Shown: positions 1 to 36,534 of the stretch, piece by piece | How positions within the stretch are numbered: position 1 is the stretch's first letter | Layout: every line of letters begins with the position of its first letter | DNA from: Muribaculaceae bacterium | GTDB taxonomy: Bacteria > Bacteroidota > Bacteroidia > Bacteroidales > Muribaculaceae | NCBI GenBank assembly: GCA_029071345.1 | Contig: JAIEAO010000037.1 | Span: forward strand, 1 to 36,534 | DNA length: 36,534 bases | Direction: 5' to 3' | Position numbers and translations under genes: made by a program | The notes under the pieces: model-generated | The model's database searches: none | What the model saw: only the letters and a program-made list of their open reading frames with translations | Told to the model about the DNA's origin: nothing

Positions 1-129
1 CAATTAAAAAATACAGATTTATATAACAGAACTAAATATAAAATGTTATCTTTGCAAAAGCAAGTTTATTTGCATAAAAACGATTGGGAATTAATAATTT
101 TATAACACCTTAAATAATAAATAATATAT

Positions 130-1155
130 ATGAGTAAGCCCTACGTTATAGGAATGGATATGGGTGGTACCAATACAGTTTTCGGTATTGTAGATGCCCG
201 TGGTCAGGTAATCGCAAGCGATTCGATCAAAACTCTGAAGCATGACAAGTTTGAAGATTATGTCGTTGATCTTCATAAAGCCGTGAAACGTCTTCTTGAG
301 TCAAACGATGCTGTAAATAAGATCAAAGGTATCGGTATCGGTGCTCCCAACGGTAATTATTACACAGGAGAAATCGTCAAAGCTCCCAACTTGCCCTGGG
401 GCCCCGTTATTCCTCTGGCAGAAGCTATCAGCAAGGCATTCGATGGAATACCGGTAGCTGTTACCAATGATGCAAATGCGGCTGCGCTTGGTGAGATGAC
501 TTACGGAGCAGCACGCGGTCTTAAAGATTTCATCATGATTACACTCGGAACAGGAGTCGGATCAGGAATCGTAATCAACGGACAGCTCGTTTATGGTCAT
601 GACGGGTTTGCAGGCGAACTTGGTCACATGATCGTAAAACGCACTAACGGGCGTATGTGCGGATGTGGTCGTACAGGATGCCTTGAGGCATATTGCTCTG
701 CAACTGGTGTAGCACGCACAGCCCGTGAATTCCTCGAAATCCGTAAAGATCCGTCTACGTTGAGAGATCTTGAGATTTCTAAGATCACTTCTAAAGATGT
801 TTACGATGCTGCAGTGGCAGGTGATAAACTTGCTAAAGAGATTTTCGAGTATACCGGTACGATACTCGGCGAAGCCATGGCAGATATGACTGTGTTCTCA
901 AGCCCCCAGGCATTCATCCTCTTCGGTGGTCTTACCAAGGCTGGTGAGCTTCTTATGAAACCTATCAAAGAGGCATACGACAAGAACGTACTTCCCATCT
1001 TCAAGGGTAAAGCAAAGATCATCCTTTCAGAATTGAAGGAGAGTGATGCTGCCGTGCTCGGTGCTTCAGCATTAGGTTGGGAAGCAAAATACCACTACGA
1101 AAGCCCCTCTACCCACTCCGCCTCATCCGAAATTCCGATGATTGTTGAGAAATAA
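130..1155 (+). CDS. ROK family glucokinase-like sugar kinase
   Basis: N-term DMGGTNTVFGIVD ATP-binding motif, LGTGVGSGIV, and ROK Cys/His motif CGCGRTGCLEAYCS; 341 aa ORF. Confidence 0.93.
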   Translation: MSKPYVIGMDMGGTNTVFGIVDARGQVIASDSIKTLKHDKFEDYVVDLHKAVKRLLESNDAVNKIKGIGIGAPNGNYYTGEIVKAPNLPWGPVIPLAEAISKAFDGIPVAVTNDANAAALGEMTYGAARGLKDFIMITLGTGVGSGIVINGQLVYGHDGFAGELGHMIVKRTNGRMCGCGRTGCLEAYCSATGVARTAREFLEIRKDPSTLRDLEISKITSKDVYDAAVAGDKLAKEIFEYTGTILGEAMADMTVFSSPQAFILFGGLTKAGELLMKPIKEAYDKNVLPIFKGKAKIILSELKESDAAVLGASALGWEAKYHYESPSTHSASSEIPMIVEK

Positions 1156-1188
1156 GAAATTCAATAGATAGTTACGATAAAATAGCAA

Positions 1189-1214
1189 CGGGCCTGGTCA
1201 TCTGATCAGGCCCG
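1189..1214 (+). terminator. Intrinsic-terminator-like hairpin after the ROK kinase
   Basis: cgggcctggtca-tc-tgatcaggcccg, 12-bp stem with one G.U, followed by ctttatttattt. Confidence 0.75.
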
Positions 1215-1243
1215 CTTTATTTATTTATAAATGTTTTTGAATT

Positions 1244-1657
1244 TCAGGTGTAGAATTTGCGTTTTTTGTAGATGTGGACGCAGATGAGGATCAGAAGTAT
1301 GAATCCGAATTTGCCGTGTACGCCGCCGATGGAGGTGTGAAGATGTATTGAAAGCCAATGGACGGTTGCTATGACGGCAGAGATTGTCGTTAGCAATAAG
1401 AATACGCACATCCAGGGATGCAAAGGTTTCTTCTTTTTGCGGTCTCTTGATTTGAAGGCGTTTCTCATTATGGTGAAATGAAGATATATGTGCCAGATAA
1501 TGAAGCCGATGAACAAGCTGCCTATCACTATGTGAGCCCACACCCATATATAGCTGTCAAGTAAATGAGCTTCGAGGCCAATACCTGAAATAAGTATCAG
1601 GATTGCAAGTATTAGCAAGCACCAATCACATATCTTGAGTTTGGTAATCTTTTTCAT
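1244..1657 (-). CDS. Small membrane protein, DUF4405-like
   Basis: Four hydrophobic segments with conserved-looking His residues (HIVIGS, WHIYLHF); AT-rich start context. Confidence 0.6.
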   Translation of the reverse strand: MKKITKLKICDWCLLILAILILISGIGLEAHLLDSYIWVWAHIVIGSLFIGFIIWHIYLHFTIMRNAFKSRDRKKKKPLHPWMCVFLLLTTISAVIATVHWLSIHLHTSIGGVHGKFGFILLILICVHIYKKRKFYT

Positions 1658-1679
1658 GTCTAAAGAGGAGTAAAAGGGA

Positions 1680-2261
1680 TCAGAAGTGCTTGAGCTCCAT
1701 GTAGAGCTGGTGGACGGGGAGGCCTATGACGTTGTAGAAGCTACCATTGATCCACTCTACCGCCGCAGAACCAATCCATTCCTGAATACCATAGGATCCG
1801 GCTTTGTCAAGGGGCATATAGTTGTCTACATAATACTCAATTTCCTTGTCGGATAATTCGGCAAACTTAACATCGGTCTCTGTGGTGAAACTTTTTCTGC
1901 ATCTTGATGTCAAAAGGCATACGCCGGTCACTACTTTGTGGGTTTTGCCTGAAAGTTTATGTAGCATCTCGACCGCGTCATCGCGGTGTGCCGGTTTACC
2001 GTATATCTGATCTTCAAGAATTACTACTGTATCAGCAGTTATGATGAGGTCATTATCCTTAATTTTGGATAAATAGGCATCTGCTTTCTTGTTGGCAATA
2101 TATAGAGGCACTTCTGTTTTGACCATATCTTCGGGATAGGACTCGTCGATACCTGATATATTGATAGATGTAAAGGGAATTCTTAGCGTAGAAAGCAATT
2201 CTCTACGTCGTGGCGATTTGCTCGCCAGCATCACATTGTATTCTCGTAAGTTATTTAGCAT
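1680..2261 (-). CDS. maf: Maf family nucleoside triphosphate pyrophosphatase
   Basis: LASKSPRRRELL, TADTVV, KPAHRDDAVEMLHKLSGKTHKVVTGV motifs. Confidence 0.93.
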   Translation of the reverse strand: MLNNLREYNVMLASKSPRRRELLSTLRIPFTSINISGIDESYPEDMVKTEVPLYIANKKADAYLSKIKDNDLIITADTVVILEDQIYGKPAHRDDAVEMLHKLSGKTHKVVTGVCLLTSRCRKSFTTETDVKFAELSDKEIEYYVDNYMPLDKAGSYGIQEWIGSAAVEWINGSFYNVIGLPVHQLYMELKHF

Positions 2262-2272
2262 ATTTTTTTAGT

Positions 2273-2300
2273 GATAAGAGATAAGTGATAAGAGATAAGT
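2273..2300. repeat. Heptad tandem repeat upstream of maf (gataagW x4)
   Basis: gataaga gataagt gataaga gataagt. Confidence 0.9.
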
Positions 2301-2353
2301 AGGATCGCGGCATGCTGCTACCGCGACAAACCCCTGTAGACAAACGCTGCCTC

Positions 2354-2388
2354 TAACTCCTAATTCCTAATTTCTAATTCCTAATTGA
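2354..2388. repeat. Heptad tandem repeat in kdsC-maf spacer (taattcc-like x5)
   Basis: taactcc taattcc taatttc taattcc taattga. Confidence 0.9.
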
Positions 2389-2393
2389 GTGAA

Positions 2394-2918
2394 CTACCAG
2401 CCGAAAGCCTTGTCATCGGCCATCCATTCCCCGTTAGCTTTAAGCACTTGCTCCACAACGTCCCGGACGCATCCGTAGCCGCCATCAAATCTTGAGATGT
2501 AAGATGCAGTTTCTTTTGCTTCCCAAGCGGCATCGTGGGGCGCGCAGGGGAGACCCGCCTTACGCATACATTTCAGGTCGGGAATGTCATCACCCATGTA
2601 AATCACTTCCTCCGGATTCAATCCGTTGTCAGAGATCCATTTCTCGAAGATTTCAAGTTTATGCGAGGCTTTTTGGAAAATATCTTTTATCCCTAATGCC
2701 GAAAAGCGGTTGAATACGGCCTGAGTATTCCCTCCTGTGATAATTGCCATCTTGTATCCAAGTTTAGATGCAAGCTGAAGGGCATAACCATCCTTTATGT
2801 TTGCCATGCGTAGTGGTTCGCCATCTGCCGACATCGGTATCACAGATGGCGAAAGAACTCCATCAACATCGAAAACGAATGCTTTAATCCTGGTGAGGTC
2901 GTAGTTAATTGCGCTCAT
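2394..2918 (-). CDS. HAD family phosphatase, KDO-8-phosphate phosphatase (KdsC-like)
   Basis: FVFDVDGVLS, ITGGNTQAV, YMGDDIPDLKCM; KdsC-like size. Confidence 0.85.
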   Translation of the reverse strand: MSAINYDLTRIKAFVFDVDGVLSPSVIPMSADGEPLRMANIKDGYALQLASKLGYKMAIITGGNTQAVFNRFSALGIKDIFQKASHKLEIFEKWISDNGLNPEEVIYMGDDIPDLKCMRKAGLPCAPHDAAWEAKETASYISRFDGGYGCVRDVVEQVLKANGEWMADDKAFGW

Positions 2919-2925
2919 TGCTAAG

Positions 2926-2946
2926 TAATTAATAATTAATAATTAA
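2926..2946. repeat. Heptad tandem repeat upstream of kdsC-like gene (taattaa x3)
   Basis: taattaa taattaa taattaa. Confidence 0.85.
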
Positions 2947-3689
2947 CAATTTGGTTTATCGGAGTGGGAATCGATAATGGAACAAGAGAGGAGATTGTAT
3001 ATTTCGATAACATCTTGATTCACATTCGAATCTTTAAGGAATTCAAGATGCGAATTAATGGTTTTGGAATCATTGCGTACGGCCGGACCGGTCTGTCCGT
3101 CAAAGGGTCTCATTGTATCGGTTTTGTGTAAAGTCTCCTCAAGCAGTGGTCGCAACACATTAAACTCCATGCCGTTATCCTTCAGGATATCATCGGCAAT
3201 AGCCCAAAGATGATTGGTGAAGTTGCAGGCAAAAACTCCGGCAACGTGCATCGCTCTCCTTTTATGGGAATCGGCTTTATATACCTTCCGGCTTATCATA
3301 GATGCAAGCTGTAACAATGTTCCCTCGGCCCGCGCATCAGAACCCTCAATAAAAAACGGGATTTCGTCATATTCCAGTTTTTTATCTTTTGAAAACGTCT
3401 GGAATGGATAGAAAACTCCGCATGATTCCGCACGGCCAGCAAAAACTTCGATGGAGGTTGCCCCCGATGTGTGGGCAATTACAGACTTCATTGCCGGGAG
3501 TCTGCCGATTATTTCAGCTATAGCATTGTCGCTGACGGATATGATTGTTATATCGGCATCTGTCGCAAGTTCTTCAAGCGTGTGCGGATTTAGCATTGTG
3601 ACTTTTACACCGGAAACATCCTTAAATGCACGATGTAAGTGTGTGGCTACATTCCCTCTGCCAATAATATTTACTTTCATTCTCTCCAT
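2943..3689 (-). CDS. DUF2520/Rossmann-like NAD(P)-binding protein
   Basis: VNIIGRGNVATHL N-terminal Rossmann motif, AHTSGATS, GVFYPFQTFSK, HVAGVFACNFTNHL motifs. Confidence 0.85.
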   Translation of the reverse strand: MERMKVNIIGRGNVATHLHRAFKDVSGVKVTMLNPHTLEELATDADITIISVSDNAIAEIIGRLPAMKSVIAHTSGATSIEVFAGRAESCGVFYPFQTFSKDKKLEYDEIPFFIEGSDARAEGTLLQLASMISRKVYKADSHKRRAMHVAGVFACNFTNHLWAIADDILKDNGMEFNVLRPLLEETLHKTDTMRPFDGQTGPAVRNDSKTINSHLEFLKDSNVNQDVIEIYNLLSCSIIDSHSDKPNC

Positions 3690-3698
3690 CTTGTCAAG

Positions 3699-4853
3699 TT
3701 AATTGCTCTCCATATCTCTTGTAAGAGTGTCGACAATGCTTATAGGAGAAATAAACCCGCCCGACGAAATCTTACTGAGGTATTCCTGTTCCTGACAAGA
3801 TATGTTAGGATCATTGAGACGATTGAAGATTTCTATTGCTACGCGCCCCATTGTGTTTCGGAGGTTTATCTCCACGCAGGGATGAATGTTGCCTTCATCC
3901 GTAATCATCATGTCGATTCCTACAGGACCTGAGTAATATTGAGTCACATAATTTTCCAGCAAGAGTCTCTGCCTCTCGATTATTGTAGCGAGATTATTAC
4001 CTTTAAGATGCACATTGCTGTTGGCAAGCAGAAAGCCCACGATCTCTTCCTGAGGTTTGATAATGTTGGCCTGATATTTTCCACGGGGAGAGGTGTAGAA
4101 TGTAGAGACACCGAGAAACATAGCTTTCCCGTTCGAGCATTGCCATTCGGTAGCAAAGTCAATCTTCTTGGCGTATGCAATTTCACCCATTACGCTTCCT
4201 TGCGAATGTATGATTCCGCGAAGCCAAGGCTCTATGTGGCGATATTCAAGGTCCTGCGAATACAGCAATCCGCGTCCTGAACTGCTCCAAGGGGCTTTGA
4301 AGAAAACCGGGTCATTGGCTCTCCAGAAGTCAAGCGCCGTTTCGACATCCGTGAATTCATGAGGAATCTCAATCTCATCGTTGCTGATATCTTTCATGTT
4401 TGAAAGGAACGGTATCGTCTGCCTACGGTGAGACAATATGCGGATTGTGTTCAGTGCGTTGAGCGAAGGAAGATTTTCCTCATTTACACCGATGTTCAGA
4501 CACCATTTGCGCAAAGTTTTATTCCATCCCCAAGGATTAAAGTCTACGACTTTATTAGCGGAATTCATAAGATCTACAAATCTTTGCTCTCCGATCACCG
4601 TCACATGTTTGGCCTCAAGCAGCCCCTTGAAAGGAATGTTCTTATCAAGCAGGAGCTCACCGTTCTCCTGAATAAGGATCATGTCGCCTTCATCGCAATA
4701 TAGAGCCGGTAGAAGTGCGAGGCTGTGTTTCATATTCAGTATACTCATCGGAGGGGTATAATTCTCCGAATCCGTAGCCAGCGAATAGTCAGTCTCCGGA
4801 TTGAACAAATGAACGGTAAGATTCTTAATTGACTGCGACATAACTCTAAACAA
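3699..4853 (-). CDS. Uncharacterised protein with ATP-grasp-like C-terminal motif
   Basis: 384 aa ORF; ...GIDMMITDEGNIHPCVEINLRNTMGRVA... resembles the metal-binding end of ATP-grasp folds. Confidence 0.6.
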   Translation of the reverse strand: MFRVMSQSIKNLTVHLFNPETDYSLATDSENYTPPMSILNMKHSLALLPALYCDEGDMILIQENGELLLDKNIPFKGLLEAKHVTVIGEQRFVDLMNSANKVVDFNPWGWNKTLRKWCLNIGVNEENLPSLNALNTIRILSHRRQTIPFLSNMKDISNDEIEIPHEFTDVETALDFWRANDPVFFKAPWSSSGRGLLYSQDLEYRHIEPWLRGIIHSQGSVMGEIAYAKKIDFATEWQCSNGKAMFLGVSTFYTSPRGKYQANIIKPQEEIVGFLLANSNVHLKGNNLATIIERQRLLLENYVTQYYSGPVGIDMMITDEGNIHPCVEINLRNTMGRVAIEIFNRLNDPNISCQEQEYLSKISSGGFISPISIVDTLTRDMESN

Positions 4854-4910
4854 AAGAGATGACTTTATAACTGATACTCCTGCGTCGGGAATAGCGGGTA
4901 ATGCTTTAAA

Positions 4911-4941
4911 AAAAATATGTCAGGATTCCTGACATATTTTT
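4911..4941 (-). terminator. Terminator downstream of bamD-rpb6 unit
   Basis: Perfect 14-bp stem aaaaatatgtcagg-att-cctgacatattttt; on the minus strand followed by a T-tract. Confidence 0.85.
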
Positions 4942-4987
4942 ACAATCTCCTTAATCTTAGGACTCTATGAATCGTCCTCTCCGATTA

Positions 4988-5323
4988 TTAATCGTCAAGA
5001 TGATCTTTCTGTTTAAGAGGATTTGAGAAATAAAGTTTATGTTCCACATACTCCTGTGTGGCGATCAGGGTGGGCTTCGGAAGTTTCTCGTAGAAACGTG
5101 AGATCTCAATCTGCTCTCGGTTTTCAGACACCTCTTCAAGATTATCTGTCGATGCGAACTCCTGAAGTTTACGCTCCAGTTCTTTCTTGAGTTCGATTGA
5201 AATCTGATTCGCGCGTTTGCCGATCACGCACACTGTTTCGTAAACATTTCCTGTCTGCTCCGCCATCGCGATCATATCGCGGGTCACGGTGTTAAGCGGG
5301 GCGTTGGTTTTCTTATAATCCAT
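4988..5323 (-). CDS. RNA polymerase omega/Rpb6-like subunit (Bacteroidetes type)
   Basis: MDYKKTNAPLNTVTRDM...GNVYETVCVIGKRANQISIELKKEL typical of Bacteroidetes Rpb6/omega; next to bamD. Confidence 0.8.
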   Translation of the reverse strand: MDYKKTNAPLNTVTRDMIAMAEQTGNVYETVCVIGKRANQISIELKKELERKLQEFASTDNLEEVSENREQIEISRFYEKLPKPTLIATQEYVEHKLYFSNPLKQKDHLDD

Positions 5324-5369
5324 AAGTTCTATTATGATTTATGTCGGTTCACAAATTATTCTATATATT

Positions 5370-6170
5370 TTATAAATTGGCGTGTTTGCTTGCAATCTTG
5401 TAAATAGCCTCCGCCTCTTTTTTATGCTTTGAATCAGGATAGTTGTTGATGAAAGAGAAGTATTCGTCGACAACATCGCGGTAACGGTCGGCCTGACGCT
5501 CGTTGACACTCTGTTTTGCTTCCTGAAATTTTGATTTGAGGATGAGCATCTCGAAATCCTCCTTATATTTTGAATAAGGATAATCTTTGATGGCGTTTTG
5601 AGATACGATGATCGCAGACTCGTAATTATTGCCCATATAGTTTCCGAGGTTGTAATAAAGCTGCGCATTCTGAAGCTCTTTCAGTGTCAACTTATCCTGC
5701 ATCTCGAATATTGCGTTCTGAGCCACGGTCACTCGGTCGCTCTTGGGGAAGTAATCGAGAAATCCCTGAAGTTCCTCGATAGCTTTCACTGTGTTTGACT
5801 GATCGAGCTGGGCCTCGGGAGAATCGAGATAATATCCGTAGCCGCTGTAGAATCGGGCAAGCTCGGCATATTTACCTTTGGGATACCGTGTATAATATGT
5901 CTTGAAATGAAGGGCTGAATTCAGATAGTCTTTATTTTCATAATAAGACATAGCCTGAAGAAAAAGAGCCTCCTCACCTTTGGGCCCTCCGCGAAGGGGG
6001 GTCACAATCTGTTCGAGAATGGTCGATGCCTGGAGAAATTTTTTCTGCTCGTAAGCTTTCTTGGCGTATTCAAATTTATAGTCTACGTCTTGGCTTTTGA
6101 GAACCTTGGTGTATTCACCGCAGGATGCAAGCAGAAATATAAAGGGCAAAAAGTATATCAGTTTTCGCAT
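5370..6170 (-). CDS. bamD: Outer membrane assembly lipoprotein BamD
   Basis: Lipobox LLASCGEYTKVLKS, TPR-like repeats, FQAKQSVNERQADRYRDVVDEYFSFINNYPDSKHKKEAE. Confidence 0.9.
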   Translation of the reverse strand: MRKLIYFLPFIFLLASCGEYTKVLKSQDVDYKFEYAKKAYEQKKFLQASTILEQIVTPLRGGPKGEEALFLQAMSYYENKDYLNSALHFKTYYTRYPKGKYAELARFYSGYGYYLDSPEAQLDQSNTVKAIEELQGFLDYFPKSDRVTVAQNAIFEMQDKLTLKELQNAQLYYNLGNYMGNNYESAIIVSQNAIKDYPYSKYKEDFEMLILKSKFQEAKQSVNERQADRYRDVVDEYFSFINNYPDSKHKKEAEAIYKIASKHANL

Positions 6171-6274
6171 GTTTTAACATTTCGCTTTGAATTGCAAAGT
6201 TAATAAATTTTTTCGGTATTTACTAATAATAGCACAATAAATAAAAAATATTTTATAATTTCATATAAATCTAT

Positions 6275-6282
6275 TAACTTTG
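6275..6282 (+). promoter_or_regulatory. Bacteroidetes-type -7 box (TAnnTTTG) upstream of PASTA leader
   Basis: TAACTTTG followed by C; matches TAnnTTTG. Confidence 0.6.
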
Positions 6283-6283
6283 C

Positions 6284-6441
6284 TTATCTCTATCGCCCTT
6301 GTACGGCAGATTAAAGGGATCGGAAGAATGGGATGATGACCCACACCGAGATTCGGTCGCTCTGCACCCTCATGTCTATATGGGGTTATGAATGATTCGC
6401 CTTTCAAGGCTTTAGCTGTCATCAGTAGCAATAGAGGATAA
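6284..6441 (+). ncRNA. Candidate structured leader RNA or independent ncRNA upstream of PASTA gene
   Basis: Closing pair ttatctctat/atagaggataa (one bulge), long-range tgatgac/gtcatca, local hairpins accga-gat-tcggt and gcctt-tc-aaggc; starts just after a -7 box. Confidence 0.4.
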
Positions 6442-6460
6442 TTATTAAAATCACATTGGT

Positions 6461-7216
6461 TTGAAAAAGAACAATAACATATCGATGGACTGGGGAAGCA
6501 ATTTCATTGCCCGTCATCCAGTTCTGGCCAATATCGGAATTATATTGATTATCTCGGTGTTAGGCCTTTATGCGGTATATGTAGCTATAGCACTGTTTAC
6601 CAAGCACGGACAGAGCGATGAGCTTCCGGGCGTCGAGGGTAAGACTTATACGGAGGCTGTGCAGATTCTGCATGATTACGGATTTAAGGTGGATATCCGC
6701 GACTCTCTGTATAGAGAAGATATAAAGCCAGGGCGTGTAATCGAGCAGTTCCCTAAGGCTCATTCACTTGTAAAACCGGGTAGAAAAGTTTTTCTATATA
6801 TCAATGCCGTTCATCCGCGTGAGGTGGTGCTTGATAATAATCATCCTGTAGGTGAGGCGGCCATGAAAGGAGAGTCGTTCCGATCCGCAATGGCGAAACT
6901 TGACGAACTTGGATTCAAGAATGTTAAGGTAGTTAAGGTGTTGGGAACGACTGACCGTGTGGTTAAGGTCACAGCTAACGGTAAACTTGTAAAGAAGATG
7001 GAGAAGATTCCTGTCACCGCTTCAATCGTGCTCGAAGTCTCCGACGGCCGCCTTGCTGCGGTGAAAGATTCATTGCAGCTTGAAGAACTGAAGCGGAATT
7101 ATGAGGAGAATTCCGAATACTACACATCTGAAGAGTCAGAGGAAACTTCTTCATACGAGAATGAAGGTTCGGGAACCGGAGCTGCACCTGAAGAAAATCC
7201 TGGATATTTTGATTGA
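6461..7216 (+). CDS. PASTA domain-containing membrane protein
   Basis: TM near N-terminus then PASTA repeats: LPGVEGKTYTEAVQILHDYGFKVDIRDS...PGRVIEQFPKAHSLVKPGRKVFLYIN; start is probably the ttg at 6461 or the downstream atg at 6484, since the ORF listing may render an alternative start as M. Confidence 0.8.
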   Translation: MKKNNNISMDWGSNFIARHPVLANIGIILIISVLGLYAVYVAIALFTKHGQSDELPGVEGKTYTEAVQILHDYGFKVDIRDSLYREDIKPGRVIEQFPKAHSLVKPGRKVFLYINAVHPREVVLDNNHPVGEAAMKGESFRSAMAKLDELGFKNVKVVKVLGTTDRVVKVTANGKLVKKMEKIPVTASIVLEVSDGRLAAVKDSLQLEELKRNYEENSEYYTSEESEETSSYENEGSGTGAAPEENPGYFD

Positions 7217-7220
7217 GACT

Positions 7221-8285
7221 ATGGAGGATTTTGAGGAATTTGACCGGGAAGAGTCTAAAGAAGATTCGTTTTACATAGATGAAGACGGAAAGGAATATTA
7301 TGAGCATTTCCGTTTTGTTGCCGATAAGGGGCAGCAGATGATTCGTGTCGATAAGTTTCTGACCGACAGGATAGAAAAAACATCGCGCAACCGTGTGCAG
7401 CAGGCTGCGGATGCAAATTGTGTGCTCGCAAACGGCAAACCTGTGAAGTCGAGCTATAAGGTTAAACCTAACGATGTAATCAGCATCGTGATGGATCGTC
7501 CGCGTTATGATTTCGAAATTGTAGCCGAAGATATTCCGCTTGATATTGTATACGAAGACGATCATCTTCTGGTAGTAAATAAGCCTGCTGGTCTTGTGGT
7601 GCACCCCGGTCATGGAAATTACAGCGGGACTCTCGTAAATGCACTGGCATATCATTTTAAAGACAATCCGGATTATGATGTGGCTGACCCCCGCATGGGA
7701 TTGGTGCATCGTATAGATAAAGACACATCGGGTCTGCTCGTTGTGGCAAAGACTCCCGATGCCAAAACCGATCTCGGTCTTCAATTTTTCAACAAGACCA
7801 CGCGTCGTGAATATGTGGCGATGGTTTGGGGTGATTTCCCTGATAAAAAGGGAACTATAACCGGCAATATTGGGCGCAATCCTAAGAATAAACTGCAAAT
7901 GGCCGTGCTTTCAGATCCGACGATGGGTAAGCATGCTGTCACGCATTACGAAGTTTTGGAAAGTTTCGGATATGTCAGCATAGTGAAATGTGTGCTTGAG
8001 ACGGGAAGAACCCATCAGATCCGTGTCCATATGCTCAGTCACGGTCATCCGCTCTTCAACGATGCGAGATATGGAGGTGACAAGATACTGAAAGGTACGA
8101 CGTTCGCCAAATATCGTCAGTTTGTAGAAAATTGTTTTGCCATTTGTCCGCGTCAGGCACTGCATGCCCGAACGCTTGGTTTCAGGCATCCGGCCACAGG
8201 AGAGGAGATGAATTTTGAATGCCCCATCCCGGATGATATGCAAGGGTTATTTGATAAATGGCGAGCATACAAGTCGGCGGAATAA
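7221..8285 (+). CDS. RluA/RluD family pseudouridine synthase
   Basis: S4-like N-term (RVDKFLTDRIEKTSRNRVQQ), catalytic GLVHRIDKDTSGLLVVAKT, GRTHQIRVH. The ORF track opens at 7101 but MEDFEEFD at 7221 avoids overlap with the PASTA gene. Confidence 0.93.
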   Translation: MEDFEEFDREESKEDSFYIDEDGKEYYEHFRFVADKGQQMIRVDKFLTDRIEKTSRNRVQQAADANCVLANGKPVKSSYKVKPNDVISIVMDRPRYDFEIVAEDIPLDIVYEDDHLLVVNKPAGLVVHPGHGNYSGTLVNALAYHFKDNPDYDVADPRMGLVHRIDKDTSGLLVVAKTPDAKTDLGLQFFNKTTRREYVAMVWGDFPDKKGTITGNIGRNPKNKLQMAVLSDPTMGKHAVTHYEVLESFGYVSIVKCVLETGRTHQIRVHMLSHGHPLFNDARYGGDKILKGTTFAKYRQFVENCFAICPRQALHARTLGFRHPATGEEMNFECPIPDDMQGLFDKWRAYKSAE

Positions 8286-8348
8286 ACCTGTGAAAATTTA
8301 ATTTGTTTAAAAAATAAGGGAATTATAAAACTTATAACCAAAAATTAT

Positions 8349-8356
8349 TATCTTTG
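8349..8356 (+). promoter_or_regulatory. -7 box upstream of acyltransferase
   Basis: TATCTTTG (TAnnTTTG). Confidence 0.5.
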
Positions 8357-8442
8357 TAAATTCCCAAGATATTGAATAGATAAGGAGTCTGTCAAGTCTG
8401 CGAAAATATGCGGTATGAGCCTGACTCTAAATTACTAATTAT

Positions 8443-9618
8443 ATGAATACTCAAGAATTGGATTTCAGCGACATCGCTCCGTATGATGATTCAGTGTTTC
8501 ACGATAAAATGGAGCAGTTAGTGAAGGAACCGGGCTTTCTTCACGCTATCAATTACACGATGCCTAAAGACGATGTGCCGGAGCTTATCAAGGAGCTGCT
8601 GAAAATCGACAATAAATATGATTTCCAGACAAAGGTGATGTTTCCTTTTCTGGAAATGCTTGCAAAGACCACTACTTCAGGTATCTCTATAGGGGGTATG
8701 AAGTATTACAATCCAGGCAAGTGCTATACTTATATCACTAATCACCGTGATATAGTGCTTGATGCATCTTTCCTGAACCTTGCATTCCTGCGCAAGGGGA
8801 TTCCCACCACTGAAGTGGCTATCGGTAATAATCTGCTGATATTCGATTGGATCACGGATCTTGTGCGCCTCAACAAGAGTTTTATAGTAAAGCGTAACAC
8901 CGGCTTGCGCGAAGGTCTTGAAGCTGCTAAAAAGCTGTCGGCATATATCCATCATGCCATTCTTGAGAAGCGTGAGTCTGTTTGGATTGCTCAAAGAGAG
9001 GGCAGGGCTAAAGATAGTTCGGACCATACGCAGGAATCACTCATTAAGATGCTTGCTATAGGGGGCGAAGGAACATTCCTCGATAAAATCAAGGAGATCA
9101 ATCTGATGCCGGTTTGTATATCGTACGAATATGATCCCAATGACTATCTGAAAGCCAAAGAGTTCCTGATGCGTAAGCGCGATCCGGGGTTCAAGAAATC
9201 GCAGCGTGACGATCTCTTCAGCATGGAAACCGGCCTCCTTCAGTTCAAAGGAAAAGTGCATTTCCAGATGACTCCCCTTATCAATCAGAAAATCAACCAG
9301 ATAGGAGAATTCAAAGATAACAATACAGCCGCCAAATATGTCGGTATGCTTGTGGATCAGGCCATTCACCGTAGCTATGAGATTTTCCCCATAAACTATG
9401 TGGCTTACGATATGCTGCATCATTCCACTCGTTTTGCTTCACATTATACGGAAGAGCAGAAGCAGGAGACAATAAATTATTTCAACCGTCAGCTGGCCAA
9501 AGCAGATGTCCCGGATGCTACGCCGGAAGAAAACGAGTATATGCTTGAAATGATGCTTTATATGTATGCAAATCCGTTGAAAAATAAATTGAAAGCCATA
9601 CTTGGCGGAGCTGAATAA
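8443..9618 (+). CDS. 1-acyl-glycerol-3-phosphate acyltransferase-like (PlsC superfamily)
   Basis: TNHRDIVLDASFLN (NHxxxxD), ESVWIAQREGRAKDSS. Confidence 0.8.
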   Translation: MNTQELDFSDIAPYDDSVFHDKMEQLVKEPGFLHAINYTMPKDDVPELIKELLKIDNKYDFQTKVMFPFLEMLAKTTTSGISIGGMKYYNPGKCYTYITNHRDIVLDASFLNLAFLRKGIPTTEVAIGNNLLIFDWITDLVRLNKSFIVKRNTGLREGLEAAKKLSAYIHHAILEKRESVWIAQREGRAKDSSDHTQESLIKMLAIGGEGTFLDKIKEINLMPVCISYEYDPNDYLKAKEFLMRKRDPGFKKSQRDDLFSMETGLLQFKGKVHFQMTPLINQKINQIGEFKDNNTAAKYVGMLVDQAIHRSYEIFPINYVAYDMLHHSTRFASHYTEEQKQETINYFNRQLAKADVPDATPEENEYMLEMMLYMYANPLKNKLKAILGGAE

Positions 9619-9648
9619 AATTGACTTGCAAAGATCGGGAGATTTGAA

Positions 9649-10896
9649 ATGAGAGGATTTTCAGTATTGAGCATCATTCTGCTATTCGTATGCACCATAC
9701 TTATAGACTGGGGTGTCTGGTCCACTATCCGGAAATATGCTTCAAAGCGGAAAAAGTTATGGAGCCGGATTTACTCGGCCGTGGCCGTGCTGTCTCTCGC
9801 ATTGGTGACAGCCATCTGTTGCTGGCGTGGTGATCGCTCCGGAGATTCTCTGACGCTGCTGATGTGGATGCTTTACGTCTATTTCACCATCTATATCCCG
9901 AAATTCATATATCTTCTAATTGCCGGAATTGGTTGGATATTCAGTAAATTAGGTAGTAACCGTAAATCCAAAGTCGGATATTTTATCACCATTGCGGGTG
10001 CTATAATCGGAGTCTTAGTGTTTATAGCCATGTGGGTCGGTACTTTCTACACACGCCGCCATATTGATGTTGAAAAAGTAGAGCTATTCTCGTCAAAATT
10101 GCCCGCTTCATTCGATGGATATAAGATTGTGCAGTTCAGTGATGCTCATGTCGGCACATGGGGTAACGACACGACATTTATTGCTAAGTTGGTTAAGGAA
10201 ATAAATTCTCTAAATCCGGACTTGGTGGTGTTTACGGGCGACATCGTAAACCGATCTACGGCTGAATTACAGCCTTTTATCTCCACCTTAAGCAAAATAA
10301 AGGCTAAAGATGGCGTGATCTCTGTTTTAGGAAATCATGACTATGGCGATTATATGCATTGGAACTCTGAAGAGGATCACATCGCTAATAATCAACTGTT
10401 AGCTCAATGGGAAAAAGATATGGGTTGGGATCTTCTAAACAATGATTATCAATATATTACTAACGGCACGGATAGTATTGTGATTATCGGTGTCGAGAAT
10501 TGGGGAGAACCACCGTTCCATCAATACGGAGAACTTACGGAGTCATATCTGCCTACCGGAAATTCCACTGTAGATTTGAACGATGGCAATTATAAGATTC
10601 TTTTATCTCACAATCCGGAACATTGGAACCGTGAGGTCACCAAGATTTCTAATATCAATCTGACTTTAGCGGGGCATACTCACGCCATGCAGACCGAAGT
10701 TAATCTCTTCGGTTGGAAGTGGAGTCCGGCAGTGTTCCGTTATCCGCTGTGGGGAGGTTTATATGCCCGTGATCCCAAAGATGGGGAGAAAGCATATCTA
10801 TATGTGAATATAGGATGCGGAGAAGTCGGGATTCCGGCTCGTTTCGGAGTGGCATATCCCGAGTTGACAGAAATAACTCTTAGACGCGAAAAGTAA
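9649..10896 (+). CDS. Membrane-anchored metallophosphoesterase
   Basis: N-terminal TMs; FSDAHVGTW, VFTGDIVNRS, LGNHDYGDY, LAGHTHAMQ. Confidence 0.9.
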   Translation: MRGFSVLSIILLFVCTILIDWGVWSTIRKYASKRKKLWSRIYSAVAVLSLALVTAICCWRGDRSGDSLTLLMWMLYVYFTIYIPKFIYLLIAGIGWIFSKLGSNRKSKVGYFITIAGAIIGVLVFIAMWVGTFYTRRHIDVEKVELFSSKLPASFDGYKIVQFSDAHVGTWGNDTTFIAKLVKEINSLNPDLVVFTGDIVNRSTAELQPFISTLSKIKAKDGVISVLGNHDYGDYMHWNSEEDHIANNQLLAQWEKDMGWDLLNNDYQYITNGTDSIVIIGVENWGEPPFHQYGELTESYLPTGNSTVDLNDGNYKILLSHNPEHWNREVTKISNINLTLAGHTHAMQTEVNLFGWKWSPAVFRYPLWGGLYARDPKDGEKAYLYVNIGCGEVGIPARFGVAYPELTEITLRREK

Positions 10897-10898
10897 AT

Positions 10899-11315
10899 AT
10901 GATGCCTGTTAATCCGCATAACTCCTCTAATCCACAGCACCCAACGAAAGTTGTGTTAAGTTTCGGTTCAAATTGTGGAGACAGAAAAGATAACGTGCGG
11001 AAGGCACTTGATTGGTTGTGCAAAAACTTCTCTGAATCGAAAGTGTCGGAGATTTACGAGACTCCCGAAATTCATGGTGTCGGCAATGCTTATATCAATG
11101 CAGTCGGCTCGTGTAGAGTGGATTGCACGTTGGATGAAATGTTAGCCCTTACTAAAGAATACGAGAAAGAAAACGGCCGAGATTCCGCTTGCCGTCAGCG
11201 TGGCGATGTACCGATAGACATAGATGTAGTGATATGGAATGAAGAGATAATTCGTCCGCTCGACTATTCCAGCTCCTTCTTCAAAATAGGCTACGCGATG
11301 ATTACCGAGGATTAG
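10899..11315 (+). CDS. folK: 2-amino-4-hydroxy-6-hydroxymethyldihydropteridine diphosphokinase
   Basis: VVLSFGSNCGDRKDNVRKAL, PIDIDVVIWN. Confidence 0.85.
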   Translation: MMPVNPHNSSNPQHPTKVVLSFGSNCGDRKDNVRKALDWLCKNFSESKVSEIYETPEIHGVGNAYINAVGSCRVDCTLDEMLALTKEYEKENGRDSACRQRGDVPIDIDVVIWNEEIIRPLDYSSSFFKIGYAMITED

Positions 11316-12448
11316 AATTTAGAGGTTCTACGGTATAAGTAAAGTCCGATTGCGAGATAGATAACGTTCGGTATCTCCATTGCGATGAAGGGAGTGGTTA
11401 GACCGTTGACTGCAAACGAACTGGTTACTGTGGAGAAAAGAATGTAGCTGAAGCTGAGGGCCAGACCGATACCGATGTTTAGACCCATACCTCCTTTTGA
11501 TTTCTTAGATGAGAGCGACATACCGATGAGAGTCAGGATAAATGCCGCAGCTGTGGAGGCATATCGTTTCTCACGCTCGATCTCAAAAGACTTAATGTTT
11601 GCGACACCACGCATCTTCTGTTTCTCTACATATTCAGAAAGTTGCGGAGTGGTGAGGGTCTCCCAGTCGTTGGCTGCGATCAGGAAGTCCTTTGGCTCAA
11701 TCGGAATAATAGTGTCAATTGATGCTCCGCGACGGATATTCTCTTTCATACCGTCGAAGTCGCGGATCATATAGTCGCGCACGGTCCAATGATAGTTGCG
11801 TGTAGTGTCGTAGACAATGGATGACGCGGTCATTCGCGACACAAGTTCCTTACCTTTGAACTTATCGTAAGAGAAACGGTGGCCTGTCTTATTCACGTTT
11901 TCGAATCGCCCGATATAAACCACCTCTCCGGGTCGCGCCATCAGCTGAATATCAATACCTGTCTCAACGCTCTTGTTACGAACATATTTGTTGGTATAGG
12001 CAATTCGCTTAACATTGCTCGGAGGAATAATGTAGTTGCTGAGAACAAATGTCAGGGCCGCAATCAGGGCAGCGCCGATCATATAAGGGCGCAGAAGTCT
12101 CGAAAAGCTGACACCGCTCGATAGGATCGCGATTATCTCTGAATTTCCCGCCAATTTGGTGGTGAAGAATATTACCGATATGAACACGAAGAGAGGGGAG
12201 AGCATATTAGCGAAGTAGGGGAGGAATGAGGCGAAATAGTCAAAGAGCGTCTCTTTGAGGGGCGCGGTGAGGAAGGCATCGAGTTTCTCGGTGATGTCGA
12301 ACATCGAGATGACTGCGAGAATCAGGATTGTAGCCATGAAATAGGTACCTAAGAATTTCTTAAGTATGAATATGTCAAGTGTCTTCAGTTGGAAAACCGA
12401 AGTCAACTTCTTAAGAAATTTACGGATGCCTAATTTCTTCATTGTCAA
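11312..12448 (-). CDS. LptF/LptG (YjgP/YjgQ) family permease
   Basis: FILKKFLGTYFMATILILAVISMFDITEKLD, multiple TMs, adjacent to tgt. Confidence 0.85.
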   Translation of the reverse strand: MTMKKLGIRKFLKKLTSVFQLKTLDIFILKKFLGTYFMATILILAVISMFDITEKLDAFLTAPLKETLFDYFASFLPYFANMLSPLFVFISVIFFTTKLAGNSEIIAILSSGVSFSRLLRPYMIGAALIAALTFVLSNYIIPPSNVKRIAYTNKYVRNKSVETGIDIQLMARPGEVVYIGRFENVNKTGHRFSYDKFKGKELVSRMTASSIVYDTTRNYHWTVRDYMIRDFDGMKENIRRGASIDTIIPIEPKDFLIAANDWETLTTPQLSEYVEKQKMRGVANIKSFEIEREKRYASTAAAFILTLIGMSLSSKKSKGGMGLNIGIGLALSFSYILFSTVTSSFAVNGLTTPFIAMEIPNVIYLAIGLYLYRRTSKF

Positions 12449-12461
12449 TGCTGTCTGTTTG

Positions 12462-13592
12462 TCAGAGACGTCTTGTCACTTTCTCCACCATCATCTTCTT
12501 CCAACTTGCGAAATCTCCGGCGATGATATGCTGACGTGCCTGTCTTACGAGTTCGAGATAGAAACCGAGATTATGGATAGATGCAATCTGCATCGCTAAA
12601 AGTTCTTGGCTCACAAAGAGATGACGCAGGTAGGCCTTGGAATACTCATGATCCACCCAGACCGTGCCGTTGGGATCGATCTCCGAATAATCGTCGGCCC
12701 ATTTCTTATTGCGCATATTCATGATTCCCTCCGATGTGAAGAGCATACCGTTGCGGCCGTTTCGCGTTGGCATCACGCAATCGAACATATCGACACCGCG
12801 GTCTATGCCTTCAAGGATATTGGCAGGAGTTCCGACCCCCATCAGATAGCGTGGCTTGTCCTTGGGCAGGATGTCGTTGACAACCTCGATCATCTCATAC
12901 ATCTTGTCTGTCGGTTCACCGACTGCGAGTCCACCGATGGCATTACCCTCCGCTCCGAGATCTGCAACAAACTTTGCAGATTCGCGGCGAAGCTCGGGAT
13001 AGACGCAACCCTGCACGATAGGGAAGAACGTCTGCGAATAGCCGTAAAGAGGTTCCGTCTCATTGAAATGCTTCCAACCGCGTTTGAGCCAGCGGTGGGT
13101 GAGATCAAGTGATTTACGGGCATAGTTGAAATCGGCAGTTCCGGGTGTACACTCGTCAAGGGCCATCATAATGTCCGATCCGATGATGCGCTGAATATCA
13201 ACTACACCTTCCGGTGTGAAAAGATGCTTACTGCCGTCTATATGACTTCTGAAATAAGCACCCTCCTCCTTGAGCTTGCGGTTGGCTGAGAGTGAAAACA
13301 CTTGAAAACCGCCGGAATCTGTCAGGATCGGGCGTTCCCAAGAATTAAACTTATGAAGCCCACCCGCCTTGCGGAGCACGTCGAGCCCCGGGCGGAGGTA
13401 AAGGTGATATGTATTGCCGAGAATAATCTTGGCATCGATGTCGTCGCGAAGTTCACGGATATGCACCCCTTTTACGGTTCCGGCCGTTCCTACAGGCATA
13501 AAAATAGGAGTAGGAATCACACCGTGAGCGGTAGTAATCTCACCGGCGCGGGCAGAAGAATCGGGTGCTAAAGCGTCAATTTTAAAATTCAT
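12462..13592 (-). CDS. tgt: Queuine tRNA-ribosyltransferase
   Basis: GTVKGV, LGNTYHLYLRPG, LTDSGGFQVFSL, GGLAVGEP, RYLMGVGTP, FDCVMPTRNGRNG. Confidence 0.96.
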   Translation of the reverse strand: MNFKIDALAPDSSARAGEITTAHGVIPTPIFMPVGTAGTVKGVHIRELRDDIDAKIILGNTYHLYLRPGLDVLRKAGGLHKFNSWERPILTDSGGFQVFSLSANRKLKEEGAYFRSHIDGSKHLFTPEGVVDIQRIIGSDIMMALDECTPGTADFNYARKSLDLTHRWLKRGWKHFNETEPLYGYSQTFFPIVQGCVYPELRRESAKFVADLGAEGNAIGGLAVGEPTDKMYEMIEVVNDILPKDKPRYLMGVGTPANILEGIDRGVDMFDCVMPTRNGRNGMLFTSEGIMNMRNKKWADDYSEIDPNGTVWVDHEYSKAYLRHLFVSQELLAMQIASIHNLGFYLELVRQARQHIIAGDFASWKKMMVEKVTRRL

Positions 13593-13596
13593 GATA

Positions 13597-13604
13597 CAAA
13601 ATTA
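13597..13604 (-). promoter_or_regulatory. -7 box of tgt; predicts a very short or absent 5' UTR
   Basis: Minus-strand TTTG-N20-TAATTTTG with ATG beginning 5 nt later. Confidence 0.55.
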
Positions 13605-13610
13605 GTTCAA

Positions 13611-13638
13611 TCCCCTCAAATTACCAAATTTGAGGGGA
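13611..13638 (-). terminator. Hairpin between DUF1015 gene and tgt
   Basis: Perfect 12-bp stem tcccctcaaatt-acca-aatttgagggga. Confidence 0.65.
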
Positions 13639-13707
13639 CGAACGCAAGTTAATATGAGCTTATATGTCGATATGAGCTTTATCTTAGACGAACTTATATG
13701 TCAGATC

Positions 13708-14952
13708 TTAGTCGAGTTTGTGGATTACGAGGCCGGAACGGAGCTTGGGCTCGAACCATGTGGTCTTCGGAGGCATGATGTTGCCGGTGTCGGCGATGTT
13801 GATGAGCTGATCCATTGTCACTGGATAGAGGGCGAGGGCCATCTTCATCTCACCGCTGTCAACACGTTTCTGGAGCTCTTCGAGGCCACGGATACCGCCT
13901 ACGAAGTCGATGCGTTTGTCGCTGCGGAGGTCGGTGATGCCGAGGATGTCGCGGAGGATAAGGTCGCTGGAAACGGTAACGTCAAGTACGCCGATCGGGT
14001 CAGAATCATCGAATGTTCCGTGCTTAGCGGTCAACGAATACCATTTGCCGTCGAGATAGAGGGAGAAGTTGTGAAGTGCGTTCGGCCGGTAGATCTCTGT
14101 GCCTTTCTCTTCAACCACGAAGTTTTCCTCCAGACGTTTCAGGAATTCCTCAGGAGTGAGACCGTTGAGATCCTTAACCACGCGGTTGTAGTCGATGATG
14201 TTAAGGTGAGAAGCCGGGAAAGCTACAGCCATGAAGTAGTTATACTCCTCATCGCCAGTATGGTTCGGATTCTGTTTTGCTTTCTCTGCACCAACGAGAG
14301 CGGCTGCAGCCGAGCGGTGATGTCCGTCGGCTATGTAAAGATTCGGAATTTTCTCGAATTCTTTGGTTACAGTCTCTATGGTGTTGTCATCCTCTATCAC
14401 CCAGAGTGTGTGACCGAAACCGTCGGGAGCTATGAAATCGTACTCAGGTTCGCCGGCAGTTACATCCTTGATGATTTTCTCAAGCACCTCATTGTCGGGG
14501 AATGCGAAGAACACGGGCTCGATGTTGGCATTGTTGCATCTAACGTGTTTCATGCGGTCTTCCTCCTTGTCACGGCGTGTGAGCTCATGCTTTTTTATGC
14601 GCCCTTCCATATAGTCAGGTACCCAAGCGCCCACTACGAAACCATACTGAGTCCGGCCGTTCATTGTCTGAGCGTAGATATAATAATTCTCCTTTTCGTC
14701 CTGAACGAGCCAGCCATTATCCTGGAATTTCTTGAAATTCTCAACAGCTTTGTCATATACATCGGGATGATGCTCGTCAAAACCTATTTCAAAGTCAATC
14801 TCAGGTTTGATGATGTGGTAAAGACTCTTGAGGTTTCCTTCAGCTTCAGCGCGTGCTTCCTCGCTGTTGAGAACGTCGTAAGGACGTGAAGCCACTTCTT
14901 CCACAAGATGACGGGGTGGACGTACCCCTTTAAACGGTTTGATTCTTGCCAT
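13708..14952 (-). CDS. DUF1015 family protein
   Basis: IKPFKGVRPP...ASRPYDVLNSEEAR, IADGHHRSAAA, NYFMAVAFPASHLNIIDYNRVVKDLNG. Confidence 0.93.
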   Translation of the reverse strand: MARIKPFKGVRPPRHLVEEVASRPYDVLNSEEARAEAEGNLKSLYHIIKPEIDFEIGFDEHHPDVYDKAVENFKKFQDNGWLVQDEKENYYIYAQTMNGRTQYGFVVGAWVPDYMEGRIKKHELTRRDKEEDRMKHVRCNNANIEPVFFAFPDNEVLEKIIKDVTAGEPEYDFIAPDGFGHTLWVIEDDNTIETVTKEFEKIPNLYIADGHHRSAAAALVGAEKAKQNPNHTGDEEYNYFMAVAFPASHLNIIDYNRVVKDLNGLTPEEFLKRLEENFVVEEKGTEIYRPNALHNFSLYLDGKWYSLTAKHGTFDDSDPIGVLDVTVSSDLILRDILGITDLRSDKRIDFVGGIRGLEELQKRVDSGEMKMALALYPVTMDQLINIADTGNIMPPKTTWFEPKLRSGLVIHKLD

Positions 14953-14963
14953 GGTGTTAAAAT

Positions 14964-15434
14964 TTAAGGTTTTTGGGTTTTCTTAGGTTTTCGGGCGCAT
15001 GTAGAGCATAGCCCGTAAATGTTGACAGATGAAAAAGTAGGGTGAAAGCCTCTGAATCTGAGGCCGGAAAGATAATCGCTAACTTCGGTTCCGTTCACCT
15101 CCTTCACGGCTCCGCACTTAAGGCAGATGAGATGAAGGTGCTTGTCTTCTGCAAGTTCGTATACAGCCTGTGTCTCGTTGAGATAATGCTTGCGCAGGAT
15201 ATTACATTCGCAAAGGAGTTCGATAGTGTTGTAGACCGTAGACCGCGACACATGATACTCACCCTCAATATCCTTATACAGCTCGTCGATATCGAAATGC
15301 ACCTTTTGTTCCAACGCCTTGTCGAGTATTGCAAACCTTTCGGGGGTCTGCCTCATCTTCTTGGATTTTATATAGTTGGCGAACGTCTCCTTGAGATGTT
15401 CGCGAAGCGATTGGTCGATTGTTGCACTTTTCAT
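14964..15434 (-). CDS. Fur family transcriptional regulator
   Basis: MRQTPERFAILDKALE, HFDIDELY, VSRSTVYNTIELL, HLHLICLKCG, CSTC zinc-site cysteines. Confidence 0.92.
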   Translation of the reverse strand: MKSATIDQSLREHLKETFANYIKSKKMRQTPERFAILDKALEQKVHFDIDELYKDIEGEYHVSRSTVYNTIELLCECNILRKHYLNETQAVYELAEDKHLHLICLKCGAVKEVNGTEVSDYLSGLRFRGFHPTFSSVNIYGLCSTCARKPKKTQKP

Positions 15435-15449
15435 CAGTCAATAATTTAT

Positions 15450-15496
15450 GCAAATATAATAAATATTGCTGACTTTGCAATATTTATTATATTTGC
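15450..15496. promoter_or_regulatory. Perfect 20-bp inverted repeat with overlapping divergent promoters (fur / rubredoxin)
   Basis: gcaaatataataaatattgc-tgacttt-gcaatatttattatatttgc; both strands give TTG-N19-TATATTTG. Confidence 0.85.
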
Positions 15497-15682
15497 GAGT
15501 GAGCAAAGAAAGCATCTGATGCTGTAGTGGAGGTTTCCCAACCTCCGCAATCAATAAAGAAGGAACATTTTTACTCACCATAGAGTGGAAATGACAAAGA
15601 ACTTTTAAAAGAATTTGAACCGAATAGACAGTAAATGTGTTTAAAAAAGTGAAAAAGAAATATAAACTAAATAATATAAGCT

Positions 15683-15841
15683 ATGAAAAAGTACAGATGT
15701 GAAGTATGTGATTGGATCTATGATCCCGAAGTAGGTGACCCTGATGGCGGCATCGCTCCCGGCACCGCGTTTGAAGATATACCCGAAGATTGGGTTTGCC
15801 CGATCTGCGGCGTAGGCAAAGATGAATTCGTAGAAATCTAA
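15683..15841 (+). CDS. Rubredoxin (52 aa, missing from the ORF track)
   Basis: [52 protein letters not shown]; two CxxC pairs. Confidence 0.96.
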
Positions 15842-15858
15842 AATTCAAATAACAATAT

Positions 15859-15889
15859 GACAGCCGAATGGAATTCCCATCCGGCTGTC
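15859..15889. terminator. Bidirectional terminator between rubredoxin and YjiH-like gene
   Basis: gacagccgaatgg-aatt-ccatccggctgtc type stem (one mismatch) followed by tttattt between convergent genes. Confidence 0.75.
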
Positions 15890-15913
15890 TTTATTTATAT
15901 GTGTAGTTCCGGA

Positions 15914-17104
15914 TCAGGTGAGGAGGAGGGTGATGAGGAGGTAGGTGAAGTGGGCGACGATGGCTGCCACGAGTCCGCCGATGGTGTGGGCGAGGATGGC
16001 TTTAGGGGTCAGTTCGCGGTAGCCCATTGAGTCAAGCATGGCGGTGTGGGTGCTGAGGTAGCCGCTCCAGCACATTCCGATGGCGGTGAACACTGCGATT
16101 GCGTTTCCGTCGATCCATCCCTGTGAGGCGAAGTTGGGTACAAGACCGAGTGCCGCACCGACAGCTCCCAATGCTGTGATGGGGAAGGCTACGAGGTGAG
16201 GATCAGAGAATCCGAAGAGCCATTCGAAGATGAAGTTTACTTTTGAAGCAAGCCATGGCAGAAGTTCTATCCCTTCGTAGGCCGCGCCAGAGTAACCATC
16301 GGCAGAGGCTGCTCCGAAGGTAAGTATCATTACAAGTGTGGAGATGATGAGAACGCCGGGGATGATTGCGATGCCGACATCCACCCCCATCTTGCCTCCG
16401 TCGAGCAGAGAGTTGAGTATGCGGATAAACACCGATTTGGATTTCACTTTATTCTCGATTTCTTCGATTTTATCGGCAGTGAGTGCCACAGCTTCCTCAA
16501 TTCTATACGATGGGTAAGCCTTGATGATGAACCGTTGCATGAGACGCGTCGAGACTATGCATCCGCAGAATGCACCGAAGAGTCCGACAACCGGCTCGAT
16601 ATAGTAGCCTTGCCCGACCATAAACACCATCACGAGGAGGCCCATGCCGAATGCAGTGCCGAAATTGGTGAGCGATATAAACTGGTATTTCTTGAAATAG
16701 CTGCTGAAGCGCTGGTCCTGCGAGAGGGAGATGATTGCGGGGTTATCGCTCAGGAATGTCATTGTAGCTCCAAGCGCGGCTACGCCCGGGAGATTGAACA
16801 GAGGTTTCATAAGCGGCCGCAGTATATTCTCAAGCAGCTTTACCACACCGAATTCCACAAATAGGCGTCCGATTGCTCCGGTGACAACACAAATACCCAT
16901 TAGATAAAATACCGTGTTGAGGAGCAGATCATGGGCGGTATGCATTATGGTGTTGAGCATATTGGGTAAACCCATGATTGAGCCAATATACCAAAACAAG
17001 GCGATTACAATAACGAGGCATGGCACTCCCGTAGGGATATACCTGGATATAGAGAATTTTTTCTTTCCCTTTTCGTCGGGAGAGATAGATTTGTCGAGTT
17101 CCAT
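15914..17104 (-). CDS. YjiH-like / nucleoside-recognition (Gate) domain membrane protein
   Basis: Multi-TM; FLSDNPAIISLSQDQRFSSYFKKYQFISLTNFGTAFGMGLLV. Confidence 0.8.
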   Translation of the reverse strand: MELDKSISPDEKGKKKFSISRYIPTGVPCLVIVIALFWYIGSIMGLPNMLNTIMHTAHDLLLNTVFYLMGICVVTGAIGRLFVEFGVVKLLENILRPLMKPLFNLPGVAALGATMTFLSDNPAIISLSQDQRFSSYFKKYQFISLTNFGTAFGMGLLVMVFMVGQGYYIEPVVGLFGAFCGCIVSTRLMQRFIIKAYPSYRIEEAVALTADKIEEIENKVKSKSVFIRILNSLLDGGKMGVDVGIAIIPGVLIISTLVMILTFGAASADGYSGAAYEGIELLPWLASKVNFIFEWLFGFSDPHLVAFPITALGAVGAALGLVPNFASQGWIDGNAIAVFTAIGMCWSGYLSTHTAMLDSMGYRELTPKAILAHTIGGLVAAIVAHFTYLLITLLLT

Positions 17105-17260
17105 GGTCAGTGTTCGGTATCAGTATAAGGTGTTATCGCAATTTCTATAAAAGGTGGTCATCGTAATAATATTCAGGCTTAGCTGAATTATCATGATATG
17201 ATATGCAAAAATAGTATTTTTTTAAATCGAAACAAATAGTAGAATTTGAAGAAAATTTGG

Positions 17261-17268
17261 TAATTTTG
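17261..17268 (+). promoter_or_regulatory. -7 box upstream of EamA transporter
   Basis: TAATTTTG. Confidence 0.55.
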
Positions 17269-17290
17269 CATTTAGTGCTGCATTCAAATG

Positions 17291-17318
17291 GCATTTATCA
17301 GCTGTGCCTGATAAATGC
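17291..17318 (+). promoter_or_regulatory. 5' UTR hairpin of EamA transporter mRNA
   Basis: Perfect 11-bp stem gcatttatcag-ctgtgc-ctgataaatgc starting about 20 nt after the -7 box; no T-tract. Confidence 0.55.
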
Positions 17319-17358
17319 GGAGTGTGGCGCGATTCCATAATACCATTGATACACAGTC

Positions 17359-18294
17359 ATGAAGCAAAATCAGACCTTCGGATCTAAATATCTAACGCTA
17401 CTCGCGCATTTAGGTACGTTACTTACCGTATCTTTCTGGGCCACATCATTTTTAGGGTCTAAAGTGCTTATGGAAAGTGGAGGATTTACCCCTGTAGAGG
17501 TGTATGTCTATCGCTTTGTTTTAGCCTACATCCTGCTCCTTATCATCACCATTCGCCAGATTCGAAGTAATTCGTGGCGCGATGAGCTGACGTTTTTTTT
17601 AAGCGGTATCTGCAGCGGTTCACTGTATTTTATTACTGAAAATTATGCTTTGCGGCTTACCACGGCAGGCAATGTGTCGCTGTTGGCATCTATTTCACCA
17701 CTTTTCACCACATTTCTGATGGCATTGGTGTTCAAACAGAAGATCAAATCGGGGGTGCTTATCGGATCTGTAGTTGCCATAATAGGCGTGGGGTGCATTA
17801 TATTCAGCAACGGTTTAGGTCTGGAACTCCGCCCGCAGGGCGACTTGCTCGCCTTGTCAGCTGCTTTATGCTGGGCCATATATACGATTGCTGTAAGGAG
17901 AGTCATACCGCTCTACACCTCACTGTTCATCACCCGTAAACTCTTTTTCTACGGTGTGATCACTGCTCTTCCGCTTCTTTTTATTCAGCATGAACCCTAT
18001 CATCTGGGTCTGCTCTTTGATATCCATAAGCCTGAATATCTGTTGAATTTATTATTTCTGGTGATATGCTGCTCGGTGGTGGCATATCTTATCTGGAATG
18101 AATCGATGAAGATTTTAGGCTCGGTGGTGGCTAACAATTATCTCTATCTTCAGCCTCCGATCACGATGGTGGCCGGCTATTTCCTACTTGGTGAAAAAAT
18201 ATATCTGTTAGGATATGTCGGATGCGCACTGGTGATATTAGGTCTGATAATTTCAGATAAGTGGAAAGGTTCGATATGGTTCAGAAAGAGATAA
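17359..18294 (+). CDS. EamA/DMT family transporter
   Basis: Ten hydrophobic segments; TVSFWATSFLGSKVLMESGGFTPVEVYVYRF; LGEKIYLLGYVGCALVILGLIIS. Confidence 0.92.
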   Translation: MKQNQTFGSKYLTLLAHLGTLLTVSFWATSFLGSKVLMESGGFTPVEVYVYRFVLAYILLLIITIRQIRSNSWRDELTFFLSGICSGSLYFITENYALRLTTAGNVSLLASISPLFTTFLMALVFKQKIKSGVLIGSVVAIIGVGCIIFSNGLGLELRPQGDLLALSAALCWAIYTIAVRRVIPLYTSLFITRKLFFYGVITALPLLFIQHEPYHLGLLFDIHKPEYLLNLLFLVICCSVVAYLIWNESMKILGSVVANNYLYLQPPITMVAGYFLLGEKIYLLGYVGCALVILGLIISDKWKGSIWFRKR

Positions 18295-18311
18295 ATTGAC
18301 GCGAGCGATCT

Positions 18312-19178
18312 ATGGATTATTCATATAAATATAATCTGAACCTGCCTCAGGAGCTGTCTGCTTTTATCGGGCAGGAGTTTTGGATTCTTGAAGATATCGG
18401 TCCGGATATGCTGACATCGCTGATGGACCCAGTGAAATTTTCGGCCAACTCATGGATTTTTGTGTATCAAGGTAATTGTGAGGCTGACCTGAACCTGATA
18501 AACTATAAGATATCGGGCCCGACGCTGGTAATGGTAGAGAGTTCGCAGATTCTTTATCCTCGATTTGTGAGCCGTGATTTTAAGGCATCGATAATGGTTA
18601 TGTCAAAAACCTTTCGAGATAATCTCGCTCTGTTTCTTGCTAATTTGCCAATATCTCCGATAATGTCTCGTCATGCCGTAACAGCAATTGATTCCGAGGC
18701 GCTTTCGGAGGTGTCAAAGTTATTCGGCGACTGTGGGTCGATCCTGGCTGATAAGGAGAATCCATATCAGGCTCAGGCTCTATTGTTCAGGCTTGTCACA
18801 TTCATATATAGCACAGCTTATCGTTGGTTTTTGCCCTATATGGAAGAAATAGTCTCTAATCAGGGGCGAATGTCTGATCAGTTCATGATGCTTGCGCAGC
18901 GGCATTTTCGTCAGCACCGCTTTCTTGACTTCTATGCTCGGAAACTCGAAGTGAGTCCCAAGCATCTTTCGCGCACTGTCAAGGCTCAGACGGGCTACAC
19001 GGCCGTGGAGTGGATAGAAAAATTTGTCATTCTGGAGGCCAAAGTGCTTTTGAAGTCTTCCAATCTAAACATTCAGCAGATATCCGACGAATTGAATTTC
19101 GCTTCACAATCGTTTTTTGGAAAATACTTCAAAAAACTCACCGGAATGTCGCCTAAAGAATTCCGGAATAGTCAGTAA
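18312..19178 (+). CDS. AraC family transcriptional regulator
   Basis: C-terminal double HTH: FYARKLEVSPKHLSRTVKAQTGYTAVEWIEKFVILEAKVLLKSSNLNIQQISDELNFASQSFFGKYFKKLTGMSPKEFRNS. Confidence 0.95.
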   Translation: MDYSYKYNLNLPQELSAFIGQEFWILEDIGPDMLTSLMDPVKFSANSWIFVYQGNCEADLNLINYKISGPTLVMVESSQILYPRFVSRDFKASIMVMSKTFRDNLALFLANLPISPIMSRHAVTAIDSEALSEVSKLFGDCGSILADKENPYQAQALLFRLVTFIYSTAYRWFLPYMEEIVSNQGRMSDQFMMLAQRHFRQHRFLDFYARKLEVSPKHLSRTVKAQTGYTAVEWIEKFVILEAKVLLKSSNLNIQQISDELNFASQSFFGKYFKKLTGMSPKEFRNSQ

Positions 19179-19193
19179 TTATCAAAATTCGAT

Positions 19194-19247
19194 CTTTGCT
19201 CACTCGCGAATATAGCAAAAATTGTAAAAAATTTTTGCTATATTTGC
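19194..19247 (+). promoter_or_regulatory. Composite palindromic promoter/operator upstream of nrdJ
   Basis: ctttgctcactc + gcgaatatagcaaaaatt-gtaaaa-aatttttgctatatttgc (18-bp IR, 1 mismatch); right arm contains -7 box TATATTTG at 19239-19246. Confidence 0.75.
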
Positions 19248-19362
19248 AGATGGAAAATTTCTTTTTTCGGAAAACTTTATGTTTTCTGAATATTAAAAAG
19301 TTTTCCAAAATGTGAAATTGTAAAAGCTGCAGAGCGCAGCATAAAGATATTTAAAACATAAT

Positions 19363-21897
19363 ATGTCTTCTAAAACTTTTACTTACGATGAGGCATACGA
19401 TGCGTCGCTCAAATATTTCAAAGGCGATGAATTAGCAGCCCGCGTGTGGGCGAGCAAGTATGCATTGAAAGATTCAGATGGTAACCTTTACGAGCAAACT
19501 CCCGATGATATGCATCATCGCATCGCATCGGAGATTGCGAGGATAGAGAATAAATATCCCAATCCGATGAGCGAAGAGGAGGTATTCGATCTTCTGAAAG
19601 ATTTCCGCTACATCGTGCCGCAGGGTAGTCCGATGGCCGGCATCGGCAATAATTTTCAGGTCGGATCGCTTTCCAACTGCTTTGTCATCGGCCTTGATGG
19701 TCATCCCGACAGCTATGGCGGTATCATCCGTGTGGATGAAGAGCAGGTGCAGCTTATGAAACGTCGTGGGGGTGTCGGTCATGATCTTTCGCATATTCGC
19801 CCGAAAGGGAGCCCGGTCAAGAACTCGGCTCTTACATCGACAGGTCTTGTGCCCTTTATGGAGCGTTATAGCAACAGCACGCGTGAGGTGGCACAGGATG
19901 GTCGCCGCGGCGCGTTGATGATGACTGTCAGTATCAAGCATCCCGATGCCGAGAGTTTCATTGATGCCAAAATGACAGAGGGAAAGGTTACCGGAGCCAA
20001 CGTGTCGGTAAAGATTGATGACGATTTCATGAAATCAGTGGTGACCGGCGAACCTTATAAACAACAATTCCCTATTAAGTCTGACGATCCGCAGGTAATA
20101 AAAGAGATTGATGCAAGCAATCTTTGGAATAAGATAGTGCACAACGCGTGGAAGAGTGCGGAACCGGGCGTTCTTTTCTGGGATACGATTCAGAAAGAAT
20201 CTGTGCCGGATTGCTATTCCGACTTAGGTTTCGAGACCGTATCCACGAATCCCTGCGGTGAGATTCCATTGTGTCCTTACGACAGCTGCCGTCTGGTTGC
20301 CATCAACCTTTACAGCTACGTAAAGAATCCGTTTACCGAAAATGCGGAATTTGACTTTGATCTATTCCGCAAACATGTGGGCAAAGCGCAGCGCATAATG
20401 GATGACATTATCGATCTCGAAATGGAAAAGATCGATACAATCATCGCTAAAATAGAAAACGATCCGGAAACAGACGAGGTGAAGAGCACCGAGCTGAATC
20501 TCTGGAAGAAAATCAGAAGCAAGACTCTCAAAGGTCGCCGAACTGGCTGCGGTACGACAGGTGAAGGTGATATGCTTGCCGCTCTCGGTTACCGCTATGG
20601 CACAAAAGAGGCGACCGAATTCTCAACAGAGGTGCACAAGCAGCTTGCGTTGGCTTATTATTCCGCTTCCGTGGATATGGCCGGAGAACGCGGCGCTTTT
20701 GAAGTGTTCGATGCCGAACGTGAGAAAAACAATCCTTTCATCTCCCGAATCAAAGATGCTGATCCGGAACTTTACGACAGAATGGTGAAGAATGGTCGTA
20801 GGAACATTGCTTGTCTTACGATCGCACCCACAGGCACCACTTCGATCATGACCCAGACATCATCCGGCATCGAGCCTGTGTTCCTGCCTGTCTACAAACG
20901 TAAGCGCAAAGTCAATCCTTCTGATGAGAATGTGCGCATCGACTTCGTAGATGAGGTGGGAGACGCTTTTGAAGAGTATATCGTTTACCATCATAAATTC
21001 CTTGACTGGATGAAGGTCAACGGTATCGAGAAGAAAGACAATATGACCTCGGAAGAGATTGCCGAACTCGTGAAAAAATCACCATATTATAAAGCCACCA
21101 GCAACGATGTAGACTGGATGGAGAAGGTGAGAATGCAGGGTGCGGTTCAGAAATGGGTGGACCATTCGATCAGCGTCACCATCAATCTCCCCTCAGATGT
21201 GTCGGAGGAATTGGTAGGAAATCTCTATGTGGAAGCATGGAAGGCCGGTTGCAAAGGATGCACAGTTTACCGTGATGGCTCACGCAATAATGTTCTCGCC
21301 GCTGTAACTCCGGAAAAGGAGAAGGCTAAACTTATCGCTCATGCGGAGCATATAGTGAAACGACCGCTTGAACTTGATGCGGACGTTGTGCGTTTTCAAA
21401 ATAACAAAGAGAAATGGATTGCGTTTGTGGGCCTCGTAGACGGTAAACCCTACGAAATCTTTACCGGTCTGGCTGATGATGAGGATGGAATTTTCTGTCC
21501 GAAGAGTGTGAACAGCGGAAAGATTATCAAGGCAATGGATTCTGACGGCAAAAAGCGTTATGATTTCCAGTTTATCAACAAGCGCGGATATAAAACCACG
21601 ATCGAGGGCTTGAGCGAAAAGTTCAATCCCGAATTCTGGAACTACGCGAAGCTGATTTCCGGAGTGTTGCGTTACGGCATGCCTATTGATCAGGTGTTGA
21701 AACTTGTAGGCGGTCTCGAACTTGACTCCACCAACATCAACACATGGAAAAACGGTGTGGAACGCGCTCTTAAGAAATATCTGCCCAACGGCACTGCCGC
21801 CACCGGTCAGAAATGTCCTAAGTGCGGTGCCGAGACCCTTATTTATCAGGAGGGTTGCCTGATCTGCACCACATGCGGAAACTCAAAATGCGGATAA
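19363..21897 (+). CDS. nrdJ: Adenosylcobalamin-dependent (class II) ribonucleoside-diphosphate reductase
   Basis: GSLSNCFVIGLDGHPDSYGGI, RRGGVGHDLSHIRPKGSPVKN, STNPCGEIPLCPYDSCRL, CLTIAPTGTTSIMTQTSSGIEPVF, C-terminal CPKCGAETLIYQEGCLICTTCGNSKCG. Confidence 0.93.
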   Translation: MSSKTFTYDEAYDASLKYFKGDELAARVWASKYALKDSDGNLYEQTPDDMHHRIASEIARIENKYPNPMSEEEVFDLLKDFRYIVPQGSPMAGIGNNFQVGSLSNCFVIGLDGHPDSYGGIIRVDEEQVQLMKRRGGVGHDLSHIRPKGSPVKNSALTSTGLVPFMERYSNSTREVAQDGRRGALMMTVSIKHPDAESFIDAKMTEGKVTGANVSVKIDDDFMKSVVTGEPYKQQFPIKSDDPQVIKEIDASNLWNKIVHNAWKSAEPGVLFWDTIQKESVPDCYSDLGFETVSTNPCGEIPLCPYDSCRLVAINLYSYVKNPFTENAEFDFDLFRKHVGKAQRIMDDIIDLEMEKIDTIIAKIENDPETDEVKSTELNLWKKIRSKTLKGRRTGCGTTGEGDMLAALGYRYGTKEATEFSTEVHKQLALAYYSASVDMAGERGAFEVFDAEREKNNPFISRIKDADPELYDRMVKNGRRNIACLTIAPTGTTSIMTQTSSGIEPVFLPVYKRKRKVNPSDENVRIDFVDEVGDAFEEYIVYHHKFLDWMKVNGIEKKDNMTSEEIAELVKKSPYYKATSNDVDWMEKVRMQGAVQKWVDHSISVTINLPSDVSEELVGNLYVEAWKAGCKGCTVYRDGSRNNVLAAVTPEKEKAKLIAHAEHIVKRPLELDADVVRFQNNKEKWIAFVGLVDGKPYEIFTGLADDEDGIFCPKSVNSGKIIKAMDSDGKKRYDFQFINKRGYKTTIEGLSEKFNPEFWNYAKLISGVLRYGMPIDQVLKLVGGLELDSTNINTWKNGVERALKKYLPNGTAATGQKCPKCGAETLIYQEGCLICTTCGNSKCG

Positions 21898-21918
21898 ATC
21901 ATATTAATAGATAAAGAT

Positions 21919-24597
21919 ATGAAGATAACCTTAAATATCAACTACCATACCCACTGGGGAGAGTCTCTTTTTGTCTGCGGCAATATCCCCGAGCTTGGTA
22001 ACGGAGATGCCCGGAAGGCAGCGGAGATGAACCTGTCGAATCCCGGGTCGTGGAGTCTTGAAATGAATCTCAAGCGAGATCCGGGTAAATTTGATTATTG
22101 GTTTATTGTCAAGGCCACCGACAAGGAATGGCGATTTGAATGGGGAGAGCCGCATCACTTCGTGGGCGGAAAAGGTATAGATACTTACCGCATATTCTCC
22201 TCATGGCAGGATATGCCCACTGACAAGCCTTTCTATTCCTCGGCATTTATCGATGGTATGCTTCGCCGTCCTTTCCGCGATCAGCCTCTTGCTATGGTTC
22301 CCGGCAGCGTCAACGTGCGCATATCCGCTCCAATGATCGAGCCTGATGAGGTACTCGCTATTTCGGGAGAGGGTGATGCGCTCGGCAACTGGGATCCGGG
22401 GCGTGCGAAGATCATGAACGACGCCAACTATCCTGTTTGGGAAATCAATCTGCCGCTGAGCAAGCTGAAAGTGCCGTTCCAATATAAGTTCCTTGTGCTT
22501 GATAAGGCCACTCGCGCGGTCAAAGGTTGGGAATATATCAACAACCGCGTTTATGGCATTTTTGAGAGCGATATGAAGGAGCAGGTGGTGATCGAGGGTC
22601 TTCGTTTCGCAAATCCGAAAGAGAATTGGAAAGGTGCCGGCACTGCAATTCCGGTCTTCTCGATCCGTTCGGAAGCAGATTTCGGAGTCGGTGATTTTGT
22701 TGATATCAAGAAGATGGTAGACTGGTGCGCTATGACAGGACAGAAGATACTCCAGATTCTTCCGATCAACGATACAACCATGACCGAAACATGGGTTGAC
22801 TCATATCCATATAAAGCAAACTCCACTTTTGCGCTTCATCCGATGTATCTCAATCTTTGGGAGGTGGGTACGCTGACTGACGCAAAACGGCGCGAATATT
22901 TTTATGAACTTGCCCGCGAACTTAACGATCTCAAGCAGATTGACTATGAGCGTGTGAATAACGGTAAGAAAGAGTATCTCACCGAGATATATGCCGAACA
23001 GGGAGCCAACACTCGCAGGCGCAAGGATTACAAGGAATTTGTGGCCCATAACGAGTATTGGCTTAAGCCATATGCAGCTTGGTGTGTGCTTAGGCAACTA
23101 TATAACACTCCCGACAATACTCTCTGGGGAGAGTATGCCGTATATGATGCCGATAAAGTCGAGAAGTTGCATACAGATCGTAAAGATGAATTTGATTATC
23201 ATTATTATGTGCAATATCATCTCGACCGTCAGCTTCGTGATGCACGCGATTATGCTCATAGCAAAGGTGTTGTGCTCAAAGGCGACATACCAATCGGCAT
23301 CAGCCGTTTCAGTGCCGACGCATGGGTAACCCCGGAACTGTTCAACATGAACACACAGGCGGGTGCTCCGCCGGATGATTTTTCTGTCTTGGGCCAGAAC
23401 TGGGGATTCCCGACCTATAACTGGGATGAGATGGCTAAAGATGGATTCCAATGGTGGAAAAACCGTTTCCGCAAGATGGCGGAATACTTCGATGCTTACC
23501 GAATAGACCATATCCTCGGATTCTTCCGTATATGGGAGATTCCAATGGATGCTCTTCACGGTCTGTTAGGATATTTCAACCCGGCGTTACCGTTCAGCCC
23601 CGAGGAGTTGCGCAATAACTATGACTTCTGGATAGACGCCGATGTAATGACTCATCCGTTGATACTCGAATGGATGCTCACCGATTTCTTCGGCGATATG
23701 GTAGAGGAGGTGAAAGAGAAATTTCTTGACAGAATCGGCGGAGACCGTTATTGTCTTAAAGAATTTGTCAATACTCAGGCTAAAGTGGCTGATTATTTCG
23801 CCGCTCAGGAGAAGAATGAGAAAAATGAACGTCTCTGCAATGCGCTTCTTGGCATAATCGATGACGTGCTCTTTATCGAAGATCCGTATCACAAAGGGCA
23901 TTATCATCCGCGCATCTCGGCGCAGTATACTTATCAATATCGTGTATTGTCGGATTATGCAAAGTGGAATTTCAACCGGCTCTATACTGATTTCTTCTAT
24001 CATCGTCATAATGACTTCTGGTATGGAAAGGCAATGTGGAAACTTCCGCCGTTGCTTGATGCGACCTCGATGCTCACCTGTGCGGAAGACCTCGGTATGA
24101 TTCCGGCTTGCGTGCCTGATGTGATGAACCGCCTTGAGATTCTTGCCCTCGAAATTCAGAGAATGCCCAAAGATCCCGGCGTTGATTTCGGCGATACATG
24201 GCATTATCCGTATTATTCCGTGTGCACGACTTCTACGCATGATATGTCTGGTATCAGAGGATGGTGGGAGAGCGATCCGGAAACTACGGCCAAGTTCTAT
24301 CACAATGTGCTCCATGAAAGCGGCGACGCTCCTTTCTATGCAGAGCCGTGGATTTGTGATAAGATTGTGGATCTGCATTTGAAGTCGCCTTCGATGCTCT
24401 GCATCCTTCCTCTGCAGGATTGGCTTTCTACTGACGGTCAGCTTCGCCGCGAGAATCCGCATGACGAGCAGATCAATGTGCCGGCAAATCCCCGACACTA
24501 TTGGCGTTACCGTATGCATCTCACAGTAGAAAATCTGTTAAGACAGGATAATTTCAATTCGGCGATGAAACTCCGGATTGCTGAGTCTAAAAGATAA
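21919..24597 (+). CDS. malQ: 4-alpha-glucanotransferase with N-terminal starch-binding (CBM20-like) domains
   Basis: N-term FVCGNIPELGNGD / ISGEGDALGNWDP (CBM20); QILPINDTT, LKGDIPIGISRFSADAWV, FDAYRIDHILGFFRIWEIP, CAEDLGMIP. Confidence 0.93.
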   Translation: MKITLNINYHTHWGESLFVCGNIPELGNGDARKAAEMNLSNPGSWSLEMNLKRDPGKFDYWFIVKATDKEWRFEWGEPHHFVGGKGIDTYRIFSSWQDMPTDKPFYSSAFIDGMLRRPFRDQPLAMVPGSVNVRISAPMIEPDEVLAISGEGDALGNWDPGRAKIMNDANYPVWEINLPLSKLKVPFQYKFLVLDKATRAVKGWEYINNRVYGIFESDMKEQVVIEGLRFANPKENWKGAGTAIPVFSIRSEADFGVGDFVDIKKMVDWCAMTGQKILQILPINDTTMTETWVDSYPYKANSTFALHPMYLNLWEVGTLTDAKRREYFYELARELNDLKQIDYERVNNGKKEYLTEIYAEQGANTRRRKDYKEFVAHNEYWLKPYAAWCVLRQLYNTPDNTLWGEYAVYDADKVEKLHTDRKDEFDYHYYVQYHLDRQLRDARDYAHSKGVVLKGDIPIGISRFSADAWVTPELFNMNTQAGAPPDDFSVLGQNWGFPTYNWDEMAKDGFQWWKNRFRKMAEYFDAYRIDHILGFFRIWEIPMDALHGLLGYFNPALPFSPEELRNNYDFWIDADVMTHPLILEWMLTDFFGDMVEEVKEKFLDRIGGDRYCLKEFVNTQAKVADYFAAQEKNEKNERLCNALLGIIDDVLFIEDPYHKGHYHPRISAQYTYQYRVLSDYAKWNFNRLYTDFFYHRHNDFWYGKAMWKLPPLLDATSMLTCAEDLGMIPACVPDVMNRLEILALEIQRMPKDPGVDFGDTWHYPYYSVCTTSTHDMSGIRGWWESDPETTAKFYHNVLHESGDAPFYAEPWICDKIVDLHLKSPSMLCILPLQDWLSTDGQLRRENPHDEQINVPANPRHYWRYRMHLTVENLLRQDNFNSAMKLRIAESKR

Positions 24598-25742
24598 TGA
24601 GAAAAATTTTAACTCTCACTGCTACAGTATTGCTGACCCTGCTCTCGAATCTTGAGGGCAGGGCCTGCACTTCTGCAATAATCTCTGCGGAAATGAATCC
24701 ATACGGTCGTCCGATATTATGGAAACACCGCGATACGAGCACCATCGATAATAAAGTCGAATTCGTTGCCGAGAAGCCGGGTGAATTTTCGTATGTGGCA
24801 CTGTTTAACGCCGGTGACAAAGACCTTAAGGAGGCATGGATGGGTATGAACGAGGCAGGATTTGCTGTCATGAATACCGCATCTTACAATATCAAGGATG
24901 ACAAGGTGCCGGAAAGCGGTATGGATAAGGAGGGATTGGTTATGACTATCGCTCTCAAGACCTGTCGCACGGTTGATGATTTCGCAAAACTGCTTGAGTC
25001 CCTTCCTCGTCCGATGGGGGTGGAGGCAAATTTTGGTGTTATCGACGCTACCGGTAACGGAGCATATTTTGAAACCAACAATCATTCATATAAGCGATTC
25101 GACCTTAAGGATGCTGAAGATGGCGTTCTTGTCCGCACCAATTATAGCCATTCGGGTAGACCTAACGAAGGTTATGGGCATATCCGGAAGGCCAATGCGT
25201 GTCATCTTCTGGCTCCATACATTGAGAAGAAGAACATCACCCCTGAAGTTTTGACCGAAGAGTTGAGTCGCACCTTTTATCATGACGGAATGAAGCGCGA
25301 TTTGACTCTGAATCATACCAAATCAACTTTAGACGAGGACTTTATACCACGTTATAAATCGACTGCAACAGTGGCGATAGAAGGTTGCAAACCGGTATCG
25401 GATGTTAACGCCGTTACCCCGGAATTCGTTAAAGATGAGTATGTGATGTGGACCGGTCTCGGTTATCCTCCGTGCGCAGAGATTCGTGGTGTCATGTGCA
25501 GCGAAGATGGTGTTGATACTGACCAACGAGGTTCATTGTCAAACGGTCATTCGCCATTGGCGGATAAGGCCCGCGCGATGCGCGATAAGATCTTTACATC
25601 TTCCAAAGATGGCAAGAAGAAATATGTCAATATCGACCGACTTTACAATAAGGAAGAATCGGGCTACACGCAGATAATTAAGAAGGTAAACGAGGAAAAT
25701 TATAAGAAAGTCCGCGAAAGACGTGACGGCAAAGGGAAGTGA
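24597..25742 (+). CDS. Exported C45-like autoproteolytic Ntn-hydrolase (linear amide C-N hydrolase superfamily)
   Basis: Signal peptide then RACTSAIISAEMNPYGRPILWKHRDT (candidate N-terminal Cys nucleophile); ATGNGAYFETNNHSY; ATG overlaps malQ stop (TAATG). Confidence 0.75.
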   Translation: MRKILTLTATVLLTLLSNLEGRACTSAIISAEMNPYGRPILWKHRDTSTIDNKVEFVAEKPGEFSYVALFNAGDKDLKEAWMGMNEAGFAVMNTASYNIKDDKVPESGMDKEGLVMTIALKTCRTVDDFAKLLESLPRPMGVEANFGVIDATGNGAYFETNNHSYKRFDLKDAEDGVLVRTNYSHSGRPNEGYGHIRKANACHLLAPYIEKKNITPEVLTEELSRTFYHDGMKRDLTLNHTKSTLDEDFIPRYKSTATVAIEGCKPVSDVNAVTPEFVKDEYVMWTGLGYPPCAEIRGVMCSEDGVDTDQRGSLSNGHSPLADKARAMRDKIFTSSKDGKKKYVNIDRLYNKEESGYTQIIKKVNEENYKKVRERRDGKGK

Positions 25743-25800
25743 TATCGGCTTGCTCGGTTCTGCCCGAATAAGGATGGGGAGGGCTGAATTTTGCTCTGTA

Positions 25801-26277
25801 ATGTTTCGGTTATGGGGTGGAAAAGCCGTTGTCATATTGTCGTTGCTGTTGGCGATCTCTTTAGTGCTCGGCATTTGGTTAGATCTTCGGTTTTTCATAA
25901 TCACCCTGATGGTAATATTCATCGTCTGCCCGATGATATTGGGTTTTATGTATTACTATTATGGGTTGGGGGAGAGGTGCTACTTCAACGTCACCGATCA
26001 CACCTTAGAGTTTGAAGAGAGGGGAATAAAGATTAATATGTATTTCCCTGAGTTCATGGACGATGAGGAGAGCGGGGATAAAGAAAAAGAGGAGCGATGT
26101 GTGGAGAAAAGTATCGACTATAGTCTGCTACATCGCTATCTCGTAAGACGCAACAGTGTAATCTTTCCGTTGGGAGAGGGAAAAATAGATGGATTTTTGT
26201 GGCTGCCTGAGAATGCGTTTGAGACATCTGAAGAATTCGCATCGGCAGTTAAACAACTTTCCTCAAAGATCAAATAA
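25801..26277 (+). CDS. Small two-TM protein, YcxB-like
   Basis: Two TMs then soluble tail DYSLLHRYLVRRNSVIFPLGEGKIDGFLWLPENAF; the ORF track start at 25723 would overlap the upstream gene, MFRLWGG at 25801 is preferred. Confidence 0.5.
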   Translation: MFRLWGGKAVVILSLLLAISLVLGIWLDLRFFIITLMVIFIVCPMILGFMYYYYGLGERCYFNVTDHTLEFEERGIKINMYFPEFMDDEESGDKEKEERCVEKSIDYSLLHRYLVRRNSVIFPLGEGKIDGFLWLPENAFETSEEFASAVKQLSSKIK

Positions 26278-26285
26278 TTAGTTAC

Positions 26286-26705
26286 ATGGGAATAGTTAAA
26301 AAGAATAAGAAATATTGCTTTGTAATGGATATGGAAGTTCGCGACTATGAGCTTGACTGCGAACAGATTGTGAATAATGCCAATTATCTTCATTACATGG
26401 AGCATACGCGCCATAAATTCTGTCAGGCTGCCGGTGTTTCATTCAATTCCATGCACGAAGCGGGTGTGGACGCTGTGGTTAGAAAGGTCGAGATTGAGTA
26501 TCTGACTCCGCTGCGTGGTGGCGACACTTTCATGAGCGGATTAAGATTGGAACGAAAAGGGGCACGATTCATTTTCTATCAGGATATCGTAAGGTCTGAC
26601 GGAGAGCTTTGCGTGGAGGGCGTGGTGACTATCGTTATCCTCAAGGATGGCAAACTCTCGCGTGGTGACGAACTCGCTGAGGTCTTCAAATCCTACATTT
26701 CGTAA
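26286..26705 (+). CDS. Acyl-CoA thioesterase, 4HBT superfamily
   Basis: VRDYELDCEQIVNNANYLHYMEHTRHKFCQ hotdog-fold signature. Confidence 0.88.
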   Translation: MGIVKKNKKYCFVMDMEVRDYELDCEQIVNNANYLHYMEHTRHKFCQAAGVSFNSMHEAGVDAVVRKVEIEYLTPLRGGDTFMSGLRLERKGARFIFYQDIVRSDGELCVEGVVTIVILKDGKLSRGDELAEVFKSYIS

Positions 26706-26714
26706 AAGACTAAC

Positions 26715-26735
26715 CATTAACTATTAACTAAAAAC
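26715..26735. repeat. Degenerate heptad repeat directly upstream of dprA
   Basis: cattaac tattaac taaaaac then tgATGG. Confidence 0.65.
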
Positions 26736-26737
26736 TG

Positions 26738-27850
26738 ATGGAAGAAGTAATATATAAGATTGCATTGGGTATGATCCCCCGTGTCACAGCCGATGTCGTG
26801 AGACGTATGGAAGACACCGGTATTACTCTCGAGGACTTCTTCCGTCTTGACATACTCTCCCTCTCCGATGCTTTAGGGCTTAATAGTAAGACCGGATTCC
26901 GCAGTGCCGACCGCGAGGCCGCGTTACAGAGAGCTAAGACGGAATATGAATTTGTAAAACGACATAATATCAAGGTGCTATCTCTGACATCTGATGATTA
27001 TCCATGGCTCTTGAGTGAGATTCCCGATGCCCCTGTAACTCTCTATATGTTAGGAGATACGGATTTGAATGCTAAAGAATCTGTAAGTGTAGTCGGCACG
27101 CGTCGCTTCACTCAGTACGGATTGGATTTTACCCGAAATCTTGTTGAGGATTTAGGTGCTTATTTCCCGGAATTGTTGGTGGTTAGCGGATTGGCATACG
27201 GGGTGGATGCCAGCGCGCATACAGCAGCGTTAGATCACGGATTGCCTACGGTTGGCGTTGTCGCACATGGACTCGACACAATTTATCCGGCCGCTCATCG
27301 CGATCTTGCCCGTAAGATCCTTCACGCCGGAGGAGCATTAATTTCAGAATATCCTTCAAAAGAGACACCTTTCCGCGCTCGGTTTCTCGAAAGAAACCGT
27401 ATTGTGGCCGGACTTAGTCAACTTACCGTCGTGGTGGAATCACCGCTAAAAGGAGGAGCGATGAGCACGGCTACATACGCTTTCAACTATAACCGCGATG
27501 TAATGGCAGTGCCCGGACGTGTCTCGGATGAGACGAGCGCCGGATGCAACCATCTGATAAGAAAAGAGAAAGCCCATCTGTTGACTGCCGCAGCAGATAT
27601 CATAGAGCTAATGAACTGGGAACCGATGGGTGCGAAGGTCACCCCGAAACAGCGCAACCTCTTCCCCGAACTCGAGGGCTTACCTCGTAAAATAGTGGAG
27701 AATCTGAAATTTGAGGCAAATCCCATACCCGTCGATGTGCTTCACAATCAGCTCAACGTCCGCATATCCGAACTAATGTCCGCCCTCACCGAACTCGAAT
27801 TCGACGGTATCATCGTCCGCCACCCCGGCAACCGCTACTCCCTCCCTTAA
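26738..27850 (+). CDS. dprA: DNA-processing protein DprA
   Basis: SVVGTRRFTQYGLDFTRNLVEDL, VVSGLAYGVDASAHTAALDHGLPTVGVVAHGLDTIYPAAHRDLA, GGALISEYP, RFLERNRIVAGLS. Confidence 0.96.
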   Translation: MEEVIYKIALGMIPRVTADVVRRMEDTGITLEDFFRLDILSLSDALGLNSKTGFRSADREAALQRAKTEYEFVKRHNIKVLSLTSDDYPWLLSEIPDAPVTLYMLGDTDLNAKESVSVVGTRRFTQYGLDFTRNLVEDLGAYFPELLVVSGLAYGVDASAHTAALDHGLPTVGVVAHGLDTIYPAAHRDLARKILHAGGALISEYPSKETPFRARFLERNRIVAGLSQLTVVVESPLKGGAMSTATYAFNYNRDVMAVPGRVSDETSAGCNHLIRKEKAHLLTAAADIIELMNWEPMGAKVTPKQRNLFPELEGLPRKIVENLKFEANPIPVDVLHNQLNVRISELMSALTELEFDGIIVRHPGNRYSLP

Positions 27851-27852
27851 AT
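27774..27852 (+). repeat. dprA 3'-end repeat, copy 1 (in frame in dprA)
   Basis: 79 bp matching 28952-29030 at 75/79 positions, offset 1178. Confidence 0.95.
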
Positions 27853-27853
27853 T

Positions 27854-27870
27854 TCTATACTCAGTGTAGA
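27854..27870 (+). other. Small hairpin between dprA and DUF1016 gene
   Basis: tctatac-tca-gtgtaga (one U.G). Confidence 0.4.
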
Positions 27871-27884
27871 AACACTTCAATATA

Positions 27885-28934
27885 ATGACAGAAATGGAAA
27901 TAATACAAAAAACATATTGTAGTGATAACCTTTTATCAGAGATTAAAGGTTATATAGACCGAACTAAGTCGCAAGTTGCTGTTACTGTAAACTCTGCGAT
28001 GACTTTAATGTATTGGCACATTGGAGACAGTATTAATCGTGAAATTATTGGAGGGCATAGGGCAGCGTATGGGAAACAGATTGTTGCAACTTTGTCAAAA
28101 GAGTTGACTGAACAATATGGAGGTCGCGAATTTTCAGAGCGTAACTTATGGAGAATGATGCAGTTTTCATCAAAATTTCCGGATTTACAAATTGTGACAC
28201 CACTGGTGTCACAATTGTCATGGTCACATTTTCTGCAAGTTATGCCATTAGAGGATGATTTAGCCCGTAACTTTTATCTTACGATGGCTGCAGACCAACG
28301 ATGGTCGAAACGAACACTGAAAGCCAAAATAGATGGGATGCTATATGAACGCACAGCAATTGCCAAACAACCTGAAGAATTAATACGCCATGATTTAGAT
28401 GAACTTCGGGATGAGCGGAAAATTACTCCTGACCTCATATTTCAAGATCCCTATTTCCTCGATTTTCTGGGTTTGCAGGGAAATTATTCCGAGAAAGAAC
28501 TTGAAAGTGCTATTGTTTCCGACCTTGAACGCTTTCTTACAGAGTTTGGTAATGATTTTGCCTTCATGGCCCGACAAAAGAGAATCACTTTAGATAATGA
28601 AGATTATTATATTGATCTATTGATTTATCATCGCCGGCTTCGCTGTCTTGTTGCCATAGATCTTAAACTGGGTAGATTTCAGGCTGCTTATAAAGGCCAA
28701 ATGGAGCTTTATTTGCGTTGGCTCGAAAAATATGACATGGTTGCCGGTGAGAATAAACCTATAGGCCTTATTCTATGTGCCGGTAAAAACGAAGAGCATG
28801 TAGAACTGATGCATTTAAGCGATAGCAATATACGTATTGCCGAATATCTTACAAAACTTCCAGATCGCAAACTCATAGAACAGAAATTACAACAAGCAAT
28901 CGAGCGGGCACGTAACCGTTTGAATAATCAATAG
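27885..28934 (+). CDS. DUF1016/YhcG family PDDEXK nuclease domain protein
   Basis: AVTVNSAMTLMYWHIGDSINREI, YGKQIVATLSKELTEQYGGREFSERNLWRM, SQLSWSHFLQVM, YYIDLLIYHRRLRCLVAIDLKLGRF nuclease core. Confidence 0.93.
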   Translation: MTEMEIIQKTYCSDNLLSEIKGYIDRTKSQVAVTVNSAMTLMYWHIGDSINREIIGGHRAAYGKQIVATLSKELTEQYGGREFSERNLWRMMQFSSKFPDLQIVTPLVSQLSWSHFLQVMPLEDDLARNFYLTMAADQRWSKRTLKAKIDGMLYERTAIAKQPEELIRHDLDELRDERKITPDLIFQDPYFLDFLGLQGNYSEKELESAIVSDLERFLTEFGNDFAFMARQKRITLDNEDYYIDLLIYHRRLRCLVAIDLKLGRFQAAYKGQMELYLRWLEKYDMVAGENKPIGLILCAGKNEEHVELMHLSDSNIRIAEYLTKLPDRKLIEQKLQQAIERARNRLNNQ

Positions 28935-28951
28935 ATTGGTTTGTTGTGAGT

Positions 28952-29030
28952 TAATGTCTGCCCTCACCGAACTCGAATTCGACGGCGTCATCGTCCGCCA
29001 CCCCGGCAACCGCTACTCCCTCCCCTAAAT
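28952..29030 (+). pseudogene. dprA 3'-end repeat, copy 2 (orphan C-terminal fragment)
   Basis: Encodes LMSALTELEFDGVIVRHPGNRYSLP* with no upstream dprA sequence. Confidence 0.95.
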
Positions 29031-29047
29031 ATAATTTACATTAAGAA

Positions 29048-29080
29048 AGAGTGTACCAAAATCAAATTTTGATACACTCT
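29048..29080 (-). terminator. Terminator downstream of 29150-29587 gene / copy 2 repeat
   Basis: agagtgtaccaaaat-caa-attttgatacactct; the mismatch becomes G.U on the minus strand, followed by ttctt. Confidence 0.65.
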
Positions 29081-29149
29081 CGTAATATGAATATATAGCC
29101 TAATAATATTCTTACTATATCATTTTTTAATATCGACTATATTGTGTTA

Positions 29150-29587
29150 TTAGTTGCAATAAGGGTTGTTGATTGATACATCTATGGAATCAATCTTAAT
29201 GTCATAAGCTCCTTCCGGTAAAGATAAAGTTCCACTAAGATCAACTTTACCAGATTGATATCCAGCTATATTACCTGTCCATCGAGAATCATATAACGTT
29301 AAAGATTTTCTTCCTTTATTCACTACTTTCCCTCCATCATAAGGAGATGTATGAGATGTTTTCCACTCGTAGTTAACTATTACCTTAATAGAAGCTGATT
29401 GCAGCGGTTTGGAGTGTCCGTTAGTTATAACAAGATTACCACTCAAATGTGAACCAGAGTTCGAGATATAAGCAGTTCCTTCCAAATATGAATCTGTGCC
29501 TGGAATCTTACAAGTTCCATACCCCTCGTAAGCAAAAGCACTTACTGAAGCTACGAGTAAGGTAAATAACAATATTAATCTTTTCAT
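29150..29587 (-). CDS. Small exported protein of unknown function
   Basis: Signal peptide MKRLILLFTLLVASVSAFA; Gly/Ser-rich beta-like mature part. Confidence 0.6.
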   Translation of the reverse strand: MKRLILLFTLLVASVSAFAYEGYGTCKIPGTDSYLEGTAYISNSGSHLSGNLVITNGHSKPLQSASIKVIVNYEWKTSHTSPYDGGKVVNKGRKSLTLYDSRWTGNIAGYQSGKVDLSGTLSLPEGAYDIKIDSIDVSINNPYCN

Positions 29588-29608
29588 AATTATAGTCAGA
29601 AAGCGTGA

Positions 29609-30049
29609 TTAATTCTTTGTAATCCAACCCTCACCATTACAATCGCGACAGGTGACTTTAACTACATTATATCCTTTCCAGTCACATACTCCACAGCCGT
29701 TACCCTGACAGTTTGAACATACTTCTCGGCCATCTACTTTTCCGGTTCCTTTACAAGGTTTGCATCGTACGCGAATCTTTACGTCATCATGATGATCACA
29801 CTCTGAGTCATGTGAACATACTGATGTCATTCCGAGGGAGATGTAATGGTCATGGATCTCAGGTATGCTCTCTTGGGTTTCAGGTTTGATATCATTCTCC
29901 GAACGATATTTTCTACCTTCTTGCCATCCGTCAACGAAACTGTCCATGTTTTCTACGGCTGACTTGCTACTGGTGCTTGCCATCGCGAATCCGGCAAAGG
30001 CTAAAAGACAAAAAGCCTGAGAAATTTTGATAATTTTTTTCGTCTTCAT
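29609..30049 (-). CDS. Exported Cys-rich protein with DnaJ-type zinc-finger (CxxCxGxG) repeats
   Basis: Signal-like N-term; CKPCKGTG, CSNCQGNG, CGVCDWKG, CRDCNGEG. Confidence 0.65.
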   Translation of the reverse strand: MKTKKIIKISQAFCLLAFAGFAMASTSSKSAVENMDSFVDGWQEGRKYRSENDIKPETQESIPEIHDHYISLGMTSVCSHDSECDHHDDVKIRVRCKPCKGTGKVDGREVCSNCQGNGCGVCDWKGYNVVKVTCRDCNGEGWITKN

Positions 30050-30144
30050 AAATATTAGTGATTTAGTTTACTTATCGATGCAAAATTAAATATAAGTGAG
30101 CTATATGGCTTTATGATAGGCGTATATAAAATCCTACGAAACCG

Positions 30145-30381
30145 TCAATTATTTTTACACTCTTCTTCCGTTTCGCATTCGTATAGGGAATCTGAATAGT
30201 ATTTAAAAAAATCTATAGATAAGGCTCGGGAGATAAGTAGGAGTAATTCGGTATTGATAGAAGTCTGGCGAAAAATATAATAGATGTTAGAGCGCTCACA
30301 ATTTATCTTGCGAGCCAACCATGTCGGTGTGCGTTCTTGATTTCGCAACTCATCCTCTATTAACTTACCAATATTCACCAT
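30145..30381 (-). CDS. Short XRE-like HTH protein
   Basis: TPTWLARKINCERSNIYYIFRQTSINTELLLLISRALSIDFFKYYSD. Confidence 0.6.
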   Translation of the reverse strand: MVNIGKLIEDELRNQERTPTWLARKINCERSNIYYIFRQTSINTELLLLISRALSIDFFKYYSDSLYECETEEECKNN

Positions 30382-30428
30382 ATCTCTATATTATTCTGAG
30401 CTGTCTATTAATGGACTTTGGAAAAATA

Positions 30429-30869
30429 TTATGAAGATTGTTTATTAAATATTGCTACAATAATAAGAGTTAGGATATAAGTGGCGATATCTAATAAATC
30501 AAAGGTTCCTCTTATTATCTTACAATATTGTAGAAGTTCTAAACAAAACGGTAATAGAATACTGACTATTGAAATAAAGCGACACCAACCTCCAAGCTTT
30601 AGAAATGGAAGTTGTAATATAAGAAGTGCAGCGTACCAAAGAGCATCCGGCAAGCAATACATAATCCAATATATTATTATATTATTGCTAATATTCAGTG
30701 TGTTAGGTGATGCAATATGTAATTTATCCAGAACATCTTTATTAATCCAAGATAAAAATAAGGTATCTTGTCTAAACATTACATATATTGCTGTTCCCCC
30801 CAATAAGAGTACCAGGGATAATATAATTCTCCGAAAGTCAAAATATGAATTTGGCTGTATTAGCCGCAT
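30429..30869 (-). CDS. VanZ-like membrane protein
   Basis: Four TMs; DALWYAALLI...CLELLQYCKIIRGTFDLLDIATYILTLIIVAIF. Confidence 0.55.
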   Translation of the reverse strand: MRLIQPNSYFDFRRIILSLVLLLGGTAIYVMFRQDTLFLSWINKDVLDKLHIASPNTLNISNNIIIYWIMYCLPDALWYAALLILQLPFLKLGGWCRFISIVSILLPFCLELLQYCKIIRGTFDLLDIATYILTLIIVAIFNKQSS

Positions 30870-30924
30870 TTTGCTGAAATCAATAATGTATTGGTCAAAC
30901 AGCTCAACGACCGCAATAAATTAA

Positions 30925-31099
30925 AAGAGGCGCGAGCTGCTACGCCACGCCTTTAGATGAAGGTGGTAGGAATACCTTTGAGAATAGATGTGGAAATAAC
31001 AGCTCTACGCCATACGATGCAGAGCATTACGACCTCTCTTGTTCTCGATGGTAAGTTTCCTACGCTTTTCATCTACAAGCAGAAGACATAACGCCTCTT
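30925..31099 (-). ncRNA. Rod-like structured ncRNA, candidate 6S RNA
   Basis: Nested collinear pairing aagaggcg/cgcctctt, tagatgaa/ttcatcta, gtaggaa/ttcctac, gctct/agagc; minus-strand promoter TTG-N19-TAAATTTG (-7 box at 31139-31146) and 3' U-tail. Confidence 0.6.
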
Positions 31100-31179
31100 A
31101 TTGAATATGTATTGAATTAACGCATATTAATTCATCTGCAAATTTACAAAATATTTTAGATTATACAAGTATGATATGT

Positions 31180-31210
31180 GCCCCTGTAGGTTTATTAAAC
31201 ATACAGGGGC
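31180..31210. terminator. Strong hairpin downstream of 31238-31570 gene
   Basis: gcccctgta...tacaggggc (9 bp) with inner gttt-att-aaac. Confidence 0.55.
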
Positions 31211-31237
31211 AGAATCAAACAATAGTTATATTGTTTA

Positions 31238-31570
31238 CTATGTAGCTAAATACCACAGAACTCCTGATTGCATGAACTTGTACTTGAAATCAGATCTTCC
31301 TGATGTAACTGTCCTAATTGGAGGAGTAAAAGTCTGATCATTGGTTGAGTATATCCATATCACCCCGTCAGAATCGTATGCAAAATAGAATTTCTCTTGT
31401 TTCCCTTCACGGGGGTTGTCAGGATTGGTTACAGCCATGCCCCAATGAGTCGGATTCGCGGGTCTTGATGCTGAGATAGTTGGAACATCAGTGTTAAATC
31501 CTGCTTCTGATGCAATGCTGATTGCAGATGCGCCCAATAGTAAGGCACTAATTAAAAATAATTTTTTCAT
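31238..31570 (-). CDS. Small exported protein of unknown function
   Basis: Signal peptide MKKLFLISALLLGASAISIASE; Trp/Tyr-rich tail. Confidence 0.55.
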   Translation of the reverse strand: MKKLFLISALLLGASAISIASEAGFNTDVPTISASRPANPTHWGMAVTNPDNPREGKQEKFYFAYDSDGVIWIYSTNDQTFTPPIRTVTSGRSDFKYKFMQSGVLWYLAT

Positions 31571-31701
31571 ACCTATTAATTACAAAGTGATTAAAAGATG
31601 TTGCAAAATTATTTTTATCAAATATTATCAGCAATAAAAGGGCGTAAATAGAATTTACGAATCCGTATAATAATTATACGGTAAAATTTATAACATTTCA
31701 A

Positions 31702-31747
31702 TTGATATAGAAGGTGCAAAGCCGAGACTTTACACCTTCTATATCAA
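31702..31747 (-). terminator. Long-stem terminator of nucleoside phosphorylase gene
   Basis: ttgatatagaaggtgcaaag-ccgaga-ctttacaccttctatatcaa, 20-bp stem, one mismatch that is G.U on the minus strand. Confidence 0.75.
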
Positions 31748-31761
31748 TGGCAAATTTGGTT

Positions 31762-32685
31762 TTAGAATCTTTCGAGGACGGTTTCGACAAGCTTCTTTAC
31801 TTTCGGTTTGTAGTCAGTGTTGGCGTTGTTGAGTCGACGCTCTGCGATGATGCAGCAGACTGTCATTGCGCGGTGACCTAACAGTTTGGAAAGACCTTGC
31901 AGGCAGGCGGACTCCATTTCGAAGTTGGTGATCGGTCTACCGTTGTAGCGGAAGCTTTCAATCTTCTCGTTGAGGTTGGGGTCTGCCAATTTAAGGCGAA
32001 CCATACGACCCTGCGGGGCGTAGAAACCTACGGCTGCTATCGTGTAACCGCGAACCATATCATCACGTCCGATCTTTTCAACCAGCGATGCATCGGCATC
32101 AGCAGTATAGGGGGCTGCCCATGACGCGGACCACTGGGTATGCTTGCAGAACTCGCGTTCAAATTCAAGATCACACACTTTGTCGCGATCAGCATAGAAA
32201 TTCAGGATACCGTCAAAGCCCATTCCTTTCTCGGCAATCACGAAATCGCCGATGTGCAGGTCTTCCTGAAGAGAACCTGACGTACCGATACGAACGATAT
32301 TGAGCGTACGATGTTCGGGTTTCACCTGACGGGTCTTGAAATCGATATTGGCGAGTGCATCAAGTTCGGTAAGAACGATCTCGATATTGTCCGGCCCGAT
32401 GCCGTGTGAGATAGCCATAATCGGCTTACCCTTATATGTGCCTCCGATAGCATGAAATTCGCGGGAAGAAACGTTGTAATCAACTGTGTCGAAATAACTT
32501 GCCACCATATCAACTCGGCCCGGATCACCGACAAAGATGATATTGTCGCGGATCTGATCCGGTTTAAGATGGATGTGAAAAACGCTTCCGTCATCATTGA
32601 TAATCAACTCGGAAGGGGGTATAATTCTTGAATCTGACATAATTTTATGAGTATTAATAATTCGTAGTATTATAGGTCGGAGCAT
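31762..32685 (-). CDS. Nucleoside phosphorylase (uridine phosphorylase-like)
   Basis: FVGDPGRVDMVASYFD, MAISHGIGPDNIEIVLTELDAL, RIGTSGSLQEDLHIGDFVIAEKGMGFDG, TNFEMESACLQGLSKLLGHRAMTVCCIIAERR. Start may be the internal M at MSDSRIIPP. Confidence 0.9.
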   Translation of the reverse strand: MLRPIILRIINTHKIMSDSRIIPPSELIINDDGSVFHIHLKPDQIRDNIIFVGDPGRVDMVASYFDTVDYNVSSREFHAIGGTYKGKPIMAISHGIGPDNIEIVLTELDALANIDFKTRQVKPEHRTLNIVRIGTSGSLQEDLHIGDFVIAEKGMGFDGILNFYADRDKVCDLEFEREFCKHTQWSASWAAPYTADADASLVEKIGRDDMVRGYTIAAVGFYAPQGRMVRLKLADPNLNEKIESFRYNGRPITNFEMESACLQGLSKLLGHRAMTVCCIIAERRLNNANTDYKPKVKKLVETVLERF

Positions 32686-32820
32686 TATTAGCCCCGATAC
32701 ATAATAAACGCACCAGACGATAAAAAGATTAAAAACCTGCCGATAAACACAATTTTAATTGTAAATACGGATTCGTAAGAAACTGATAAAATAATATTTG
32801 ATAGGAATTAACAATAAAAA

Positions 32821-32852
32821 TTTGGATAAACGATATAAAAGTATTAATTTTG
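32821..32852 (+). promoter_or_regulatory. tRNA-Ser promoter
   Basis: TTTG-N20-TAATTTTG, 21 nt before the tRNA start. Confidence 0.75.
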
Positions 32853-32873
32853 CACGCTATCAAAAACGACTGA

Positions 32874-32960
32874 GGAAAGATGCCGGAGTGGTCGATCGGG
32901 ACGGTCTCGAAAACCGTTGTACTCTTACGGGTACCGAGGGTTCGAATCCCTCTCTTTCCG
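32874..32960 (+). tRNA. tRNA-Ser (anticodon CGA)
   Basis: 7-bp acceptor GGAAAGA/TCTTTCC, anticodon arm ACGGT-CTCGAAA-ACCGT, long variable arm, GGTTCGAATCC T-arm; CCA not encoded. Confidence 0.95.
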
Positions 32961-32963
32961 CTT

Positions 32964-32986
32964 AAAGCTCTGAATTTCAGAGCTTT
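32964..32986 (+). terminator. tRNA-Ser terminator
   Basis: aaagctctga-att-tcagagcttttttatttt. Confidence 0.85.
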
Positions 32987-33019
32987 TTTATTTTAGAGAA
33001 CTCGTCATAAGGATAAATG

Positions 33020-33333
33020 CCGGGTCAATGTAAAAAACGGGTTGAAATGTTAAAAATCCGTATGCCGCAAAGCGGCATGACAGCATAGGCCACTGTGAGG
33101 AAGTCGCGAAGCGACGACGATGCTGTGGTTGATATGATATCTCCCTTATAAATAGCCGCGTAGCGGTTATACTAACCCCTCCTTTGAATGTTGAACCGCT
33201 ATGCGGCTCAGAAATATGGGAAGACTCGGAAACCCCGGTTTCTTCGCCACAATAGTGGCTTCATAGTGGTTAGACCGTATATGATTGCACAGTTCATGGA
33301 TGATTTAACTACCGAATTCTCACATTAACCCGG
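33020..33333. repeat. Hairpin-rich intergenic unit bounded by imperfect inverted repeats
   Basis: ccgggtcaatgt (33020) / acattaacccgg (33322), 11/12; internal tgccgc-aaa-gcggca, gtcgc-gaa-gcgac, ccgc-gta-gcgg, ccgc-tat-gcgg, ccac-aata-gtgg. Confidence 0.5.
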
Positions 33334-33427
33334 TATTGTTTTATTTTTAGTTTATCAAAATTGTAATTATAGCTTAAAATTCAACTATTATTGCTATATT
33401 TGCAGTCTAATAGTTTAATATTAAGCT

Positions 33428-33787
33428 ATGGATGATAATGTTTATATGCTTGCAGACGGTGAAATCTGCCGCCGAATTGGCAAAAAAATAAGGCAATTAC
33501 GATTGCGTCAGAACATAACTCAAATGTCGCTCGCTGAGCAATCGCAGATTTCCGTGTCCTCGGTCAAGAAGATAGAAAATGGTGAAATAGGCTCTTTCGA
33601 TTCCTTAATGAGGGTGTTACGAATCTTGGGTGAACTTGATATATTCTCTCCTCTATTGAAAGAGGAAGAGATGAGTCCTAATGAATATCTTGAATTTGTT
33701 GAGGCAAACAAGAAGAAGCAGCGGAAAAGAGCAAAATCCACGGTCAATACCACAACACTAATTAATCAGGAAGAATCAGAATGGTAA
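33428..33787 (+). CDS. XRE/HipB-like HTH protein
   Basis: GKKIRQLRLRQNITQMSLAEQSQISVSSVKKIENGEIGSFDSLMRVLRILGELDIFSPLL. Confidence 0.85.
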   Translation: MDDNVYMLADGEICRRIGKKIRQLRLRQNITQMSLAEQSQISVSSVKKIENGEIGSFDSLMRVLRILGELDIFSPLLKEEEMSPNEYLEFVEANKKKQRKRAKSTVNTTTLINQEESEW

Positions 33788-33788
33788 T

Positions 33789-34673
33789 ATGATAATCTGG
33801 AATCCGTGGCATGGGTGCCATAAGGTGAGCGAAGGGTGCGAGCATTGCTATATGTATTTTCTCGACAGCAAGCGCGGTCTGGATACGTCTCATGTTTTCC
33901 GTACGGAGAATTTCGATCTGCCTGTTAAGCGCAGGCGCGATGGTAATTTCAAACTGCCGTCGGGTATGACGCTCTATGTCGGGTTGTCTACTGACTTCTT
34001 TGTCGAAGAGGCGGATCAGTGGCGAGATGAGGCTTGGGGTATCATACGTCAGCGGCCGGATATCTTTTTCAGGTTGCTTACTAAACGTGCTCATCGTTTT
34101 GCCGAGTGTCTGCCTAAAGATTGGGGCGAAGGTTATGAAAACGTAATGCTTAACGTAACTGCCGAAAACCAGGCACGCGCTGATGAGAGGATACCTATTC
34201 TTCTCAATACCCGGGCTAAACATCGGGGATTTATGGCTGCTCCCTTTATCGGGAGTATCGATGCTGAGAAATATTTGCAGACAGGAAAAATTGAGGAGGT
34301 GCTTTGTGGAGGAGAAAATTACGACGGGGCGCGCCCATGCCATTACGAGTGGGTCAAACAACTCAGCAACCAATGCCGTAAATTTGACGTGACATTCAAT
34401 TTCATTGAGACCGGAACGGTATTTGTGAAGGATGGCAAGACATACCGCATTCCGAACAAGCGTGTGCAAAGTCATCAGGCTTTCTTATCTGGTTTAAGTT
34501 ATCAAGGTCGTAAAGTTCCCCGTAGGCTAAGGATGTCGGAAGGCTCACTCTTCGGCGCAGACATCATCGCACCCGAACCCTTTTTTCGAGATCACTGCGC
34601 CACCTGCGGTAGCCGACTGACTTGCAACGGGTGCAGCAATTGCAAGGCGTGTGAAAGACAAGAAGAATTGTAG
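33789..34673 (+). CDS. DUF5131 family (phage Gp37/Gp68-like) Cys-motif protein
   Basis: IWNPWHGCHKVSEGCEHCYMYFLD (Cx6CxxCY), FRLLTKRAHRFAECLP, GGENYDGARPCHYEWVKQLSNQC; extra C-terminal CATCGSRLTCNGCSNCKAC. Confidence 0.85.
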   Translation: MIIWNPWHGCHKVSEGCEHCYMYFLDSKRGLDTSHVFRTENFDLPVKRRRDGNFKLPSGMTLYVGLSTDFFVEEADQWRDEAWGIIRQRPDIFFRLLTKRAHRFAECLPKDWGEGYENVMLNVTAENQARADERIPILLNTRAKHRGFMAAPFIGSIDAEKYLQTGKIEEVLCGGENYDGARPCHYEWVKQLSNQCRKFDVTFNFIETGTVFVKDGKTYRIPNKRVQSHQAFLSGLSYQGRKVPRRLRMSEGSLFGADIIAPEPFFRDHCATCGSRLTCNGCSNCKACERQEEL

Positions 34674-34705
34674 CATCTATGCAACTTTAGGAGGGGGAGG
34701 GGTGT

Positions 34706-35494
34706 TTGAATTGTATGAACGGACTGATTTTAGGATTACTGCTTCCCTTTGCGGGGACTACTCTCGGAGCTGCTTGTGTCTTTCTGATGAAGAAGGAGAT
34801 CGCGCCGTTGCTGCAAAAGACTCTGACAGGTTTTGCAGCCGGTGTGATGGTGGCCGCATCTGTCTGGTCGCTGCTGATACCATCTATTGAAATGACCGGA
34901 AAGGAGGGGATTGCGAGTGTGGCGCCTGCGATTGTCGGGTTTCTTGCCGGTATATTCTTTTTGCTGCTGCTCGACCTAATCGTGCCTCACCAGCATTTGG
35001 ATAATGGTCCGAGTGAAGGGCCTAAATCGCACTTGTCCAAGACGGCTAAGTTGGTCTTCGCTATCACATTGCATAATCTCCCTGAGGGTATGGCAGTAGG
35101 CGTAGCTCTTGCCGGAGCTATGGAGAATAATTCTTATATGTCGATGGCCGGTGCGGTAGCCTTATCGATCGGTATTGCGATCCAGAACTTTCCCGAAGGA
35201 GCCATCGTATCGATGCCTCTGCGCAGTGCGGGCAATTCAAGACGGAAGTCGTTTGCAATGGGTACGCTTAGCGGTGTCGTAGAGCCGGTGGGGGCGATAG
35301 TGACAATTCTGCTCGCTTCGTTTGTGTTGCCGATACTCCCTTACCTGCTTGCTTTCGCGGCCGGTGCTATGATTTATGTCGTGGTCGAGGAGTTGATACC
35401 GGAGACTCAGGAGGGTAAGCATTCCAACATGGGTACGATAGGTTTTGCCATCGGATTCGCGCTTATGATGACCCTTGATGTCGTACTTGGGTAG
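34706..35494 (+). CDS. ZIP family metal transporter
   Basis: GFAAGVMVAASVWSLLIPSIE, HNLPEGMAVGVALAGA, GIAIQNFPEGAIVSMPLR; start may be 34715. Confidence 0.93.
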   Translation: MNCMNGLILGLLLPFAGTTLGAACVFLMKKEIAPLLQKTLTGFAAGVMVAASVWSLLIPSIEMTGKEGIASVAPAIVGFLAGIFFLLLLDLIVPHQHLDNGPSEGPKSHLSKTAKLVFAITLHNLPEGMAVGVALAGAMENNSYMSMAGAVALSIGIAIQNFPEGAIVSMPLRSAGNSRRKSFAMGTLSGVVEPVGAIVTILLASFVLPILPYLLAFAAGAMIYVVVEELIPETQEGKHSNMGTIGFAIGFALMMTLDVVLG

Positions 35495-35511
35495 TAAAAG
35501 TGATAAGAATA

Positions 35512-36369
35512 TTATTCGGGGTAGATCATACGGCGGGTGGCTCCTCCGTCGACCACTATGTCCGCGCCGTTGATGAAATTGTTGTCGGGAGCGGCGAGAA
35601 ATAGCGCGACTCTCGCGATGTCTTCGGGCTCACCCACGCGTCGCGAGGGATGATGCAGCAGGTCTTCCGCCCTCAACGGTTCTTCGGCTACGTTGATCCA
35701 TCCGGGTGAGATGCTATTAACCGTAATCCCATATTCTGACAGCGACATCATAAGCGCATGAGTCAGGGATGAAAGACCACCTTTTGATGCTGTGTATGCC
35801 TCCGTGGAAATCTCGCTCTGCAGATGACGCGTGGAGGAAACAATCACCATGCGTCCGCCGAAGGGATTGGGGAGAGGAAGGGAGCTTCGGTGAGTGGCCC
35901 ATAATTTAGCCAATATGAAAGCCGGGGTCAGGTTAATGTCGAGAACACGCTTGAAATCTTCAATCGAACATTCCGTAATCGGTTTGAAGTCACCGACACC
36001 GGCATTGCTTATGATAATGTCAATGTCGAGCCACGCTTTGATAAGATTGTCGAAGGCTGACTGTAAGGCTTCAGAATCAGACACGTCTACTTGATAGAAT
36101 CTTACTCCCTCTTCATTAGCCAGTTTTTCTCCGGCCTCCATATCGCGGTCGAACACCGCTACCTTGCAGTCTGCTTTCAGAAATGCTCGCGCTATTGCCA
36201 AACCTATGCCATGTGCGCCTCCTGTAACCAATACGCGTCGCGGAGGGAAAGGGATATGAAGATAACCCTTTTTCATCGGAGCGGACCCGGGGCGGTTTGA
36301 TGTCTTATAATTTTGCAAACGTCCGTTGCGCATATCTTCCATTCGTCGTTCGAGGTAGTTGTCGGCCAT
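35512..36369 (-). CDS. SDR family NAD(P)-dependent oxidoreductase
   Basis: VLVTGGAHGIGLAIARAF, NAGVGDF, YTASKGGLSSL, SPGWI; MADNYLERR at 36369 preferred over the ORF-track start at 36492 because a -7 box and heptad repeats lie between. Confidence 0.9.
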   Translation of the reverse strand: MADNYLERRMEDMRNGRLQNYKTSNRPGSAPMKKGYLHIPFPPRRVLVTGGAHGIGLAIARAFLKADCKVAVFDRDMEAGEKLANEEGVRFYQVDVSDSEALQSAFDNLIKAWLDIDIIISNAGVGDFKPITECSIEDFKRVLDINLTPAFILAKLWATHRSSLPLPNPFGGRMVIVSSTRHLQSEISTEAYTASKGGLSSLTHALMMSLSEYGITVNSISPGWINVAEEPLRAEDLLHHPSRRVGEPEDIARVALFLAAPDNNFINGADIVVDGGATRRMIYPE

Positions 36370-36375
36370 AGTTTC

Positions 36376-36403
36376 AATTAGGAGTGAGGAATTAGGAGTT
36401 AGG
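36376..36403. repeat. Heptad tandem repeat upstream of SDR gene
   Basis: aattagg agtgagg aattagg agttagg. Confidence 0.85.
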
Positions 36404-36534
36404 AATGATTGTGCAAAATTAGGAAGATTTGGTCTAATTTCAAAAGATAGGAGCGACATTTGCCCGTCAAATGTCGTTTTGGGCAGTTGCAAGCAACAGC
36501 CCCTCCGTTTTGCTGAATAATTAGAACTTTTGAA

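What the first reader, a model, noticed from the sequence alone, without database searches (positions are those of the whole stretch)
27774..29030. DUF1016/YhcG nuclease gene inserted at the dprA 3' end with duplication of the last 79 bp
Seen directly: 27774-27852 and 28952-29030 match at 75/79 positions. Copy 1 completes the dprA reading frame; copy 2 encodes the same C-terminus (LMSALTELEFDGVIVRHPGNRYSLP*) with no dprA sequence upstream. The AT-richer DUF1016 gene sits exactly between, giving a 1178-bp repeat-plus-cargo unit. Inference: a cassette carrying its own dprA 3' end entered by recombination (single crossover of a circle, or an integrase acting in trans) and regenerated the gene. 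No recombinase is present. The target being a natural-transformation gene and the cargo a PDDEXK nuclease makes a defence/DNA-uptake hotspot worth testing.
Basis: partly seen in the sequence, partly recalled or inferred. Interest (0 to 1): 0.72.

Follow-up and report, generated by a model that had tools for sequence, protein, structure and literature searches.

The report
Lone nuclease gene duplicating its landing site
A single nuclease gene thought to defend bacteria against viruses has dropped in at the end of the host gene dprA and copied the last 79 letters of dprA in doing so, which keeps dprA intact; genes of the same family sit between similar long copies of their landing site in many unrelated microbes.

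Summary
In detail: 27774-27852 and 28952-29030 match at 75/79 positions, occur nowhere else in the genome, and enclose a lone DUF1016/YhcG (PDDEXK) gene. Copy 1 completes dprA; copy 2 is an orphan. Relatives lack the insert: none of 45 other dprA loci of the genus with at least 988 bp downstream has DUF1016 or a second dprA tail.

The larger result is outside the window. Under one uniform test, 33 of 184 DUF1016 genes lie between direct repeats of 36-233 bp, against 5 of 278 ordinary genes (p=6e-10). Examples copy the ends of unrelated genes: a VWA gene, LysR, hsdM, a hybrid regulator (elsewhere in this same genome), and the 5' ends of rhuM, an SDR gene and an AlbA_2 gene. Other mobile single-gene families (RhuM, AlbA_2, Fic) show it less often but above background.

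This matches 'insertion with long target duplication', described for restriction-modification systems since 2000, here with a lone defence-candidate nuclease (PADLOC PDC-S02) as cargo. The dprA/DNA-uptake hotspot idea is not supported, and no integrase or terminal motif was found. Whether the duplication formed at insertion or copy 1 was imported with the cassette is unresolved.

The parts
26738..27850 (+). dprA, intact, target gene; its last 77 bases lie in repeat copy 1
   Evidence: Pfam DNA_processg_A 1e-71 and DprA_WH
27774..27852 (+). repeat copy 1 (79 bp), forms the functional dprA 3' end
27853..27884 (+). 32-bp leader of the cassette between copy 1 and the DUF1016 start; begins with the imperfect palindrome TTCTATACTCAGTGTAGAA, not seen at the ends of other cassettes
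27885..28934 (+). cargo: DUF1016/YhcG PDDEXK nuclease (349 aa), PADLOC single-gene phage-defence candidate PDC-S02; D240, D244 and K261 invariant in 52 homologues
28935..28951 (+). 17 bp between the cargo stop codon and copy 2
28952..29030 (+). repeat copy 2 (79 bp), orphan copy of the dprA 3' end
31762..32685 (-). nucleoside phosphorylase gene, the usual neighbour of dprA in the genus; marks the far side of the empty site

Best explanation
[quoted passage not shown] The duplication is longer than the distance from the insertion point to the stop codon, so dprA kept a complete 3' end and copy 2 was left as an orphan. Shown: the repeat, the intact dprA, the empty site in relatives, and that DUF1016 genes in many genomes sit between target-derived repeats of variable length. 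Inferred: the long overlap arises without a dedicated recombinase, through the host's break repair, either by filling in a break with far-apart nicks or by template switching that re-enters upstream. Insertions near gene ends are the ones seen because there the duplication repairs the gene. Inferred from family annotation only: the cargo is a phage-defence nuclease, which explains why it is kept.
For: Direct repeats flank 33/184 DUF1016 ORFs against 5/278 other ORFs of 220-520 aa from the fetched loci (p=6e-10), 0/28 DprA and 1/30 SusD; stable over five thresholds (p from 3e-11 to 1e-4). 26 of the 33 are not tandem DUF1016 arrays. Repeat lengths run from 36 to 233 bp with no preferred value. 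Unrelated targets: VWA gene 3' end (80 bp, 98.8%), LysR 3' end in Fibrobacter intestinalis ATCC 43854 (52 bp, 100%), hsdM 3' end in an archaeon (158 bp, 82%), 5' ends of rhuM (73 bp), SDR (48 bp) and AlbA_2 (41 bp) genes, and an AraC-type hybrid regulator in the window's own genome (50 bp, 100%). Empty sites: dprA-phosphorylase; no DUF1016 after the VWA gene in any of 19 relatives of G048, the VWA and TPR genes lying close together in most. Cassette ends share no motif or inverted repeats. The same signature at RhuM 3/25, AlbA_2 3/26 and Fic 2/28 argues against a mechanism peculiar to the nuclease.
Against: Only genomes of different species could be compared at dprA (nearest DprA 80% identical), so the event is not seen between strains. 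Codon usage of the dprA tail (C at 76% of third positions, body 25%) and mostly synonymous differences between the copies fit a tail imported from another genome. Some of the 33 repeats are dispersed or promoter-like repeats rather than target duplications (L080, L264, L283). No donor copy of the cassette was found, so the junctions could not be examined for microhomology. The DUF1016 genes checked on five plasmids and E. coli yhcG have no flanking repeats.
Confidence: 0.7

Rival explanations
1. Import by homologous recombination: the dprA tail - DUF1016 - dprA tail arrangement formed in another genome, or as a circle carrying a dprA tail, and entered by a crossover in dprA. Copy 1 is then the donor's tail and copy 2 the resident's, or both are foreign.
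For: 3 of 4 differences are synonymous, codon positions 1/0/3; rhuM case 0/0/5; hsdM case 6/4/18. The dprA tail is a codon-usage outlier: tail minus body C3 is 0.51 against 0.05+-0.13 in relatives.
Against: Other cases (L198, L200, L302) show changes spread over codon positions, with stop codons in the orphan of L198 and L200, as expected if it decays after duplication. L068, L069 and L279 have identical copies. Both copies share the odd codon usage, so it cannot be simply resident versus donor. It still needs a first event that made the duplication.
Confidence: 0.22
2. Site-specific integration at the dprA 3' end by an integrase supplied in trans, the 79 bp being an attachment site (a dprA hotspot).
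For: The gene 3' end is regenerated, as in known integrase targets.
Against: 0 of 45 other dprA loci carry DUF1016 or a second tail. Related DUF1016 cassettes use unrelated targets, both 3' and 5' gene ends, with repeats of 36-233 bp and no shared core. No recombinase found near the cassette.
Confidence: 0.04
3. Assembly artefact or chance repeat.
For: The window's genome is a draft of 189 contigs.
Against: The copies differ at four sites, each has unique flanks, and 75/79 is far above the shuffle maximum of 41. The same structure occurs in cultured isolates, e.g. Fibrobacter intestinalis ATCC 43854.
Confidence: 0.02

Closest known systems
Insertion with long target duplication of restriction-modification systems (Nobusato et al. 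2000, Gene 259:99; Furuta et al. 2010, NAR 38:2428; cited in PMC3031569 and PMC3874152)
   Same: Insertion of a small defence-type gene unit with long, variable target duplications of the order of 100 bp, seen by comparison with empty sites; no linked mobile element needed.
   Different: Cargo here is one lone DUF1016 nuclease without a methyltransferase. It occurs in many Bacteroidota, in Fibrobacter and in archaea, and other single-gene families show it too. The two original papers were not read: one is not in the library, the other was not looked up.
Integrative elements that regenerate the 3' end of their target gene (tRNA, guaA, prfC and similar integrase targets; own knowledge)
   Same: The target gene keeps a working 3' end through sequence at the insertion.
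   Different: No integrase, no fixed target, no constant core, cargo of one gene.
PADLOC PDC-S02 and PDC-S05 (single-gene phage-defence candidates)
   Same: The cargo scores 2e-125 to PDC-S02; RhuM, which shows the same insertion signature, is PDC-S05.
   Different: PADLOC describes the proteins, not how the genes insert. Defence was not tested here.

Membership tests
insertion with long target duplication (as a mode of insertion) | direct repeats of the target, long and variable, flank the insert | tested here: met
   79 bp here; 36-233 bp at other DUF1016 genes
insertion with long target duplication (as a mode of insertion) | empty site with a single copy in a related genome | tested here: met
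   dprA-phosphorylase adjacency in 30/47 relatives, none with a second tail; no DUF1016 after the VWA gene in 19 relatives of G048. Species-level, not strain-level, comparison.
insertion with long target duplication (as a mode of insertion) | duplication made at the moment of insertion from the recipient's own DNA | tested here: inconclusive
   codon-position pattern differs between cases
mobile restriction-modification unit | cargo contains a DNA methyltransferase and its restriction enzyme | tested here: not met
   only DUF1016 lies between the repeats
integrase-dependent genomic island | tyrosine or serine recombinase with a shared attachment core | tested here: not met
   no recombinase near the cassette; no shared core or target
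YhcG / DUF1016 PDDEXK nuclease | DUF1016_N plus YhcG_C domain with intact catalytic residues | tested here: met
   Pfam hits above cut-off; D240, D244 and K261 invariant in 52 sequences; AlphaFold core resembles NucS/EndoMS and Can2 nucleases, weakly
PDC-S02 phage-defence candidate | protects against phage | not testable with these tools
   profile match only

The most novel reading that the evidence does not exclude
Single-gene phage-defence candidates and similar solitary genes (DUF1016, RhuM, AlbA_2, Fic) spread as bare one-gene cassettes by a recombinase-free insertion pathway that makes long target duplications, shared across bacteria and archaea and independent of the cargo's enzymatic activity.
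Probability: 0.3. Interest if true: 0.8.

Novelty: new variant of a known kind. Interest (0 to 1): 0.6.

Why it matters
How lone defence genes move without a transposase or integrase is not known, and the mechanism of long target duplication appears unexplained in the papers I could read since it was named for restriction-modification systems in 2000. The finding gives a simple genomic signature (one gene between two copies of its target), a rate that can be measured (18% against 2%), many examples from 100% identical to decayed, and a reason why host genes survive: the duplication repairs them. It makes a search of strain collections for fresh events, and hence for donors and junctions, directly feasible.

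Tried and rejected
dprA as a hotspot: rejected, no other dprA locus has DUF1016 or a second tail. A link between C3-rich dprA tails and loss of the phosphorylase neighbour looked strong in 30 loci but failed on the wider set: six further loci lack the neighbour and have ordinary tails, and the two supporting genomes are one clade. A conserved cassette-end motif or inverted repeats: none. The 27853 palindrome as a general end: not found at other cassettes. E. coli yhcG as a strain-level example: no flanking repeat, and its absence or truncation in other strains goes with deletions or transposase genes. Plasmid copies (five examined): no repeats; one of them lies between hsdM and hsdS. The regulator hit by the second own-genome cassette has only paralogues at 33-35% in relatives, so no empty site could be shown for it. 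An empty-site search around Fibrobacter LysR was not possible with the handle tried. No solved structure is related by sequence. A strong control hit (L071) is a tandem duplication around a beta-lactamase-like gene, not an insertion.

Full report
OBSERVATION. It is unique in the 2.56-Mb draft genome and far beyond chance: the best 79-mer match in 300 dinucleotide shuffles of the two flanks was 41. Copy 1 forms the end of a complete dprA (26738-27850; Pfam DprA and its winged-helix domain). Copy 2 encodes the same C-terminus with nothing of dprA before it. Between them lies one gene, 27885-28934, with the DUF1016 N-terminal and YhcG PDDEXK domains, 32 bp after copy 1 and 17 bp before copy 2. 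The cassette is AT-richer (G+C 0.38) than dprA (0.49).

EMPTY SITE. In the genus, dprA is followed directly, within 206 bp, by a convergent nucleoside-phosphorylase gene in 30 of 47 other genomes; in the window that gene lies at 31762. None of the 45 other dprA loci with at least 988 bp of downstream sequence has a DUF1016 gene or a second dprA tail (first 30 loci). The closest relative (DprA 80% identical) has the plain arrangement. The window therefore shows a gain. Between copy 2 and the phosphorylase there is a further 2.7 kb of AT-rich DNA with small ORFs, presumably a separate event.

THE SAME THING ELSEWHERE. Of 184 DUF1016 ORFs (from the window's genus and order, from 80 genome contigs of many phyla and from viral contigs), 33 lie between direct repeats of at least 35 bp at E<1e-6 within 400 bp of the gene. 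The same test gives 5 of 278 for ordinary ORFs of 220-520 aa in the fetched loci, 0 of 28 for DprA and 1 of 30 for SusD; Fisher p=6e-10 against the ordinary ORFs, and between 3e-11 and 1e-4 over five thresholds. Seven of the 33 involve tandem DUF1016 arrays; 26 do not. Some of the rest are dispersed or promoter-like repeats, so the true share of target duplications is below 18%. Repeats with at least 92.5% identity flank nine DUF1016 ORFs.

TARGETS. The clearest cases copy the end of a neighbouring gene: the VWA gene of a bat-type operon (80 bp, 98.8%; L008), LysR in Fibrobacter intestinalis ATCC 43854 (52 bp, 100%; L068), hsdM in a Methanomicrobiales archaeon (158 bp, 82%; L105), the 5' end of rhuM (73 bp, 93%; L017), of an SDR gene (48 bp; L295) and of an AlbA_2 gene (41 bp; L302), and the 3' end of an AraC-type hybrid regulator in the window's own genome (50 bp, 100%; L279). 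For L008 the empty site was checked: none of 19 relatives has DUF1016 after the VWA gene, and the VWA and TPR genes lie close together in most of them, while in G048 copy 2 ends at the TPR start codon. RhuM (3 of 25, one of them copying the end of murB), AlbA_2 (3 of 26) and Fic (2 of 28) show the same signature (one RhuM row is the L017 DUF1016 gene and is not counted). These family samples are small, and their difference from DUF1016 is not significant.

WHAT IT IS AND HOW IT LIKELY WORKS. [quoted passage not shown] also PMC3031569, and PMC1643837). I infer a repair-driven insertion: either fill-in of a break with widely separated nicks, or replication that switches to the incoming gene and returns upstream of where it left. 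Because RhuM and Fic are not annotated as nucleases, the cargo's enzyme activity is probably not needed. Gene ends appear as targets because only there does the duplication leave a working gene; this is selection on outcomes, not target choice. At two 5'-end insertions (L072, L295) the cargo reads the duplicated start of the host gene as its own beginning.

IMPORT OR DUPLICATION IN PLACE. The four differences between the window's copies fall at codon positions 1/0/3 with one amino-acid change; the rhuM case is 0/0/5 and the hsdM case 6/4/18, as if the two copies had diverged as working alleles in different genomes. L198, L200 and L302 show changes over all positions, with stop codons in the orphan of L198 and L200, as expected of decay after duplication. 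The last 25 codons of the window's dprA have C at 76% of third positions against 25% in the body, an outlier among relatives, but both copies share this. The question is open; both routes may occur, the second by homologous transfer of an older insertion.

CARGO. The protein is PADLOC's single-gene phage-defence candidate PDC-S02; RhuM is PDC-S05. D240, D244 and K261 are invariant in 52 homologues. A moderate AlphaFold model (mean pLDDT 76) resembles NucS/EndoMS and Can2-type PDDEXK nucleases in its C-terminal core (E about 1e-4); the helical N-terminal part has no clear match. No solved structure is related by sequence. That it defends against phage is inference from family lists; the 2005 analysis found no function for YhcG (PMC1189080).

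VERDICT. The dprA connection is incidental. The general signature is the interesting part: a known but unexplained mode of insertion, until now tied to restriction-modification systems in the papers I could read, applies to lone defence-candidate genes.

Noticed in passing
window 30910-31125 and copies in other genomes (L336, L337, L339, L342, L343): A dispersed element of about 200 bp, 72-83% identical at different loci in nearly 20 of 111 genomes of the genus and once more in the own genome. It folds with 16 of 57 predicted pairs kept through changes on both sides and matches no Rfam family; possibly an undescribed structured RNA.
   Followed up: partly
window 29031-31761: 2.7 kb AT-rich stretch (G+C 0.35) with small minus-strand ORFs between copy 2 and the phosphorylase gene, absent from this place in relatives; apparently a separate insertion.
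   Followed up: partly
L016 and L253 (G054:C31), L285 (G046:C93): Tandem arrays of DUF1016 genes separated by repeats of about 60-135 bp that include the promoter region.
   Followed up: no
L072 and L295: DUF1016 genes whose predicted N-terminus copies the first residues of the downstream host gene (MSKKEFFPPRP, MASKTDL), as if the cassette captured the host gene's start.
   Followed up: no
L311 (IncN plasmid, Citrobacter freundii) and L105 (archaeon): DUF1016 sits between hsdM and hsdS; on the plasmid its ORF overlaps both neighbours by four bases, suggesting it has become part of the type I restriction operon.
   Followed up: no
window 13708-14952 and 15914-17104: Besides the dprA tail, these two genes contain the most C3-rich 25-codon stretches in the window; reason not examined.
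   Followed up: no
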